This document shows positions 1 to 64,000 of a stretch of DNA of 64,000 nt, one piece after another. Location: positions 1 to 64,000 of the forward strand of contig NZ_JAIETU010000003.1 in NCBI RefSeq assembly GCF_019744875.1. The letters run 5' to 3'. The translations under genes and the position numbers were made by a program. Origin of the DNA: Hyphomicrobium sp. (GTDB lineage: Bacteria > Pseudomonadota > Alphaproteobacteria > Rhizobiales > Hyphomicrobiaceae). Below the pieces are notes generated by a model. It was not told the DNA's origin and made no database searches. It worked only from the letters and a program-made list of their open reading frames with translations. Within the stretch, counting starts at the first letter, position 1. Each line of letters opens with the position of its first letter.

Positions 1-8
1 CCCCCCCC

Positions 9-239
9 CTAAGCGTGTGCTGCGCGTCGCTCAGGACGCGCCCGTTCCAAAGGGCGCCGGTAGTTCTCCATGAACCGGCGAAGCTCGGTTGCCGTTTTGG
101 TGTAGACATCGCCGCCCTCACGCAGACGGAACACGAGCGCGCTATCGTTCTTGGCGAGAACGCCGAACTGGGTTGCATTCATCTCGTGCTGGATGATGAA
201 CGCTTCGATCTCTGCGAGAAGTTGGGTAGGATCGCTCAT
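9..239 (-). CDS. Cro-like short helix-turn-helix phage regulator
   Basis: A 76-residue protein reading leftward, away from the repressor gene. Residues 15-60 hold the pattern N-A-T-x-F-G-x-L-A-x-x-D followed by F-R-L-R-E-G-G and a terminal T-E-L-x-R-F-M, which resembles the short XRE-type fold of phage Cro-like proteins. I start it at the ATG whose complement is 237-239, because the longer reading would run through the operators at 254-290. Position and divergence from the repressor suggest it is the first gene of the leftward transcript, whose remainder lies outside the window. Function is inferred from fold and context. Confidence 0.6.
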   Translation of the reverse strand: MSDPTQLLAEIEAFIIQHEMNATQFGVLAKNDSALVFRLREGGDVYTKTATELRRFMENYRRPLERARPERRAAHA

Positions 240-327
240 GTCGGGCACTATAATTGGAAGCGTCCAAGTCTGCAAGTGGGATGCTTCCACGGGGACGGGC
301 ACCGCTGTGGAGGACTAAAAAGCGGTC
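240..327. promoter_or_regulatory. Divergent immunity-region operators
   Basis: The 88-base gap between the Cro-like gene and the repressor holds a near-perfect 14-base palindrome TTGGAAGCGTCCAA at 254-267 and a degenerate copy TGGGATGCTTCCAC at 277-290, centres 23 bp apart. The same palindrome occurs twice at 1460-1503. This arrangement is what is expected for repressor/Cro operators controlling two divergent promoters. I do not see clear -35/-10 boxes here. Confidence 0.65.
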
Positions 328-927
328 ATGCCTGACAACTGGTACGACCGCCTCATAGAACGAATGGAAAGCCTCGGCCTCAACGAGGCGGAGGTGATCC
401 GGCGTGCGCAGCTAAGTGGATCGTGGTTTACGGACCGGAACAGGGGCAAAGCGCAGCAACCTAAGATCGACACGATCATGAAGCTGGCGGCAGCCGTGCA
501 TTGGCCGGTGTCTGAATTGCTTGGCGAAGGCGCGCCTGACGGGTTAAGGTTGACTGTTCAACACCGCATCAAGGCAAACGAAATGTGGGCGGAGAAGGCC
601 GACGGGAGACCCCGGGAGCTGCCTTTATCGTTTTTGTCTCAGACGTTAGTCACGCTGGAAGTTGAGACCAACGATTATCGCAGTTCTGGGTATCGCAGGG
701 GGGACGTGGTTTCGGGAGCGCCGTCGTATCGGCACTTTGACAACCACATTGGATCCGATTGCATCGTCGAGACCGACGCAGGTGAAAAACTGTTTAAGGT
801 TTTAGCAAAAGGTTCAATGCGTGGCCGATACACGCTGAAGTCGTTTGATCCGTCGCAAGACGACATACAGGATATCAAGATTAAGTGGGTTGCGCCGGTG
901 CAGATAATACTGCGCGGAACTGGCTAA
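328..927 (+). CDS. Phage repressor, HTH plus S24/LexA-like domain
   Basis: A 199-residue C1-type repressor. Residues 5-65 form an XRE-like helix-turn-helix domain; residues 100-199 look like the S24/LexA C-terminal domain, with the G-x-x-x-G-D-V-V segment (121-128) and the Lys of the LFKVLA segment (K157). The position that carries the catalytic Ser in LexA/CI (G-D-S-M) reads N-D-Y-R here (115-118), so the nucleophile appears to be missing and RecA-stimulated self-cleavage is unlikely. The gene is divergent from a Cro-like gene with palindromic operators between, and probably keeps the element's early promoter at 1482-1510 shut. Its stop overlaps the convergent next gene by four bases. Confidence 0.75.
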   Translation: MPDNWYDRLIERMESLGLNEAEVIRRAQLSGSWFTDRNRGKAQQPKIDTIMKLAAAVHWPVSELLGEGAPDGLRLTVQHRIKANEMWAEKADGRPRELPLSFLSQTLVTLEVETNDYRSSGYRRGDVVSGAPSYRHFDNHIGSDCIVETDAGEKLFKVLAKGSMRGRYTLKSFDPSQDDIQDIKIKWVAPVQIILRGTG

Positions 928-1358
928 TCCGGCTGCTCCTTTGAGAGGTAGTCGGCCAAGACTTTATCACCTTCGTTGGATACTGTGAGGCAGCGCTCAG
1001 AGTACCTGGTCATCGCAGAAGCGATGTTGACGCAGTTGCCGTTGACGAGGGTCATCATCGCCGCGCCCTCAGCTTTCATCCGCGACTGCATAGCGTCTTC
1101 TGTCATTTCGATCATTTTGCCCACCATCCAGCCGCGCTGGATTAGCGCGTCTGCGGCACGGCTGTAGCCGACAACCGTTTCTGGCGGCGTAGTCGGCGTG
1201 TTCATCACGCAGCGCTGAACCAGCAAAAAGTAGTTCGCGCACGTCAGCAGTTCGTTCTGCAGGTTGTTGAGCGCGCGTATTTCTCCAGTGCCAAAGGCCG
1301 CCTGCTGCGCCAGCGCCGGCTGACACAGGAGCAATACCGTCAACGCCGCTCGTCGCAT
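924..1358 (-). CDS. Secreted hypothetical protein in the phage immunity region
   Basis: A 144-residue protein with a clear signal peptide: Met-Arg-Arg, a hydrophobic stretch and an A-L-A-Q cleavage site near residue 18. The mature part is mostly helical, with four Cys (in the segments LTCANYF, VQRCVM, NGNCVN and SERCLT) that could form two disulfides. It reads leftward from the 1359-1645 regulatory region and is therefore probably under control of the same operators, either as a lysogeny-expressed gene or as part of the leftward transcript. I do not recognise the family; an envelope-acting superinfection-exclusion role would fit the location but is speculation. Confidence 0.6.
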   Translation of the reverse strand: MRRAALTVLLLCQPALAQQAAFGTGEIRALNNLQNELLTCANYFLLVQRCVMNTPTTPPETVVGYSRAADALIQRGWMVGKMIEMTEDAMQSRMKAEGAAMMTLVNGNCVNIASAMTRYSERCLTVSNEGDKVLADYLSKEQPD

Positions 1359-1459
1359 CTGGACCCCCGACAGATTTTCTGACTACGGAAAAGTAGGCCC
1401 CTTTCCCGAGCGTGTCGACCGCCTTCGCTCGCGTGTGCGAGAGAGTTACGCACACAAAA

Positions 1460-1510
1460 TTGGAAACTTCCAAGTTTGTTCTTGACGACTTGGAAGCTTC
1501 CAATTACAGA
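1460..1510 (+). promoter_or_regulatory. Early promoter with two embedded repressor operators
   Basis: Two perfect or near-perfect 14-base palindromes, TTGGAAACTTCCAA at 1460-1473 and TTGGAAGCTTCCAA at 1490-1503, lie 30 bp apart centre to centre. A rightward sigma70-like promoter fits TTGACG (1482-1487), a 17-bp spacer and TACAGA (1505-1510), so the second operator fills the spacer. Binding of the repressor there would block polymerase and silence the rightward operon starting at 1646. The same operator sequence flanks the repressor gene at 254-290. Confidence 0.65.
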
Positions 1511-1645
1511 TTTGGACATCACCGGGGGCGCATCGCACTCCTTCTCCCCGATAGCGCAGGTGATCCCCGGCGGGCGCGCTTCCTCCTTTAGCGCTTTCCC
1601 AAAGGCCCGCCGGGGCACGCAATTCGAGAGGACAGAGGGCTCAAT

Positions 1646-2434
<789 letters not shown>

Positions 2435-2534
2435 AAATTTTCGTTCCGGGGCAACCCGGCGTGGGGAGGGAGGCAGAGCGGCAAAGGGTCAGCCGCTCTG
2501 TCTCCCGAGCACCGAGAGCAAGAACGAGGACGCC

Positions 2535-2873
2535 ATGCGCCACGAATTCACAATGCCGGGCTACACCAAGATCGAAGGCGATAGCCTTTACACCCACGAC
2601 CTCGAATGCGCCGTGGAGATCGAGCCCGACGAAACGAAGCGCGACGCGGACTGGTACATCGCCCGCTGCTTCATCGAACACAAAGCGCGCCATGGCTTGG
2701 CCTGGCAGAAGCTCTCCCAATCCCACCCGCTGTTCGCAGAGATTCGCGACTGGGCGATGGACACCTACCGGCACAAGCTCTCTGAGCTTTGGGACGACTA
2801 CCTGCTCGACAAGCCTCGCCAGCGCCCGCGCACCGATCGCGACGAGCACGCCACACACGGAGGCGTGCTGTGA
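2535..2873 (+). CDS. Phage hypothetical protein, 112 residues
   Basis: A soluble acidic protein in the early operon. The middle has a [10 protein letters not shown] pattern and the C-terminus is rich in Arg, Asp and His. The ATG at 2535 is chosen because the longer reading of this frame runs back through the hexanucleotide repeat of the preceding gene. The next gene begins inside its stop codon (overlap of four bases), which indicates translational coupling. No domain recognised. Confidence 0.55.
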
Positions 2874-3022
2874 TCACGGCAACCCTCACCGACTCCGCAG
2901 GCGAGCGCATCGCTCCCGTGGTCCAGTCCCAGAACCTCGACCTTCTCCGCTTTCACATCGAACTGTTCCTGCTGCCGATGATCGGCCCGGGCGACAAGAT
3001 CGAGATCGGAGACCCGCAATGA
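2870..3022 (+). CDS. Small phage hypothetical protein, GTG start
   Basis: A 50-residue protein starting at a GTG that overlaps the upstream stop by four bases; it ends four bases into the next gene. It contains a hydrophobic segment around [11 protein letters not shown]. Its reality is supported by the tight overlaps on both sides rather than by homology. Confidence 0.5.
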
Positions 3023-3126
3023 CCGAAGCCCTGTTTTTCCTCTGCGGGATCATGATTGGAATTTTCGTTGGACTTCTCGCGATCGGCAAGATGGTGAGTG
3101 AGAAGCGCCGCGATCGAGATCAGTAG
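3019..3126 (+). CDS. Tiny single-span membrane protein, 35 residues
   Basis: [10 protein letters not shown] begins a 20-residue hydrophobic helix that is followed by a charged tail (K-M-V-S-E-K-R-R-D-R-D-Q), so a single membrane span with a cytoplasmic basic end is predicted. The ATG overlaps the upstream stop (ATGA). It is the first of several miniature membrane proteins here. Confidence 0.5.
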   Translation: MTEALFFLCGIMIGIFVGLLAIGKMVSEKRRDRDQ

Positions 3127-3169
3127 CGTCCAAGTGGCGTCAGCGTAGAACTCATGTGTCCGGGGGGAC

Positions 3170-3280
3170 ATGGAAATGGAAGCTCTCAAGCAGGCCGCAT
3201 CCATTGCGGCGGTGAGCACCGGAAGCGCTGTGTTTGTCGGCGTCGCTTTGGCCATGCTCGTGATGGCGATGGCAGGTTGA
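3170..3280 (+). CDS. Tiny single-span membrane protein, 36 residues
   Basis: The reading frame starts at ATG 3170 directly behind a G-rich ribosome-binding site (CGGGGGGAC). After the short polar start MEMEALKQ it is almost wholly Ala/Val/Leu/Met, consistent with one membrane helix. A second Met three codons in is an alternative start. Confidence 0.45.
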   Translation: MEMEALKQAASIAAVSTGSAVFVGVALAMLVMAMAG

Positions 3281-3352
3281 GTCATTCCCGCGCGGCAAGT
3301 CGGCCCCTACCCGACGCTGGAGCAACAGCCAGCACGCCGCGCGGGATCTCAG

Positions 3353-3445
3353 ATGGAGACACAGATGATCGCACTCGATTGGGGCGTCGCCCTCGGAATC
3401 GTTCTTCTCGCACTCGGCGTCTGCGGGCGCAGAGACAAGCTCTAG
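3353..3445 (+). CDS. Tiny single-span membrane protein, 30 residues
   Basis: A reading frame from ATG 3353 to TAG 3445. Residues 8-23 are a hydrophobic helix, followed by a Cys-Gly-Arg-Arg-Asp-Lys end. It sits between two other small membrane-protein genes. The call rests on context and composition only. Confidence 0.4.
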   Translation: METQMIALDWGVALGIVLLALGVCGRRDKL

Positions 3446-3455
3446 GAGCACGCAC

Positions 3456-3674
3456 ATGGTCATCGACCTCAACGCAGCACGGGCACGGCGGGCTGATCGC
3501 GAACGGCGCGCACTCGAACGCAAGCACAACCCGACCTTCACGGACGACGCGTTTTCAACCTTCGTGATCGTGGGCGTGATCATCGGAACGGCGTGGCTGT
3601 TCACGCTTCTATCGGGTCCGAGTGATTTTAAAGCCGAGTTCAACACTTGGCTCGCACAGCAGGAGTGGAAGTGA
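3456..3674 (+). CDS. Small membrane protein with basic N-terminus
   Basis: A 72-residue protein: the first 30 residues are rich in Arg/Ala/Glu and probably cytoplasmic; residues 33-53 form one membrane helix (F-V-I-V-G-V-I-I-G-T-A-W-L-F); the C-terminus is polar. Its stop codon overlaps the ATG of the ERF gene. It is the last of the miniature membrane proteins before the recombination genes. Confidence 0.55.
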   Translation: MVIDLNAARARRADRERRALERKHNPTFTDDAFSTFVIVGVIIGTAWLFTLLSGPSDFKAEFNTWLAQQEWK

Positions 3675-4438
3675 TGCACACCGAGCAGACCAACGTCGAG
3701 GCTTTGAAGCCGGTCAAGAAAACCGAAGCCAAGGCCGTCGCTAGGCGCGAAGCATCGCCGCCGGCTGCTGCCATGACCCCGATGGAGATGCTGTCGCAGG
3801 CCATCGAGCGCGGCGCAAGCATGGACCTACTCGAAAAGCTCATGACGCTGCAGGAGCGTTGGGAGGCGAACGAAGCCCGCAAGGCGTTCGATGAAGCCGT
3901 TGCCGACGCCAAGGCGGACATCAAGCCCATCGCTCGCAACGCAACCGGCCACAACAGCAAAAAATACGCGGACTTCGGCGCCATCGCAAAAGAGGTGGAC
4001 CCGATCCTCGGTAGGCACGGACTGTCGTATCGCTTCCGGACGCAGCAGGGCGAGAAAATAAGCGTGACCTGCGTGCTCGCGCACAAGGCCGGCCATTACG
4101 AGGAAACAACGCTCTCCGGTCCTGCTGACGCGTCCGGCAGCAAGAACGCCATCCAGGCCATCGGCTCCACCCTCACCTATCTCCAGCGCTACACGCTGGT
4201 GCAAATGCTCGGGCTCGCTGCATCAAGCGACGACGACGGCAAGGCCGCCGGCGCGCCAGACGATGGCTCGCTCATCACCGAGGACCAGCTTGCCGAGTTG
4301 ATAGCGCTCGCCGACGATCTCGGCGCCGACAAGGCGAAGTTCTGCAAGTTCGCCAAGATCGAAAGCTTCGCCGACATTCGGGCCTCCAAGTTCGAGGACG
4401 CCAAGGCTGCGCTCCGCAGTCGGGCGCGGGCGTCATGA
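3674..4438 (+). CDS. ERF-family single-strand annealing protein
   Basis: A 254-residue phage recombinase. The ERF signature is visible: K-Y-A-D-F-x-x-I-x-x-x-V-D-P-I-L-x-x-H-G-L-S in the middle, then V-L-A-H-K-A-G-H-Y-E-E-T, then Q-A-I-G-S-T-L-T-Y-L-Q-R-Y and a D-D-D-G acidic end of the core. Members of this family anneal complementary single strands, coating DNA made by a partner 5'-3' exonuclease; the next gene supplies such an exonuclease and overlaps it by four bases. The C-terminal 70 residues are a less conserved helical region. Start is ATG 3674, which overlaps the upstream stop. Confidence 0.88.
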   Translation: MHTEQTNVEALKPVKKTEAKAVARREASPPAAAMTPMEMLSQAIERGASMDLLEKLMTLQERWEANEARKAFDEAVADAKADIKPIARNATGHNSKKYADFGAIAKEVDPILGRHGLSYRFRTQQGEKISVTCVLAHKAGHYEETTLSGPADASGSKNAIQAIGSTLTYLQRYTLVQMLGLAASSDDDGKAAGAPDDGSLITEDQLAELIALADDLGADKAKFCKFAKIESFADIRASKFEDAKAALRSRARAS

Positions 4439-5079
4439 AGGTGCTTGACCTCGAACAGGGCAGCGCCGAGTGGCGATCCGCACGCCTCGGCATGGTCAGC
4501 GCCTCGCGCATGGCCGACATGCTGGCGACCACGAAAACCGGCTGGGGCGCATCTCGCGCGAACTATGCCGCCGAGCTTATCGTAGAGCGCCTGACCGGGA
4601 CGCCGACCGAGAAGTACACGAACGCCGCCATGGCGTGGGGCACCGAGAACGAGGAAGACGCCCGCAATGGCTATGCGTTCCTGCGTGATGCAGAGATCAC
4701 GTCCGTGGGGCTGGTGCTGCATCCCACTATCGAGATGGCGTGTGCGTCCCCGGACGGACTTGTGGGCGACCACGGTCTGATCGAGGTGAAGTGCCCGCTT
4801 ACTGCAACACATATCGAAACGCTGCTCTCGGAGACTATTCCGGACAAGTACGCCAAGCAGATGCAGTGGCAGATGGCGTGCACCGGCCGGCAGTGGTGCG
4901 ACTTCGTTTCGTTCGATCCTCGCGTGCCCGCTGAGATGCAGTTTTTCATCCGACGCGTTGAGCGCGACTCCCACCGGATCACCGAAATGGAAGCGGCCGT
5001 CAAAGACTTCCTGGCCGAGATAGCGAGCACACTTTCGAAGCTGCAAGCCAAATTCCAAACGACGAGGGCTGCAGCATGA
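4435..5079 (+). CDS. YqaJ/lambda-exonuclease family 5'-3' exonuclease
   Basis: A 214-residue nuclease of the PD-(D/E)xK fold. It begins with the family hallmark Q-G-S-A-E-W-R-S-A-R-L-G-x-V-S-A-S-R (8-25), has W-G-T-E-N-E-E-D-A-R (68-77), and the active-site set S-P-D-G (D107) and E-V-K-C-P (E117, K119). It would degrade one strand of double-stranded ends and hand the single strand to the ERF protein encoded just upstream, the usual phage two-gene recombination module. Start ATG 4435 overlaps the ERF stop. Confidence 0.9.
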   Translation: MKVLDLEQGSAEWRSARLGMVSASRMADMLATTKTGWGASRANYAAELIVERLTGTPTEKYTNAAMAWGTENEEDARNGYAFLRDAEITSVGLVLHPTIEMACASPDGLVGDHGLIEVKCPLTATHIETLLSETIPDKYAKQMQWQMACTGRQWCDFVSFDPRVPAEMQFFIRRVERDSHRITEMEAAVKDFLAEIASTLSKLQAKFQTTRAAA

Positions 5080-5303
5080 CGACGATCCGCAACGTCCTGC
5101 AGTTCCCCCGGATGATCCGGGAGATGAGCGAAAAGCTGGAGCCGCTGGACGCCGAGCTTGCGGTCATCCGCGAGATGAACTGGCAGTTGGACAAGCTGCC
5201 CAACGACGCCGCCGTGGTTCGTGCCGTCCGGTACGTGATGGAGCACCGCGGTTTCACGATCAACGACATGAAGGACCCGTCCGATGGCGATAACGAGGTG
5301 TGA
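5076..5303 (+). CDS. Small phage hypothetical protein, 75 residues
   Basis: A predicted helical, charged protein directly coupled to the exonuclease gene (ATG inside its stop). Residues 10-45 look like an amphipathic or coiled-coil helix. It may be an accessory factor of the recombination pair, but only position suggests this. Confidence 0.55.
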   Translation: MTTIRNVLQFPRMIREMSEKLEPLDAELAVIREMNWQLDKLPNDAAVVRAVRYVMEHRGFTINDMKDPSDGDNEV

Positions 5304-5523
5304 CGTCCATGGAATTACCTTCGATCTCGACAGAACCACAGACTGTCCAATCTGCGAATGCGCCTCCGATGTCGAGCGCTACGGCATCGAGCCAGCGCAT
5401 GTTCGTAAGCGCTCCCCCGAAAAAGCCGTTCATCTGCTACCGGCAGCGGTTGGAGATGGCACAGACCGCAGCGAAACATGGCCTCGGTTTCGAGGATCTT
5501 CAGGTCACGTTCAAACTGGTTGA
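5284..5523 (+). CDS. Possible small zinc-finger protein in an overlapping frame
   Basis: From ATG 5284 the frame begins with C-D-V-H-G-I-T-F and then D-C-P-I-C-E-C, a plausible Cys2-His/Cys2 zinc knuckle in the first 30 residues. The second half looks non-native (Pro/Arg/Gly rich) while the overlapping frame of the next entry looks real there. Either two short genes overlap for over 200 bases, or one is not translated in full. Moderate to low support. Confidence 0.35.
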   Translation: MAITRCDVHGITFDLDRTTDCPICECASDVERYGIEPAHVRKRSPEKAVHLLPAAVGDGTDRSETWPRFRGSSGHVQTG

Positions 5524-5554
5524 GCGCGACGCTCGGAAACTCGTGGGACTGTGA
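5309..5554 (+). CDS. Small phage hypothetical protein overlapping the zinc-finger frame
   Basis: A frame ending at 5554; start may be GTG 5300 or ATG 5309. The first half is Ser/Thr/Pro/Ala rich and low in information; the C-terminal 40 residues (K-P-F-I-C-Y-R-Q-R-L-E-M-A, then G-L-G-F-E-D-L-Q-V) look like a conserved domain. The next gene starts in its stop codon. See the finding on the overlapping frames. Confidence 0.5.
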   Translation: MELPSISTEPQTVQSANAPPMSSATASSQRMFVSAPPKKPFICYRQRLEMAQTAAKHGLGFEDLQVTFKLVERDARKLVGL

Positions 5555-5988
5555 TGGCCTCCCAGATCAAGCACCCCAAGGCAGGTCTCGCAAATTTCCG
5601 CCCACCAGTACGGGAGAGGACGAAGGTGAAACCGTCGGCACAGCAGAGACGTGAGGGGAACTGCGAAAAGCACCTCGCTCTCATCAGAGAGTTGCCGTGC
5701 TGCGTCACGGGACGCGCGGGGCCGAATGATCCCCATCATCTGAAGTCCGGGCCTGCCGCAAAGGAACGCGGCGTGGGCATGCGGGCTACCGATCGATGGG
5801 CGGTGCCACTGTGCCGTGTGGCTCACGACGAAGTCGAACGCATCGGCTCACGTCACGAAGAAAAGTGGTTCCGGGAAAACGGCATCCCGGACGTGGTTGA
5901 GCTTGCCGCCGCGCTCTGGAACTCAACGGGCGATGTGAAACGTATGACGAAGATCGTGCAGAGCCACATGGGGAGGGCACCGCGATGA
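5554..5988 (+). CDS. HNH-like phage nuclease candidate (DUF968/Ref-type)
   Basis: A 144-residue protein with a Lys/Arg-rich start followed by a treble-clef-like core: L-P-C-C-V-T-G, then D-P-H-H-L, then D-R-W-A-V-P-L-C-R-x-A-H-D-E-V-E-R and E-E-K-W-F-R-E-N-G-I. This order (Cys pair, H-H, Cys, H) matches the DUF968 and Ref-type HNH-like proteins seen beside phage recombination genes, where they are thought to cut DNA at recombination intermediates. Not every metal ligand can be assigned by eye. Starts at ATG 5554 (overlaps upstream stop) or GTG 5551. Confidence 0.65.
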   Translation: MASQIKHPKAGLANFRPPVRERTKVKPSAQQRREGNCEKHLALIRELPCCVTGRAGPNDPHHLKSGPAAKERGVGMRATDRWAVPLCRVAHDEVERIGSRHEEKWFRENGIPDVVELAAALWNSTGDVKRMTKIVQSHMGRAPR

Positions 5989-6116
5989 AAGAGATGTGGT
6001 GGTTTTTGCGGGAGTCCTACCGATACGTTGCGCCGCGCGGCCTTAGAGCCCACGCAAAATTTGCAGTCGATTTGCCGGGTGCTGCATGGCGCTTTTACCG
6101 ATCTAAGCCCGAGTGA
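5985..6116 (+). CDS. Small basic phage protein, 43 residues
   Basis: Starts MKEMWWFLRESYRYV inside the stop of the HNH-like gene and ends with F-Y-R-S-K-P-E just before the next gene. It is rich in aromatic and basic residues with no recognisable domain. Support comes from overlap with the upstream stop and closeness to the next gene. Confidence 0.45.
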   Translation: MKEMWWFLRESYRYVAPRGLRAHAKFAVDLPGAAWRFYRSKPE

Positions 6117-6124
6117 GGTCCCCC

Positions 6125-6442
6125 ATGTCTGAACCTACCCATGGCGATAACAACGATTTCCTTTTAGGCGCGCAGGATGAAAGCAAATTCACCGCCCGCG
6201 ACATCCTCACCTACCTCTACGCCGAGAGCAAATGGGACGAGGATGTTGATGGCGACGCCGACGACGAAGGGCGCTCATTCACCATCGTCAATCACGACAT
6301 CCGCATTCGGGACAGCCTGCTGGATGAGTTGATTGACATGGCCGGGATCAAGCGACGCGGGATGGAGAGTCCTTTGGAGGCGCTCGCTCGCGCCAACGAA
6401 GAAGACTGCGCGGTGGAAATCGCCAAGCGGCAAACGAAGTAG
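6125..6442 (+). CDS. Acidic phage hypothetical protein
   Basis: A 105-residue, strongly acidic protein (run of Asp/Glu near residues 38-50: W-D-E-D-V-D-G-D-A-D-D-E-G). The ATG at 6125 is preceded by GAGTGAGG, a good ribosome-binding site. Acidic small phage proteins often mimic DNA or bind host proteins, but nothing specific is recognised here. Confidence 0.55.
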   Translation: MSEPTHGDNNDFLLGAQDESKFTARDILTYLYAESKWDEDVDGDADDEGRSFTIVNHDIRIRDSLLDELIDMAGIKRRGMESPLEALARANEEDCAVEIAKRQTK

Positions 6443-6450
6443 GACACCCC

Positions 6451-7608
6451 ATGACCACACGAGAAGAACAGAGAGACGTGGCGCGCGATCTTCTCAGCAC
6501 GCTCGCTGAATGGCACTCCACCATTCGCATGTGGAGCGGTTCCGCATTTGTCGCAGGCGAGGACATCGGAGACGATGCCGGGGCACGCAAGCAACTGTAT
6601 CTCGACCTGTGCCGCATTGGGAACGAGACCGTGTGGATGGAAGACCAGATCACCCGTCTCCGCGCCTCACAAGCCGGGGGAGCGCCTGCGGGGTGGGCTC
6701 TCGTGCCGGTGGAGCCTACCAAGGCAATGCTGTCCGCGTGGGCTCACCTCTTCTCCCGTGGGTCGGACGCATGCTACGTCGCGATGCTCTCCGCCTCTCC
6801 CCCACCGCCCGCAACAGACGGGGAATGGAAATGGCAGCCTGGGCAAGTGCGCGACCTGCATGATCTGAAGCGAGCGCTGGAGCTTCGACTCGAACGGGCG
6901 CAGGCCGCGTTGGCTCGTTGCCAGGAAAACGAGCCGCTCGACCGGAATTATATTCGCGGGCAACTCCAAGAAATTGAAGTGGCCCAGCATCTCGTCGAGG
7001 TCGTAATGAGTGCACCCGCAACAGACGGGGACGCACTGAGGGAAGCGCTGGAACCGTTCGCGCTGTGGGCGACGCTCATGGACAAGGACGCGCCCGACGA
7101 TGCGCACCTACCCGCGACCGTGCCGCACCTCAGCTTGACGCTTGGTCAAGCTCGGGCCGCAGCAGACGCGCTCGGGCTAGTGCACGCTTCTGACGACCCA
7201 CGGTTCAACGGCGAGCGGGACATCGTTCTCGACGCCCTCGCATCCTCTCCACCCCTGGCCGCAGCAGATGCAGTGGAAGCAGAGCGGGAGGCGTGGAACC
7301 ACATCGACACGCTGCCGCCGCCAGGCGAGCGGCCCGGAACCGTGTGGGTGCTCGTTGAAGGTTCGCAGCTCCACAGTGGAATGAGATGGTATCGGCGCCA
7401 TCCCGGGCTCGCGCGCACGCACAACGAAGGCTTTGAGGATGAGGACATTCGGGCGATTGAGGCGCGCGACCACATGGACAGTGGAACCGGCCGCGTCACG
7501 CACTGGCTACCGATCAAGCTACCTAGCTTTCCGGCTCGCGGAACTGAGGGAGCAGTAGTCAAGGATTCCTTGACTACTGCCGCTGACGAGGTGGCGGAAC
7601 CCCAATGA
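6451..7608 (+). CDS. Mosaic phage accessory protein with DUF551-like end
   Basis: A 385-residue protein that looks assembled from several short phage modules: an N-terminal helical part; the segment G-W-A-L-V-P-V-E-P-T-K-A-M (around 80-93) common in phage accessory proteins; a coiled-coil stretch around 125-165; a R-E-A-L-E-P-F-A module; and a C-terminal W-N-H-I-D-T-L-P-P-P-G ... H-W-L-P-I-K-L-P module that resembles DUF551. Two of the joins carry the same P-A-T-D-G pentapeptide. Function unknown; modules of this kind occur in many temperate-phage early regions. Confidence 0.6.
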   Translation: MTTREEQRDVARDLLSTLAEWHSTIRMWSGSAFVAGEDIGDDAGARKQLYLDLCRIGNETVWMEDQITRLRASQAGGAPAGWALVPVEPTKAMLSAWAHLFSRGSDACYVAMLSASPPPPATDGEWKWQPGQVRDLHDLKRALELRLERAQAALARCQENEPLDRNYIRGQLQEIEVAQHLVEVVMSAPATDGDALREALEPFALWATLMDKDAPDDAHLPATVPHLSLTLGQARAAADALGLVHASDDPRFNGERDIVLDALASSPPLAAADAVEAEREAWNHIDTLPPPGERPGTVWVLVEGSQLHSGMRWYRRHPGLARTHNEGFEDEDIRAIEARDHMDSGTGRVTHWLPIKLPSFPARGTEGAVVKDSLTTAADEVAEPQ

Positions 7609-7865
7609 GCAACCGCCGCCGCAGCAAATACCGACCCAGGCAGGACGATCCTCGCATGTCAGAACCGCGCCCATACAATCTGGACGACCCCGCCGAAGTA
7701 GACCGGCTCCATCACGAGCTTCAAGGCTACATGCGCGTGAGCCTCATGGACGGCACCGACACAGAGGGCCGCGCCCACGCATACGCCGGGCTCTGCGAAT
7801 TCAACCGCAGACGATTTCTCGCCAAGACGGCTCGCGGAACTGACGAGGTGGGAAATGGCAACTAA
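7605..7865 (+). CDS. Phage hypothetical protein, 86 residues
   Basis: A basic N-terminus (S-N-R-R-R-R-S-K-Y-R-P-R) leads into a mostly helical body. Its C-terminal decapeptide (A-R-G-T-D-E-V-G-N-G) is encoded by the first copy of a 30-base direct repeat that also ends the next gene. The start overlaps the upstream stop. No known domain. Confidence 0.5.
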   Translation: MSNRRRSKYRPRQDDPRMSEPRPYNLDDPAEVDRLHHELQGYMRVSLMDGTDTEGRAHAYAGLCEFNRRRFLAKTARGTDEVGNGN

Positions 7866-8097
7866 CCCCAAGATGCTGCCCTGCCCAAAGTGCGGGCTGA
7901 CCGATTTCCTTGAGGTCTACGACTACGACGGCGCGCGGTACGTTGAGTGCAACAACGGGTTCAACAGCACGCCGACACCGCCAGCCAAGACGGCATGCAT
8001 GTACCGGAGCCACCCGGCCGCGACTTCGGCCCGGTTCGCGATCAAATTTCACAACGAAAAGGTCCGCGCTCGCGGAACTGACGAGGTGGGAAATGGC
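7830..8097 (+). repeat. Pair of 30-base direct repeats at gene boundaries
   Basis: Identical 30-base sequences at 7830-7859 and 8068-8097 (both beginning GCTCGCGGAACTGACGAGG and ending GGAAATGGC) cover the end of one gene, the ribosome-binding site and the ATG of the next. They bracket the zinc-ribbon gene between them and look like recombination joints for gene insertion or loss. Confidence 0.9.
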
Positions 8098-8100
8098 TGA
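7855..8100 (+). CDS. Zinc-ribbon protein resembling Lar-type restriction alleviation proteins
   Basis: An 81-residue protein with M-L-P-C-P-K-C-G at the start (C10, C13) and Y-V-E-C-N-N-G in the middle, a layout similar to Lar-like phage zinc ribbons (L-x-P-C-P-x-C-G ... V-x-C ... A-x-x-x-W-N). Lar-type proteins modulate host type I restriction; here the third and fourth ligands and the C-terminal W-N are not clear, so the assignment is tentative. It is bracketed by the 30-base direct repeats. Confidence 0.45.
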   Translation: MATNPKMLPCPKCGLTDFLEVYDYDGARYVECNNGFNSTPTPPAKTACMYRSHPAATSARFAIKFHNEKVRARGTDEVGNG

Positions 8101-8395
8101 GCGCGGTGCCGAGTTTCAATTCGCCGCACACAGCGTCGACGAGTTGCCGCCCGCAGGCGACCAGCAACGCCTCGACGTGCTCGCCGTCTGCATTGCCAAC
8201 CAACAACGAGCCGGATTCGGTGCCTACCTCGACGTGCGAGAGGTGAAGTGCGCCGACTGCGGTGCTTCCGGGTTCAATACGGGCTGGGGGTTCTGGCGGT
8301 TTTCGTGTGGCCTTGAAGTGATGACCGACGGCGAACCTTCCGAACCATGTGGCGCTCTCGGCGCAGACGCCTCAACTGAGGGAGCAGAGAAATGA
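8093..8395 (+). CDS. Small Cys-rich phage protein
   Basis: A 100-residue protein beginning at the ATG inside the second direct-repeat copy. The second half carries V-K-C-A-D-C-G-A-S-G and then S-C-G and E-P-C, a possible zinc ribbon. The first half is helical. Its end (S-T-E-G-A-E-K) is encoded by a segment, ACTGAGGGAGCAG, that recurs at the end of the 6451-7608 gene. No specific function. Confidence 0.5.
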   Translation: MAERGAEFQFAAHSVDELPPAGDQQRLDVLAVCIANQQRAGFGAYLDVREVKCADCGASGFNTGWGFWRFSCGLEVMTDGEPSEPCGALGADASTEGAEK

Positions 8396-8547
8396 TACCG
8401 CCGGAAATCGCTGATCTCGCAGACTTGATTTGGCCGGGCTGGGCGGAGCTTGACGACGAAGCGTCGCGAGAGGTCATCAAAGCAGCCCGTCGCATTCACG
8501 ATGCGGGGTATCGCCCTACCAGCGCAGGGGGGCGGGAGACACCATGA
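8392..8547 (+). CDS. Small phage hypothetical protein, 51 residues
   Basis: Begins M-I-P-P-E-I-A-D-L-A-D-L-I-W-P-G-W and is predicted helical. It overlaps both neighbours by four bases (ATGA), consistent with a coupled operon gene. Similar short proteins with an Arg-Arg-Ile-His-Asp-Ala-Gly-Tyr end occur in phage early operons, but I cannot give a function. Confidence 0.5.
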   Translation: MIPPEIADLADLIWPGWAELDDEASREVIKAARRIHDAGYRPTSAGGRETP

Positions 8548-9197
8548 GCACCGTCGCCGCGCTTTTCGTTGAAACGGATGGCTGCTATTTCGAAATTGAA
8601 GACGTGGCGCCGTGGGACATCGGTCGCGATGCACGCAGATATCGGGGGCCGTATCCGGTTGTGGCGCACCCTCCATGCCAGCGGTGGGGCCGATTTTGGC
8701 ACGGCAGCACACGCAAGCCGCACCAGTTCAAACTCGGAGATGATGACGGTTGCTTTGCGGCAGCGCTCGCTGCGGTGCGCCGCTGGGGTGGCGTTCTTGA
8801 GCACCCAGCGGACAGTCATGCCTGGCGGGCATTCGGCCTCAACCGCCCCGACCGCGGCTCGGGATGGGTTGCTGCGGACTTTCAGGGCGGATGGACCTGC
8901 TGCGTGGAGCAGGGTCACTATGGGCACATGAGCCGCAAGCCCACTTGGCTCTACGCCGCGCACGTCGATTTGCCGGCATTGAACTGGTCGAAGGGTGAAC
9001 AGCGCCTGCACCCAACTGCCCTGGCGCGCTACGGGTACGCGAAGGCGCGTCGCATCGGCATGACCGCCATGGTTGGCGGCAAGGACAAAACCAAAATCCG
9101 CAACGCCACACCGATTGAGTTTCGGGACGTGCTTCTGGCGATAGCCCGCTCAGCGCAGAAATCCGAAGTGACCCTCCCGGATCTGGAGACGACCTGA
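8544..9197 (+). CDS. PPCQ-motif, DNA-methyltransferase-like phage protein
   Basis: A 217-residue protein with V-V-A-H-P-P-C-Q-R-W-G at residues 39-49, similar to the P-P-C-Q catalytic loop of cytosine-C5 methyltransferases, and V-L-E-H-P-A-D-S around residue 85, in the place of their E-N-V/E-N-P motif. A long conserved-looking segment (G-G-W-T-C-C-V-E-Q-G-H-Y-G-H) follows. The usual SAM-binding motif I (F-x-G-x-G) is not evident, so it may bind another cofactor or be a distinct base-modifying enzyme. It is followed by an ASCH-like gene. Methyltransferase kinship is an inference from two short motifs. Confidence 0.5.
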   Translation: MSTVAALFVETDGCYFEIEDVAPWDIGRDARRYRGPYPVVAHPPCQRWGRFWHGSTRKPHQFKLGDDDGCFAAALAAVRRWGGVLEHPADSHAWRAFGLNRPDRGSGWVAADFQGGWTCCVEQGHYGHMSRKPTWLYAAHVDLPALNWSKGEQRLHPTALARYGYAKARRIGMTAMVGGKDKTKIRNATPIEFRDVLLAIARSAQKSEVTLPDLETT

Positions 9198-9499
9198 AAT
9201 GAGCACCGCCCCGGAGAAAAACCTATTCATCCCGCTCCGCCACTATTGGTTCTGGGCCTTTGATACCCATTCGAAGGACACGGAATACCGCGCCTATGGT
9301 CCGCGGTGGAATGAGCGAACCTGTCGTGTTGGCAGGCGCGCGACGCTCTCGCTTGGCTACAGCGGTCCTCGCATGGAGCGGGTCATTTCATCGTTTCGCG
9401 TGCTGGACTGGTCAGACGCGCCACCCGAAGCGCAGGACATCTATCCACTCGCCACCCACATCGCTGCAATCGGCTTGGCGACCCTCCCGGATCTGGAGA
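9170..9499 (+). repeat. Pair of 20-base direct repeats at gene ends
   Basis: The same 20 bases (GACCCTCCCGGATCTGGAGA) occur at 9170-9189 and 9480-9499, each forming the last codons of a gene (T-L-P-D-L-E). They bracket the ASCH-like gene exactly as the 30-base pair upstream brackets a zinc-ribbon gene. Confidence 0.9.
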
Positions 9500-9510
9500 A
9501 CGTGGAATGA
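9199..9510 (+). CDS. ASCH-like small phage protein
   Basis: A 103-residue protein: L-R-x-Y-W-F-W-A-F-D-T-H-S-K-D-T-E-Y-R, then G-P-R-W-N-E-R and a G-R-R-A-T-L-S-L-G-Y segment. This matches the pattern of ASCH/PUA-like folds (a hydrophobic strand, K-x-x-E-x-R and a G-x-x-x-x-x-S turn), which bind RNA or modified bases. Position next to a methyltransferase-like gene is suggestive of nucleic-acid modification. The ATG lies right behind the upstream stop. Confidence 0.55.
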   Translation: MSTAPEKNLFIPLRHYWFWAFDTHSKDTEYRAYGPRWNERTCRVGRRATLSLGYSGPRMERVISSFRVLDWSDAPPEAQDIYPLATHIAAIGLATLPDLENVE

Positions 9511-9836
9511 ACAAGCTCCTCGACATTGAGGAAGTCGCCAGCATTTTGCGGGTCAGCATCAAGACCGTAAAGCGGCTGCCGATTCAGTTCTCGCGGGTCG
9601 GGCGGTTCCGGCGGTACGATCTCAGGGACATCGAAGCTTATCGGAAGGACGCGATCGAGCCATGTCCATCTACAAACGCCCAGGATCGCCGTACTGGTAC
9701 TCGGAGATCATTGTCAGGGGGCATCGGTCTATCCGAAGCACTCGCACAACATCCCGCCGCGACGCAGAGGCGTTCGACAGAGAGCACCGGAAAGAAATCA
9801 CAGCTCGCGCCGGAAAACCAAAACGGGCGAGCCTGA
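9507..9836 (+). CDS. MerR-like excisionase, overlapping the integrase gene
   Basis: The first 50 residues form a winged-helix of the excisionase type: L-L-D-I-E-E-V-A-S-I-L-R-V-S-x-K-T-V-K-R, then F-S-R-V-G-R-F-R-R-Y-D-L-R-D-I-E-A-Y. Such proteins bend DNA at att sites and direct the integrase to excision. After residue 52 the frame continues for 175 bases inside the integrase gene, giving a Ser/Gln/Arg-rich low-complexity tail. Start ATG 9507 overlaps the upstream stop. The tail may be translated or the protein may be shortened by other means; the N-terminal call is firm. Confidence 0.75.
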   Translation: MNKLLDIEEVASILRVSIKTVKRLPIQFSRVGRFRRYDLRDIEAYRKDAIEPCPSTNAQDRRTGTRRSLSGGIGLSEALAQHPAATQRRSTESTGKKSQLAPENQNGRA

Positions 9837-10675
9837 CGCTGGACGAAGGATGCGGACGCTACTGGATCGAAAAGGGGAAAAATCTTGGCTGGGCCGAACA
9901 CGTCAAAAGACACCTCAAGTGGATTGTTGCCAGCGGCGGTCCGGATCTCATTCTGGCCGCCTACGGGACCAGCGACGTCGGGCAGCTTGTTGCTTACCGC
10001 GCCGCTCAAGGCGCGGGAGCGAGCGGCATTAATCGAACACTTGCGGTCTGCCGCCAAGTCCTGGGTCGCGCGCAAAAGGCGTGGGGCATTGAAATCCAGC
10101 ACATCGACTGGAAAGCCCACTGGCAGAAAGAGCCCAAAGGGCGCGTCCGCTGGCTCACGCTCGCGGAAGTCGTCCGGCTCTGCTCGTTCCTCCCGCACCA
10201 CATCCGCCTCGCGGTCGAGTGGTCGGTCTACACGGGCTGCCGGCGCGAAGAAACCTTCGGCCTGAAATGGACCGCCGTGGGCTTGGAGCGCGGGGCTGTG
10301 GAAGTCGAGGGGAAGACCGGCAAGCGCACCGTCTGGCTCTCCGCGGAGACGCGGGCCATCATCGAGCAGTGCGACCGGAGCCAGGTCTACGTGTTCGACC
10401 GGACCAACTGGCGGAAGCACTGGGAGGCGGCGCGAAAGGCGGCGGGCATCACCAATTTCCGCTGGCACGATCTCAGGCACACGCACGCCACGTGGCTGCG
10501 CCAGGGCGGCGCTCCGCTCGAGATCGTGGCGCGGTCGCTGGGACACTCAACGATCGCCGTCACGCAGCGGTACGCGCATGTGGACGACCGGGAAGTGAAG
10601 GATGCTCTCCGGGCACTGCCGAGCCTGTCGGAGGCGAGCGGGAACGTGGTGCCGATGAAGGGGAAAAAAAGCTAG
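9662..10675 (+). CDS. int: Tyrosine-recombinase integrase
   Basis: A 337-residue phage-type integrase. The catalytic set is complete: Arg in Y-T-G-C-R-R-E-E (R194), Lys in the beta-hairpin G-K-T-G-K-R (K218/K221), H-D-L-R (H269, R272), His in L-G-H-S (H295) and the nucleophile in T-Q-R-Y-A-H-V (Y304). The N-terminal region is a typical arm-binding domain and residues 55-140 the core-binding SAM-like domain. It is the last gene of the element and reads towards the tRNA-Lys fragment 93 bases downstream, which is the expected attachment site. Confidence 0.95.
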   Translation: MSIYKRPGSPYWYSEIIVRGHRSIRSTRTTSRRDAEAFDREHRKEITARAGKPKRASLTLDEGCGRYWIEKGKNLGWAEHVKRHLKWIVASGGPDLILAAYGTSDVGQLVAYRAAQGAGASGINRTLAVCRQVLGRAQKAWGIEIQHIDWKAHWQKEPKGRVRWLTLAEVVRLCSFLPHHIRLAVEWSVYTGCRREETFGLKWTAVGLERGAVEVEGKTGKRTVWLSAETRAIIEQCDRSQVYVFDRTNWRKHWEAARKAAGITNFRWHDLRHTHATWLRQGGAPLEIVARSLGHSTIAVTQRYAHVDDREVKDALRALPSLSEASGNVVPMKGKKS

Positions 10676-10767
10676 GGAATCACGCGCTCCGATGCAGCGA
10701 TCCCCGACAATCGTCACCGACAGTGTTTAATTCGCGTTGAAAGTGTTATATATTATGCCAATTGGCT

Positions 10768-10809
10768 CATGATTAAAAGTCACGTGCTCTACCGCTGAGC
10801 TACCGGCCC
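10768..10809 (-). tRNA. 5' half of tRNA-Lys(TTT) at the element boundary (partial)
   Basis: On the minus strand the sequence reads as the first 42 bases of a tRNA: acceptor 5' strand GGGCCGG, a D-arm with GCTCAGCGGTAGAGC, and an anticodon arm whose 5-bp stem (CGTGA/TCATG with one G-T pair) closes the loop CTTTTAA, anticodon TTT for lysine. Beyond the anticodon stem the sequence becomes AT-rich and shows no variable loop, T-arm or 3' acceptor. The chromosome lies to the right and the integrated element to the left, so this is the attR-type junction with the recombination core near the anticodon loop. Confidence 0.8.
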
Positions 10810-11066
10810 ACAGCCGCGCAGCGCGGAGTGCCCCCCGCGGACGCCAATCATGGAGTGCGCTTTCTAAGGGCGGTCCCGCGGCGGGTCAAGGCGAGGCGCA
10901 AGCGGAAGCCGAGATGTCACGGGAAAGCACTTTCCTCCGCCCGGATCCGCCCCCGAAGGCGCCCTGCACACACCCCAATCGCGCTCCCGGAAAAATGCCG
11001 CGTCTCAAACCGGCGTCCTTGGTCTAAGAGAGGGCACCTCGCTCACCTGGTGCGATTTCCGGTGCC

Positions 11067-12005
11067 ATGACAACCACCACGCCGACCCACCCCCCCGAGA
11101 CCGCGCGCGACCGCCTAAAAGCCATCGGCCTGATGGTGGCCGCGGTCGTGCTGTTCTCCGGCCTCGACACCGCCGCCAAGTACCTCGTCACGCGCGAAGG
11201 CTTGTCAGTGGCGCAGGTCGTGTGGTCGCGCTTCATTGTGCAGTTCGTGCTTTTGCTGGTGTTGTTGCCGGCCTTCGGCATCATGAGCGCCAAGGCTCTG
11301 TTCACGACCAACCGCTTAGGCCTGCAGATGGCCCGCTCGGTGCTGATGGTCGGCACCACGGCTTTCAACTTCCTGGCCCTCGAGCATCTTCGTCTCGACC
11401 AGACGATCACGATTGTCTTTCTCGCTCCGCTCGTCGTCGCCCTGCTCGCCGGCCCGCTGCTCGGCGAGTGGGTGGGAAAACGCAGACTGATCGCGATCCT
11501 CGTCGGCTTCATCGGCGTCGTCATTGCCGTGCGCCCGGGCCTCGGCGCCGTACCGCCCGCCGTGCTCTATGCCTTCGCGGCGATGGCGGTCTATGCCCTG
11601 TTCATGCTGCTCACGCGCTACATGGCCCACCTCGACCCGCCGCTGGTCACGCTCTTCTATTCGATGTTCGTCGGCACCTTTGCGGGCGCGCCGTTCGCCT
11701 TCGCGTCGTGGAGCACGCCGCCTGACACCCTTTCGTGTGTGCTGCTGGCTTCGCTCGGCGTCCTCGGCGGAACGGGGCACTGGTTGTTTCTGCACGCCTA
11801 TCGCCTGGCGCCCGCCTCCGCCATCGCGCCGTTTCTGTACATGCAGATCTTGAGCATGGTCGCGTTCGGATTTGCCGTGTTCGGCGACCTTCCCGACGCC
11901 TGGACGCTCGCCGGCGCATCGCTCATCGTCGCGTCCGGCGTCTACCTCGTGCAGCGTGAGCGCCGCCTCGCCCGCGAGATGGCTGACGCCGCCCCGCTGG
12001 CGTAG
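11067..12005 (+). CDS. EamA/DMT-family transporter
   Basis: A 312-residue membrane protein with about ten hydrophobic helices in two repeated EamA halves. The family includes exporters of amino acids and other small metabolites; the substrate cannot be read from sequence. Motifs typical of the fold include R-x-x-x-x-x-x-x-x-A-F-N-F-L-A-L-E-H in the first half and G-x-x-G-H-W-L-F-L-H-A-Y in the second. It is the first intact chromosomal gene right of the prophage attachment site; the 250 bases before it show no other gene. Confidence 0.85.
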   Translation: MTTTTPTHPPETARDRLKAIGLMVAAVVLFSGLDTAAKYLVTREGLSVAQVVWSRFIVQFVLLLVLLPAFGIMSAKALFTTNRLGLQMARSVLMVGTTAFNFLALEHLRLDQTITIVFLAPLVVALLAGPLLGEWVGKRRLIAILVGFIGVVIAVRPGLGAVPPAVLYAFAAMAVYALFMLLTRYMAHLDPPLVTLFYSMFVGTFAGAPFAFASWSTPPDTLSCVLLASLGVLGGTGHWLFLHAYRLAPASAIAPFLYMQILSMVAFGFAVFGDLPDAWTLAGASLIVASGVYLVQRERRLAREMADAAPLA

Positions 12006-12021
12006 ACGGCGGTCGACTGCG

Positions 12022-12231
12022 TCAGCACTGGCGTCCGACGGCGCGGCGCGCCACGCAACCTGCGACCAGCCCGCCGAGCTGAGCGGCATCCTTCGCGGTC
12101 TGCTTGGCGTGGCGCGCGCCATTCTTGACGGTGCCCTTGACGACATCGGTGAGGAAGCCGGCCTGGGCGCCCACGGGAAGGGACAAGGCGGCAGCGGCAA
12201 GAACCAGTACGGCAAGGCGAGTACGGCGCAT
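12022..12231 (-). CDS. Small secreted protein, 69 residues
   Basis: MRRTRLAVLVLAAAALSL begins a clear signal peptide with cleavage near A-Q-A-G (about residue 24). The mature part is short and basic (K-N-G-A-R-H-A-K-Q-T-A-K-D) with a single Cys at position 59 and another at the end. The longer reading of this frame lacks a signal, so I use the internal ATG at 12231. Family not recognised. Confidence 0.6.
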   Translation of the reverse strand: MRRTRLAVLVLAAAALSLPVGAQAGFLTDVVKGTVKNGARHAKQTAKDAAQLGGLVAGCVARRAVGRQC

Positions 12232-12335
12232 AAGGGCGTCTCCCAGTTTTCCCGAGCGCGCCGGATTGGCGCCTCGCTGGGAGGCGTATGACATTTGCAA
12301 TCCTGTCCCGCAGTTCTCTGCGAAACACGCGATTA

Positions 12336-13520
12336 TCAAGTCGTCGTCTTTGGAGCCACGACGCGCGCTTTCGTCTCGTCCGCCCAGGCCTCGAAACGGC
12401 CGTCCTCGATCGCCGCACGCATGCCCGCCATGAGTTCCTGATAGAACACCGTATTGATCCACGAGAGGATCATCGCGCCGAGATACTCCCCGGACCGCAT
12501 CAGGTGGTGCAGATACGCGCGCGAATACTCGCGCGCCGCCGGACACGTGCTTTGCAGGTCGAGCGGCCGGGAATCGTCGGCGTGCACGGCGTTGCGCAGG
12601 TTGACCGGCCCCTCCCACGTGTATGCGAGCCCATGGCGCCCGTTACGCGTCGGCAGCACGCAATCGAACATGTCGATGCCGCGACGCACCGCTTCGATCA
12701 GATCGAGCGGCGTGCCGACGCCCATGAGGTAACGCGGCTTCTCCTGCGGCAGGAACGGCAGCGTGGCATCGAGCGTCGCGAGCATCAGCTCATGGCCCTC
12801 GCCGACCGCAAGCCCGCCGACCGCATAGCCCTCGAGATCCATACCGACCAGCGCCTCAGCCGACCGCCGCCGCAGTTCTGCGTCGATGCCGCCCTGCACG
12901 ATGCCGAACAGCGCTTGCCCCGGCCCCGCGCCACCGCTTGCCCGTTGCGCGAGGAACGCATTGCGCGACCGCTCGGCCCAGCGCAGCGACAGCTCCATCG
13001 CGCGCTCGACCTCCTTGCGCTCGGCCGGCAGCTCGATGCACTCGTCGAACTGCATCTGGATGTCGGAGCCGAGCAGGCACTGGATTTCGATCGAGCGCTC
13101 CGGCGTCAGCATGTGGCGCGATCCGTCGAGATGCGACTGGAACAGAGCGCCTTCCTCGGTGATCTTGCGGATCTTCGACAGGCTCATGACCTGGAACCCG
13201 CCCGAGTCCGTCAGGATCGGCTTCTCCCAGCGCATGAACGTGTGCAGCCCGCCGAGCTTCGCCACGCGCTCGGCGCCGGGGCGCAGCATGAGGTGATAGG
13301 TGTTGCCGAGCAGGATGTCCGCGCCCGCATCCCGCACCTGCTCCGGATAAAGCGCCTTCACCGTCGCAACCGTGCCCACCGGCATGAACGCGGGCGTGCG
13401 GATGACGCCGCGCGGCGTCACGATCTCGCCGCGCCGTGCCAGGCCATCGCGGCCGAGCGGACGGTAGTGAAACGCGCCGTTCTTGGTGGCGGCCGTGTCG
13501 GTCGTCGACGTGTCAGTCAT
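12336..13520 (-). CDS. tgt: tRNA-guanine transglycosylase (queuosine), zinc site degenerate
   Basis: A 394-residue Tgt, which exchanges the guanine at the wobble position of GUN-anticodon tRNAs for preQ1. The catalytic residues are present: D105 in T-D-S-G-G-F-Q-V and D286 in [10 protein letters not shown], as are G-G-L-A-V-G-E-G (236-243). The zinc site is not: where the family has Cys-x-Cys-x2-Cys this protein has S324, C326 and A329 ([12 protein letters not shown]), and the fourth ligand, His of the H-N-x-x-F-Y-Q motif, is Ile355. The start is M-T-D-T-S at 13520; a longer in-frame reading overlaps the small upstream gene. Forms a cluster with queA. Confidence 0.9.
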
Positions 13521-13782
13521 TGTAGTCCTTGTCGAGAACGGGCGCATGAGGCGCTTGGGCGTCGAGTGAGGCGCGATAGCGAATGCACCCGCGCATGAAT
13601 TTCTCCCACGGCGGAACGGCGATCGCGGGATCGGTTTTCTCCGGCAACAGATCCCAGAGCGCCGGGTGATGCCAGCAGAGGTCGTGCCCCGTGCTGTCAC
13701 GATGGGTGCGAATGGCAGCACGCAGCTTGCGCACCTCCGCCACCAATACGGCCCGCTCCATCGTCTCCAGGTCGTCATCCAT
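13513..13782 (-). CDS. Conserved-type hypothetical protein between queA and tgt
   Basis: An 89-residue protein, helical at the start ([17 protein letters not shown]), then [13 protein letters not shown] and a [12 protein letters not shown] segment. It overlaps queA by eight bases at one end and tgt by eight at the other, so it is probably co-translated with the queuosine genes. The Cys-x-His-His cluster could bind metal. Function unknown. Confidence 0.7.
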
Positions 13783-14890
13783 GATCGGCCTCCTCGGCTC
13801 TGAACAGAAGCGACGCATCGCCATACGAGTAGAACCGGTAGTCCGACGCGACCGCGTGCGCATACGCTGCCTTCATCGTCTGAAGCCCCGCAAAGGCCGA
13901 CACCAGCATGAACAGCGTCGAGCGCGGAAGATGGAAGTTGGTCATCAGCACGTCGACGGCACGGAAACGATAGCCCGGAGTGATGAAGATCGCGGTGTCG
14001 CCCGAGAACGGCTGGATTTTTCCGTCTGCCGACGCCGCGCTTTCGAGAATGCGCAGCGACGTCGTCCCCGCCGCAACGATCCGCCCGCCCCTTGCCCGCA
14101 CGGCGTTGAGCGCATCCGCCGTTGCCGCCGAGACCTCACCCCACTCCGAGTGCATCTTGTGATCGGCGGTGTCGTCCACCTTGACCGGAAGAAACGTCCC
14201 GGCACCCACGTGCAGCGTCACGAAGTGCCGCGAGATCCCGCGCGCATCGAGCGCCGCAAACACACCCGGCGTAAAATGAAGTCCCGCCGTGGGCGCTGCC
14301 ACCGCGCCGTCGCGCGCCGCATAGATCGTCTGATAGGTGTCGCGGTCGCGCGCGTCCGGCGCACGCCGCCCAGCGATGTACGGCGGCAGCGGCATCGATC
14401 CGACGCCCTGGATCGCGAAATCGAGATCGGGCCCCGAGAGGTCGAACATCAGCTCGACTTCGCCCGCGTCGAGCTTATCCGAAACAGTCGCGCCGAGCGC
14501 CGACATGAGGCACGCGCCGTCCGTCTCCGCGCCGAACCGCAGCCGGTCTCCAACGACCAGCCGCTTGGCGGGGCGCGCCAGCGCACGCCAGCGGCAATCG
14601 TCCACACGCCGCAGCAGGTTGAACGAAACGCGCGACGCGACCTCGTTGCGCACGCGCACACCGTCGAGCGCCGCCGGGATCACACGCGTATCGTTGAACA
14701 CAATGGCATCGCCCGGCCGCAACAGGTCCGCGAGATCGCGGACGGACCTGTCTTGAAGGACGCCCGGACCATCTCCTGCGGCCCCGCGCGCCGGATCGAC
14801 CACGAGCAGCCGCGCGCTGTCACGCGGCTCCGCCGGATGAAGCGCGATACGGTCCTCGGGAAGATCGAATTCGAAAAGATCGGTACGCAT
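13775..14890 (-). CDS. queA: S-adenosylmethionine:tRNA ribosyltransferase-isomerase
   Basis: A 371-residue QueA, converting preQ1 on tRNA to epoxyqueuosine with SAM as ribosyl donor. It starts [16 protein letters not shown] (family start D-F-D-L-P-x-x-L-I-A), and has the conserved [20 protein letters not shown] and [14 protein letters not shown] segments. The ATG at 14890 is chosen over the one at 14902 because it gives the usual family N-terminus. First gene of the queA-small ORF-tgt cluster. Confidence 0.95.
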
Positions 14891-14984
14891 GGCGCCTCTC
14901 ATAGCGCCATTCCGTGGGTCTCAGGAACCCCGGAGGCAAGGCAGCGTTTATTCAGCGCACCCATTGCCGAGCTGGAGCGCCGCA

Positions 14985-15158
14985 GTGCCCGATCCGAACA
15001 AACCGAAACGGTCGCCTACCGACCCCGACCCGCACACGCCGCCCGAGCCGGTGAGCCCCGATCCGACGCAAGCCCCGGTGCCCCCACCGGATGACCAGCC
15101 GCCGGACCCCAAAATCGAGCCGCCCCCCGGCTCCGAGCAGCCGCCGAAGTGGGCGTGA
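14985..15158 (+). CDS. Proline-rich small protein
   Basis: From GTG 14985 a 57-residue frame is dominated by Pro, Asp, Glu and Lys (P-D-P-N-K-P-K-R-S-P-T-D-P-D-P), with no hydrophobic segment, and would be disordered. The composition is unlike a random frame, but short proline-rich frames arise easily in GC-rich DNA, so support is modest. Confidence 0.4.
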   Translation: MPDPNKPKRSPTDPDPHTPPEPVSPDPTQAPVPPPDDQPPDPKIEPPPGSEQPPKWA

Positions 15159-15181
15159 CGCACCGATCGGAGACTGGACGC

Positions 15182-15559
15182 TCAGCCCCTGATCGCAGCG
15201 AAAAGAGCGGTCACGGCCGCAATCAGCCATGAACCGATCAGCAGGCTTCCGCCCAACGGCGCCGCCATCGGAAACAGCTTGTCTCCGAGCAGCACACGCG
15301 AGCTGACGTCGCCTGAAAAAAGCGCGACCGCGACGAGCATCAGCGAGACGGCTCCGAGCAGCACGGTGGGCCAGGGCGTCCCGCCCGCAATCGCTGTCAG
15401 CGCAATCGCGCCGACCCCATGCAGGATGAGAAACAGCGCGGCCGTCGCCAGCGACGGATCGGCCGTTCGGTGGGCGGCTACAGCCGCCAGCACCACACCG
15501 GCTGCCCCCATCAGAGCGCCGATCCCGATATTCCAGAGCGCCCACGAACCAAACGTCAT
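15182..15559 (-). CDS. DUF423 family membrane protein
   Basis: A 125-residue protein with four hydrophobic helices. The first carries G-A-L-M-G-A-A-G-V-V-L-A-A-V-A-A-H and the second A-A-L-F-L-I-L-H-G-V-G, the pattern of DUF423 (YgdD/TMEM256-like) inner-membrane proteins, followed by P-M-A-A-P-L-G-G near the third helix. The biochemical role of the family is unknown. Start ATG 15559. Confidence 0.8.
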   Translation of the reverse strand: MTFGSWALWNIGIGALMGAAGVVLAAVAAHRTADPSLATAALFLILHGVGAIALTAIAGGTPWPTVLLGAVSLMLVAVALFSGDVSSRVLLGDKLFPMAAPLGGSLLIGSWLIAAVTALFAAIRG

Positions 15560-15597
15560 CGTCGCCTCGCCATTTCACCGCCGCTTGCGGACGGACA

Positions 15598-16062
15598 TTA
15601 GAGAAAACGCACCATCAGCGCGCCCAAGACCGCCAGCACCGCCCCGGTCGCGCGGCCAAGCGTGAGCTCCCGCACCGCCAAGCCGAGCAGACCATAGTGG
15701 TCGAGGGCCAGACTGGCGATCACTTGTCCCGCAATCGCCAGAGCAATCACGGCACCGATGCCGAGAACCGGCGTCAGCACCAGGCTGATCGTGACGAAAA
15801 TCGCGCCCAGCACGCCGCCGAGATAAAGCAGCGGCGGAAGCGATGCGACACCGCTCCACGCCACTTGTTCGCGCGCGACGACAAGCGTCACCACAAGCAG
15901 GCACAGCGTGCCGACCACGAAGGACAGAGTCGCCGCACCCAAGGGATGGCCGAGCTTGGCCGCGGCCAAGGCGTTGACCGGCGCTTGCACGGAGATCATG
16001 GCGCCCGCCAGCAAGGCCAGCGTGGCGAGCCCGAGGGCATGCAGTGACATGAGCTTTCCCAT
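15598..16062 (-). CDS. DMT-superfamily protein, YdcZ/DUF606 type
   Basis: A 154-residue, five-helix membrane protein. The N-terminal A-G-A-M-I-S-V-Q-A-P-V-N-A-x-L-A segment with the G-x-x-x-x-x-x-x-S-F-x-V-G helix is typical of the DUF606/YdcZ half-size transporters, which may act as dimers. Substrate unknown. Lies 21 bases downstream of the cytosolic cyclophilin gene's stop, on the same strand. Confidence 0.75.
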   Translation of the reverse strand: MGKLMSLHALGLATLALLAGAMISVQAPVNALAAAKLGHPLGAATLSFVVGTLCLLVVTLVVAREQVAWSGVASLPPLLYLGGVLGAIFVTISLVLTPVLGIGAVIALAIAGQVIASLALDHYGLLGLAVRELTLGRATGAVLAVLGALMVRFL

Positions 16063-16083
16063 CTCCGATCTCGGCTCTGAGGA

Positions 16084-16560
16084 TCAGGCCGCGTCGGCGG
16101 CGACCTTCACCGACACCATCTTGTCCGGGTTCTGCACCGGCTCGCCGCGCTTGATCTTGTCGACGTTCTCCATGCCCTCGATCACCTGGCCCCACACCGT
16201 GTACTTCTTGTCGAGGAAGGTGGCATCGTCGAACACGATGAAGAACTGGCTGTTGGCGCTGTCGGGCGACGAGGAGCGCGCCATCGAGCACACGCCGCGC
16301 ACGTGCGGCTCGGCGTTGAATTCGGCCTTGAGGTTGGGGAGCTTGGAGCCGCCCGTGCCGGTGCCGTGCGGGCAACCCGTCTGCGCCATGAAGCCGTCGA
16401 TCACGCGATGGAACACGATGCCGTCGTAGAAGCCTTCACGCGCGAGCTGCTTGATGCGCGCAACGTGGTTGGGCGCCAGGTCCGGGCGCAACTGGATCAC
16501 GACACGGCCCTTGGTCGTCTCGATGATCAGCGTGTTTTCGGCATCTGCAATATCGGCCAT
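16084..16560 (-). CDS. ppiB: Cytoplasmic cyclophilin-type peptidyl-prolyl isomerase
   Basis: A 158-residue cyclophilin without a signal peptide. The active-site segments are present: F-H-R-V-I-D-G-F-M-A-Q-T-G (catalytic Arg in H-R-V), S-Q-F-F-I and W-G-Q-V-I-E-G-M. It accelerates cis-trans isomerisation of X-Pro bonds in folding proteins. It follows a periplasmic paralogue encoded just upstream on the same strand; the two probably arose by duplication and serve the two compartments. Confidence 0.92.
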   Translation of the reverse strand: MADIADAENTLIIETTKGRVVIQLRPDLAPNHVARIKQLAREGFYDGIVFHRVIDGFMAQTGCPHGTGTGGSKLPNLKAEFNAEPHVRGVCSMARSSSPDSANSQFFIVFDDATFLDKKYTVWGQVIEGMENVDKIKRGEPVQNPDKMVSVKVAADAA

Positions 16561-16650
16561 CTAAAGAACTCCAGTGGATGTTGAATGGAATGACGCAGCG
16601 GCCGGGTGCCCGTGGCATCCGGCCGCCAACGTCGAAGCTTGAACGTCCGC

Positions 16651-17259
16651 TTAGGGCGTTCCGTTCGCCATGTACATCTTCACGATGATATCCGGCTTCG
16701 GCGGCGGTTCACCCTTTGCGATCTGGTCGACGAATTGCATTCCGTCAACCACCTGCCCGAACACGGTGTACTGCCCATTGAGATGGGGCGCGTGGGCGAA
16801 CGTGATGAAGAACTGGCTGTTGGCGCTGTTCGGGTCGCCCGTGCGGGCCGCACCCAGCGTGCCGCGCTCGAAGGCCTGGCCGGAGAATTCGGCCTTGAGG
16901 CTCGGATACTTCGATCCGCCCCCGCCGGTGCCTTGCGGGTCGCCCGTCTGCGCCATGAAGCCCGGGATCACACGATGGAATTTGAGGCCGTTATAGAACC
17001 CTTCGTTGACCAGCATCTTGATGCGCTCGACGTGCTTCGGCGCGAGATCCGGCCGGAGCCGGATCGTGACCTTGCCGGTCTTGAGCTCCATGATCACCGT
17101 ATTCGACGGGTCATTGGCGGTCGCACCGGTCGTCACCATGCTGCCGGCGCCCGCGGCGTTGGCGGCGGGGACCTGGCCGATCTGGGGAGCGCTGTTGCCG
17201 CCGCAGCCCGCGAGGCAGAAGGCCATCATCAACGAGGCCAGTAACCCGATCGATCGCAT
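16651..17259 (-). CDS. Lipoprotein cyclophilin-type peptidyl-prolyl isomerase
   Basis: A 202-residue protein whose N-terminus is a lipoprotein signal with lipobox L-A-G-C (Cys at residue 19), so it is anchored in a membrane on the periplasmic side. After a Gly/Ala linker comes a cyclophilin domain with F-H-R-V-I-P-G-F-M-A-Q-T-G, S-Q-F-F-I-T and F-G-Q-V-V-D-G-M. Start is ATG 17259 because the longer reading destroys the signal. Partner of the cytosolic paralogue downstream. Confidence 0.9.
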   Translation of the reverse strand: MRSIGLLASLMMAFCLAGCGGNSAPQIGQVPAANAAGAGSMVTTGATANDPSNTVIMELKTGKVTIRLRPDLAPKHVERIKMLVNEGFYNGLKFHRVIPGFMAQTGDPQGTGGGGSKYPSLKAEFSGQAFERGTLGAARTGDPNSANSQFFITFAHAPHLNGQYTVFGQVVDGMQFVDQIAKGEPPPKPDIIVKMYMANGTP

Positions 17260-17330
17260 GAGCGCTCCCGTCCCTGTGTCATGACGGCTTCGCGCGCTGC
17301 GCGAGCCATCGTTTTTTCTCTTATGGCCCC

Positions 17331-17386
17331 GTTGCCCGAGACGGGCAACCAGACCCGTGTTGCCCGAAACGGGCAACCAGACCCGG
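17331..17386. repeat. Two tandem copies of a 28-base hairpin unit
   Basis: Two 28-base units follow each other (17331-17358 and 17359-17386). Each contains the hairpin GTTGCCCGARACGGGCAAC (8-bp stem, 3-base loop) followed by CAGACCCGT/CAGACCCGG. They sit between the coaD and cyclophilin genes, which are on the same strand. They may terminate or process the transcript, or be a small palindromic repeat family. Confidence 0.9.
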
Positions 17387-17424
17387 CCGCAACAGTCACC
17401 CAAGACCGGACGCTAGACCGGCCT

Positions 17425-17934
17425 CTAAACCGGACTGGCCCGCTTGGCCTTGTTCGCGAGCCGCAACGCAACGCCCTTCGAGACGAACGGCGTCACATCT
17501 CCGCCCATCACAGCGATCTGCCGCACGAGATTGGCGGCGATATGCCGGACTTCAGGCGACGCCGCCACAAACACGGTCTGCACAGACGGGATCATCTGCC
17601 CGTTCATGTTCGCCATCTGCATTTCGTAGTCGAAATCGGTGCCATCGCGCAGGCCGCGGAAGATCACGCTCGCACCAGCCCTTTGCGCGGCCGACACAGC
17701 AAGGTCGGCGAACGTGACGATCTCGATTGGAATGCCGGACGACGTCGCAATCGCGCGCGTCTCGCCCTCGAGCATCTCGACGCGTTCGTCGTTGTCGAAC
17801 AGCGGTGCCTTGGACGGGTGAATGCCGATGCCGATCACGAGCCGGTCGACGAGACGGCTCGCCCGCTCGATGATGTCGGTGTGCCCGTGCGTGACGGGAT
17901 CGAACGAGCCTGAGTAGAATCCGGTTCTGGTCAT
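17425..17934 (-). CDS. coaD: Phosphopantetheine adenylyltransferase
   Basis: A 169-residue CoaD, catalysing the fourth step of coenzyme A synthesis (4'-phosphopantetheine + ATP to dephospho-CoA). The nucleotidyltransferase signature [10 protein letters not shown] is at 9-18; [12 protein letters not shown] binds pantetheine, and S-S-x-x-V-R/E-V-R-H-I-A-type ending is present as S-P-E-V-R-H-I-A. Normal length. Start is ATG 17934; the longer open frame is not supported by the family's N-terminus. Confidence 0.95.
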
Positions 17935-18052
17935 GCCCCACTCTAGCCGGGCGCACCCGGCAAATTCAACAATCCGCCATCCCCAACTTGATTGGCGAAG
18001 AGCGCGTCTCGCGCCATAGTGGCTCATGCAACGGTCGATTGGGGAGAACGAG

Positions 18053-18349
18053 ATGGTTGCGCGTAACACTTTGATGACATTTGCAGTTCCCGCGCTCGCA
18101 AGCGCCGCGCTGCTCGCCGCGGCCATGACCGCCCCCGCCGCTGCCGCGCCAGGCGCCTGCGTCACCAAGCACGGCTCGGCGACCGGCATCACCCGCGATT
18201 TCGCCGAGTACGAGGCGTTCCTCATCATCCGTCAGGTCACGGGAAACTGGCCGTTCCAAACGGACGCCATTTCGAAGCCGGTCTACAAGTGCGCGAGCGA
18301 CGGCGCGCTATGGACCTGCCGCGCCTCTGCCAAGGTCTGCAAAAGCTGA
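18053..18349 (+). CDS. Secreted small Cys-containing protein
   Basis: A 98-residue protein with a signal peptide ending A-A-A-A-P-G (about residue 32). The mature part has four Cys (C36 and three near the end: Y-K-C, W-T-C, V-C-K-S) and aromatic residues, suggesting a compact disulfide-bonded domain. ATG 18053 follows a GGGGAGA ribosome-binding site; an upstream ATG at 18026 is less likely. Family not recognised. Confidence 0.65.
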
Positions 18350-18393
18350 CCTGGGCTGACCAAACGAAACGAACACCCAAACGGAGAACGCCC

Positions 18394-18672
18394 TTGTCGC
18401 CACGCCTGACTGCCCCGTCCGCGCTCTTGGCTGTTGCTGCTTTCGCGCTGAGCGCCGGGCTGTCTCAGGTCGACGCGAAAGATATCGCGTGCGGCCCGGA
18501 CGAGGTCTCGGTCCCCGACGACCGCGCCGAGGGCGGCAACCTGTGCATCTCAAAAGCCGAATGGGAAAAAGCCAAGAAAATCTGCAGCGCCAACGCGCCC
18601 GCCGGAGAAGAGGTCGATCCCACAGGATGCCTCTGCCAGGACGGCGACGCGGTCGGAGCCTGCGGCGACTAA
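18394..18672 (+). CDS. Secreted small Cys-rich protein, TTG start
   Basis: A 92-residue protein starting at TTG behind GGAGA. The signal peptide ends near S-Q-V-D-A-K (residue 29). The mature part has seven Cys (I-A-C-G-P-D, N-L-C-I-S, K-I-C-S, G-C-L-C-Q and A-C-G-D among them), so disulfides are likely. It lies 44 bases after the previous secreted protein and may be co-transcribed. Function unknown. Confidence 0.6.
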   Translation: MSPRLTAPSALLAVAAFALSAGLSQVDAKDIACGPDEVSVPDDRAEGGNLCISKAEWEKAKKICSANAPAGEEVDPTGCLCQDGDAVGACGD

Positions 18673-18688
18673 CTCGGCGCGAGCGCCG

Positions 18689-21304
18689 TCAAACTGTTTG
18701 GGAGCCGCTCGTCGTGTTCGCCTGACCGGCAGGCGCGTCGGCCTCGGCGGCGGCCATGTTGGCGGAGGCAGAGACAGCCAGCCCCAGCTTCTCGGCAAGC
18801 ACATTTGCCATGTAGGGCTTGTGCGCCACGGGCACGATCCGCAGGCGATCGGGAATTAGAAAACTGTCGCCGTAGCCCGTCGCAAACACGAAGGGGATCT
18901 TGCGCCGCAATAGCTCGTCGGCAACGGCGAACGAGTTGTCCATTCCGATATGCACGTCGAGCACCGCCGCGTCGGGCAATGCCCCACGCGCCAGAACCGC
19001 CATCGCCTCCGCCGTGGTCGCAACCGTTTTCGCCACCGCTCCATACTCGGCAAGCATGGACTCGACGTCGATGGCGATGACGAGCTGGTCCTCGAGCACC
19101 AGCACGTTCAATCCTGCGATGCCGCCACTCGCTGCCGGCTCAGCGCGCGCGGGCGCCGCAACCACGCGGCGCTGCGGCGTAACCCGCGTGACGAACCTGC
19201 CCGGAATGACGAACCGCGCGGAAACACCGGCCGTGTGAAACGTGAGCTCGCTTTCGCCCCCGAGGTCGAACGGCACGCTGCGGTCCACCAGCACCATGCC
19301 GAAGCCGCTGCGTTTCGGCTTTTCGACCCGCGGCCCGCCCTCCTCAGTCCAGAAGACCTCGCACCCCCTGTCGGGCCGGATCGACCAGCGCACCGTGAGA
19401 CGCCCGTTCTGCGTCGACAGCGCACCGTACTTCGCCGCATTGGTCGCCAGCTCATGAAACACCAGCGCCATGACGGAGTACGCACGCGACTCGAGCGCGA
19501 CATCCGGCCCATCGAGCTCCACCGCAGCCGAACGCCCCGAATAAGGTCCAAGCTCCGCTCTGAGCAGATCCTTCAACTGCCCGCCGCAGTCGCTGCGGAT
19601 GACCTGATCGTGCGCAAAGGCCAGCGCCGCAATGCGGCCCTTGAGCGAGCTGACGTACGCTTCGATATCCCGCCCTTCCTCCACCGGCTGCGAGACGAGC
19701 GACTTGATAAGCGCCAGGATGTTTTTGACGCGATGGTTCAATTCCTCGTTGAGCATCTTGTGGCGCAGGTCCGCCTTGCGCCGCTCCTCCGCCAGAAGCT
19801 CCGTCCGGCGCATCACGACCTCGAACAGAGCCGTGCGCACGGCCTCCGCGCTTTCGTTATCCGGCGTCGACCACGGGCGCGATTTGCGCTCCACCGTCTC
19901 CTTCCAGATGGCGAAGCTCTGGCGCGGCGTGAGGCGATCGCCGTGCGGGCCGGTTTGGTAGACTTTCTCGGGATTTCCCGCCCAGGCGACAGTCTCCACC
20001 AGCTCCTTGCGGAAGAACATGAGGTAGTCGCGCGGCGCGTGCGAAATTGGTACGGCCAGCACGCCCGACACATCCGCCTTGTAGGCGGCCGCGCCCGGCA
20101 CATGCGCGGACAGCTCAGACGTCGACCAGACTTTTCCCTCGCTGACGGTGCCGATGTAGGCCGTGAGCTTTTCAATCTCGCTTGCGGGCGGGGTGGACCC
20201 AAACGGCGTCCACGTTTCGTCGATCCACAAGCCGGCCCCGTCTGAGGCGATGAGGCTCGAACAGAGGGCGACGCGGCTCCTGAGAAACTGGGTGATGTCC
20301 TCGTGGTGGATGACCTCGCGCAGCAGATCGTCGAGCGCACGGCGGGTCTCGATCGCCACCTCGAGCTTCGACTTCTGGATCAGAGCCTCGAGATGGAGCG
20401 AGAAAAAATCGCCGAACATTTCCGCCGCGATCCGATCCGCCATCGCCAGCGCCCGTGGCGTATAATGATGGCACGCGATCAGCCCCCACAGCTCGCCGCC
20501 GACGACGATCGAAATCGACATCGATGCCGCGACCCCCATGTTGCGGAGGTATTCGCAATGAATCGGAGAAACGCTCCGCAGGTGCGCGAAGCTCAGATCG
20601 AGCGGCGCGCCCGCTTCGTCGTCTTCCGGCTGGATCAACACCCGCGCCCCGCTCGCGTCCCCGATCACGCGAATGGTGTTTCTGATGTAAAGCTCGCGCG
20701 CCTGCTGAGGGATGTCACTTGCGGGAAAGTGCTGCCCGAGAAAGCTCTCGAGATCCGTGCGCTTGCTTTCGGCAATGACCTGCCCGGAGCCGTCTGCCGC
20801 GAACTGATAGACCATGACCCGGTCGTAAGAGAGCAGCGCGCGGATCAGCCTCGATGTCTGCTTGACGACATCGTCGACCGTCTGCAACGGCCTGAGGCGG
20901 TTGATGAGCGTCCGCACGAGTTCGAGCGGCTTGCCCGGCCGCCCCGCGGGCACCGGTTCGAGTTCGACGATCGAGTGACCCTTCCACCGGTGCACGGCCA
21001 CGTCGAACGCGCGTCCTGCGTCGTTCGCCAGCCCCATGATCAAGGCCGGGCGCGCGCCTTCGGGCGTGGCGGCTAGCGCGTTTCTGAGATCGTGCGCCCC
21101 GCGATTGCCGAACACCTCTTCAAACTTGTGGTCGACCAGTTCGCCGCACCCGAGCATGTCCGAGGCGTTCGCGGAATGGCGGCGGATGCTCCGGAACTCG
21201 GCATCGAGCGCCAACAGGCAGCCATGCGGCTGGATGCTGCCGGGAATATGGATCGGCTCCCGATCGCAGTTCGTCAAATTTACCGCATCAGACCGCATCA
21301 TCAT
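18689..21304 (-). CDS. bphP: Bacteriophytochrome with HWE histidine kinase and receiver domain
   Basis: An 871-residue red/far-red photoreceptor. Order of domains: PAS (about 10-115) with the biliverdin-binding Cys13 (L-T-N-C-D-R-E-P-I-H); GAF (about 135-310) with D-I-P (197-199) and C-H-H (278-280); PHY (about 320-500) with the tongue motif P-R-Q-S-F (460-464); an HWE-type kinase with phospho-acceptor H524 (L-N-H-R-V-K-N) and N-box F-H-E-L-A-T-N-A-A-K-Y-G; and a C-terminal receiver with D739, D783 and K829. The start is one of the Met codons at 21304-21298, overlapping the stop of the heme oxygenase gene, which supplies its chromophore. The fused receiver may be phosphorylated in cis or act as a phosphate sink. 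Confidence 0.95.
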   Translation of the reverse strand: MMMRSDAVNLTNCDREPIHIPGSIQPHGCLLALDAEFRSIRRHSANASDMLGCGELVDHKFEEVFGNRGAHDLRNALAATPEGARPALIMGLANDAGRAFDVAVHRWKGHSIVELEPVPAGRPGKPLELVRTLINRLRPLQTVDDVVKQTSRLIRALLSYDRVMVYQFAADGSGQVIAESKRTDLESFLGQHFPASDIPQQARELYIRNTIRVIGDASGARVLIQPEDDEAGAPLDLSFAHLRSVSPIHCEYLRNMGVAASMSISIVVGGELWGLIACHHYTPRALAMADRIAAEMFGDFFSLHLEALIQKSKLEVAIETRRALDDLLREVIHHEDITQFLRSRVALCSSLIASDGAGLWIDETWTPFGSTPPASEIEKLTAYIGTVSEGKVWSTSELSAHVPGAAAYKADVSGVLAVPISHAPRDYLMFFRKELVETVAWAGNPEKVYQTGPHGDRLTPRQSFAIWKETVERKSRPWSTPDNESAEAVRTALFEVVMRRTELLAEERRKADLRHKMLNEELNHRVKNILALIKSLVSQPVEEGRDIEAYVSSLKGRIAALAFAHDQVIRSDCGGQLKDLLRAELGPYSGRSAAVELDGPDVALESRAYSVMALVFHELATNAAKYGALSTQNGRLTVRWSIRPDRGCEVFWTEEGGPRVEKPKRSGFGMVLVDRSVPFDLGGESELTFHTAGVSARFVIPGRFVTRVTPQRRVVAAPARAEPAASGGIAGLNVLVLEDQLVIAIDVESMLAEYGAVAKTVATTAEAMAVLARGALPDAAVLDVHIGMDNSFAVADELLRRKIPFVFATGYGDSFLIPDRLRIVPVAHKPYMANVLAEKLGLAVSASANMAAAEADAPAGQANTTSGSQTV

Positions 21305-21869
21305 TCGCTTTGAGAAAGGAGAGCTTTGCTGCTTCGAACGCCGCGTTGGCCGCCGACACGGCGGCTGGCATTTCGATCCCGTCGGCCGCTTCCAGTAACG
21401 CTTGAAACCCGCGCCAGGTTTCCAACCCGGCCGACTGCCGGGCGAGATGACGCGCGCCGAACGTCGCCGTCAGCCCGAGTTTCTTGGCTTCGCTGTAGAG
21501 GAGTCGGGCGCCGAGGGACGAACCTTCGAGCACGTAAAGCACGCCGAACGCCCCGCTCAGGTCCGAAACCGCAGCTCGCACGGGCTCAGATGGCCGCGCC
21601 GCAGCGAGCGGAGCAGCACCCATGTCGTCCAGGTCGTCGTTGAGGCTTTGCGCGATGAACGTCGGCCGCCAGTCTCCCGACAGTGCCGGCCAGTCGAGGC
21701 CGGAAAGTGCCGCTTCGTACGGAGCCCGGAAAGCGTGCATGCCGCGCAGGTAGCGGACGTAGGACGCACGCGAACGCAAAGCTCCGACCACGGCCTCGAG
21801 CTCGGCGTGCCGCGTCGCGGTGGTCGAGCGCAAGGCGCTGCGTCGCGAGGAATGTCCCGTGAGCGTCAT
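21288..21869 (-). CDS. bphO: Biliverdin-producing heme oxygenase
   Basis: A 193-residue bacterial heme oxygenase of the BphO type. The proximal heme ligand is H21 in A-T-R-H-A-E-L-E, and the distal helix is the G-V-L-Y-V-L-E-G-S-S-L-G-A segment. It opens heme to biliverdin, the chromophore of the bacteriophytochrome whose gene begins within its last codons. The ATG at 21869 is preferred to the more upstream Met, which would add a non-conserved Arg/Pro-rich stretch. Confidence 0.92.
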   Translation of the reverse strand: MTLTGHSSRRSALRSTTATRHAELEAVVGALRSRASYVRYLRGMHAFRAPYEAALSGLDWPALSGDWRPTFIAQSLNDDLDDMGAAPLAAARPSEPVRAAVSDLSGAFGVLYVLEGSSLGARLLYSEAKKLGLTATFGARHLARQSAGLETWRGFQALLEAADGIEMPAAVSAANAAFEAAKLSFLKANDDAV

Positions 21870-21986
21870 GGGCCACAGAGCTACACCCGCCCGCCCAAGG
21901 CGCGCAAGGGTCCACGGCCCCGCGCGGCGGGGCCAGAAAGGGCGCACACGTTGGATAGCCGGATCGAGCCCCCGCGGACGGCGGCC

Positions 21987-24770
21987 TCAGCCGCCGTTGT
22001 CGGCCTCGCCCTCACCCTCTTCCGGCTCGGAGCCGTCGTCCGGAATGCGCTCCACGGACACGACCCGCTCCTCGGCCTCGGTCTTGAAGATCCGCACGCC
22101 CTGCGTGTTGCGACCCGCAATGCGCACATCGTTAACCGGGCAGCGAATGAGCTGGCCGCCGTCGGTGACGAGCATGATCTGATCCGAGTCGTCGATCGCA
22201 AACGACGCCACGAGGCTGCCGTTGCGCTCGTTCACGACCATCGCGACGATGCCTTTGCCGCCGCGCCCGCTCGTCCGGTACTCGTACGACGAACTGCGCT
22301 TGCCGAAGCCCTTTTCGGAAACCGTGAGCACGAACTGCTCGCGCGCCGAAAGCTCGGCGTAACGCTCGGGCGTCAGCTCGGCCGCGCCACCCTCTTCGCC
22401 GGTCTCGTCCGCTTCCACCTCGATCTCGGCAACGGCATCCGCGTCCTCGCCGGTTTCGCTGCGGCGGATCTGCGCTGCCTGCTTCATGTAGGCCGTGCGT
22501 TCCGCAGGCGAAGCCTCCGCATGCGCGAGAATGGCCATCGAGATCACCTCGTCGCCCGCATCCAGCCGGATGCCGCGCACGCCGGATGAATCGCGCCCCT
22601 TGAAGAGCCGCACTTCATCCTTGATGAGGAAGCGGATGCAGCGCCCCTGCGCCGTCGTCAGCAGAATGTCGTCCTCGGGCGAGGCAATCGCCACCGAGAC
22701 GATGCGGTCGCTCTCGCCGCCCTCCTCCGACGCGTCGAACTTCATCGCAATCTTGCCGTTGCGATTGATGCTCTCGAAATCGGTCAGCGCGTTGCGGCGC
22801 ACGCCGCCGCTTTTGGTGGCGAAAATCAGCTCCAGATTGGCCCAGGTCGACGTGTCCTCCGGCAGCGGCAGGATCGACGTGATGACCTCGCCCTGCGCCA
22901 GCGGCAGCAGGTTGATCAGCGCCTTGCCCGATGCCTGGGGTGTTGACGCCGGCAGGCGCCACACCTTCATGCGGTAGCACATGCCGCGCGACGAGAAGAA
23001 CAGCACCGGCGTGTGCGTGGACGTGATGAAGATCTGCGTGACGAAATCCTCGTCGCGCGTCGACATGCCGGAGCGCCCTTTGCCGCCGCGCCGCTGGGCG
23101 CGATAAGTCGAGAGCGGCACGCGCTTGATGTAGCCCTTGTGCGAAACCGTGACGACCACGTCCTCGCGCTGGATCAAGTCCTCGTCTTCGAGCTCGCCTT
23201 CGAGATCGACGATCTCGGTTTTGCGCGGCGTCGCGAACTCGTCCCGGATCGCCGACAGCTCGCCCTTGACGATGTCAACGATGCGCAGGCGCGACGACAG
23301 GATGGCCAGATAGTCTTTGATCTCTTCGGCGATCTTTTTGAGTTCATCGCCGATTTCGTCGCGGCCCAGCGCAGTGAGCCGTGCGAGCCGAAGCTCGAGA
23401 ATGGCCTTGGCCTGTTCCTCGGAGAGCCTGTAAGTGCCGTCGGACGCCAGCTTGTGGCGCGGGTCGGCAATCAGCTCGATCAGCGGCGCCATGTCCTTGG
23501 CGGGCCAGTCGCGATCCATCAACTGCGCCTTGGCCTCGGCCGGCGACGGCGAGGTACGGATCAGGCGAATGACTTCATCGATGTTGGCGACCGCGATCGC
23601 GAGACCGACCAACACGTGCGCCCGGTCGCGCGCCTTCGTGAGCAGATGGCGCGTGCGCCGCGTCACCACCACCTGGCGGAACGTCGTGAACGCCTCGATG
23701 AAATCGCGCAGGTTGAGCTGCTCGGGCTTGCCGCCGTTGATGGCCAGCATGTTGGCGCCGAACGTCGTCTGCAGGTCCGAATAGCGCCAGAGCTGGTTGA
23801 GCACCACGTCCGCGATGGCGTCACGCTTGAGCTCGATGACGATCCGCATGCCTTCGCGGTTCGTCTCGTCCCAGATGTCGGAGATGCCCTCGACGCGCTT
23901 TTCACGCACGAGATCGGCGATCTTCTCGATCAGCGTCTTCTTGTTCACCTGATAGGGAATGGCCGTCACGACGAGCGCTTCGCGGTCCTTGCGGATCTCC
24001 TCCACCTCGACCTTGGCGCGCATGATGATCGAGCCGCGGCCCTTGTGGTAGGCCGCCAGCGCCCCCTGCCGGCCGAGAATGAGCCCGCCGGTTGGGAAGT
24101 CGGGTCCCTGGATGATCTGGGTCAGATCCTCGACCGTCGCGTCCGGCTTCTCGAGCATCAGCATGCAGGCGTCGATGACTTCGCCGAGATTGTGCGGCGG
24201 GATGTTCGTCGCCATGCCGACGGCGATGCCGCCGGCTCCGTTCACGAGCAGGTTCGGAAACTTCGCCGGCAGCACGCTCGGCTCTTCCAGTCGGTCGTCG
24301 TAGTTCGGCTTGAAGTCGACCGTGTCCTTGTCGAGATCGTCGAGCAGATACTGCGCGACCTTGGCGAGGCGCGCTTCCGTGTAGCGCTCGGCCGCGGGCG
24401 GATCGCCGTCCACCGAGCCGAAGTTGCCCTGCCCGTCGATCAGCGGCACGCGCATGGAGAAATCCTGCGCCAGGCGCACGAGCGCGTCGTAGATCGCAAG
24501 GTTTCCGTGCGGATGGAAATCGCCCATCGTGTCGCCCACCACCTTGGACGACTTCATGTGCTTCTTGTTCCAGTCGAGGCCGAGGCGCTGCATCGCATAG
24601 AGGATGCGGCGGTGCACGGGCTTCAAGCCGTCGCGCACGTCGGGCAGCGCGCGCGAGATGATCACGCTCATCGCGTACTCGAGGTACGAGCGCTTCATCT
24701 CGTCTTGGATGAGAATCGGGCGGATGTCGCTCGGCCCCGAGGCGCCGGGCCGGTCAGTGGGTGCGTTCAA
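21987..24770 (-). CDS. gyrA: DNA gyrase subunit A
   Basis: A 927-residue GyrA: the breakage-reunion domain with catalytic Tyr130 (A-E-R-Y-T-E) and the C-terminal beta-pinwheel with the GyrA box Q-R-R-G-G-K-G. With B it introduces negative supercoils. The quinolone-determining region reads [10 protein letters not shown]; by the offset of the active-site Tyr, Leu91 equals E. coli Ser83, Asn90 equals Asp82 and Asp95 equals Asp87. An acidic insert (around residues 790-815: [12 protein letters not shown]) lies in the C-terminal domain, and the tail is acidic. Confidence 0.98.
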
Positions 24771-25064
24771 GGCGGATGTCCTGAAAAGCCTGCGACGGCG
24801 CGACGGCGTCCAATCTGCGAGGCGCGCTTAGTGGTCGACCCCAGTTTAGCCGGACCCGCCCCCCAACCGCAATGCGCCGCAACCCGCTCACGGCCTACGT
24901 GCCTGTGTTTTCGGCACCTTTCACCGGGAATATGCCTGTGCACGGCGTATCGTCTGCCGCGAACCGGCCAAAAAGTCGCGCTTCGGTGCTGGAACGCGCG
25001 TGAGGGATTCGCGGTATCTCCTCCGCGTCAACGCGTTTTCTTCACCACCAGGGATAGGGACCCC

Positions 25065-25718
25065 ATGAAACATTTCTCGCTTCTCGCCGCCGGCCTGCTT
25101 GCGGCGGCCCCTCTCGCGGCCGTGCCCGTGCGGGCAGACACTACGTTCGTCCCGGCGCAGACCGACAGCGAGTACCTCGCCAAGGACCATCTGATCGGCG
25201 CGAAAGTGCACGGCGCGGAAGGCACCATCGTCGCCGACGTCGAGGACCTCATCGTCAATGACCAGAACCAGGTCGTCGGCGTCGTGATGGGCACGGGCGG
25301 CTATTTCGGCTGGGCCGAGAAGAAGGTCGGCGTCAGCCTCGACTCGCTCAAGTTCGAAGAAAAGGACGGGACGCTGTTCGTGTCGCTGCCCGACCTGACC
25401 AAGGCCACCATCGAGTCCGCGCCTGAGTTCAAGCGCAAGAAGCCGGCCAAGTCGCTGTTCGACCGCGCCAAGGAGAAGGTCAACGAGTTCTCCGACAAGT
25501 CCAAGCCGCAGATCGACGACGCCAAGAAGAAGGCCGAGGAAGCCCTCGATGCCGCCAAGCGCGCCGCGGCGCCCGCACTCGAGAAGGCAAAGGAAGCCGT
25601 CTCCGGCGCCATCGACTCGGCCAAGGAAGCCGTCGGCGCAACGCCGCCTGCTGATGCGCCTCCTGCAAACGCGACGCCGCCCGCAGAGCCGGCACCGCCC
25701 GCGGCACCCGCGCCGTAA
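25065..25718 (+). CDS. Secreted PRC-barrel protein with helical, proline-rich tail
   Basis: A 217-residue protein. A signal peptide ends near V-R-A-D (residue 25). Residues 42-110 resemble a PRC-barrel (L-I-G-A-K-V-H-G-A-E-G-T-I-V-A-D-V-E-D-L-I-V-N, then V-V-G-V-V-M-G-T-G-G-Y-F-G). A Lys/Ala/Glu-rich helix (about 130-190) resembles LEA-like or apolipoprotein-like amphipathic helices, and the end is Pro/Ala-rich. PRC-barrels in Rhizobiales are often envelope or stress proteins; the ligand is unknown. A terminator follows. Confidence 0.8.
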   Translation: MKHFSLLAAGLLAAAPLAAVPVRADTTFVPAQTDSEYLAKDHLIGAKVHGAEGTIVADVEDLIVNDQNQVVGVVMGTGGYFGWAEKKVGVSLDSLKFEEKDGTLFVSLPDLTKATIESAPEFKRKKPAKSLFDRAKEKVNEFSDKSKPQIDDAKKKAEEALDAAKRAAAPALEKAKEAVSGAIDSAKEAVGATPPADAPPANATPPAEPAPPAAPAP

Positions 25719-25744
25719 TTTTACGCGCATCCTTTGCGACGAAA

Positions 25745-25779
25745 GCCCCGTCTCTCTCCGCGAGAGGCGGGGCTTTTTT
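25745..25779 (+). terminator. Rho-independent terminator of the PRC-barrel gene
   Basis: A 12-bp stem (GCCCCGTCTCTC with GAGAGGCGGGGC, one mismatch) with a small loop is followed by six T residues at 25774-25779, 26 bases after the stop codon. Confidence 0.9.
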
Positions 25780-25858
25780 ATCATCCATCCTTTCGGCGCC
25801 GGTGAATCTCCCTTAAACACGAAGGACGCGATTCAATAACCGGCAGGAGCGCACCGCA

Positions 25859-26791
25859 TTGGCTGGAGCTAGCACGGCGAACGTCGTGATGATGGCGATG
25901 ACACTCAACGTCGCGCTGACATTCGCCTTGTTTGCAGCCTCCGCGTGGTCGGGCTCCTCGGCCCTGCTCGCCACCGCGATCCAATCGCTGATCGGCGCGT
26001 CCAGCCAGGCGATGGTGCTTTACGGCGTGACGCGCCCCGCGCCTCACGCGGCTAAATCCGCACACGGAGTGGACCACACCGCCCCGTCGCAATCCATCAC
26101 TGCGCCGTCCAGCGAAGTCGCCTTCTGGAGCTACGGCGTCGCGGTGCTGCTGTTCTCCCTCGGCGCCGGCATCGCCATCTACGACGGCGTGGCCAAGCTC
26201 GCCGATCCTCTGCCGAACAAGTACCTCCACATCGCTTATGCGGTGCTCGCAACTGCGTTCGTCGCCCTTGCGCTCGCCGCCCGGATGGCGCTGAAGCAGC
26301 TCACGCCGGCAGAACCACGCGTCGTGCCAGCCGGCGCGCAAGAACCAGCGACGCGTGCGGCGCAGGAGCCGGCGGCGAGCACGGTCGCCATCGAGAGCCT
26401 CGCCGGCCTGCTCGGCGTCGTGATCGCAGGCGCCGGCATCGCCATTGCGGATTGGCTTTCGGTGCCGGTCGCCGACGGCTACGCGGCGATTGCGATCGGC
26501 CTGCTGCTGGGTGTCGTCGCGGCGTTCATGTCGCTTGAGATCCGCAACCTGCTGATCGCCGCCGCGCACGCAAGCGACCCCACCGGAACGGTCTCCGATG
26601 GTGCAACGACATTTTTCATCGAGGAAGAAACGACGGGTGACCCGTCACGCATCGCGGCTGCAGCCGCACGAAACGCAACCGCCGCTCGCCCCGCGCCTCC
26701 CGCGCCCAGCGCCGCGCCGCCTGAGCCCGCCAGCGCGATGAGCCGCCCCATGAGCCGCAAAGAGCGCAAGCGCCACAAGGGCAAGCACTGA
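25859..26791 (+). CDS. CDF-like membrane protein lacking usual metal ligands
   Basis: A 310-residue protein starting at TTG behind CAGGAGC. It has six hydrophobic helices arranged as in cation diffusion facilitators: A-x-S-G-S-S-A-L-L-A-T-A-I-Q-S-L near the first pair, and A-I-E-S-L-A-G-L-L-G-V-V-I-A-G-A-G-I-A-I-A-D-W plus P-V-A-D-G-Y-A-A-I-A-I-G-L-L-L-G later. In CDF zinc exporters the helix-2 and helix-5 segments carry His/Asp pairs (H-S-x-x-D and E-D/H-x-x-x-D); here they read Q-S-L-I-G and E-S-L-A-G. A long Ala/Pro-rich C-terminus ends in K-R-H-K-G-K-H. Transport activity is therefore doubtful. Confidence 0.7.
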   Translation: MAGASTANVVMMAMTLNVALTFALFAASAWSGSSALLATAIQSLIGASSQAMVLYGVTRPAPHAAKSAHGVDHTAPSQSITAPSSEVAFWSYGVAVLLFSLGAGIAIYDGVAKLADPLPNKYLHIAYAVLATAFVALALAARMALKQLTPAEPRVVPAGAQEPATRAAQEPAASTVAIESLAGLLGVVIAGAGIAIADWLSVPVADGYAAIAIGLLLGVVAAFMSLEIRNLLIAAAHASDPTGTVSDGATTFFIEEETTGDPSRIAAAAARNATAARPAPPAPSAAPPEPASAMSRPMSRKERKRHKGKH

Positions 26792-26867
26792 GGCTTACAC
26801 CCGCCGACGTGACCCTTCACCCGCGCGACGCACTCACCCACGCAACGCCGCACACACTCCCCATCTC

Positions 26868-26999
26868 TCATCCTAGGCCTTGTGCCTAGGACCCATCGGT
26901 CCGCGCAGGAAAGCGTTAGCGACGTGAAGCGACGCCATCACCGACCCGCATCGCTTCACTCCTGAAGCCTGGATCCTAGGCACAAGGCCTAGGATGACA
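26868..26999. mobile_element. About 130-bp MITE-like element with perfect 24-bp terminal inverted repeats
   Basis: TCATCCTAGGCCTTGTGCCTAGGA at 26868-26891 is repeated exactly in inverted orientation at 26974-26997, and each end is itself a palindrome (CCTAGGC, 5 bases, GCCTAGG). The interior has no coding potential. Further copies of the same palindrome occur at 27225-27254 and, degraded, near 53536-53555. This is the layout of a miniature element or a paired palindromic repeat mobilised in trans. Confidence 0.8.
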
Positions 27000-27077
27000 A
27001 GAGAAGCGATCATCTCGTGTGCGGCACACCGCTTGGCGCTAGAGGCCAAGCGCATACGTGTCTGGACCCCGACGTCC

Positions 27078-27113
27078 GTCGGGCAACGTCATGTAGTCGG
27101 GCAACGTCATGTA
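27078..27113. repeat. Tandem duplication of 18 bases
   Basis: GTCGGGCAACGTCATGTA is present twice in direct succession (27078-27095, 27096-27113) in a non-coding stretch between the CDF-like gene and ssb. Confidence 0.9.
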
Positions 27114-27190
27114 GTGGAGGTGGTGACGAAAGGTTGGATGAGCTGTCATCCTAGGCCCGAGGTTGGGCGTGCGGGCACCCATCAACGGCC

Positions 27191-27254
27191 GTCATCCCGG
27201 CGGAGGCCGGGATCCAGACACGACTGTCATCCTAGGCCGTGTGCCTAGGATCCA
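27191..27254. repeat. Two palindromic intergenic repeats
   Basis: GTCATCCCGGCGGAGGCCGGGATCC (27191-27215) and TGTCATCCTAGGCCGTGTGCCTAGGATCCA (27225-27254) share the frame GTCATCC-N-GGATCC around a hairpin. The second carries the same CCTAGG palindrome as the element at 26868-26999. Together 26,792-27,361 hold only repeats and no gene that I can see. Confidence 0.85.
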
Positions 27255-27361
27255 TTCCGACGCTTGGGAAAGCAGAGGGCTGCCTGCGCAACAACCCAAA
27301 TGCGTAAGGGCCAGCGCAACGGCTGATCCTCACCTGCGGCTGCCCGTTGCCGGCTGCCTAC

Positions 27362-27892
27362 CTAGAACGGAATCTCGTCGTCGAACGGCTTGTCCATGCC
27401 GCCGCCGCCCTTCGAGCCGCCGCCACCGCTGCGCGGCGCACGCTTCGTCTCGCCGCCGCCGAAACCGCCGCCGCCACCACCGCCGAAGTCGCCCCCGCCG
27501 TAGTCGGACTGGCCTTCCTGCATGCCGCCGCCCGAACCCTGGCGCCCATCGAGCATCGTCAGCGTTCCGTTGAAGCCCTGCAGCACGACTTCGGTTGAGT
27601 ACCGGTCGTTGCCCTGCTGGTCCTGCCACTTGCGGGTCTGAAGCTGTCCTTCGATGTAGAGCTTCGCGCCCTTCTTCACGTACTGCTCGACCACCTTGCA
27701 GAGGTTCTCGTTGAAGATCACGACCGAGTGCCACTCGGTCTTTTCCTTGCGCTCGCCGCTGTTGCGGTCTTTCCAGGTCTCGCTGGTCGCGATGCGCAGG
27801 TTGGCGATCGGACGCCCGTCCTGCGTGCGGCGGATCTCGGGATCCTTGCCCAGATTTCCGACCAGGATCACCTTGTTGACCGAACCGGCCAT
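27362..27892 (-). CDS. ssb: Single-stranded DNA-binding protein
   Basis: A 176-residue SSB. The OB-fold (residues 1-112) starts [20 protein letters not shown] and contains [18 protein letters not shown] Gly-rich linker leads to the acidic tip [11 protein letters not shown], which recruits RecO, exonuclease I, PriA and other partners. A LexA-type box sits about 370 bp upstream. Confidence 0.97.
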
Positions 27893-28258
27893 GTCGCGTC
27901 TCCTTGTTGTGCGTTGCCAAGGGCCGTGGGGCACTCTTAGCGCGTGGGGTAGTGGCTAACGTGGCAGTCGCAGGCGCGCCCTGAGATCGACCTGACGGAT
28001 CGACTTGAGGCATCAACGGATCGCGTCACGCAGCAAAACGGACGTGCGACCCGAGACGGGGACTCAAGACGTGTGACTCAACGACCAGCGACTCAAGTTG
28101 CAGCACCCTACCCGCATCGTTGGCAGGCCGGGCAGCCGGTGCCGCGCTTATCCAAGCCTTTTTCAATTTCCCGCGCGCGGGCGCGTGGTTTAAGCCGCCG
28201 AAGTTCGCATGTTCTATGCGCTATCTTTCGCAAGCCAAAACGGCGAAGCGGCGGCAAA

Positions 28259-28273
28259 GTTCCTGTTACGTTC
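28259..28273. promoter_or_regulatory. LexA (SOS) box of the alphaproteobacterial type
   Basis: GTTC-CTGTTAC-GTTC matches exactly the GTTC-N7-GTTC consensus of alphaproteobacterial LexA. It lies in the 435-bp non-coding region upstream of ssb (which starts at 27892 on the minus strand) and beyond the 3' end of the pentapeptide-repeat gene. Otherwise this gap shows no gene. Distance to ssb is long, so the link is inferred. Confidence 0.55.
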
Positions 28274-28327
28274 TAGCTTATTTGAACGCCAGCCGCAACC
28301 GGCCAGCTCAGCACCGGGACACCCCGC

Positions 28328-30382
28328 CTACCCGCCCCGCACCGCGTCGGCCGAGGCAGAGAGATCCTTCATCACCTTCGGCAGCACGGTCTTCGACGCC
28401 GGGCACGCATCCTCCTTGAGCCGGTCGAAGACCGTCACGAGGTCGCCGCGGAACTCCTGCCGCTGCGCGCGCCGCGCCACGCCAGTCGCGACCGCCCCAT
28501 TGCTCCAGCGCGGCCGGCACTGAAGGCGCACCAGAAACTCGGTGACGCGCGGCCCGTACTGCTCGGGTGCCGTGAACGTCCCAGCGCTCGCCAGCCCCTG
28601 CCACACGACGGCATCCGGCGACGAGGCCCACGACGCCGCCTCGCTCACCGCCATCAGCGGCTGCATGAGCTCGCTCACGCGCGCCTTCACGCGCCGGCTC
28701 TGGATGCGGTCGAGGCCTGTCTTGAGGTCGGCCGCGGCTGCGTCGGTGATTGCCTCCACCTTGAGGCCGGTCAGGTCGGCCACGCCCTCGGGATCGGCCC
28801 GCGGCGGCACCGTCATCCAGACGTTCGCTTCCCGGAGATCCGATCCTGCGATGCTGGCCCCGACGAGATCCGCCCCGCGCAGCGACGCACGAAACAGCAC
28901 CGCGCCGTCGAGCTTGGCGTCCCTGAGATTGGCCGCGTTGAGGTGCGCATAGGCGAGCACGGCCCCCGTGAGATCGGCGCTGGAGAACACCGCCCCCGTC
29001 AAGTCCGCGCCCGTTAGGTCGGCGCCCTGCAGGTTGGCGATCAGGAAGTTCGCGCCCTGCGCCTGCACGCCGCCCGTCATATCGGCCTTGTCGAGCCGGG
29101 CCGACGAGAAATTGGCCCCCTGCAGCACGGCATAGGGCAACGACACATTGTCGAGCTTGGCGTCGATGAACCTGGCCCCGCGCAGATCCGCGCCCGTCAT
29201 GGTCGCGCCATCAAGGCGCGCACGCGTGAAATCGGCCCGCCGCGCGGTCGTGCACTTGGCAGCCGTCCGGTCATCCGTCACCACGAGCGCCGTCGGATCC
29301 GCGCATTGCAGCCAGCTGCCGCGCAGGTCGGCTCCCACCAGCGAGGCCCCGCGCAGGTCGCTTCCGGTCAGATCCACCTGATGCAGGTCGGATCGGTCGA
29401 GCTTGGCGAAGCGGAGATCGCGATCCCGCAGCGACAGGCTGGGCTCTCCCGGCGCCTGATCCCGGTCGACGACGAGATCCGTATCGACCACCACGAGGTT
29501 GCGCTTGAACATCCCGAACAGCGAGCCCTCGGAACCGAACGTCAGAAAGGGAATGGTGTAGCCCGCAACGTAGCGCGGCGCCTGCCCGGCCTCGTCTTCG
29601 TTGTTGAAGCCGAGCACCTGCTGCGTGAAACGGTCCAGCCGCTCACCGGGAACGGTAGCGACGAAGAACGACACCACCCACGTGAACAGCAGCAAAACAA
29701 CCGTGGCGACGAAACTCAGCGGATGCGAGGACGTCGTGCGCATGAAGGCCTGCGAGAACGAGGTCTCCGCCCGCATCATGAACACGCCGATCGAGATCAG
29801 CATCGCGATATCGACCAACAACGCGATGCGGTGCGTCCACGTGATGGCCGCGTCGTGATACGGCAGGAACACGACCTGGATGTAGAGCAGCAGAAGCACC
29901 GGCAGCACGGCCAGCGTCAGCCACGTCATGCCGTGCAGGAACGCGCCCATCACGCGGCTGCGATGGGGGCCCGCGATCGCTTGCACGAAGAAGAAGTTGT
30001 TGAGTTCGAGCCGCAGCGGATGCGTGCGCTTGTCCGTCGCCTCGAGCATCCGGATCGCGTAGTCGAACTCAAGCGTCTCGCGCGCCAAGAGCGCGAGCTG
30101 CGACACGAGCCCCAGGTGCATCAGCACGAGCACGATCGGCGCGAACTGGAAAAACTGGGCGAGCTGGATGTTGACCTGCAGGATCGGCAGCGAGACCGGC
30201 GTCTCGAGCAGCAGATCCTTGTGCGTCACGCCCGCGACGGCGATCACGAGATAGGCGAGGATGGCGAGGAAGATCAGCCAGCCCGTATGCGCCGTATCGC
30301 TCGAGTGGTTCACGGCCTCGAGCAGGCTGTACGGGTTGACGGGCGTTTCCCCATCGGGCGCGCCGCGAGCCAAATCCGTCAT
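28328..30382 (-). CDS. Membrane protein with pentapeptide repeats
   Basis: A 684-residue protein. The N-terminal third has about five membrane helices with a polar region between (the first at residues 34-52, then around 80-100, 160-185, 200-215 and 225-245). From about residue 330 on come two blocks of A-(D/N)-L-x-G pentapeptides (for example A-N-L-Q-G-A-D-L-T-G-A-D-L-T-G), interrupted by a loop with C-A-D-P-T-A-L, which fold as a right-handed quadrilateral helix. The C-terminal ~130 residues are helical and Cys-poor. Pentapeptide domains can mimic DNA or act as scaffolds; this one faces one side of a membrane. Start at ATG 30382; an upstream ATG at 30454 is also possible. Confidence 0.82.
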   Translation of the reverse strand: MTDLARGAPDGETPVNPYSLLEAVNHSSDTAHTGWLIFLAILAYLVIAVAGVTHKDLLLETPVSLPILQVNIQLAQFFQFAPIVLVLMHLGLVSQLALLARETLEFDYAIRMLEATDKRTHPLRLELNNFFFVQAIAGPHRSRVMGAFLHGMTWLTLAVLPVLLLLYIQVVFLPYHDAAITWTHRIALLVDIAMLISIGVFMMRAETSFSQAFMRTTSSHPLSFVATVVLLLFTWVVSFFVATVPGERLDRFTQQVLGFNNEDEAGQAPRYVAGYTIPFLTFGSEGSLFGMFKRNLVVVDTDLVVDRDQAPGEPSLSLRDRDLRFAKLDRSDLHQVDLTGSDLRGASLVGADLRGSWLQCADPTALVVTDDRTAAKCTTARRADFTRARLDGATMTGADLRGARFIDAKLDNVSLPYAVLQGANFSSARLDKADMTGGVQAQGANFLIANLQGADLTGADLTGAVFSSADLTGAVLAYAHLNAANLRDAKLDGAVLFRASLRGADLVGASIAGSDLREANVWMTVPPRADPEGVADLTGLKVEAITDAAAADLKTGLDRIQSRRVKARVSELMQPLMAVSEAASWASSPDAVVWQGLASAGTFTAPEQYGPRVTEFLVRLQCRPRWSNGAVATGVARRAQRQEFRGDLVTVFDRLKEDACPASKTVLPKVMKDLSASADAVRGG

Positions 30383-30642
30383 TCCGGGAGCCCTCGATAC
30401 TGTACGGGTACTGACATGGCGGGCATTAAAGGAGAAAGTGTGTCCCGAGGCCAAGCCGTGCCTGGAAGGCGTGCGCCACTTTTGGGCGGCACAGTGGCCC
30501 TATGGCCGCAAACACCGTCCTGTAACGTCGCGCGCGGGATCGGCGAGAGCTTTAACATTGCCGACCGCGCGAAGGGAAGTTAACTGAATGCGCGAGTGCC
30601 TTGTGACGACGGCGGCCGCCGCAGTCAAAAAGGCCCGCGAAG

Positions 30643-31074
30643 ATGCGGCGCAGGCGTGCCCGACGGCGCCAGCCTCGGATTGGGATCGGTCACTTCAACA
30701 CGGATAGAACGCTCGTGTACGATTGCCGTAAGTGCCCCGGTTACTGCTGCTCCTACCCCCTCATCGCGCTCGACAAGCGCGACGTCGAGCGCCTCGCCAA
30801 GCACCACAACATGAAATTCGAGGAAGCCCGGCGCGCCTTCACGCGCGAAGCGCATGGCCGCAAGTACGCGATGAAGCGCAAGAAGGACCGCCATTTCGGC
30901 GCCATCTGCCGCTTCTTCGACACCCAGAAGCGCTGCTGCACCATCTACACCGCCCGCCCCTCCGTGTGCCGGTCGTTCCCGGGCAAGGGCCGGTGCGGCT
31001 ACTACGACTTCCTGAGCTTCGAGCGCCGCTCACAGGAAGACCCCACATGGGTTGCAGTCACCACCAATAGGTGA
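30643..31074 (+). CDS. YkgJ-family cysteine-cluster protein
   Basis: A 143-residue protein with C-R-K-C-P-G-Y-C-C (C-x2-C-x3-C-C), a later C-R-F-F, then C-C-T-I-Y-x-A-R-P-x-V-C-R-S-F-P. This is the YkgJ/UPF0153 pattern, thought to bind a metal (zinc or an Fe-S cluster). The Arg-rich first 20 residues may be too long: GTG 30715 is an alternative start. Function of the family is unproven. Confidence 0.8.
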   Translation: MRRRRARRRQPRIGIGHFNTDRTLVYDCRKCPGYCCSYPLIALDKRDVERLAKHHNMKFEEARRAFTREAHGRKYAMKRKKDRHFGAICRFFDTQKRCCTIYTARPSVCRSFPGKGRCGYYDFLSFERRSQEDPTWVAVTTNR

Positions 31075-31249
31075 TCGAACAAAAATAAGCAGATTCAGTA
31101 AGTTGCGCAAAACAGCGAACTACTGTTAATAGCTAATTTAAGTAATTTATTAATCATGCGGCATTTAAGATGTCGCATGAGCTGCGTCATGTTATGCGGC
31201 ACCCACGCGAGCGCCGACTCGAACGCGATCGAATGGACAGGAGATCACC

Positions 31250-31828
31250 ATGACCTTCATGACACGCGCCGTGACTGCTTTCGCCGTTCTCACGACTGCG
31301 GCGATCCCTGTCGGCGCCCTCACCGTCAAGAACACGTCCTCGAACGCGGTCAGCATCGCCGTCGACAACGGCGCCAGCGAAGGCGTCTATCAGATCCCGG
31401 CCGGCGGCTCGGTCGACGCCAAGGAAGATTGCGCCTCCGATTGCGCCGTCACCGGCCCGTGGGGCTTTTCGCGCCTCGTGGCGCAGAACGCCACCATCGA
31501 AACGGACGGCACGTCCCTCGTGACGGCCGGCGCCGCGCCGTCTGCGGCCGCACCTGCCGCAGCATCGCAAAGCCTCGTTCCCCAGAACCCGGTCGAAGAG
31601 GCGCCCGCGCCCGTCGCAACCGCACCCGCTGACAAGGCTCCCGCATCGACCGCACCCGCGGCAACTGCACCTGCAGCAACCGCAGCCGCACCGGCTGAAG
31701 CAGCCCCGGCCGCAGCGCCCCAGAAACCGCGCCGCGCCGCCAAGCCCCGCAAGCAGGCCAAAGCCGCCCCCAAGGGCCCCGGCTCCGGCAGCTTTGAAAT
31801 GCTGTTCCAAGGCCCCGGCAAAAAGTAG
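31250..31828 (+). CDS. Secreted protein with TGPWGFS motif and Ala/Pro-rich tail
   Basis: A 192-residue protein. The signal peptide ends V-G-A-L (about residue 24). The 70-residue folded part has L-T-V-K-N, an I-A-V-D-N-G strand, I-P-A-G-G-S, C-A-S-D-C-A-V-T-G-P-W-G-F-S and ends in short strands. An Ala/Pro/Thr low-complexity stretch (about 95-165) leads to a Lys-rich end with F-E-M-L-F-Q-G-P-G-K-K. A paralogue of the folded part is encoded at 33600-33905. A strong terminator follows. Function unknown; periplasmic or surface location is likely. Confidence 0.65.
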   Translation: MTFMTRAVTAFAVLTTAAIPVGALTVKNTSSNAVSIAVDNGASEGVYQIPAGGSVDAKEDCASDCAVTGPWGFSRLVAQNATIETDGTSLVTAGAAPSAAAPAAASQSLVPQNPVEEAPAPVATAPADKAPASTAPAATAPAATAAAPAEAAPAAAPQKPRRAAKPRKQAKAAPKGPGSGSFEMLFQGPGKK

Positions 31829-31850
31829 CGCGGCTTAGCACCAAACAAAA

Positions 31851-31886
31851 AAAGCCGCGGATCGGGCCCCGATCCGCGGCTTTCAT
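31851..31886. terminator. Bidirectional terminator between convergent genes
   Basis: A perfect inverted repeat, AAAGCCGCGGATCGGG and CCCGATCCGCGGCTTT with a one-base loop at 31867, stands between the rightward gene ending at 31828 and the leftward gene ending at 31907. A-rich and T-rich flanks make it usable in both directions. Confidence 0.9.
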
Positions 31887-31906
31887 TTTGCGCGCAGCAC
31901 TGCCGA

Positions 31907-32569
31907 TCAGCCGGCCGCGTTGCACTTCGTTTCGCAGGGCACCTGCTCGCGCTTGTCGACGGAACCGCGCACCGGCGACACCACCTCGCGGTAGCACTGG
32001 CTGCCTTCCTTCACGACGCGCACCAGCTGCGACTTGCTGATGAGCGACTGGCAGACGACCTCCATGCCCTGCGCGAGTTGCACGCTGCGCGGACCGGACG
32101 TTTCGGCGCGCGCGCCGCCGATGATCAGATCGAGAATACCCGAGGGCGGCGCCTCACCGGGCTTCTGCAGTTGATTGTAGGCGATCCACTCGTAGGTCGC
32201 CTTGCCGTCGTCGGTCGAAATCTTGAGCGAGATATCGCGCGTCGACGGGCACGCCCCCGCATCGAGCTTTGTGCCCTGCGATGTCGAAAGCGCCTTGTAA
32301 TCGATCTTGCAATCGATGTTGCGCTCCCAGATCTCATACTGGGCCAGCCGATGCGACACCTGCGTGAACGGCACCTTGTACTGCCAGGCATGGTAGGCCG
32401 TGATCGCGGTCGGCACCGCACCCACGATCGTCACCACCAGGGCCATGGTCTTGAGGATCGGGACGAAGCGCTGCACCGGCCCCAAATGCGGTTCGTCTGA
32501 AATGCCACGATCGGTCATGGGTGTCGTTCCCTCGAATATCGCTGTCTCGAACATCGTTGTCTCGGCCAT
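31907..32569 (-). CDS. Membrane-anchored hypothetical protein with periplasmic Cys domain
   Basis: A 220-residue protein. A cytoplasmic head of about 38 residues precedes one membrane helix (M-A-L-V-V-T-I-V-G-A-V-P-T-A-I-T-A-Y). The rest is outside and contains seven Cys (in the segments I-D-C-K, G-A-C-P, V-V-C-Q, S-Q-C-Y, V-P-C-E-T-K-C). A start at M-T-D-R (32519) is equally possible. Family not recognised. Confidence 0.6.
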   Translation of the reverse strand: MAETTMFETAIFEGTTPMTDRGISDEPHLGPVQRFVPILKTMALVVTIVGAVPTAITAYHAWQYKVPFTQVSHRLAQYEIWERNIDCKIDYKALSTSQGTKLDAGACPSTRDISLKISTDDGKATYEWIAYNQLQKPGEAPPSGILDLIIGGARAETSGPRSVQLAQGMEVVCQSLISKSQLVRVVKEGSQCYREVVSPVRGSVDKREQVPCETKCNAAG

Positions 32570-32818
32570 TGGCGCGCCGGTCCCGTCCCATTAAGCGAGA
32601 GCTTGGGCCGCGTTATGGCGCACCACGTCTGAATGGCGCTTGAGCGGAGAGTTCATGAGCCGTTCAGAAGCATACGGACGTGCGCGTGACGTTAGCGCCG
32701 GGACGGCCCAATGGCCACCGACTTTACTTATAGGTAAAGGCCCTTCCCTCCCCTGGGGCCCGGCATATGTCTCCTTGCAACGAGACCCGCACCGAGCCAA
32801 GCAGGATGGAGACCGAAA

Positions 32819-33361
32819 ATGTCGAAGCCGCACCGTGCCATGCTTTTCGCGTTTGCCGCGTGCGCCGCAGCCGTGACTGCAGCCGCCTCCTCCCACGCCG
32901 CGACCGATCCCAACCCTGTCGGCAGCCCGAAAGTCGCCTCGAGCCAGGACGGGAAATACTTCGATGCCGCCGGCAACCCAACCTACAACATCTCGCCCAG
33001 CGGCAAGGTCGACTGGTACACCTTCTCCGGCTACCGCCGCTTCAACGGCACGTGCGAAACATGCCACGGCTTCGACGGATCCGGATCGAGCTTCGCGCCC
33101 GATCTCACCCAGTCGCTCAAGACCATCGGCTACGACGAATTCCAGAAAATCGTCATCAACGGCAAGCAATCCGTGAACACGGCGGAGAGCCTCGTCATGC
33201 CGTCCTTCGGCGATAATAAAAACGTGATGTGCTACCTCGACGACATCTACGTCTACCTCCGCGCGCGTGCGGACGGCGCGCTCGGCGGAGGCCGTCCGGC
33301 CTCCAACGAGGCCAAGCCCAAAACCGCCATTGCGAACGAAAACGACTGCATGGGGCCGTAA
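32819..33361 (+). CDS. Four-Cys c-type cytochrome, methanol-metabolism (XoxG-like) type
   Basis: A 180-residue periplasmic cytochrome c. A signal peptide ends near residue 27. The heme site is C79-E-T-C-H83 and the axial Met is probably M127 in V-M-P-S-F-G-D-N. Two extra Cys (C138 in N-V-M-C-Y-L-D-D-I-Y-V-Y-L and C177 near the end) fit the four-Cys cytochrome family tied to lanthanide or PQQ methanol dehydrogenases (XoxG/MxaG-like). It would take electrons from such an enzyme and pass them to an oxidase. No dehydrogenase gene lies within the window. Confidence 0.8.
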   Translation: MSKPHRAMLFAFAACAAAVTAAASSHAATDPNPVGSPKVASSQDGKYFDAAGNPTYNISPSGKVDWYTFSGYRRFNGTCETCHGFDGSGSSFAPDLTQSLKTIGYDEFQKIVINGKQSVNTAESLVMPSFGDNKNVMCYLDDIYVYLRARADGALGGGRPASNEAKPKTAIANENDCMGP

Positions 33362-33599
33362 AATCGCACGTCGAGCACCCGCGAACGCCGCATACGTCGT
33401 ATCAATCCCCTAAGGCGCCCGATGGCAATAAACCTGCTCATATCGGGCCTCGATCGTCGATTGCAACCCGCGCATGTCGCGTAATCACTGCCCCCTCCGG
33501 GACCAACCGAAATAGCCAGCCGGGAGCCGTCTCCTAGATTTGCATCAATCGCAGACACCAACGTCATGCGAGACACAACGCAGCTCAGGAGAGGATCCC

Positions 33600-33905
33600 A
33601 TGACCATCATCAAAGCCTCGATGTTCGCGCTTGCAGCCACGCTGTTTGCAGCCCCCGCACTCGCCCTCACGGTCGAAAATCAGGACAAGGCCGAGCTCAA
33701 GGTGGGCATCGACGAAGGCGACAAGGAACACGTCGAAACCATCGCCGCCGGAAAAACCGGAGACTTGTCCGCCAAGTGCAAGGACGGCTGCGGCCTCACC
33801 GGTCCGTGGGGCTTCTCGTGGATGGCGGCACCAGGAGAAAAGCTCGTGTTCAAGGACGCGAAACTGAACGGCGCAACCGTGACGGAAGGCTCCATCACGC
33901 AGTAA
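33600..33905 (+). CDS. Small secreted protein with TGPWGFS motif
   Basis: A 101-residue protein starting at ATG 33600 behind CAGGAGAGG. After the signal peptide (to about A-L-A, residue 22) it shows L-T-V-E-N, V-G-I-D-E-G, I-A-A-G-K, C-K-D-G-C-G-L-T-G-P-W-G-F-S-W and a short strand end. It matches the folded domain of the 31250-31828 protein and is the minimal form of that family. No database family recognised from sequence. Confidence 0.7.
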   Translation: MTIIKASMFALAATLFAAPALALTVENQDKAELKVGIDEGDKEHVETIAAGKTGDLSAKCKDGCGLTGPWGFSWMAAPGEKLVFKDAKLNGATVTEGSITQ

Positions 33906-34087
33906 TCGCGCTCATCGCCCGCTTCACCGGGCACGCCCGGGCGTCTTCCCCCCAAGGCGTCCGGGCATTTCGCGTCAATCGAGAGATGAGGAATGCGACC
34001 CTTGCGGGTCCCGCACGACATGGCGGCGATCGCATGAGGCCGTTGCAACAGCCGCGCAGCCAGCAGAACAGCAGGCCAAAAAAGTTG

Positions 34088-34125
34088 AGCCCCGTCGCGC
34101 ATTTCGCCGAGCGGGGCTCTCTTTG
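34088..34125 (+). terminator. Terminator-like hairpin
   Basis: GAGCCCCG (34089-34096) and CGGGGCTC (34113-34120) form an eight-bp stem around a loop, followed by a CTTTGT stretch. It lies about 190 bases after the TGPWGFS gene. Otherwise 33,906-34,678 (about 770 bases) holds no gene that I can support; the short frames in it look random. Confidence 0.6.
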
Positions 34126-34678
34126 TCTTCGATAACCTACCCAGCTAAACCGGGCTCATAAGGCAAGGCTCTGGCACACCGGCCCAGATCTTGACCGGCC
34201 ATCCGCCCTCGCATGAAGATTTTCAATTGTGCGTTTGAAAGCGCTCGAATTTGAGAAGCCTGAGCTGCAGCAGCTCCCGCTATTCAAGCGTGGACCTCGC
34301 GTCAGCGCGGGGTCCAGCAAGACTACCCGGTGGAGTCATTCTCCCTCCATTCGCTGTTGATCCGAGACCACGGTCAGCGGCGGATCTCTCGGATCCCGAC
34401 CGCCAGGCGCGCGATCTAATCGATGACAACCGTCCTCACAACCGGGGGGTGCTGTGGGCCGGGCGGAAGCGGATGCTTGAGCCAACGACGCCAGCGACGA
34501 CCGTCACTTAAGAGAGTCTGCCTTCCAGGTGTCTCTGTCAAGGTCGAACGCAGCGAATAACTCCAAACAGCACCAGACACTGGCCTCACAGCGCGCAACC
34601 ACGCCTCTTGCAAAGCGCGGACGCTGGCCGTATCCCCCAGCGCATCTGACTTGCCGACGACTTCCCATAGGATCTCCC

Positions 34679-35332
34679 GTGAAAACCAAACTAGGCGCGT
34701 TGGCAAACCTGTTCGGGCCGTCCAACAACGACCAGTTTGCCGGTCTTCTCCGGCAGCTCTCCGAAACGGTCGTTCAATGCTCGAGCCATTTCGTCGAGAC
34801 GCAGGGTCGCGACCTCCAGGGCATCGTCGATTTCGAACACAAGGCCGACGCCCTCGTCGATGCGATCCACGAATTGCTCGATAACTCCTTCATCATGCGC
34901 TTCGATATTCCGGACTCGATGACACTCACCGACGAACTCGACAACGTCATCGATGGAATGCGCAAGGTCGCCATCCACCTCGATGTCTACCGCTTGCATC
35001 TCGGCGAGCTCCGGCCCGAAGCGCTGGAATTGATGCGCATCGGCGATGGCATGGCGTCCATGCTGCACGCTCTCATCCGCATGCTGGGGGAGCCGAAGCT
35101 CAAGCTCGCCAAGGTCCGCGAGCTTGCAACGTCCGTTGACGACGCCGAAGCGGAGGCCGACCGGATCGTCTCCAATGTCGAGCGCAGCCTCGTGGAGGAA
35201 TACAGCCGGCCCGGCGCCAACGCGATCGGCTTCATCGCATGGCATCAGCTGTTTCATCTGCTCGAAGAGATGACCGACGACGCCAATCATGTTGCCCGGC
35301 ATATCCTGTCGCTCGCCCGCAAGGAGGCGTAA
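34679..35332 (+). CDS. DUF47/PhoU-like protein of a Pit phosphate transporter
   Basis: A 217-residue all-helical protein starting at GTG (K-T-K-L-G-A-L-A-N-L-F-G). It carries the two acidic E/D-x-x-x-D metal segments of the PhoU-like fold (F-E-H-K-A-D-A-L-V-D and V-D-D-A-E-A-E-A-D-R-I). DUF47 proteins are encoded upstream of Pit permeases and adjust their activity. The next gene, a Pit permease, follows without a gap. Confidence 0.88.
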   Translation: MKTKLGALANLFGPSNNDQFAGLLRQLSETVVQCSSHFVETQGRDLQGIVDFEHKADALVDAIHELLDNSFIMRFDIPDSMTLTDELDNVIDGMRKVAIHLDVYRLHLGELRPEALELMRIGDGMASMLHALIRMLGEPKLKLAKVRELATSVDDAEAEADRIVSNVERSLVEEYSRPGANAIGFIAWHQLFHLLEEMTDDANHVARHILSLARKEA

Positions 35333-36328
35333 GTGGACAGCTTGTCGGCGGGCGTCGTCATCGCTCTCCTTGCCGTGCTCGTGGCCGAGTTCGTGAATGG
35401 CTGGACCGACGCGCCAAACGCCATTGCAACGGTCGTTTCGACCGGCGTGATGACACCGCGCGCGGCGATCCTCATGGCCGTTGTGCTGAACACGCTGGGC
35501 GCCATGTCGGGCACCGCAGTCGCGACGACCGTCGGCCAGGGCATTGTTGCGTCGTCCGCCCTCACGATCCCAGCCATTACCGCAACGATGATTGCCATCA
35601 TTTGCTGGGGCACGATGGCCGCCAAGCTCGGCATCCCGGTCAGCAAGTCGCATGCCCTCCTGGCCGGGCTCGCGGGCGCCGGTTTCGCCGGCGGCGGCCT
35701 GGACGCGCTCCAGTGGCACGGGTGGCAGAAGGTCGGCATCGGCATGGTGCTGTCTCTCGGCATCGGCTTTGCTGGCGCATTCCTGCTGGCGCGGCTCGTC
35801 ATCCGCGTCGCTGCCGCCGCCTCTCCCGGCCGGGCCAAACGCAGGTTCGATCACTTGCAGATGGCCTCGGCGGCCTTCATGGCGTTCAATCACGGCCTAA
35901 ACGACGGCCAGAAATTCATGGGCGTTTTCGCCCTCACGTTGCTTGCGGGCGGCGTCACGACGGAATTCACGATTCCGTGGTGGGTGATCCTCGTCTGCGC
36001 CCTCACCATGGGTCTCGGCACCAGCGCCGGCGGCTGGCGGATCATCGAAACGGTCGGCTCGAAAATGACACGCCTGACGTCGTGGCAGGGCTTTGCGGCG
36101 ACGGCCGCAGCCTCCAGCACGATTTTCGGGGCCTCCCTCTACGGCGTCCCGCTCTCCACGACCCACACCATCACGAGCGCCATCATCGGCGTCGGGGCCG
36201 GCAAGCGGGTGTCCGACATCCGGTGGGGTGTACTGCGCAAGATCGTCATCGCCTGGGTGCTGACCTTTCCGTCCTGCGCCGTCATCGCCTATTTCGCAGC
36301 TCTCATCGCCAATCGCCTCTGGGCCTGA
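35333..36328 (+). CDS. pit: Pit-family inorganic phosphate transporter
   Basis: A 331-residue inner-membrane permease. Both family signatures are seen: F-V-N-G-W-T-D-A-P-N-A-I-A-T near the N-terminus and the repeat N-H-G-L-N-D-G-Q-K-F-M-G in the second half, plus S-T-T-H-T-I-T-S-A-I near the end. It takes up metal phosphate with low affinity in exchange for the proton gradient. Start GTG 35333 directly follows the upstream TAA, so both genes are one transcription and translation unit. Confidence 0.93.
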   Translation: MDSLSAGVVIALLAVLVAEFVNGWTDAPNAIATVVSTGVMTPRAAILMAVVLNTLGAMSGTAVATTVGQGIVASSALTIPAITATMIAIICWGTMAAKLGIPVSKSHALLAGLAGAGFAGGGLDALQWHGWQKVGIGMVLSLGIGFAGAFLLARLVIRVAAAASPGRAKRRFDHLQMASAAFMAFNHGLNDGQKFMGVFALTLLAGGVTTEFTIPWWVILVCALTMGLGTSAGGWRIIETVGSKMTRLTSWQGFAATAAASSTIFGASLYGVPLSTTHTITSAIIGVGAGKRVSDIRWGVLRKIVIAWVLTFPSCAVIAYFAALIANRLWA

Positions 36329-36440
36329 TCTGGCCTGAGTGGCAGCGCAGATATTTCGCCAGGACAATCAGCGGTCCCGGCGGCATAGGAACGCAAACCG
36401 CTCGTCGAGCGTTCTACCGGCCAACAGCCGGACTAAGTCC

Positions 36441-38843
36441 ATGTCTCCAATCTCCTCGCAGATCCCCGACCCGCCTGCGAATTTCCAAAAGCTCGACGCA
36501 CAGCCCGTCGACGCCGTGCGCATGGCCGCGACGCTGGTGTCAGCCGCCGTCGTCATCGCCGCGCTATACTATGGCCAGGACGTTCTGATCCCGCTGGCAT
36601 GCGCATTTCTGATCAGCTTCGCACTCAATCGACCGGTCTCTTGGCTCAGCCGCCGTGGCGTGCCGCGCATCGCATCCGTCATTGTCGTCATGGCCATGAT
36701 CGTCGCCCTCCTCGCCAGCCTCGTCGGCGTGCTCGGCTCCCAGCTCCGCTCCTTGAGCCAAGAGCTACCGACGTATCAGTGGACGATCCGCTCCAAGCTC
36801 TCCGAGCTACGCGCGCAGTTAAAGGCGCCCGGCATTTTTGAAGGCGCTCTCGAAACGGTCGAGACGGTGCAAAAGGAAGTCAAAGCGGAAGAGCGACCCT
36901 CGAAGGCTGGGGAAGACGCTCAGCCGCCGCCCCCCCAGCGCGTTGAAATCGTACCGAGCCCAAGAGACCCGTTCGAAACGGCGATGGCCTGGCTCGAACG
37001 ATCCGTGGAGCCGCTGGCGAAACTGGGCATCGTCTTCGTTTTCGTCTTTCTCGCGCTGCTCGACCGGAGCGACCTGCGCGACCGCTTGCTGCGCATGCTG
37101 GGCGGAAACCTGCATCGATCGACCGACGCCATCGAGGAAGCCGGCAAACGCATCAGCAAGTACCTCCTGATGCAGCTCGTCGTGAACGTCACGTACGGCG
37201 TGCCCATGGCGCTCGGGTTGTACCTGATCGGCGTGCCCGGCGCGCTGCTGTGGGGCACCGTCGCTGCCGTCATGCGGTTCGTGCCCTACGTCGGCCCAAT
37301 GCTCGCGGCGATCTTCCCGATCAGCCTCGCCTTCGCCGTCGATCCCGGCTGGAACATGGTGCTCTGGACGATTGCGCTGATCGTCACGCTGGAGGTCATC
37401 AGCAACAACATCGTCGAGCCGATGCTCTACGGCACGAGCACGGGCCTCTCGGCCATGTCGCTGATCGCATCAGCCACATTCTGGACCGCGCTGTGGGGAC
37501 CCATCGGTCTCATTCTCGCAACCCCGCTGACCGTCTGCCTGCTCGTCATCGGCCGGAACATTCCCCAGCTCCAGTTTCTCGATACGATGCTGGGCTCCGT
37601 TCCGGCCCTCGACCTGCCAACCCGGATCTACCAGCGCCTGCTCGCCGACGACGCCGAGGAAGCCATCGACATCGCAACGACCGAGATCGACGCGACGTCG
37701 CCGCGCGAATTCTACAACGACGTCGCCGTCGCGACGCTGCGTCTCGCCAGCGACGACCATCTGCGCCACGCCACCGCTGAGCATCGCCTGCGCGTCGCCA
37801 ACGGAATGGACGCGCTGCTCGATGATTTGCGGGAGCAGTATCCGTCCGAAATTCCGGAAGGCGCAAAGCCGTCCGTCGTGTGTATCGGCGGCAAGTGGGA
37901 GGTCGATACGATCGCGTCGGAGATGCTGTGCCACGCTCTCGCGCTCGACGGTATCGCCGCCGTCTACCGCCCGGCCACAACGATCAGCGCTGCCCACATC
38001 GCCAAGCTCGATCTCGAAGGCGCCGACATCGTCTGCGTCAGCTACTTCACGTCCACCCCGGCGCTCTCAGCGCGCCACTTCTGCCGCCGCCTGCGCCGCC
38101 GCTGGCCCAAGTTGCGCATCGTCCTCGCCCTCTGGAACGCGTCGCCTGAACTTCTCGTCAGCGGCGCGCACGAGACCCTCGGCGCCGATGTCGTCGTCAC
38201 CTCCATCGAGGAGGCGACCCGCCGGATTCACCGTCTCGTCGATCCCCACGAGGCCGAAGAGGCGCAGAAAGCAATCGTGCCCGACAACGACGACGAGCGC
38301 GTCACGGCCCTGCGCGCAACAGGCGTTCTGACCGGCGGCTCCCGCGAGGACCTCGACGCGGCAGCCATGCGAGCGGCCGACGTGTTCCACGCGGGCTTTG
38401 CCGTCATCACGGCAATCGACAAGGATCAGGAATTCATCGTCGGGCAAAGCAAGCACCTGGCCGGCGCCCTCACCAAGGACGGCACCGACATGATCGTGAT
38501 CCCGCGCGCGGACGCTGTCTGCGACCACGTCGTCGCGACCGGCGAACCTCTCGTCGTCGAGGACACGGAGCGCGATCCCCGCTTCGCCGAAAATCCGACC
38601 ATCAAGTTGTGGAACGCGCGCTTCTATGCCGGGGCGCCCCTCCGCTCGGCCGAAGGGATGGTGCTGGGCGCGATGTGCATCCTCGGCACCGAGCCCCGCA
38701 CGCTCGATGACCGCGAGCTGGAAATCCTGGCATCGCTGGCCGACGACGTTGCCGCGATCATTACGGGCGATGAGGCCGTCGCGGGGCCGTCGAAGGTGCT
38801 GGCCGCCAGCAGCGCCACCCTCGGCCAGCCCGTCCCGGATTAG
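36441..38843 (+). CDS. AI-2E-family permease fused to B12-binding-like and GAF-like domains
   Basis: An 800-residue protein. Residues 25-410 form an AI-2E/PerM-type transporter with about eight helices (Y-Y-G-Q-D-V-L-I-P-L-A-x-A-F-L-I-S-F near the start, P-Y-V-G-P-x-L-A-A-I-F-P later, and I-V-E-P-x-L-Y-G-T-S-T-G-L-S). Then follow a linker with helices, an alpha/beta domain at about 475-600 that resembles the cobalamin-binding fold but lacks D-x-H-x-x-G, and a GAF domain at about 625-785 (D-A-V-C-D-H-V-V-A-T-G-E-P-L, A-G-A-P-L-R-S-A-E-G-M-V-L-G). Transport of an unknown substrate appears linked to sensing a ligand in the cytoplasm. Start ATG 36441. Confidence 0.8.
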   Translation: MSPISSQIPDPPANFQKLDAQPVDAVRMAATLVSAAVVIAALYYGQDVLIPLACAFLISFALNRPVSWLSRRGVPRIASVIVVMAMIVALLASLVGVLGSQLRSLSQELPTYQWTIRSKLSELRAQLKAPGIFEGALETVETVQKEVKAEERPSKAGEDAQPPPPQRVEIVPSPRDPFETAMAWLERSVEPLAKLGIVFVFVFLALLDRSDLRDRLLRMLGGNLHRSTDAIEEAGKRISKYLLMQLVVNVTYGVPMALGLYLIGVPGALLWGTVAAVMRFVPYVGPMLAAIFPISLAFAVDPGWNMVLWTIALIVTLEVISNNIVEPMLYGTSTGLSAMSLIASATFWTALWGPIGLILATPLTVCLLVIGRNIPQLQFLDTMLGSVPALDLPTRIYQRLLADDAEEAIDIATTEIDATSPREFYNDVAVATLRLASDDHLRHATAEHRLRVANGMDALLDDLREQYPSEIPEGAKPSVVCIGGKWEVDTIASEMLCHALALDGIAAVYRPATTISAAHIAKLDLEGADIVCVSYFTSTPALSARHFCRRLRRRWPKLRIVLALWNASPELLVSGAHETLGADVVVTSIEEATRRIHRLVDPHEAEEAQKAIVPDNDDERVTALRATGVLTGGSREDLDAAAMRAADVFHAGFAVITAIDKDQEFIVGQSKHLAGALTKDGTDMIVIPRADAVCDHVVATGEPLVVEDTERDPRFAENPTIKLWNARFYAGAPLRSAEGMVLGAMCILGTEPRTLDDRELEILASLADDVAAIITGDEAVAGPSKVLAASSATLGQPVPD

Positions 38844-39025
38844 CCCGCCACCCCGCGCATCGTCAGCCCAAAGATTGAGAAGTGGATCGACCGGCGCATC
38901 GAGCCGTGTATCGACCCGCGGATCGGCCGACACATCCCTTTATTTTCCGGGGCATCCACCCGATATTTCGGCCGCGCCACCGGGTTGCATTGCCGTCCCT
39001 CGGGCCGCACGCTAGGTAAGGGCTC

Positions 39026-42025
<3,000 letters not shown>

Positions 42026-42187
42026 GCAGCAGCTTTTCCATAGGGGAAGGCCAGAAGATCCTGCTCGAAGAACTCGGTCGTCCCGCGGTTTCCCCAGCTA
42101 AAAACTTGAACATTCAGATAACAGATTGCCAGCCGGCGCCACGCACGGCAACTTGTGCGCGGAGCCACTTTGCGAAGGAGGCACCGA

Positions 42188-42634
42188 ATGCGTGTTCCTA
42201 TAAGGACGCTGGTCGTTTTTATCTTCGCGGCAAGTGGCATCACACCGACAGAAGCAAATCCAGTTAGCTTTTTTACAAAATTGTTCACCACCGCTACCAA
42301 ATCGGCTCCTAAAGCTGCGCCCTCCATACCGAAAGCCGGAACAGCTATTGTAGCCGGCGAAGCCACTATCGATGACGCCTTAAAGGGAGCATCACGCCTA
42401 GACAGTGGTGCCCCACTGAACCCAATTGATGACACCGCAACGGCCACCAAGACGGAAGAGGCTAGTAGGGATTCATTTGCGACAAAAGCCGCCAAGAAAG
42501 TCGCGGAGGACGCTCTTCAGGAAAGCGCAGAGAACCTGCTGGAAAACGCTGGCCGTTCGAACTCTGATGACCACGGCGGCGACAAAACCCCGGATGCTGA
42601 TACGCCCTGGATCACAGAGATACGCCGCGATTAG
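42188..42634 (+). CDS. Secreted hypothetical protein of the low-GC island
   Basis: A 148-residue protein with a signal peptide ending near T-E-A-N (residue 24) and a good GAAGGAGG ribosome-binding site. The mature part is Ala/Thr/Lys/Asp-rich and probably helical or disordered (A-T-A-T-K-T-E-E-A-S). It lies 30 bases before the OLD-family gene on the same strand and in the same low-GC DNA, so it may belong to the same unit. No family recognised. Confidence 0.55.
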   Translation: MRVPIRTLVVFIFAASGITPTEANPVSFFTKLFTTATKSAPKAAPSIPKAGTAIVAGEATIDDALKGASRLDSGAPLNPIDDTATATKTEEASRDSFATKAAKKVAEDALQESAENLLENAGRSNSDDHGGDKTPDADTPWITEIRRD

Positions 42635-42664
42635 GTATCCAACCAACGGAGACCTTTCTACTCA

Positions 42665-44647
42665 ATGGAATTGATTCGAGCACACATCACCAACTTCCGC
42701 TCGGCCGAAAACTCCGACGAGTTCCGCGTTGACTACGTCACCTGCCTAGTCGGCAAAAACGAGGCGGGCAAAAGCACGATCTTAGCAGCTCTGGCGGCGC
42801 TGAACCCCCACCCCGCGACACCTATGGTGTTCGACAAGGAGAGGGATTATCCGCGGCGTTTTCTGACGGAGTACGCCAGCCGGCATCCCAAGGGCGAAGC
42901 AGTGACCATCAAGACCACGTGGGAACTGACGGATGACGAGGTTGCAGAAGTTGAGGATGAACTTGGCAAAGGCGTCCTCAAGTCTCGCGAGGTCCAGATA
43001 AGCCGAACCTATGGAGCAAAGGCTCCCTCGTGGGAGGTTCCCCTGAATCTCCACAAGGCGTTTGAGAACCTGTTTGAGCAGTTCAAGTTGGGAGCTCCAG
43101 AGCGGGCGCAGATCAAGGCTGCCGGGACTTCAAACGAACTGGTTGAAATTCTCAGCAAGCTTGAAAGCCCAACCGACAAGCAGAAAGCACTTCTGGAAAA
43201 GCTCAAGTCGTTTGGCTCCATTACGGGGAAGGCTATTGCCCTTCTCCAACCGTACCTGCCACGGTTCATGTATTTCTCAAACTATGACCGCATGGAGGGC
43301 GCTGTCTCGATCGATAACCTCCAACAACTGCGCGCAAACAACCAGCTGAACGAGGACCGCTACCGCGGCCTCCGGCTGTTCGAGGAATTCCTCGATTATG
43401 CCGGTGTGCCGCTGAGCGAAATTTTGAAGGTCAACACCTACGAGACTTTCAATGCAAAGCTACAGGCCGCCTCGAACAACATCACCGACCAAATCCTGGA
43501 ATACTGGACCCAGAACCCGGACCTTAACGTTCAAGTGAAGATTGAGCCCGCTAAACCGGGCGATCCTGCACCCTTAAACCAAGGCATGGTGGCGAGGGCA
43601 CGCATCTACAATCATCTGCACCGCGTGGACACACCCTTCTCGGAGCGCAGTGCCGGCTTTGTGTGGTTCTTTTCGTTCCTCGTCAAATTCGCGCAGGTGA
43701 AAGATGAGAATGTACCCGTCGTCCTCCTCTTGGATGAGCCTGGCCTGAGCCTTCACGGCAAGGCCCAAGCTGACCTCCTCCGATTTTTCGATGAGAAGTT
43801 GGCACCCCACCACCAAATTATCTATTCCACCCATTCACCGTTCATGGTGGCCCCCGACAAGCTCCTTGCCGCACGAGTCGTTGAAGATCAGGTGGAGCAG
43901 AAAGGACAACGCCGGGTGCCTCTTGGCACCAAGGTGCGCGAGGATGTCCTCACGCGCGACCCCGACACACTTTTCCCACTACAAGGCGCTCTCGGTTACG
44001 AGATTACGCAGACACTTTTCATCGGGAAGCACACGCTGCTGGTGGAGGGCCCCGGTGACATTATCTACCTGAAGGCGCTGTCATCTGCGCTCGGCAAAGC
44101 GAAAAGGAGCCAGCTTGATCCTCGCTGGACTCTATGCCCCGCGGGTGGCATCGGGAACGTGCGATCATTCATGGCCCTGTTCTGCGGCAACAAGCTCGAT
44201 GTGGCGGTCCTGACCGATTATGCCCAGGGCCAAAAGGGCCAGATTGAGAAACTTCGTTCCTCCGACATTCTCAAGGCTGGCCGTGTCCTCACCATCGAGA
44301 CGTTCACTGGGAAGGCAGAGTCCGACATCGAGGACCTGTTCGAGCCCGCGCTCTATGCTGACCTTTTGAACAGCACATACGATTTGAAGGGCAAGACACA
44401 AGCCACGGCGCAGAAGCTGGATACGGCCGATACGTCAACCGTAAGGCTGGTCAAGAAGGCGGAAGCTTACTTCCGCACGGAGGTGCCCGTGTCGGCGGCG
44501 GAGTTTGACCACTATGCACCGGCAGAGTGGCTGATGCTCAATCCTTCCTTTTTGAGTGCTTCTCGTGCAGGCGTGCCAGAGACCCTCGATAGGACCGAAG
44601 CTCTGTTCAAGGCTTTAAATGCATTTCTGAACACTACGGATCATTAG
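42665..44647 (+). CDS. OLD-family ATPase with TOPRIM nuclease domain
   Basis: A 660-residue protein. The N-terminal ABC-type ATPase has Walker A G-K-N-E-A-G-K-S-T (30-38) in the context C-L-V-G-K-N-E-A-G-K-S-T-I-L and Walker B L-L-L-D-E-P-G-L-S-L-H, then a D-loop-like H-Q-I-I-Y-S-T-H-S-P-F. The C-terminal third is a TOPRIM domain: E461 in L-V-E-G-P-G-D and D518 in V-L-T-D-Y-A-Q-G, the last aspartate of the usual D-x-D pair being Ala520. This is the layout of stand-alone (class 1) OLD nucleases such as phage P2 OLD; no helicase partner of the Gabija type is seen. GC content is visibly lower than in uvrA. A phage-defence role is inferred from the family. Confidence 0.82.
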   Translation: MELIRAHITNFRSAENSDEFRVDYVTCLVGKNEAGKSTILAALAALNPHPATPMVFDKERDYPRRFLTEYASRHPKGEAVTIKTTWELTDDEVAEVEDELGKGVLKSREVQISRTYGAKAPSWEVPLNLHKAFENLFEQFKLGAPERAQIKAAGTSNELVEILSKLESPTDKQKALLEKLKSFGSITGKAIALLQPYLPRFMYFSNYDRMEGAVSIDNLQQLRANNQLNEDRYRGLRLFEEFLDYAGVPLSEILKVNTYETFNAKLQAASNNITDQILEYWTQNPDLNVQVKIEPAKPGDPAPLNQGMVARARIYNHLHRVDTPFSERSAGFVWFFSFLVKFAQVKDENVPVVLLLDEPGLSLHGKAQADLLRFFDEKLAPHHQIIYSTHSPFMVAPDKLLAARVVEDQVEQKGQRRVPLGTKVREDVLTRDPDTLFPLQGALGYEITQTLFIGKHTLLVEGPGDIIYLKALSSALGKAKRSQLDPRWTLCPAGGIGNVRSFMALFCGNKLDVAVLTDYAQGQKGQIEKLRSSDILKAGRVLTIETFTGKAESDIEDLFEPALYADLLNSTYDLKGKTQATAQKLDTADTSTVRLVKKAEAYFRTEVPVSAAEFDHYAPAEWLMLNPSFLSASRAGVPETLDRTEALFKALNAFLNTTDH

Positions 44648-44765
44648 AGCAGGGCACTTCGAAGCGCGCGCGAGCACCCGCTTCGAAGTGCGGCGCGTAA
44701 CGAAACCCAAGTAAGCCACTTCCCCTGCCGGCTGCCCGATGCCTGCTGCCCACCCCTCTCCGCCG

Positions 44766-45212
44766 CTACGATCCGTTCAACGTCCAGACCCAGATCGGCC
44801 CATCCTGGGGATGTTCGACCGAACCCGTGTGCGTGAAACCGCAATTGCGCAGCACCTGACACGACGGCCCGTCTTGCGGCAGCGTATGGGCGGTGATGAC
44901 CACATCCGGCTTCGCACCCTGCGCGATGCCGACGAGCGCCTTCGCCGCCTGCCGCGCATAGCCGTGTCCCTCGTGCTCCGGAAACGTGTAGTAAGCGATC
45001 TCCACCACATCGCCATCCGGCGGCGCGACGAAACCACAAGTGCCAACGTTGGTTCCGTCGTCGAACGTCAGGTAGCAAAGCCAAGGCGCGAAGCTGCCCC
45101 GCGCCTTGTAGTTGTCGAGCGTGCCCGTGATGACGGGCGCGGCGTGTTCGCTCAGACCAACCGCGCTGTCGATCGTCCCGTCGGGCTGGATGGCAATGAG
45201 TGTAAGGGCCAT
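44766..45212 (-). CDS. GNAT-family N-acetyltransferase
   Basis: A 148-residue protein with the GNAT core: a strand C-G-F-V-A-P-P-D-G-D-V-V-E-I-A-Y-Y and then E-H-E-G-H-G-Y-A-R-Q-A-A-K-A (acetyl-CoA pyrophosphate loop, variant of Q/R-x-x-G-x-G/A), followed by L-R-N-C-G-F-x-H-T-G. It transfers acetyl groups from acetyl-CoA to an unknown amine. Start ATG 45212 is chosen; an upstream Met 13 codons earlier is possible. Confidence 0.82.
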   Translation of the reverse strand: MALTLIAIQPDGTIDSAVGLSEHAAPVITGTLDNYKARGSFAPWLCYLTFDDGTNVGTCGFVAPPDGDVVEIAYYTFPEHEGHGYARQAAKALVGIAQGAKPDVVITAHTLPQDGPSCQVLRNCGFTHTGSVEHPQDGPIWVWTLNGS

Positions 45213-45781
45213 TCGCTTCCTCTTCGTGGCGTGCGGGCTGAAGTGTGCCATCGCAGTGTAGCGAATAACCGCCCCGACTGCCGACTGCCCACTCCCGACT
45301 GCCTCACTCCCTACAAAATCTTATCCCCGCCCCACATTCCTCCGCATACGCTCGCCCCATCCCGCTCATCCGGGGGCCGGCGCGAGCTGGGCGTTTGGTG
45401 AGCGGGAGCTGCGCCTCCCTCAAGACTGGTACCATCAGCTAGGCCGGAGAAGGTGCGGAGTGGTTGTCCCGGTTTGATGGCCGGAGCACCAACGGATGCA
45501 CGGTGGATGTTCGGGCATTCGGCTTCGTATCGGAGGAGGTTGCGTCATTGCGGGGCCCGTCACTTGGGCATCGGTTCGCGGTGGCGTGAGCGGCGGCGGG
45601 GCGGCATGGCCGCATCCCTCCCAGATTACGGCCTACCGCTCCGCTCCCCGGAGTTTCCAAGTCTCGACCGCTCTTTGATCCCACCCGAACACAAAACACC
45701 GCTGCATAGCGCCCAGCGGTTATCCTCTCGCGGCCATCCCCGATCGCCGTTGCTTGCGCGAACGCCGCGCGCAGCCTCTGG

Positions 45782-46429
45782 TCACCGGTCTCCGCTGAAA
45801 TCCAGATCGGGCTTTGCCGCCTTCTTCCAGCGCTCGTTGTCCACGAGGGTCGATCGGTAGATCTTGAGCGTCTTGCATCCCTCGATCTCTTTAAGCGTTT
45901 CCTTCACGGATGTGACGAGCGCCGCCGGCATCCAGGGGCTCAAGGTGATGCGAGAGATTGACGAGAGCGACGGCAGCCGCAGATGATGGAATTCAGCCGT
46001 CGTCTCGTGGCTGACGTAGAGAAGCCGGTACTCCTGCTCATCCTGATAGGGAGACCGCTTCAGGAACGGCAAATCGTCGTCTTCGATGGGCGCCGCGCGG
46101 ACGTCGTTGATTTCCCTGTAGTCCACCTCGCGCGCCCTGACGGAAGGCTCGTGCCTGATCACGCTGCGCAGCTTGGCCTTGTCGAACTCGATGCACACGC
46201 CGTCGCTGCCCGAGGAGAACACGCGCCAATGATGGTAGGTCTCCGAGGCCTCGGCAAAGCACAAGGCGAGCACGGAGCTGGCACCGGTCCGTTCCTTGTA
46301 GCGCGCCATGTAAAACGCGTCGTTGCGATCGTCCCAGGAGGCCGGGTTCAGCAGCGTCAGGCATCGGTTGCGGAGAATGTGCAGCGTGGCGGCAAGGTTC
46401 GTATATCGCCTGAGTGTCGCCTTGCGCAT
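45782..46429 (-). CDS. DUF2971 family protein
   Basis: A 215-residue soluble protein with L-x-N-P-A-S-W-D-D-R-N-D, then A-L-C-F-A-E, H-H-W-R-V-F-S-S-G-S-D-G-V-C-I-E-F-D and a late Y-R-L-L-Y. This matches DUF2971, a family of unknown chemistry that is frequent in accessory islands and beside defence genes. Between it and the GNAT gene, 45,213-45,781 (570 bases) has only a short repeat of CTGCCGACTGCCC type and no convincing gene. Confidence 0.78.
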   Translation of the reverse strand: MRKATLRRYTNLAATLHILRNRCLTLLNPASWDDRNDAFYMARYKERTGASSVLALCFAEASETYHHWRVFSSGSDGVCIEFDKAKLRSVIRHEPSVRAREVDYREINDVRAAPIEDDDLPFLKRSPYQDEQEYRLLYVSHETTAEFHHLRLPSLSSISRITLSPWMPAALVTSVKETLKEIEGCKTLKIYRSTLVDNERWKKAAKPDLDFSGDR

Positions 46430-46597
46430 GCGTCGGTCCTTCTAATTTAACGCGCCGCGAACGATGCCGGCAGCGTCAATGCTGCAAGAAGGCAAGATCC
46501 GAACACGGCACCAGCGAGCACCCAGCCCCGCTGGTCTCTCTCAGCTCTTCAACCCCTTGATGCGCAGCTCACGAAGCATTTTTGGGCTCACGACGGA

Positions 46598-46690
46598 GCC
46601 CACACGCCGCGCGACGGGATGCACGCTCTACATCCTCGACGCGCCGACCACCAGCCTCGATTTTCCCGACCTCACGAAGGGCCGATATGT
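46598..46690 (+). pseudogene. Fragment related to the uvrA C-terminal ATPase
   Basis: In the forward frame about 28 codons read E-P-T-R-R-A-T-G-C-T-L-Y-I-L-D-A-P-T-T-S-L-D-F-P-D, matching Uvr[26 protein letters not shown] (encoded at 41681-41762). The Walker B Glu is lost (Asp-Ala) and no reading frame continues the UvrA sequence on either side. It is a decayed partial copy, about 4.5 kb downstream of the intact gene. Confidence 0.6.
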
Positions 46691-46710
46691 CCTGAGTGGA
46701 GATATCGTCG

Positions 46711-46914
46711 TCAGTCAACAACACCCACCGGAGCAGACTTTTCGAACCGGGTCGCTTCGCCGCTCCAGACAAATCCAATCACGGCGACGGTCAGAAAAAC
46801 CGCCCAGGCGATCAGCGTGTGCGAGGGTTTAAACCTGGAGAGCGTAGCTTTGCGGCGCTGCCTTTGGTCGTCGGCGCGCCTCTGAGATAAATCCACGATC
46901 TTAGGATCGTCCAT
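46711..46914 (-). CDS. Small single-span membrane protein
   Basis: A 67-residue protein: a basic cytoplasmic N-terminus (D-D-P-K-I-V-D-L-S-Q-R-R-A-D-D-Q-R-Q-R-R), then a membrane helix (A-W-A-V-F-L-T-V-A-V-I-G-F-V-W) and a short external end. ATG 46914 is the best start. No family recognised. Confidence 0.5.
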   Translation of the reverse strand: MDDPKIVDLSQRRADDQRQRRKATLSRFKPSHTLIAWAVFLTVAVIGFVWSGEATRFEKSAPVGVVD

Positions 46915-47071
46915 CCTGCGCCTCGCTAAGCCTCGATTCCCTGTCCAACCCAGCATCGGCGTTTGCTAAATGCCGATCAAGAGGACTGGAGACTGCCGGT
47001 TTCAGACTTCTCGCACACACCAACCGCCGCACTTCGAAGCTCGCGCGACGGCCACCCCGACTACCTGCTGT

Positions 47072-47404
47072 TTACGCCGCCGCGACGATCTGAACGCTCA
47101 GCGGAGCAGCACCGCCAACGATGTCCAGCAGGCGGTCGATATTCGGATGCGCGCCTGGGCGGTTCTTCGCATCTGCCGTGTGCTCTGCGAACACGTCGAG
47201 ACCATGCGTTGCAGCTTCAGCATTGAGCGTCCCAAAGACGCGCTGAAGGTATTGATAAACGGCGAGTGATCCCTGCTTGCCCGGCTGGTTCTCAATGGTC
47301 GCAACAACGGCGCCGCTTGCGTCGATCAGGTTGATCCCGGCCAGCCCCTCGATCGACGGCAGCAGTTTCAGGTTGTCCTTGAACGACGCGGTGGGCTGGA
47401 TCAT
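47072..47404 (-). CDS. DUF2322-like protein
   Basis: A 110-residue protein starting I-Q-P-T-A-S-F-K-D-N-L. It holds I-E-G-L-A-G-I-N-L-I-D-A-S-G and I-E-N-Q-P-G-K-Q-G-S-L-A-V-Y, then A-A-T-H-G-L-D-V-F-A-E-H-T-A-D-A and P-G-A-H-P-N-I-D-R-L-L, the sequence order I associate with DUF2322. Function unknown. Between 47,405 and 47,708 I see no gene, only a CTGCCGACTGCC-type repeat at about 47510-47545. Confidence 0.7.
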   Translation of the reverse strand: MIQPTASFKDNLKLLPSIEGLAGINLIDASGAVVATIENQPGKQGSLAVYQYLQRVFGTLNAEAATHGLDVFAEHTADAKNRPGAHPNIDRLLDIVGGAAPLSVQIVAAA

Positions 47405-47708
47405 GAGCAGTCCTCTGAATTGGGCCTAAAAGTCGGCTTGCATCTAACAGGTTCAACTCGCCGTCGCCACAGCACCTCGCCAATGCGCCACGCCCGAACT
47501 CGACTGCCTACTACTGCCGACTGCCGACTGCCCACTGCCCACTTCCTCACGCCCCATCTTCTCCACTCGCTTACCAATTTCCACCCGCACGCTTGAAATA
47601 CGCAGGCACACGGCGTTGAGTGGGGTGGAGTGGCCAGGAACCCTTGCGCTCGGGGTTCCCGCGCGCGCCCGCGCATCCAGCCTCCAAGAGCGCCCAAGGA
47701 GCGCCCGC

Positions 47709-48014
47709 ATGGCCAAGCGCCTGATTTCGAAGCTGACGGCCCTCGCCGCGGTGGTTTGTGTCGCCGGCCTGACCATCCAGATCGCCACCGCCCAGATCGC
47801 GGCAGCGGGCGAAACAGCAGCCCCCGCCTCTCCCAAGGATGATCCCGCAGCCCAACAGCCCCAGCGCTACCCTGAGACTCCGGCCGAAGTGGCCGAATGC
47901 GTGAAGACCTGGGACAAGGACACGGGGATGAGCCAGGCGGAATACGAAGCGGCCTGCAAGCGCACGCTGAAGTACTACCCCGAGAAGGTCGACACGCCCC
48001 CCGCCAAGCCCTGA
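47709..48014 (+). CDS. Small secreted protein with two Cys
   Basis: A 101-residue protein with a signal peptide (A-L-A-A-V-V-C-V-A-G-L-T-I-Q-I-A-T-A-Q). A Pro/Ala stretch precedes a 45-residue folded end with E-C-V-K-T-W-D and E-A-A-C-K-R-T-L-K-Y-Y. ATG 47709 follows AAGGAGC. The Cys spacing suggests one disulfide hairpin. Unknown function. Confidence 0.62.
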   Translation: MAKRLISKLTALAAVVCVAGLTIQIATAQIAAAGETAAPASPKDDPAAQQPQRYPETPAEVAECVKTWDKDTGMSQAEYEAACKRTLKYYPEKVDTPPAKP

Positions 48015-48222
48015 TCGCGCGCCGAGCTCTAGCGGCCACACACGCGACTTGCATCGCCGTCTTCGCCGTCAACGCCAGCGAGCCTTCGACGGCCGCGCTC
48101 GCGTGCGCTAAAGTGCGCCTCGAAAAGCGGACCCCGATTTTTCGATCAGAAGCACCACAAGAAGCCCGACAAACAACGCCTCGCCGTCCGCAGTCCAGCA
48201 CAACGAGTCAGGAGAGCTGCCC

Positions 48223-48534
48223 GTGCGCATCTCGTTCGCCGCCGCGATCACCGCCGTAGCCGTATTGTTCGCAAGCCACCTCGCAAGCCCAGCCTCCGCC
48301 GACGCGCTCGCCGAGTGCAAGGACTTCTTCGCCAAATTCGAAAAGTGCGCCGACGGCCTCGCGGGCGAACAACAGGAAGAGGCGCGCGTTTACATCAAAA
48401 CCTTGCGCAGCACGCTCGGAATGAACGACGCGCTCAACCAGGGCGACCCGATGCTCACCGGCATGATGTGCTCGCTCACGATCAAGGAGATGAAGAAGGA
48501 GCCGGACATCCAGAAGTACAATTGCGCCTGGTAA
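48223..48534 (+). CDS. Small secreted Cys-containing protein, GTG start
   Basis: A 103-residue protein. The signal peptide ends near A-S-A-D (residue 27). Mature Cys residues lie in A-E-C-K-D, E-K-C-A-D, M-M-C-S-L and Y-N-C-A-W, two likely disulfides. It resembles the general pattern of the neighbouring small secreted proteins rather than a named family. Confidence 0.62.
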   Translation: MRISFAAAITAVAVLFASHLASPASADALAECKDFFAKFEKCADGLAGEQQEEARVYIKTLRSTLGMNDALNQGDPMLTGMMCSLTIKEMKKEPDIQKYNCAW

Positions 48535-48557
48535 TCACCTTGGAGAACCCGCCCCCG

Positions 48558-49049
48558 ATGACGAAGCCCATCATCAACCTCGATGAGATCACCGACTTCG
48601 ACGACGTGGAGGAAAACGGAATCTATACGTCAAGCCGCGCTCTGTTCAGCGCATCCATAGGCGCCAAGAAACTTGGCTACAATCTCACCGTCCTGCCGCC
48701 CGGCAAGGTGCAATGCCCGTTCCACTCGCACCGCGGCGAGGAGGAGATGTTCCTGATCCTCGAAGGAGAAGGCGAGCTGCGCTTCGGCGACAAGCGCTAT
48801 CCCATCCGCACGCACGACGTCATCGCCTGCCCCACGGGCGGGCCGGAGGTCGCCCACCAGATCATCAACACAGGAACGACGACGATGCGCTACCTCGCGC
48901 TCTCGAACCTCGTCGACGTGGAGATCTGTGAATACCCGGACTCGGGCAAGGTCGGGGCCGTTGCCGGCCGCCCAGGCGAGCGCGGCTTCCGCAAGATCTT
49001 CCGCGCCGAAAACATCTTCGACTACTATGACAGGGAACCTAACGAGTAG
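48558..49049 (+). CDS. Cupin-domain protein
   Basis: A 163-residue single cupin. Metal-binding residues of the first cupin motif are F-H-S-H-R-G-E-E-E-M-F-L-I-L-E-G-E-G-E-L-R, and the second motif appears as V-A-H-Q-I-I-N-T-G. The fold is normally a metal-binding beta-barrel used by dioxygenases, isomerases and binding proteins; the substrate is unknown. Only 23 bases separate it from the upstream secreted-protein gene. Confidence 0.85.
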   Translation: MTKPIINLDEITDFDDVEENGIYTSSRALFSASIGAKKLGYNLTVLPPGKVQCPFHSHRGEEEMFLILEGEGELRFGDKRYPIRTHDVIACPTGGPEVAHQIINTGTTTMRYLALSNLVDVEICEYPDSGKVGAVAGRPGERGFRKIFRAENIFDYYDREPNE

Positions 49050-49150
49050 GCGTTTCTGCGCGGCGACGCTTTTCCGTTGCGCAATCGCGCCGATTTTCTA
49101 ACATCGGCTGGACGTGGTGCGCACAAGGCTCAACCCAAGAGGTGACCGCA

Positions 49151-49468
49151 ATGCCCAACCAGCCGACGCTCGACCTCGAGGATTTCCCGGCCGGCCCACA
49201 AGAGAGCCAACACTGGCTCCATCATGACGGGCGCACGTACTTCCTTTGGCCCGCGCGCGACCGGAAAACCAACGACGTGATTCAGGTGGAGGTCGAGGTC
49301 ACGCACATCAGCGCCGAGAACGTCGCAGAACAGCTTCGCCCCAGCCGCCGCTCGATCGAGCTCGCCGCCCGCGAGCTTTATCACGCGGGCAAAAAATCCA
49401 TCCGCATCCTGCGGCCGGATACCTATTGGATCCAGCCCGGCGCCAACACCGTGCCTGACGGCGGCTGA
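49151..49468 (+). CDS. Hypothetical protein, 105 residues
   Basis: A soluble protein with W-L-H-H-D-G-R-T-Y-F-L-W-P, V-I-Q-V-E-V-E-V-T-H-I-S-A-E-N-V and a K-S-I-R-I-L-R-P-D-T-Y-W end, predicted mostly beta. The ATG at 49151 follows AGAGGTGACC; a GTG nine bases upstream is an alternative. No family recognised. Confidence 0.55.
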   Translation: MPNQPTLDLEDFPAGPQESQHWLHHDGRTYFLWPARDRKTNDVIQVEVEVTHISAENVAEQLRPSRRSIELAARELYHAGKKSIRILRPDTYWIQPGANTVPDGG

Positions 49469-49547
49469 ACCGTCCGAAGCGCGCCGCACGGAACCAATCT
49501 CCGCCTCTCGCATTGCAAAAAGAAACCAGCGAGAGGAGACACACCCC

Positions 49548-49955
49548 ATGCGCCTTCACACCATGCGCGTCCTTGCGTCTGTAATGGTCATAGCCCTCAC
49601 CCCGGCCGTGGCGTTAGCCGAGGCAGACAAAGCTGCCGAGGGCAGCGTGAAAATCGGCAAGCCCGCGGGCGTGAAACTCGCCAAGGCCGAATGCGAAGCC
49701 GCCTGGAAGAAAGCCAATCCTTCCAACAAGCCGACCATCGGTGCGGGTCAGGCGATCCCGTTCGTGGTTGACGTGAAAGCGGCCAACAGCAACGGCGACG
49801 CGGGCATCGACCAGATAGAATTTCTCGCCGCTTGCGACAAGGGTTTGATGAAGGACGCCAACGCAGCCAGCACCGGCGGCGCCAGCACGGGCGCCGGCGC
49901 GGGCACGGAAGGCGCAGGCCCCGCAGCGCCCCCTGCACCCGCGGCGCCCCACTAA
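49548..49955 (+). CDS. Secreted protein with an EF-hand-like loop
   Basis: A 135-residue protein with a signal peptide ending A-L-A-E (residue 25). In the middle, N-S-N-G-D-A-G-I-D-Q-I-E (followed by Phe) matches the 12-residue EF-hand loop at positions 1, 3, 5, 8 and 12, with Asn in place of the first two Asp. The C-terminus is Gly/Ala/Ser/Pro-rich. A calcium-binding role is possible. The other features resemble EF-hand-like proteins of Rhizobiales. Confidence 0.6.
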   Translation: MRLHTMRVLASVMVIALTPAVALAEADKAAEGSVKIGKPAGVKLAKAECEAAWKKANPSNKPTIGAGQAIPFVVDVKAANSNGDAGIDQIEFLAACDKGLMKDANAASTGGASTGAGAGTEGAGPAAPPAPAAPH

Positions 49956-50046
49956 CAGCTCAGCCCCACTAACAGCTCACCCGCGAAAACTCGCGTGCGG
50001 CAACCGCAGGGCTGACGGCCTTGACGGTTGCCGCTATCGTCGCGCC

Positions 50047-51288
50047 ATGGTTCGAAATCCCCGACTGAAACGAAGCAGTCCGGCGCGCGCGCATCCCTTC
50101 GCGATCGCCCTCGCAGTCATTGCTCCGTGGCTGATCGGCCTCGGCGCAATCGATATCCCGTCCGCACGAGCCGGACAGCCCGCGACCACGCCACTCACGC
50201 CGCCGCAGCCCAAGCCCGCGCAGCGCAGGCCCGCGCAGCCCAAGCTCACCAAAAGCCAGGCGGCGGCCGTTGCGGCCTACGACAAAGCCCTCATCGCATT
50301 CAAAAAAATCCTGGCTGAACGGCGCGCGCAGATCGAGGCCCTGAAATCGCCCGTGAAAGCTCCCGCGCAAAAGCGCGCGAAAAAGCCGAAGGCACTTCCG
50401 AACCTGCCGGGACAGGCGATCTACCTCGCCCGCCTCAAGGTTATGAGCACCTACGCTGACCTCACGGACGCTCTCCCCTCTCGCATCGGCCGGCCGAATG
50501 CCTACGGCGTCCCGCCCGCCTTCTTCGAGGCCGGCATCGAGCCACTGATCGAGGAGTATGCGGAGCTGTTTCGCATCATGCAGGCCCCGCCCGCGTTCGC
50601 GCAAAGCTCGGACGCGCCGCTGCGCGATGTGGTCCAGCTCGGCATGGCGATTGCGCGGGCCAAGGGCGCCGACGATGCGGCCGCGGAACGTGCGGGCCTC
50701 ATCGCGCTTGGCATTTTCTTCGCCGAGACGAATGCGCGCCAGAACATCGGCAACGCGCGCTCGAACACCTACAAAGGAAGCCTGCAGACCGGCCCGAGCG
50801 AAGACCACAACGGGCGCAGAAAATGGGCCGCGATCAAAAAGAAAATCGCAAAGCTTGATCCCGCCCTTGCCGCGCGCGATGACGCAGAAGAAGCACGCGC
50901 CGCCGGCATCGACCAGCGCTTCAACCATTGGACCGCCGTGCGCAACGGCCTTATGAACGCACACGCGGACCTGCTCGGCGACATTCCGGCGATAGCAGCC
51001 ATGATGCCCGACGAAATCGATCAGATGAAACTGTTCCAGCTCATCCAGATCATCCCGACGCCGACACGGGCGGCTCTTAAATCGGGCAATGTCGCCACCT
51101 ACGAGATTTCCGATCGGCGTGTGATGGGCTTCCTGCGCAACAACAGCATCTTCACGTTCGGCAAGGCGGACCGGGCCCGCACGTCCGCGACCTATCGGGA
51201 AATTCTCGACGCGATGTGGCTGTTCAATTCAAAATTTGAGAAGGCACGCGCGCGGTTCGCGGCCATCAAGCGCGGCGCGGCCGAATAG
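50047..51288 (+). CDS. Exported hypothetical protein with lysozyme-like segment
   Basis: A 413-residue protein with a long basic-start signal sequence ending near A-R-A-G (residue 43), then a Pro/Gln/Lys linker (45-80). The main domain is helical. The segment I-F-F-A-E-T-N-A-R-Q-N-I-G-N-A-R-S-N-T-Y-K-G-S-L-Q-T-G (about residues 224-250) has the order of a lysozyme/lytic-transglycosylase active region (Glu in a hydrophobic helix, later S-x-T-x-x-G-x-x-Q). This comparison is weak. No signature of a known family is recognised otherwise. Confidence 0.6.
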   Translation: MVRNPRLKRSSPARAHPFAIALAVIAPWLIGLGAIDIPSARAGQPATTPLTPPQPKPAQRRPAQPKLTKSQAAAVAAYDKALIAFKKILAERRAQIEALKSPVKAPAQKRAKKPKALPNLPGQAIYLARLKVMSTYADLTDALPSRIGRPNAYGVPPAFFEAGIEPLIEEYAELFRIMQAPPAFAQSSDAPLRDVVQLGMAIARAKGADDAAAERAGLIALGIFFAETNARQNIGNARSNTYKGSLQTGPSEDHNGRRKWAAIKKKIAKLDPALAARDDAEEARAAGIDQRFNHWTAVRNGLMNAHADLLGDIPAIAAMMPDEIDQMKLFQLIQIIPTPTRAALKSGNVATYEISDRRVMGFLRNNSIFTFGKADRARTSATYREILDAMWLFNSKFEKARARFAAIKRGAAE

Positions 51289-51351
51289 CCGGGCGGCGGC
51301 TCACCCCGCCAGGGACGCACACCGTCGAAACCGGCACAGCGGAAAGCGCCC

Positions 51352-51615
51352 TCAGGCGTCGGGCTCCGCGTCGTGCCCAGCCCGGTACGTTTCGAGATCC
51401 ACGACGTTGCTGCCGGGCCCGTTCACTTCGGAAAAATGCGTCACCTTGTTGGCGTCGCACACGTACACCCACTTCCAGTCGAACAGCTCGTCATCGCGGA
51501 GATAGCCGAGCACCGCACCCTTCTTGGTGCGCCAGAACAGCTGGGGTGGCAGCTCCGTGCCCTCCTTCAGCCAGTTCGGCTCGATATACTCGTCGACAGG
51601 CTTCCAGTGGATCAT
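51352..51615 (-). CDS. Hypothetical protein, 87 residues
   Basis: A small soluble protein rich in Trp and Asp/Glu: M-I-H-W-K-P-V-D-E-Y-I-E-P-N-W-L, then W-R-T-K-K-G-A-V-L-G-Y-L-R-D and F-D-W-K-W-V-Y-V-C. The ATG at 51615 removes an unlikely N-terminal extension. No family recognised. Confidence 0.55.
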   Translation of the reverse strand: MIHWKPVDEYIEPNWLKEGTELPPQLFWRTKKGAVLGYLRDDELFDWKWVYVCDANKVTHFSEVNGPGSNVVDLETYRAGHDAEPDA

Positions 51616-51813
51616 GGCGTTTCCTTCCGAGGCGAACGAAACAAGCTCACCCCGGCATACGGCCGAATGGAGACAGCCGCCCGAGATTTCCGATGCAGCA
51701 AAACCGCTCTGGTGACGCAGGCCAGCAGAGGGCCACAAGGCCGCCGAGACCGGCGAAGGGGGCGGCGAAAAACGTCTGCCCCACCGCAGGCAAAAAAGAC
51801 GGCGCCGTCGCGC

Positions 51814-51894
51814 TTACTTCTTCGCGCCGGGCTTGTTCTTGTCCTGCTTCGGCTTGCGCTTTTCCTTGTTGCTCTTCTGAACGCCCCTGGCCAT
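51814..51894 (-). CDS. 26-residue lysine-rich microprotein
   Basis: The frame from ATG 51894 to TAA 51814 encodes M-A-R-G-V-Q-K-S-N-K-E-K-R-K-P-K-Q-D-K-N and then K-P-G-A-K-K. Its M-A-R-G-x-Q-K-x-x-K-E-K-x-K-P-K-x-D-K layout recurs, from general knowledge, as a short hypothetical protein in many Rhizobiales. Strongly basic and without hydrophobic residues, it may bind nucleic acid. Too short to be supported by composition alone. Confidence 0.5.
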   Translation of the reverse strand: MARGVQKSNKEKRKPKQDKNKPGAKK

Positions 51895-52211
51895 CGCGCC
51901 AATCCTTCTCGGTTGAAACAGGCATCGCGGCTTCACATCCGCACGACGGCCGTTGGCCAGCGTCGCGACGACGAGCACGCGCGCGACTCATATAGCACGC
52001 CGCGCCTCGGACCGATGCCATAGACCTGCGATCCGCCGCGATCCGACCCCTCAAAAATGCGCGGCCACGATCCGGGCCAGAGCCTGGCCCCGGCAGCCGG
52101 ACGAGGCGCTAGCGCATCACATTTGCCCCGATGCCCTTGCAAAACCGCCGGGCCGCGCCACGTCTAGCCCACGGGGCAAATACTGAGGGTTCATGCCGGT
52201 GGAGATATCCC

Positions 52212-52358
52212 ATGGCGACCGTTCCCGTTGGCTACAGCGATCAAGACACGGATTACCAGGCTCACGTCGCAACCTACCACGCGTTCCTGCGCGGTGTGCG
52301 CGCGGCGGTCGGCGCCCTCGCGCTGCTCCTCATTCTGATGGCGTATTTTCTCGTCTAG
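52212..52358 (+). CDS. Tiny membrane protein like aa3-oxidase subunit IV
   Basis: A 48-residue protein: a polar start with H-V-A-T-Y-H-A-F-L-R-G followed by one membrane helix (A-A-V-G-A-L-A-L-L-L-I-L-M-A-Y-F-L-V). The H-x-x-T-Y-x-x-F-L layout fits the short alphaproteobacterial aa3-type cytochrome oxidase subunit IV, but other oxidase genes are absent from the window. The 270 bases after it contain no gene. Confidence 0.5.
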   Translation: MATVPVGYSDQDTDYQAHVATYHAFLRGVRAAVGALALLLILMAYFLV

Positions 52359-52629
52359 CGATTTCGCGCGCGCCTAAGATTTGGAGGCTGCAATTGCACG
52401 CTTCACCGGGAGAGGCTTCGCCTTTTACCCGCGCGGGGGGCGACGCGTTGCGGCTCCCTGCCGGCCGCTCGCGATGCGCGGCCCACGCTCAGCCCCCGAA
52501 TCCACCTTCTAGCTGATGTCAGAATTCGGCGCGGGCACACCGCGAAATCCAGCCTGCGCGTAAAACGCGGCTGGCGGCGCGAGGCGCCGATGCTTATCTA
52601 TGGGCTATCACTGCCGCTTCGAGGCCAGA

Positions 52630-52938
52630 ATGTCGAAACCACTCGTCGTCTCCGTCTCCCACACCCTCGGCAAGGAAGAGGCAACGCGCCGTCTCAAATC
52701 CGGCCTCGCGAAGGCCACGGCCTCGCTGCCGATGTTCTCGCTCGACGAGGAAGTCTGGACCGGCGACACGATGAGCTTCCGGCTGAAGGCGATGGGACAA
52801 GAGGCGTTCGGCAACGTAGCCGTCGCCGAGAACGACGTGCGCATTGAGGTCACGCTGCCCTGGCTGCTGCAGCGTTTTGGCGAGATGATCCAGGACGGCA
52901 TCAAATCGAAAAGCCAAATCCTTCTCGAGAAGAAGTGA
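52630..52938 (+). CDS. Polyhydroxyalkanoic acid system family protein
   Basis: A 102-residue protein: P-L-V-V-S-V-S-H-T-L-G-K-E-E-A-T-R-R-L, then F-R-L-K-A-M-G-Q-E-A-F-G-N-V-A-V-A and V-T-L-P-W-L-L-Q-R-F. This is the pattern of the PHA-granule region protein family. Start ATG 52630. It suggests capacity for PHA storage but no synthase is in the window. Confidence 0.75.
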   Translation: MSKPLVVSVSHTLGKEEATRRLKSGLAKATASLPMFSLDEEVWTGDTMSFRLKAMGQEAFGNVAVAENDVRIEVTLPWLLQRFGEMIQDGIKSKSQILLEKK

Positions 52939-53021
52939 GCTCTTCCCGAAAGAACTAAGCGCTTCCCGAAAAGCCTCGGGGCGCGGAATGCGAACGGCAC
53001 CCGCCGTAGCACCCCGCGCGA

Positions 53022-53306
53022 TTATGCCGGCAGCACCGAGCGGATCTGCGTCTCGTACTGCTTCAGCGCTTCGAGCGCGCGCTGCTTCATGGCCGGGTCG
53101 CGCTCGCCGTCCGTCTCGGCCGGAAAGTTCTCGATCGCGGTCCGGGCTTCGGCCAGCAGCTTGGTCGCGGAATTCCAGGGGTTGAGCTCGCGCTTCAGGT
53201 TGGCCTGCAGGAGCTGGGTGAGAATGACCCCGGTCGCCAGCGCCAGCCCGGAAAGCTCGGCCACCTCACGCTTGAGCTGGCTGATCTCGTCGGTCTTGTC
53301 CGTCAT
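53022..53306 (-). CDS. Helical hypothetical protein, 94 residues
   Basis: A predicted coiled-coil protein (residues 8-30: I-S-Q-L-K-R-E-V-A-E-L-S-G-L-A), then a middle helix rich in Leu, and E-A-R-T-A-I-E-N-F. Cytoplasmic, with no signal. ATG 53306 is the only reasonable start. Family not recognised. Confidence 0.55.
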   Translation of the reverse strand: MTDKTDEISQLKREVAELSGLALATGVILTQLLQANLKRELNPWNSATKLLAEARTAIENFPAETDGERDPAMKQRALEALKQYETQIRSVLPA

Positions 53307-53549
53307 GCCGTGGAACTCCGTTTCGTGTGGTTTCTTATGCGCATCGTAGACCACGATCACGACGAACCGTACAGATCCAAACGCAAGCGGATGGGGCCGC
53401 GAATTCGCGGCAGGCCCAGTCCCCGGTAGCGCCATACCCCGTGGCGGGGGCACCCGCAGGGCTCACAGCCCGAACGAGGGCGCATCCCGGCACCCGAGCC
53501 CGGATCCACTCGAAACACGCAGATTGGACAGGAGCGCTAGGCCTCGTGC

Positions 53550-54032
53550 CTAATCGCAGGGCACCGTCACCGTGGCCCCGGCCGTGGCGGAGAACTTCTT
53601 GCAGCCGCCCGGCTCCCCGGCCTTCGGCGCACGGGCCGGCGGATCCTGATCGGCCAACGCGGCCGTCGAGGTATCGGTCGCGGACTCGGTGTCCGTCTGC
53701 CGCTCAACCGGCGTTGTCTTGCCCGTATCCGTTTCCGGCTGGGTCGCGGTGGCCGTCTCGTTGCCTGCGTCGGGCGCCTTGGCCTCTGGCGCGTCTTTGG
53801 CCGCTGGCGGCCGCTTGGCGACTCGCTTCTGCGACGGCCGCGCCCCGTACTCCTGGGAGGGCACCCGCTTCGGCTTGGCCACCCGGTTCGGCTTCGCCTT
53901 CTGCGCCCCCGGAACCGGTGTGTTGACCACCTCGGGCACGTAGTTGCAGGAAATGCAGGCTTCAGCCGCCGACGCGAGCAATGTCGCGCCGGAAATCACA
54001 GCGATGGCGATGGCAAGGGCGGATCGGGTCAC
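53550..54032 (-). CDS. Secreted protein, Pro/Lys-rich and disordered
   Basis: A 160-residue protein from GTG 54032 with a clean GGAGG ribosome-binding site five bases before. The signal peptide ends A-S-A-A-E-A (residue 25) and is followed by C-I-S-C-N-Y-V-P-E-V. Most of the rest is low complexity (Lys/Pro then Thr/Asp/Ala), ending G-G-C-K-K-F-S-A-T-A-G-A-T-V-T-V-P-C-D. Cys near both ends may pair. A degraded copy of the CCTAGG palindromic repeat (53536-53555) touches its stop codon. Confidence 0.6.
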   Translation of the reverse strand: MTRSALAIAIAVISGATLLASAAEACISCNYVPEVVNTPVPGAQKAKPNRVAKPKRVPSQEYGARPSQKRVAKRPPAAKDAPEAKAPDAGNETATATQPETDTGKTTPVERQTDTESATDTSTAALADQDPPARAPKAGEPGGCKKFSATAGATVTVPCD

Positions 54033-54240
54033 GCGGGCCTCCGACGATGAAACGTGGGTCTGCTCGTGGTGTCGAACATCGTTCTCCCGACGAAGCGATT
54101 GTCTCATTTGCGCGCCCTCCGCGCAATGAAGATCAAGGGCCCTTTGGATCAATAAAACCGGCATTTCCGGCTCGATGACGCCAACAGCGTTCACGGGGAG
54201 GAGGCCCATGTATAGGGCCCGCCCCCATGAAGCCTGTCGG

Positions 54241-54816
54241 CTACTGCGCCTGGGCGCCCCGCGCCTTCAGGCCGAGAGCGCCGTCCCACGTGAGAACAGC
54301 CCCGACGAACAGCATGAAAAAGCCCGACGCAAAGCCGGACCAGTCACCTTCTGCGATGCCGAATGCAAAGCCACCCGCCGCCAGAAGCAGCGAGAAGAGG
54401 CCGAGCCCGAGACAAACGCGATGCGTCCAAGGGGCCCGCACAGCACGCCCGCCGCGGAACCAGTCTCCGACACTCGGCCCAGGTCCCGGCATCGGCTCCA
54501 GACCGCGCGACATGCGCGATTGGAGTGTGACGATCACGCCGAGCCCCGCCGCGAATGCGCTACCGGCAATCAGCCATGCCAGCAGTGGGGTGCCCTGCAA
54601 CGGCGTCAGCAAGCGCAACGCAACGGCACCGAACGAGCCGCCGAACACGAGCGAGCCGATCATGAGCCAGCGCATCGACCGGCGCATGCTGGCCTCTCGC
54701 TCAGCAGGCAACAGATAGCCGCGCCCCATCAGACCGAACGGGTAGAAAATCGTCTCGCCGCGCTCGCCTTTGTGAAAGAGTTGATCGACGTAAAGCCCAT
54801 CGAAAATGTTGCTCAC
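54241..54816 (-). CDS. Four-helix membrane hypothetical protein
   Basis: A 191-residue inner-membrane protein from GTG 54816, preceded by GCAGGAGGAG. A 45-residue cytoplasmic head (F-Y-P-F-G-L-M-G-R-G-Y-L-L-P) is followed by helices at about 49-66, 75-93, 130-150 and 158-175. The head resembles those of small rhizobial membrane proteins of unknown function. No transport motif seen. Confidence 0.62.
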   Translation of the reverse strand: MSNIFDGLYVDQLFHKGERGETIFYPFGLMGRGYLLPAEREASMRRSMRWLMIGSLVFGGSFGAVALRLLTPLQGTPLLAWLIAGSAFAAGLGVIVTLQSRMSRGLEPMPGPGPSVGDWFRGGRAVRAPWTHRVCLGLGLFSLLLAAGGFAFGIAEGDWSGFASGFFMLFVGAVLTWDGALGLKARGAQAQ

Positions 54817-54932
54817 GGTCTCCTCCTGCAAAAATGCCGGCATCGCACCGGCGCAAGGAAGCGACGATGCAATGCCGGCAATGAGAAGTCTGTTCCCGCC
54901 GGATCAGAGACACGGGCGTAGGCCTCACCCGG

Positions 54933-55202
54933 CTACTTGCCGAGCGCCGCCTCGATTTCCTTCGCGGTCGCATCCGCGTCCGTAAGCTTGCCGTCGGCGC
55001 ACTGGCCTTCGAGCTTGCTGACCAGCTCGTCGACCTTCACTGCGTCGGCCTCGGCCAGCTTCTTGCTCGCAGCCAGCTCGGCGAGTTCAAAGGCCGTCTT
55101 GTTGCACGCATCCTGATCGGCGGGCGGCGCGGCCGCTGCGGGCAAGAACGATACGGCGAGAACCGCCGCGACGGCGAACGCTGTTTTCGTTGGGGTCGTC
55201 AT
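54933..55202 (-). CDS. Small secreted helical protein
   Basis: An 89-residue protein: signal peptide to about A-A-A-A (residue 25), then a helical mature part with two Cys (A-C-N-K-T and G-Q-C-A-D-G) and a repeated A-D-A-x-K-V/A-K-E-I pattern. It is probably periplasmic. No family recognised. Confidence 0.6.
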   Translation of the reverse strand: MTTPTKTAFAVAAVLAVSFLPAAAAPPADQDACNKTAFELAELAASKKLAEADAVKVDELVSKLEGQCADGKLTDADATAKEIEAALGK

Positions 55203-55276
55203 GAACGAATGTCCTTCTGAATTAGCTTTCGAGTGAGGCCATAGGGCCCATCAACAGGTTCGGGACAGCTCCGCGC

Positions 55277-56098
55277 TTACCACCGCGGACGGCCGCCGCC
55301 AGGACCGGGGCCACCAGGACCACCGGGACCACCGCTTTCCAGCGCCAGCACGCACACGCGCGAGCCGCGCTTCAGGCTGATGGAGGGCAGATATTCAAGA
55401 TCGATGCGCTCGATGACACGGCGCCGGCCGTCGAGATCGATGGGACGGGTTTCGGCACCTGCCGGAATGACGGAGCGCACATCGAGCACCTGCGTCGAGC
55501 CATCACCGAAGACCACGCGCATTTTCTGCAGCCGCAGCTTCGATTCGGAAACCTGCAGCTTCACGGCCCGGAACGCGCCTTCGCGCCGCCCGACCCTGAT
55601 CGTGTCCTTCGAATCGAGGAAGCCGACGCGCTGGCAGCCGAGCTCGGCCCAGGCGGCAGGCTCAGGCGGTCCGCGACGGCCCCGCTCTCCAAAGAAATCG
55701 ATTTTCACCGGACCAGCCGCCCGGTAGGCGACCTCGATGCGCTGAATGAATTGTCCGCGGCCGGGCAGATCGATCGGACGCGACCGCATCCCGGCCTTCA
55801 GCACATCGCGCACACGGATCTGATCGGCCTCGCCGTTGGAATAGATCACCTTCAGCTCTTCGATCTGCACATCGCCGCCGGCCACGGTGAAGGCGATGGT
55901 CTGAAAGCGGCCTTCGCGCCGTCCGACTTCGATGATGTCGCGCTCGAGGCGCGTTCCGATCTGAGCCGATCCGAGCAGCTCCCACTCGTTGCGATTGTCG
56001 GGCCGCCAATCGTCGCGGCCGCGTTGCGCCTCGGCCGAAGCAAGCGGAACGAGACAGGCGAGCGCTGCTGCGAGGGCGAAGACGAATTTACTTGGCAT
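55277..56098 (-). CDS. Secreted protein with two DUF2541-like repeats
   Basis: A 273-residue periplasmic protein with a signal peptide ending A-S-A-E-A (residue 24). Two similar domains follow: W-E-L-L-G-S-A-Q-I-G-x-x-x-E-R-D-I-I-E-V-G-R-R-E-G-R-F at about 39 and W-A-E-L-G-C-Q-R-V-G-F-L-D-S-K-D-T-I-R-V-G-R-R-E-G-A-F at about 150. Each has V-G-R-R-E-G and a later R-P-I-D-L-(P/D)-G-R. It ends in a Gly/Pro-rich tail. The DUF2541 family has no proven function. Confidence 0.7.
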   Translation of the reverse strand: MPSKFVFALAAALACLVPLASAEAQRGRDDWRPDNRNEWELLGSAQIGTRLERDIIEVGRREGRFQTIAFTVAGGDVQIEELKVIYSNGEADQIRVRDVLKAGMRSRPIDLPGRGQFIQRIEVAYRAAGPVKIDFFGERGRRGPPEPAAWAELGCQRVGFLDSKDTIRVGRREGAFRAVKLQVSESKLRLQKMRVVFGDGSTQVLDVRSVIPAGAETRPIDLDGRRRVIERIDLEYLPSISLKRGSRVCVLALESGGPGGPGGPGPGGGRPRW

Positions 56099-56328
56099 GT
56101 CGTGCTCCTGGAATTTCCCGGCGGCATCCGGGCCCGGCCTTGGGGGGTGCGGCCTGCATCAGCTCGGTATGCTGAACGTCGAGTACCAGCACATTGGGCC
56201 GGAACAGTGACAAGCAGGCCGCTGGGCGGCCTCTCCGGGCGCCGCCAGGGCCGCGCCATCCGCACAAATCATTCGAATTGTCGTGGAGCGGTGCTAGCAT
56301 TCGCCCAGGGACAGGGGAGTCGATACCA

Positions 56329-56676
56329 ATGAATGCAATTATCGATCAGATCGTGAGCTTTCTGAAGCAGGGCATCACGGCCATTTTCAGCTTCTTCGAG
56401 CTGATCTGGAATTGGTCGTTCGGCCAGATGTTTGCGATTTTTCAATCGGATTGGCAGTCGCTCCCGATTTGGAAAATCGCCGTCCTTGCGGTCGTCGTCA
56501 TCGCCATCGTGTACGTGCTCTACAAGGCCATCATCCAGCTCTGGAAGGCGGCTGAGCAGATCCTCAAGGCATTCATCGGCCTTCTCAGCGTACTGGTGAC
56601 GATTTTGCCGTTCATCCTGATAGCGGGCCTGATCGCGGCCGCCGGCAGCTGGGTGATCCAGAACATCAACTTCTAG
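56329..56676 (+). CDS. Membrane protein, 115 residues
   Basis: A hydrophobic protein with two to three membrane helices (A-V-L-A-V-V-V-I-A-I-V-Y-V-L-Y at about 51-65, and L-L-S-V-L-V-T-I-L-P-F-I-L-I-A-G-L-I-A-A-A at about 84-106) after a Phe/Ile/Trp-rich amphipathic N-terminus. Predicted to be inner-membrane. No family recognised. Confidence 0.6.
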   Translation: MNAIIDQIVSFLKQGITAIFSFFELIWNWSFGQMFAIFQSDWQSLPIWKIAVLAVVVIAIVYVLYKAIIQLWKAAEQILKAFIGLLSVLVTILPFILIAGLIAAAGSWVIQNINF

Positions 56677-56785
56677 GCGCAAGCGGCAGTGCGGGGACCG
56701 GTGGCGGGCACAGTGGTGGTCGCCGCGGGAACCGCGCGCGCCTGCATTCCGTTGTGTCACGAGTGATCGCAATCGGAGTGCCGCT

Positions 56786-57217
56786 ATGACGAAAACCCTC
56801 AAGGATCTGGCCGACGACCTGCGCGGCATCGACATTTGCATGCTCGCTACGCGGACCGATGACGGCCAGATTACCAGCCGGCCGATGAGCAACAACGGCG
56901 ACGCCGAATACGACGGCGACTCGTTCTATTTCACACGCGCCACCTCGCGCGTCGTGCATGAAATTCAGAGCGACCCGAAAGTCTCCCTCGCCTTTTCGAC
57001 CGCCCCGGGACTTTTGACCGGAGCAGGACTCTATATCTGCGTAGAAGGCGAGGCGGAGGTGATCCGCGACAAGGCCCGATTTGAAGCGCATTGGTCGCCC
57101 GACCTCGACATCTGGTTTGATCAGGGCATCGACACGCCCGGCGTTGTCATGCTGAAAGTCCATGCCGAGAAGATCAGATATTGGGCAGGTGCGGACCAAG
57201 GCCAAATCGTGGTCTGA
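56786..57217 (+). CDS. Pyridoxamine 5'-phosphate oxidase-like, FMN-binding fold
   Basis: A 143-residue protein of the general-stress PPOX type: L-A-T-R-T-D-D-G-Q-I-T-S-R-P-M-S near the start, then F-Y-F-T-R-A-T-S-R-V-V-H-E-I and V-S-L-A-F-S-T-A, and a later Y-I-C-V-E-G-E-A-E-V-I-R-D. The fold binds FMN or related cofactor; it may work in redox stress. A typical family length. No partner genes adjoin it. Confidence 0.82.
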   Translation: MTKTLKDLADDLRGIDICMLATRTDDGQITSRPMSNNGDAEYDGDSFYFTRATSRVVHEIQSDPKVSLAFSTAPGLLTGAGLYICVEGEAEVIRDKARFEAHWSPDLDIWFDQGIDTPGVVMLKVHAEKIRYWAGADQGQIVV

Positions 57218-57458
57218 TCAGCGCGAATCACGCGGCGACGCTACGCGCCCATTCGCTTTGATTTGAAGCGGTCCGAGCCTGTCAGCGCACCCGTCAAGAT
57301 CCAAATGCATGGGCAGCGATGCCAGCAACGCGCCTGTTTGCGGCTGTCACCCGCACGCATCATTATCTCCCCGCTCCTGTCTCAGATCTCCACCCGCCAG
57401 CGGAGATGTGCTATCCACTCGCACACGCCATCCGCGTCATCTTCGAGAGGGAATTGCC

Positions 57459-57743
57459 ATGAACCGCTTGCTCATGATTGCGCCGCTTGCAGTCGGCCTC
57501 GTTGCCACCAGTGCGCATGCAGAAGTCAACGACGCGGTCCGCAACGCATGCCGCGCGGACTATCACAAGCACTGCGAAAATCTCGAGGTCGGCAGCCCAG
57601 AGCTGCGCGCCTGCATGAAATCGAAGGCGACTGAGCTGTCGCAGGGATGCCTGCAGGCCCTCGTCGACAATAAAGAGGTGACGGAAGCCGACGTCGACGC
57701 CTACATCAAGGAAATGGACGCAAAACGTAAAGCCGCCCAGTAA
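57459..57743 (+). CDS. Secreted cysteine-rich-repeat protein
   Basis: A 94-residue protein with a signal peptide to A-H-A-E (residue 22). The mature part reads A-C-R-A-D-Y-H-K-H-C-E-N-L-E, then L-R-A-C-M-K-S-K-A-T-E-L-S-Q-G-C-L-Q-A-L, the Cys spacing of the Cys-rich repeat (as in Golgi GLG1-type proteins). Two disulfides are likely. Common in periplasmic proteins of this group. Its distance to the next gene (about 20 bases) suggests co-transcription. Confidence 0.7.
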   Translation: MNRLLMIAPLAVGLVATSAHAEVNDAVRNACRADYHKHCENLEVGSPELRACMKSKATELSQGCLQALVDNKEVTEADVDAYIKEMDAKRKAAQ

Positions 57744-57764
57744 AGCGACATCCCAAGGATAAGC

Positions 57765-58223
57765 ATGATCTCACTCGCAAACATCTCCCGCGCTGCAGCC
57801 GTTGCGGCGCTCTCTCTCGTTGTGTCAGTAGCAGTGACCCCGACCACGCCGGCGGCCGCACAGGATCAAGGAGCCCCCGTGGCAGACTCAGGACTAAAAA
57901 TCACCGATACCGTCGTCGGCACCGGCGCAACGCCGAAGACCGGCCAGACGTGTGTCATGCACTACACCGGCTGGCTGTACGAAGACGGCGCCAAGGGCCA
58001 GAAGTTCGACAGCTCCGTCGATCGCGGCCAGCCATTCGAATTCAGCATCGGCACCGGCCAGGTCATCAAGGGATGGGATGAAGGCGTCGCCACGATGAAG
58101 GTCGGCGGCAAGCGCACGCTCGTCATCCCGGCTTCCCTCGGCTACGGCGCGCGCGGCGCCGGCGGCGTCATTCCGCCGAACGCAACGCTGATTTTCGACG
58201 TGGAGCTGTTGGGCGTAAAGTAA
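57765..58223 (+). CDS. Secreted FKBP-type peptidyl-prolyl isomerase
   Basis: A 152-residue periplasmic FKBP. A signal peptide (residues 1-33, ending A-A-A-Q) precedes one FKBP domain: [11 protein letters not shown], then [35 protein letters not shown] and [28 protein letters not shown]. All residues of the catalytic pocket usual to the family are present. It helps fold periplasmic proteins. Confidence 0.92.
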
Positions 58224-58281
58224 CGCCCGAAGCAACGCGACCCGGCAAAGCGACGACGCACCATGGTGATGTCGCCCACGC

Positions 58282-58307
58282 GGCCCGGCCCTTCACGGGG
58301 CCGGGCC
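58282..58307. terminator. GC-rich hairpin between FKBP and ion-channel genes
   Basis: GGCCCGGCCC (58282-58291) pairs with its complement at 58298-58307 around a short loop. A long T-run is absent, so termination strength is uncertain. Confidence 0.5.
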
Positions 58308-58320
58308 GAATTGCAACGAG

Positions 58321-59139
58321 ATGCAGAATCGGGTTTCAAGGAACATGGCAACAGCGGCGTCACGCGAAACAGGGTTACTCGCCACGCTGCGCCACTACTA
58401 TGAATCCGGCACGCCTGAAGGCCACCGCTTCCGCTACGCCTTGCTCGCATTCGATCTCTTGACGGTGGCGTTCATCGTCGCGACGTCGTTTCTGCCGCGC
58501 ACATCGACAATCGTGGCAATCGATTACGTTCTCGGCCTGCTGCTGCTGGCCGATCTCACCGCCCGCCTGTCGATTGCGCGCAATCGCTGGCGCGAGCTCG
58601 CCCATCCCGCCACCTGGGCCGATACAGCCGCCATCATTTCGTTTCTGGCCCCGCTGCTCGGCGGCGCCGGTGGATTTCTCCGCATCCTCCGCACGGTGCG
58701 CCTGCTGCACACCTATCAGCTTCTCGCGCGCCTGCGCGCCGACAGCCCATGGTTCCGCCGGCACGAGGAGGTGATCCTCGCCACCGTCCATCTCGGCGTG
58801 TTCCTGTTCTGCATGTCCGCGATCGTCTACGAGACCCAGCGCCTCACGAACCCGCAGATCGCCAACTATGCCGACGCGCTGTACTTCACCGTGACGGCGC
58901 TGACGACCACCGGCTTCGGCGACATCACGCTGCCGGGCACCACCGGCCGCCTGATCTCGGTCGTGATCATGATCCTCGGCGTGACGCTGTTCTTGAACCT
59001 TGTCCGCACGCTGCTGCAGCCGTCGAAGGTTCGATTTCGCTGCCCTCAATGCGCGCTTCTGAAACACGATCTGGACGCCGTGCACTGCAAGGCCTGCGGC
59101 CACGCGCTCGACATCCCGAACGATGGCAACACGTTCTAG
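58321..59139 (+). CDS. Voltage-gated-type potassium channel with zinc-ribbon end
   Basis: A 272-residue membrane protein with six helices. The pore carries T-A-L-T-T-T-G-F-G-D-I, a K+ channel filter variant (G-F-G). The S4-like segment L-R-I-L-R-T-V-R-L-L-H-T-Y has Arg every third or fourth residue. After the pore helix a cytoplasmic end forms a Cys4 zinc ribbon (F-R-C-P-Q-C and H-C-K-A-C-G-H). The start may be ATG 58321 or 58345. Confidence 0.85.
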   Translation: MQNRVSRNMATAASRETGLLATLRHYYESGTPEGHRFRYALLAFDLLTVAFIVATSFLPRTSTIVAIDYVLGLLLLADLTARLSIARNRWRELAHPATWADTAAIISFLAPLLGGAGGFLRILRTVRLLHTYQLLARLRADSPWFRRHEEVILATVHLGVFLFCMSAIVYETQRLTNPQIANYADALYFTVTALTTTGFGDITLPGTTGRLISVVIMILGVTLFLNLVRTLLQPSKVRFRCPQCALLKHDLDAVHCKACGHALDIPNDGNTF

Positions 59140-59151
59140 GCAGCGCGCCGG

Positions 59152-59433
59152 TCAATCTTTCGACGGGCGCTTTTTCTTGTAGCGATAAGCACGATTGTCC
59201 CGCGCGCTGAGCTTACGGCAGAAGTCGCTATTCGTGCCGCTGAGGCAGCCGTAGCGCTCGAGCAATTCGGCGTCACGCTCGCTGACCGGCCCGCCCGCGC
59301 GCGCATTCGCCCGCGCCGCCTCGAGCTCCCAATAGGAATCCGCTAAGGCGGGCGCCGCCCCAAACAAGGCGAGAGCCGCCCCGAACGAGCCCCATGCGGC
59401 CAGGCCAAACGCCAGTAATCCGGTCCGTTTCAT
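59152..59433 (-). CDS. Small secreted protein
   Basis: A 93-residue protein with a signal peptide (G-L-L-A-F-G-L-A-A-W-G-S-F-G-A-A-L-A-L-F-G to A-L-A-D, residue 32). Mature part: Y-W-E-L-E-A-A-R-A-N-A, then L-E-R-Y-G-C-L-S-G-T-N-S-D-F-C-R-K and a Lys/Arg-rich end. A single disulfide is likely. Family not recognised. Confidence 0.6.
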   Translation of the reverse strand: MKRTGLLAFGLAAWGSFGAALALFGAAPALADSYWELEAARANARAGGPVSERDAELLERYGCLSGTNSDFCRKLSARDNRAYRYKKKRPSKD

Positions 59434-59629
59434 CGTCAGGTCTCCATCCTCACGCGAGCATGTACGCATTTGCGCCCCGGCATCAAGGCCGCCGTGCGCG
59501 CCGCCCGCCCACCCCCTCCGGAAACGAGGACAGAGGGGTGTTCCGTGCGGAATAGCTGGCTCAGCCGGCGGACGGCAAAGTCCCCCTCAAGGAAGCCTGC
59601 ATCTGTTTTTTTAAAAGGGATCCACCGCC

Positions 59630-60430
59630 ATGCTGAACACCCGCGCACTGTCGCTCGCCGTCGTCGCCGGAGCATCGCTCTGGTCCGCATCCGCGAACGC
59701 CGCCTCCGACGCCACCGGCCTCTGGTTCGACCACAACGGCCGCGGCGCCGTCGAAATCGCCCCCTGCGGCAGCGGCAATGGCCTCTGCGGCTATGTCGTT
59801 CACGTCACCGACGCAAAGAACACCAAGCGCTGCGGCATGCAGATCCTTGGCAACGTCACGGAGAGCGGCGGTGGTTGGATTTACAGCCCCGATCGCGGCA
59901 AGAAATACAGCGTCGAGCTGACCCGCCTGTCTGACGATAAGTTGCAGGTCATCGGCAACGCCGGATCATTCTTCAGCAAAACCTACACCTGGAAGCGAGC
60001 GCCCGATGATGTCGCGCGCTGCGGCGAAACCTCGGCCGCGGCACCGTCAAAGCCGGCCGAAGTCAAGAAGGCTGAAGTCGCCCCAGAACCCGCCGCCGTA
60101 GAACAGCGCGAGAAGGTCGCCGCGGAGAAGCCCTCCAAGACGCGCGCCCTCGGCCAAGGTAACGCAACGAGCGCATCGATGGCGCTGATGGCTGCTCCCA
60201 AGCGCCGTCAGCAAGAAGTCGAAGTCGCAGCCGCCCCGGAAGCCGTCGAGCCCGCAAAGCCCGCCGTCGTCGAAGAAACCGCGCCTGCCCCGAAGGCGGA
60301 AAAGACCGCAGCCCCGGCGAAGGAAGAAGCCGCTGTCGAACGCACCGAGGAGAGCTTCGAGCCTGAGCGCAAGTGCAAGTACAAGATCCCTTACGTCGGT
60401 CGTGTCATTTCGGTCCCTTGCCGCGACTGA
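59630..60430 (+). CDS. DUF2147-like secreted protein with Ala/Lys/Pro-rich tail
   Basis: A 266-residue protein. Signal peptide to about A-N-A-A (residue 25). The folded domain (26-130) has G-L-W-F-D-H-N-G-R-G-A-V-E-I-A-P-C-G, then L-C-G-Y-V-V-H and G-G-G-W-I-Y-S-P-D-R-G-K-K-Y, the DUF2147 layout. The rest (135-250) is low-complexity Ala/Pro/Lys/Glu, ending in C-K-Y-K-I-P-Y-V-G-R-V-I-S-V-P-C. Function unknown; perhaps envelope-associated. Confidence 0.75.
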   Translation: MLNTRALSLAVVAGASLWSASANAASDATGLWFDHNGRGAVEIAPCGSGNGLCGYVVHVTDAKNTKRCGMQILGNVTESGGGWIYSPDRGKKYSVELTRLSDDKLQVIGNAGSFFSKTYTWKRAPDDVARCGETSAAAPSKPAEVKKAEVAPEPAAVEQREKVAAEKPSKTRALGQGNATSASMALMAAPKRRQQEVEVAAAPEAVEPAKPAVVEETAPAPKAEKTAAPAKEEAAVERTEESFEPERKCKYKIPYVGRVISVPCRD

Positions 60431-60437
60431 CGAACGG

Positions 60438-60475
60438 CAGGTGACGGTGGGCTGCTTACCCCACCGTCACCTCTT
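60438..60475. terminator. Bidirectional terminator between convergent genes
   Basis: AGGTGACGGTGGG and CCCACCGTCACCT form a 13-bp stem around a short loop between the DUF2147 gene and the exporter gene, whose stop codon it overlaps. T-rich flanks on the right side. Confidence 0.7.
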
Positions 60476-62014
60476 CACGCTTTTGAGAATGGTCGCCGCG
60501 ACGATCGCCGCAAACAATGCCGTAACCGCCGAAACACCCGCCGCGATTTCGAACGCCTTCACGAACGCCTCGCGCGACGTTTCCATCAGGCGCGCACCCG
60601 CCTCGCCGCCGATCTGGCCCGCAACCTCGATGGCCCCGCCCAGCGTATCCTGCGCAGCGTCCATATGCTCCGGCGCCAATCCCGACGGCATCCCCTCTGC
60701 CATGACGCTCCGATAGACGGCGGTCACGACGCTGCCGAGCACCGCGATGCCGAGCGCGCCGCCGAACTCGAAACTCGTCTCCGAAATCGACGACGCCTCG
60801 CCCGCCCGCTCGGGCGGCGCTTCCGCCATGACCATATCGGTCGTGATGGCGCCGATCGGAGAGAGTCCGAGGCAGAAAATGATCATGCCGGCAAACATCG
60901 GCCACGCGCCGGTCACGCCGTGAAGCTGCGTGATGAGCAGAAAACCCACCGCCGAGATCAGGAAGCCTGATGCGATCACGCGATGCGGCGGAAACCGCTG
61001 CGCGAGCCAGGGCGCAGCCATCGAGCCTACCGCGAACACCACGCCGGACGGCGCGGTCCAGATGCCCGCCTCCAGCGGTCCCATGCCGAGCACGAGCTGG
61101 AGATACTGGGCGATGAAGAGAAACGTGCCGAAGATCACGAACAGCGAAAGGATGTTGGTGAGCAGCGCCGCATTGAAACCGCGCACCTTGAAGAGGCCCA
61201 CGTCGATAAGCGGATGAACCAGCTTGACCTGCCGCCGGAAAAACAGCACGCCGACGACGAGGCCAATGCCGATCGCGCTGGCCGGAACGACGCCCCAGCC
61301 CGCCTCCGCCGTCCATTTCATGCCGAAGATGATGGCGAGCACGGCCACGAGCGATTGAGCCGCGCTCAGCAAATCCATCGGCGCGGCGTTCGGATCGCGA
61401 AACTCGGGCAGCAACAGCGGACCGACTGCAAGCAGCAGCAGCATGATCGGCACGTTGATGATGAACACGGCGCCCCACCAGTAGTGGGCCAGGATCGCGC
61501 CGCCGACCAGCGGACCAACCGCAGCACCTGCCGAAAAGCACGCCACCCACACACCGATTGCAAAGGCGCGCTCCCCGGGATCGTGAAACATGTTCCGGAT
61601 CAGCGACAGCGTCGAAGGCGCCAGCGTCGCGGCTGCCAGACCCTGCAGCGCGCGCGCCACGATCAGCATTTCCGAACTCGTCGAGAACGCCGCCAAGAGC
61701 GACGTCAGCCCGAACGCAGCCGCGCCGATCAGAAGCAGCCGGCGCCGTCCGATACGGTCTCCGAGCGTGCCCATCGTGATGAGCGTGCCGGCCACCATGA
61801 ACCCGTAGATGTCGACGATCCACAGCAGCGCCGACGAGCTCGGCTTCAGCGCCGAGGCAATCTGCGGCACCGCGAGGTGCAGCACCGTGAGATCCATCGA
61901 ATAGAGAATGCACGGCAGCGCCAGCACCGCGAGACCGATCCAGTCCCGCCGCGTCGCCTTCGCATCTGTCGAACCTGGGAGGCCGTTTTGGCCGGCGTTT
62001 TCACTTCCGTGCAT
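60467..62014 (-). CDS. MFS drug exporter, DHA2 (14-TM) family
   Basis: A 515-residue membrane protein with about 14 helices. The start matches QacA/SmvA-type exporters: L-P-C-I-L-Y-S-M-D-L-T-V-L-H-L-A-V-P, then L-L-W-I-V-D-I-Y-G-F-M-V-A-G and G-D-R-I-G-R-R-R-L-L-L. The acidic residue in the first helix (M-D-L-T) is the one tied to recognition of divalent cations in QacA. It pumps lipophilic cations using the proton gradient. It stands alone, without an adjacent TetR gene in view. Confidence 0.9.
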   Translation of the reverse strand: MHGSENAGQNGLPGSTDAKATRRDWIGLAVLALPCILYSMDLTVLHLAVPQIASALKPSSSALLWIVDIYGFMVAGTLITMGTLGDRIGRRRLLLIGAAAFGLTSLLAAFSTSSEMLIVARALQGLAAATLAPSTLSLIRNMFHDPGERAFAIGVWVACFSAGAAVGPLVGGAILAHYWWGAVFIINVPIMLLLLAVGPLLLPEFRDPNAAPMDLLSAAQSLVAVLAIIFGMKWTAEAGWGVVPASAIGIGLVVGVLFFRRQVKLVHPLIDVGLFKVRGFNAALLTNILSLFVIFGTFLFIAQYLQLVLGMGPLEAGIWTAPSGVVFAVGSMAAPWLAQRFPPHRVIASGFLISAVGFLLITQLHGVTGAWPMFAGMIIFCLGLSPIGAITTDMVMAEAPPERAGEASSISETSFEFGGALGIAVLGSVVTAVYRSVMAEGMPSGLAPEHMDAAQDTLGGAIEVAGQIGGEAGARLMETSREAFVKAFEIAAGVSAVTALFAAIVAATILKSVKR

Positions 62015-62145
62015 CGAGGTCTCCGGCCGCGCATCGTCGCGCGACGCCGGAATGGCACATCCGGTCCATTAAGGAAAGGAGCGGCATCGCGCCCACTGGG
62101 GAAGCGCCTGAGATCAGTCGCCTGCGCTTCTTTGACCCGCGCGCC

Positions 62146-63228
62146 TCAGCGATAGACGTAGCGGATCGTGAACGTGCGGTCGGCGAGTGTCGACTTGTAG
62201 GGCGGCAACGGAAAGTACGTCTGCTTCGTTGCGAACACGACGCTCTCGTCGAGCGTCCCGCGCCCGGACGGCTGCAACACGGTCACGTTCTGAAGGTCGC
62301 CATTCTCGTTCAGGATGAGGCGCACCACGACGCTGCCGAACACGCCGCGCGGAGGCGGCATGGTTCCGCGCAGCGCGAGAACCACCGCGCGGCCGAATTC
62401 ATCGTTTTCACCTGACCGCGTAATGCCGGGCGGGCGCGTCGCCGCGGCAGAGCGCCCGGGCGGGGCGTTCGCGAGTTCCTTCTCCGACGGAGGCCGCACA
62501 TCGAGCGCCGCCGTCTTTTTCTTGGCAGGCTCTGGTCGCTTCTCGTCCTTGGGCTTGGCCTCCTCCTTGGGCTTAGGCTCCTGTTTAGGCTTGGCCTCCT
62601 GCGTGGCGTCCGGCGCAGGTTTCGGAGGCGGTGCTTCTTCCGCCTTGTCGCTCGGCATCGGCACCGTCGCGAGGTCCGGCAGCTCGGACTCGAAATCCTG
62701 GAGCGTGGGCTTTGCCGCCTCGGTCGATTTCGACTCCGGTTTGGCGACCTCAGGCGGTGGCGTCTCGGGCTTCGGCACCTCGGCCTTGGGCTCCGGAGGT
62801 TTGGGCTCGGGAGGTTTCGGCTCCGGCGGCTTCGGCGTTTCAGGCGGCGGCGCAGGTTCGGGCGGAACCGGCTTCGGCTCCGCTACGGGCGGCGTAGGCT
62901 CCGGCGGCGCAGGTTCTGCGACCGGCTCAGGCGGCGGCGTTTGGGGTTGCGGCGGCGGCGATGGCGCGACGGGCGAGGCGCCCGGTGGCGGCAGCGCAAA
63001 AGCTTCGCGGCTCTTGAGATCGGCCGCACTGACGAGATCGACCGCGATCGCATCGGGCTGTCCGGCGGGATTGCCGACGGCGCGCGGAACCGCGCGGCCG
63101 ATCTGGATCAGAAAGGCAGCGTGAAGAAGGATGGCCACGATGAGCGCAGACCTGAAAGCCCGCTGCCCGGTATCGAGCGGCGGAACGAGGCGCTCCGTGA
63201 GCCCTACGGTGTCGTCGGTTGCGTCCAT
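62146..63228 (-). CDS. TonB-type energy transducer
   Basis: A 360-residue protein: cytoplasmic start, one membrane helix (A-L-I-V-A-I-L-L-H-A-A-F-L-I-Q-I, residues 28-43; the His in the helix is usual for TonB), then a long Pro/Glu/Lys region (75-235; P-K-P-P-E-P repeats) able to span the periplasm, and a C-terminal domain (G-V-F-G-S-V-V-V-R-L-I-L-N-E-N-G-D-L and Y-F-P-L-P-P-Y) with the TonB-like beta fold. It couples the proton motive force to outer-membrane transport. ExbB and ExbD are not in the window. Confidence 0.82.
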   Translation of the reverse strand: MDATDDTVGLTERLVPPLDTGQRAFRSALIVAILLHAAFLIQIGRAVPRAVGNPAGQPDAIAVDLVSAADLKSREAFALPPPGASPVAPSPPPQPQTPPPEPVAEPAPPEPTPPVAEPKPVPPEPAPPPETPKPPEPKPPEPKPPEPKAEVPKPETPPPEVAKPESKSTEAAKPTLQDFESELPDLATVPMPSDKAEEAPPPKPAPDATQEAKPKQEPKPKEEAKPKDEKRPEPAKKKTAALDVRPPSEKELANAPPGRSAAATRPPGITRSGENDEFGRAVVLALRGTMPPPRGVFGSVVVRLILNENGDLQNVTVLQPSGRGTLDESVVFATKQTYFPLPPYKSTLADRTFTIRYVYR

Positions 63229-63275
63229 CCTGCCATGGGATCGTGAATGCGCCCGGACAATACGGCTGAGCCACT

Positions 63276-63761
63276 CTACGGCACATACCGCATCGCATCA
63301 CAAACTTCATCCAAACAGAGAGCAGAGCCGTGCACCTGGAGGTGCGTATCCCCGCAAAAATAGATCGCGACGGCCACCACCCACCAGATCAGCAGACACC
63401 CTAGAAACGCCTTCAAGAAGGCCGAAACAAAGGCCGCCGAGATTAACGGCCGGCGCGCGACGACAAAGTTGGCGAGCGCGAGCGCCGCAAGCACAGTCAC
63501 CGCCAGCCCGCCCGCGACCTCATCGAGATCCCGCAGCGCCAGGATGCTGCCGAGCACGGCGAAGAACGACACGATCGCGGTACGAAGCATCGGCGGGGCG
63601 TGCGCGATACTCTCGGGGGTCGCTTCCCTGAACCGGACGGCCACCACCGCCAAAAGCGAAAGGGTTGCAGAAACAATCAGTTCAAGGTGGTATGCCGCCA
63701 GGACAGATGACAACTTGCTCGACCCGCCCGATGAATTGAACGTCAAATACGCACAGACCAC
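63276..63761 (-). CDS. Membrane hypothetical protein, 161 residues
   Basis: Four hydrophobic helices, beginning L-I-V-S-A-T-L-S-L-L-A-V-V-A-V-R-F and later F-L-G-C-L-L-I-W-W-V-V-A-V-A-I-Y-F-C. The C-terminal tail holds three Cys (F-C-G-D, L-C-L-D, V-C-D-A). No family recognised. Confidence 0.55.
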   Translation of the reverse strand: MVCAYLTFNSSGGSSKLSSVLAAYHLELIVSATLSLLAVVAVRFREATPESIAHAPPMLRTAIVSFFAVLGSILALRDLDEVAGGLAVTVLAALALANFVVARRPLISAAFVSAFLKAFLGCLLIWWVVAVAIYFCGDTHLQVHGSALCLDEVCDAMRYVP

Positions 63762-63790
63762 AGATCAACATTACGCACAAAGGACCAGTC

Positions 63791-64000
63791 ATGTCAGCGG
63801 CAAATGTTCGAACCGGCATCGGCGGCTGGACCTTCGAGCCGTGGCGCGGAACGTTCTATCCGGACAAGCTCCCCCAGGCGAAAGAGCTCGAGTTCGCAAG
63901 CCGCGCCCTTCGCACGATCGAGATCAACGGCACGTACTACCGCTCACAAACCCCTGCGACCTACGCCAAGTGGGCCGAGGCCGTGCCGGACGGTTTTGTT
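63791..64000 (+). CDS. DUF72 family protein (YecE-like), truncated by the window end
   Basis: From ATG 63791 the frame starts M-S-A-A-N-V-R-T-G-I-G-G-W-T-F-E-P-W-R-G-T-F-Y, then T-I-E-I-N-G-T-Y-Y-R and P-A-T-Y-A-K-W-A, the N-terminal pattern of DUF72 (TIM-barrel-like, YecE). 70 codons are seen; the gene continues beyond the window. Function of the family is not established. Confidence 0.85.
   Translation, partial: MSAANVRTGIGGWTFEPWRGTFYPDKLPQAKELEFASRALRTIEINGTYYRSQTPATYAKWAEAVPDGFV

Follow-up and report, generated by a model that had tools for sequence, protein, structure and literature searches.

A tRNA-guanosine(34) transglycosylase (Tgt) that has lost three of its four zinc ligands, with its catalytic residues in place, is encoded in the window, the 64,000-nucleotide stretch of Hyphomicrobium sp. 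DNA that was analysed (contig NZ_JAIETU010000003.1). The ligand loss extends to every distinct full-length Tgt in the sample from the order, and more than one origin of the zinc-less state was found within the Alphaproteobacteria. The best reading of these sequences is that the window protein is very probably an active, metal-free enzyme, serving as the cell's only Tgt with a C-terminal subdomain that would fold without zinc.

The protein falls within the bacterial Tgt family by both profiles used, scoring 501.5 bits against PF01702 (cut-off 26.3) and 460.8 bits against the NCBIfam equivalog TIGR00430 (cut-off 306.75). Residues 12-389 were aligned to the Zymomonas mobilis Tgt using phmmer, and the protein has the TGT fold with its C-terminal subdomain; QTRT1 and archaeosine-type TGT chains in the PDB were also obtained as sequence matches. 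As a TIGR00430 equivalog, it is homologous throughout to the canonical zinc-binding Tgt of bacteria and QTRT1 of eukaryotes. Translation reproduced the sequence quoted in the initial annotation and placed the gene on the minus strand, a detail absent from that annotation. A genome-wide profile search yielded a single PF01702 match, at the window tgt.

Table 1. Coordinates of tgt, its key residues and neighbouring features in the window.
Feature	Position	Strand	Evidence
tgt, tRNA-guanosine(34) transglycosylase, zinc-ligand-less form, 394 aa	12336..13520	(-)	PF01702, NCBIfam TIGR00430
Residues 322-332, loop corresponding to C-x-C-x2-C in canonical Tgt; C326 alone left	12525..12557	(-)	translation and alignment
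I355, at the fourth ligand position (His in canonical Tgt)	12456..12458	(-)	translation and alignment
D105, catalytic acid/base (Z. mobilis D102)	13206..13208	(-)	invariant 272/272; role from the consulted part of PMC4425180
D286, nucleophile (Z. mobilis D280)	12663..12665	(-)	invariant 272/272; role from the consulted part of PMC4425180
queA, next pathway enzyme, directly upstream of tgt on the same strand	13775..14902	(-)	PF02547, 399.8 bits
Small ORF (MDDDLE..., start assumed), overlapping the queA and tgt ends	13513..13782	(-)	longer reading of 116 aa without a Pfam or NCBIfam match

Around the zinc site the alignment with Z. mobilis Tgt (PDB 1q2r, 1pud and others) is free of gaps; in that enzyme Cys fills three of the four ligand columns and His the fourth. 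At these columns the window protein has S324, C326, A329 and I355, and the C-x-C-x2-C plus His set of zinc-containing Tgts is absent. The initial annotation had described three ligands as gone with the middle Cys kept, and the catalytic aspartates and substrate glycines as intact; translation and alignment bear out both statements. D105, D159, Q209, G236, L237 and D286 are present together with the D-S-G-G stretch and GGLAVGE. Among the 272 distinct Tgts of the census described below, D105, D159, Q209, G236, D286 and R292 are invariant, and L237 does not occur in all. The preQ1-type pocket also has C161 and V239, which we take to be determinants of substrate specificity. The dN/dS of the window tgt against nine relatives is 0.10-0.18, as expected for purifying selection.

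The census gathered 286 loci, 284 of them with a Tgt; short frames were dropped and identical proteins merged to give the 272, which leave out L105, L274, L276 and L283 (open frame too short), L205 and L206 (100-base placeholders) and the later loci L287-L305 and L311-L350. Four ligands are kept by 142 proteins, three by 2, two by 29, one by 86 and none by 13, and percentages of this census are not natural frequencies because it pools different draws: window-protein best matches, genomes with top scores and a spread over families. All seven congeneric genomes (7/7) read SCAV, with S, C and A as in the window and Val for Ile at 355. Within the order, 57 of the 61 genomes searched gave a match, 56 with one match and one with two fragments; the 56 distinct full-length Tgts (56/56) keep two ligands or fewer (47 one, 7 none, 2 two). 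The survey of Hyphomicrobiales Tgts that had been proposed as a check finds the loss to be order-wide in the sample and recurrent, and not a peculiarity of the window genome. The sets are SCAN in Mesorhizobium, SCTN in Brucella rhizosphaerae, SCSH in Agrobacterium and SSAI in Methylocapsa, and the translated Shinella Tgt (L301) has an S-T-C-P-A-A-R loop and W-N-N. Two Bradyrhizobium-labelled loci are no-ligand forms (L034 SWAI, L040 SWTI), and Pelagibacteraceae read CNLH, CNLN or VKLN. Two-ligand forms (29/272), such as that of Agrobacterium, might retain zinc; exactly C326 and H355 remain in 24/272.

In the other orders of the class, 101 families were sampled, of which 81 have four ligands throughout, 16 have two or fewer throughout and 4 are mixed or three-ligand. 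Outside the class, 39/39 Tgts read CCCH over the C-terminal stretch (39 of 86 matching phylum genomes, 27 families, at least one each), as do the named Gammaproteobacteria in retaining four ligands (8/8), and CCCH was therefore taken as ancestral. On the trees, two metagenome bins named Bryobacterales (L039) and Eubacterium (L087) are placed amid Proteobacteria; their names may be wrong.

Trees were built without the zinc columns, from 272 rows and, for a careful tree, from 100 rows. Passing between three or more ligands and two or fewer takes a minimum of 14 and 16 changes, respectively, counts that hold for the best trees and alone do not separate gain from loss. Grouping the 57 zinc-less rows of the careful tree into a single clade was rejected (p-AU 1.99e-89). 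Zinc-less forms occur amid zinc-type sisters in Erythrobacter, Geminicoccales, family f26, one member of family f29 and Pelagibacterales, with values of 78-100 for the enclosing branches of the careful tree; several further single losses rest on weak branches of that tree. Three-ligand intermediates are rare (2/272). The zinc-less replacement has more than one origin in the Alphaproteobacteria, where it arose several times, and it is fixed in the window's order as sampled. An f29 member (L251 / L292) has a main Tgt reading FECH compared with CCCH in three f29 relatives, perhaps a recent loss. A second, diverged Tgt-like paralogue was seen in 3/4 f29 genomes examined (L296, L297 and L298); in the two open copies its Cys loop is deleted and the catalytic residues are kept, and the L298 copy has an internal stop.

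Where no more than one ligand is kept, position 324 is Ser in 85%, 329 is Ala, Ser or Thr in 89% and 355 is Asn, Ala, Ile or Val in 90% of forms. The R330-D331 pair occurs in 76/128 zinc-less compared with 9/142 four-ligand proteins, and is Arg-Glu in the window protein. Cys residues elsewhere are, on average, no more numerous in zinc-less forms. The columns that differ between the classes are 58 (aromatic), 296 (His), 155 (Gln), 330-331 (Arg-Asp), 353 (Ser) and 358 (small). In the window Tgt column 58 is Y and column 354 is W, where Z. mobilis has K and E. The compensating residues proposed fail in independent contrasts, for which only 8 supported pairs were available: R330 plus D331 scored 2.8 for and 0.1 against, too few to attain significance, Ser353 scored 0.5 for and 0.8 against, and no column among the summaries listed was significant. 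In the Erythrobacter group, L038 and L046 share 18% identity with their zinc-type sisters L037 and L048 over loop 322-332, as opposed to 73-94% over other segments. The best outside nucleotide match of the new loop is 0.79 for L038 and 0.67 for L046, values at which recombination and convergence are indistinguishable.

We propose that the window Tgt would rely on the usual Asp-based chemistry to replace guanine-34 with preQ1 in tRNAs that have a GUN anticodon, and that its C-terminal subdomain folds zinc-free. The zinc knot (C-x-C-x2-C plus His) would have given way to a small-residue and hydrophobic core of S324, C326, A329 and I355, next to an Arg-Asp pair at 330-331 in many relatives and Arg-Glu in the window protein, on a helical scaffold that would be otherwise unchanged and still form a homodimer. 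Confident AlphaFold2 folding does not demonstrate metal independence, because the models carry no metal and the alignment held zinc-type homologues. An altered dimerisation, as had been suggested for this protein, finds no support in the sequences, since the 99 forms that keep one ligand or none mostly retain the dimer hot-spot residues: Y336, H339, K55 and E345 in 99/99, W98 in 96, F95 in 95 and an aromatic residue in column 332 in 98. The homodimer is probably retained by zinc-less Tgt. Column 58, within the loop-helix that contacts the mate, differs more than any other column outside the ligands, is often Tyr or Phe in zinc-less forms, and could conceivably reflect a changed interface.

The pathway context of tgt is preserved. 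A queA gene lies at most 300 bp upstream of tgt at 99/128 zinc-less and 90/142 four-ligand loci, and QueC, QueF and QueG were found in the window's own genome besides QueA. QueC and QueF each have two strong matches in this genome, in two que sets (L309 4147-6525 on C11; L310 3276-6722 on C1), both with queD- and queE-like ORFs in between as judged by eye. The small ORF between queA and tgt is conserved and carries an H-D-L-C-W-H-H motif. Its homologues occur at 8/272 tgt loci, all zinc-less (the window genus, Mesorhizobium and one unnamed Rhizobiales); as a partner of zinc loss it was rejected, since so few loci hold it that the association is not general.

The Sinorhizobium meliloti Tgt (SMc01206 in strain 1021; the sequence compared is that of strain Ak57) reads SCTN, with catalytic residues as in the window Tgt; it has Asn at the His position and D331, where the window protein has Ile and E331. 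Upstream of its gene lie coaD and two peptidylprolyl isomerase genes, as in the window, with a gap without a listed gene at the expected place of queA. The window order of coaD, two peptidylprolyl isomerases, queA and tgt (13775-18228, minus strand; isomerases and coaD assigned by eye) resembles that of this S. meliloti locus (L300). The record concerned, CP090106.1 of Ak57, is titled pSymB, yet it spans 3.7 Mb with coaD and tgt, is chromosome-like and is probably a mislabelled entry of the plasmid collection.

In contrast to the window Tgt, a mutant phenotype exists for that of S. meliloti. According to the text consulted, queC, queF and tgt mutants of strain 1021 lost their effect on HeLa cells in low-serum medium, and preQ1 rescued the queC and queF mutants and not those in tgt or queA (PMC3568095). 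The tgt mutant was poor in nitrogen fixation, while symbiosis was little impaired in the queA mutant; the mutants were plasmid insertions, complementation is reported for queF alone in the text consulted, and zinc goes unmentioned in the main text (PMC3568095). As tgt is required for the rescue by preQ1, this one-ligand Tgt would use preQ1 in the cell, an argument that is genetic and joins a phenotype of strain 1021 to a sequence from Ak57. Base exchange on GUN tRNA may likewise be supposed for the window Tgt, all genetic support for it coming from the S. meliloti orthologue.

Continued metal binding through a shifted ligand set, made up of C326 with carboxylates or other residues, is improbable. 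C326 is present in 101/128 zinc-less forms and D331 in 80/128, and the exact C326 and H355 pair noted above would suit such a site. However, 13/272 proteins have none of the four ligands, the two Bradyrhizobium-labelled loci included, there is no extra Cys elsewhere on average, and the residues that prevail at 355 in forms with at most one ligand are poor or non-ligands. Less probable still is an enzyme that is degenerate or changed in substrate, its zinc site having decayed under relaxed constraint. Loss of a structural site typically begins decay and is its usual first step, but here it coincides with purifying selection and a catalytic set invariant in 272/272, and the pocket residues C161 and V239, the pathway genes and the S. 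meliloti phenotype all speak against it. A sequencing or assembly error, or a misalignment, might be suspected where three of four ligands differ together; this reading, of which sequence error was raised in the initial annotation as a possible refutation, is itself refuted because relatives share the loss (7/7 congeners and 56/56 order members lack the full set, and the alignment to Z. mobilis is gap-free), leaving it a negligible probability. The zinc-independent enzyme proposed at the outset is well supported by inference from ligands gone throughout the order as sampled, an invariant active site and an S. meliloti tgt needed for preQ1 rescue. That the Tgts sampled from the order have given up the zinc site and kept the active site suggests an enzyme working there without zinc.

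The motive attached to that proposal, an adaptation to low zinc, is not supported. The zinc-less gene is the sole tgt in the genome, and 56/57 positive order genomes have one match (two fragments in the other); a zinc-free back-up copy beside a zinc-dependent one is therefore excluded, and this candidate was rejected. Chronic zinc scarcity also seems unlikely to have selected the zinc-free form, as against drift, oxidative or metal stress, or chance. Pelagibacterales, which are open-ocean bacteria, did lose ligands apart from the window's clade, but the zinc-less form is fixed in a sampled order whose named members include genera of soil, plants and animals. The candidate zinc-independent paralogues of an earlier survey (HisI, PyrC, HemB, QueD and others; PMC2770081) are likewise presumed zinc-free versions of zinc proteins; in the part of the source consulted they are paralogues behind putative zinc-regulator sites, whereas the window tgt is a sole copy. 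The survey names QueD, and its main text makes no mention of tgt or transglycosylase.

No account of a zinc-less Tgt was found in the open-access papers searched. Archaeal TGT binds zinc, and E. coli Tgt mutated in its zinc ligands loses both zinc and activity. To our knowledge, curated databases assign the zinc feature only where the ligands occur, and annotators may therefore have met zinc-less Tgts silently. In the text consulted, the zinc ligands of Tgt are called highly conserved, in bacterial Tgt and in both eukaryotic subunits (PMC4425180). It seems reasonably likely that queuosine insertion relies on a truly metal-free Tgt in the whole order and in several further lineages of Alphaproteobacteria, through a block swap of the 11-residue zinc loop for an S-x-C-x2-[SA]-R-D type loop as seen in Erythrobacter, zinc being a replaceable strut with no catalytic need. 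The zinc-less Tgt is striking in breadth and recurrence and modest in mechanism. It makes the role of zinc in Tgt (stability, dimerisation, or dispensable once the core is repacked) directly testable, as partial states with two, one or no ligands exist on the tree, and the Erythrobacter pair that differs most sharply in the loop is natural material for loop exchange. If the metal-free reading is true, the zinc cofactor assigned by family transfer to zinc-less Tgts would be wrong.
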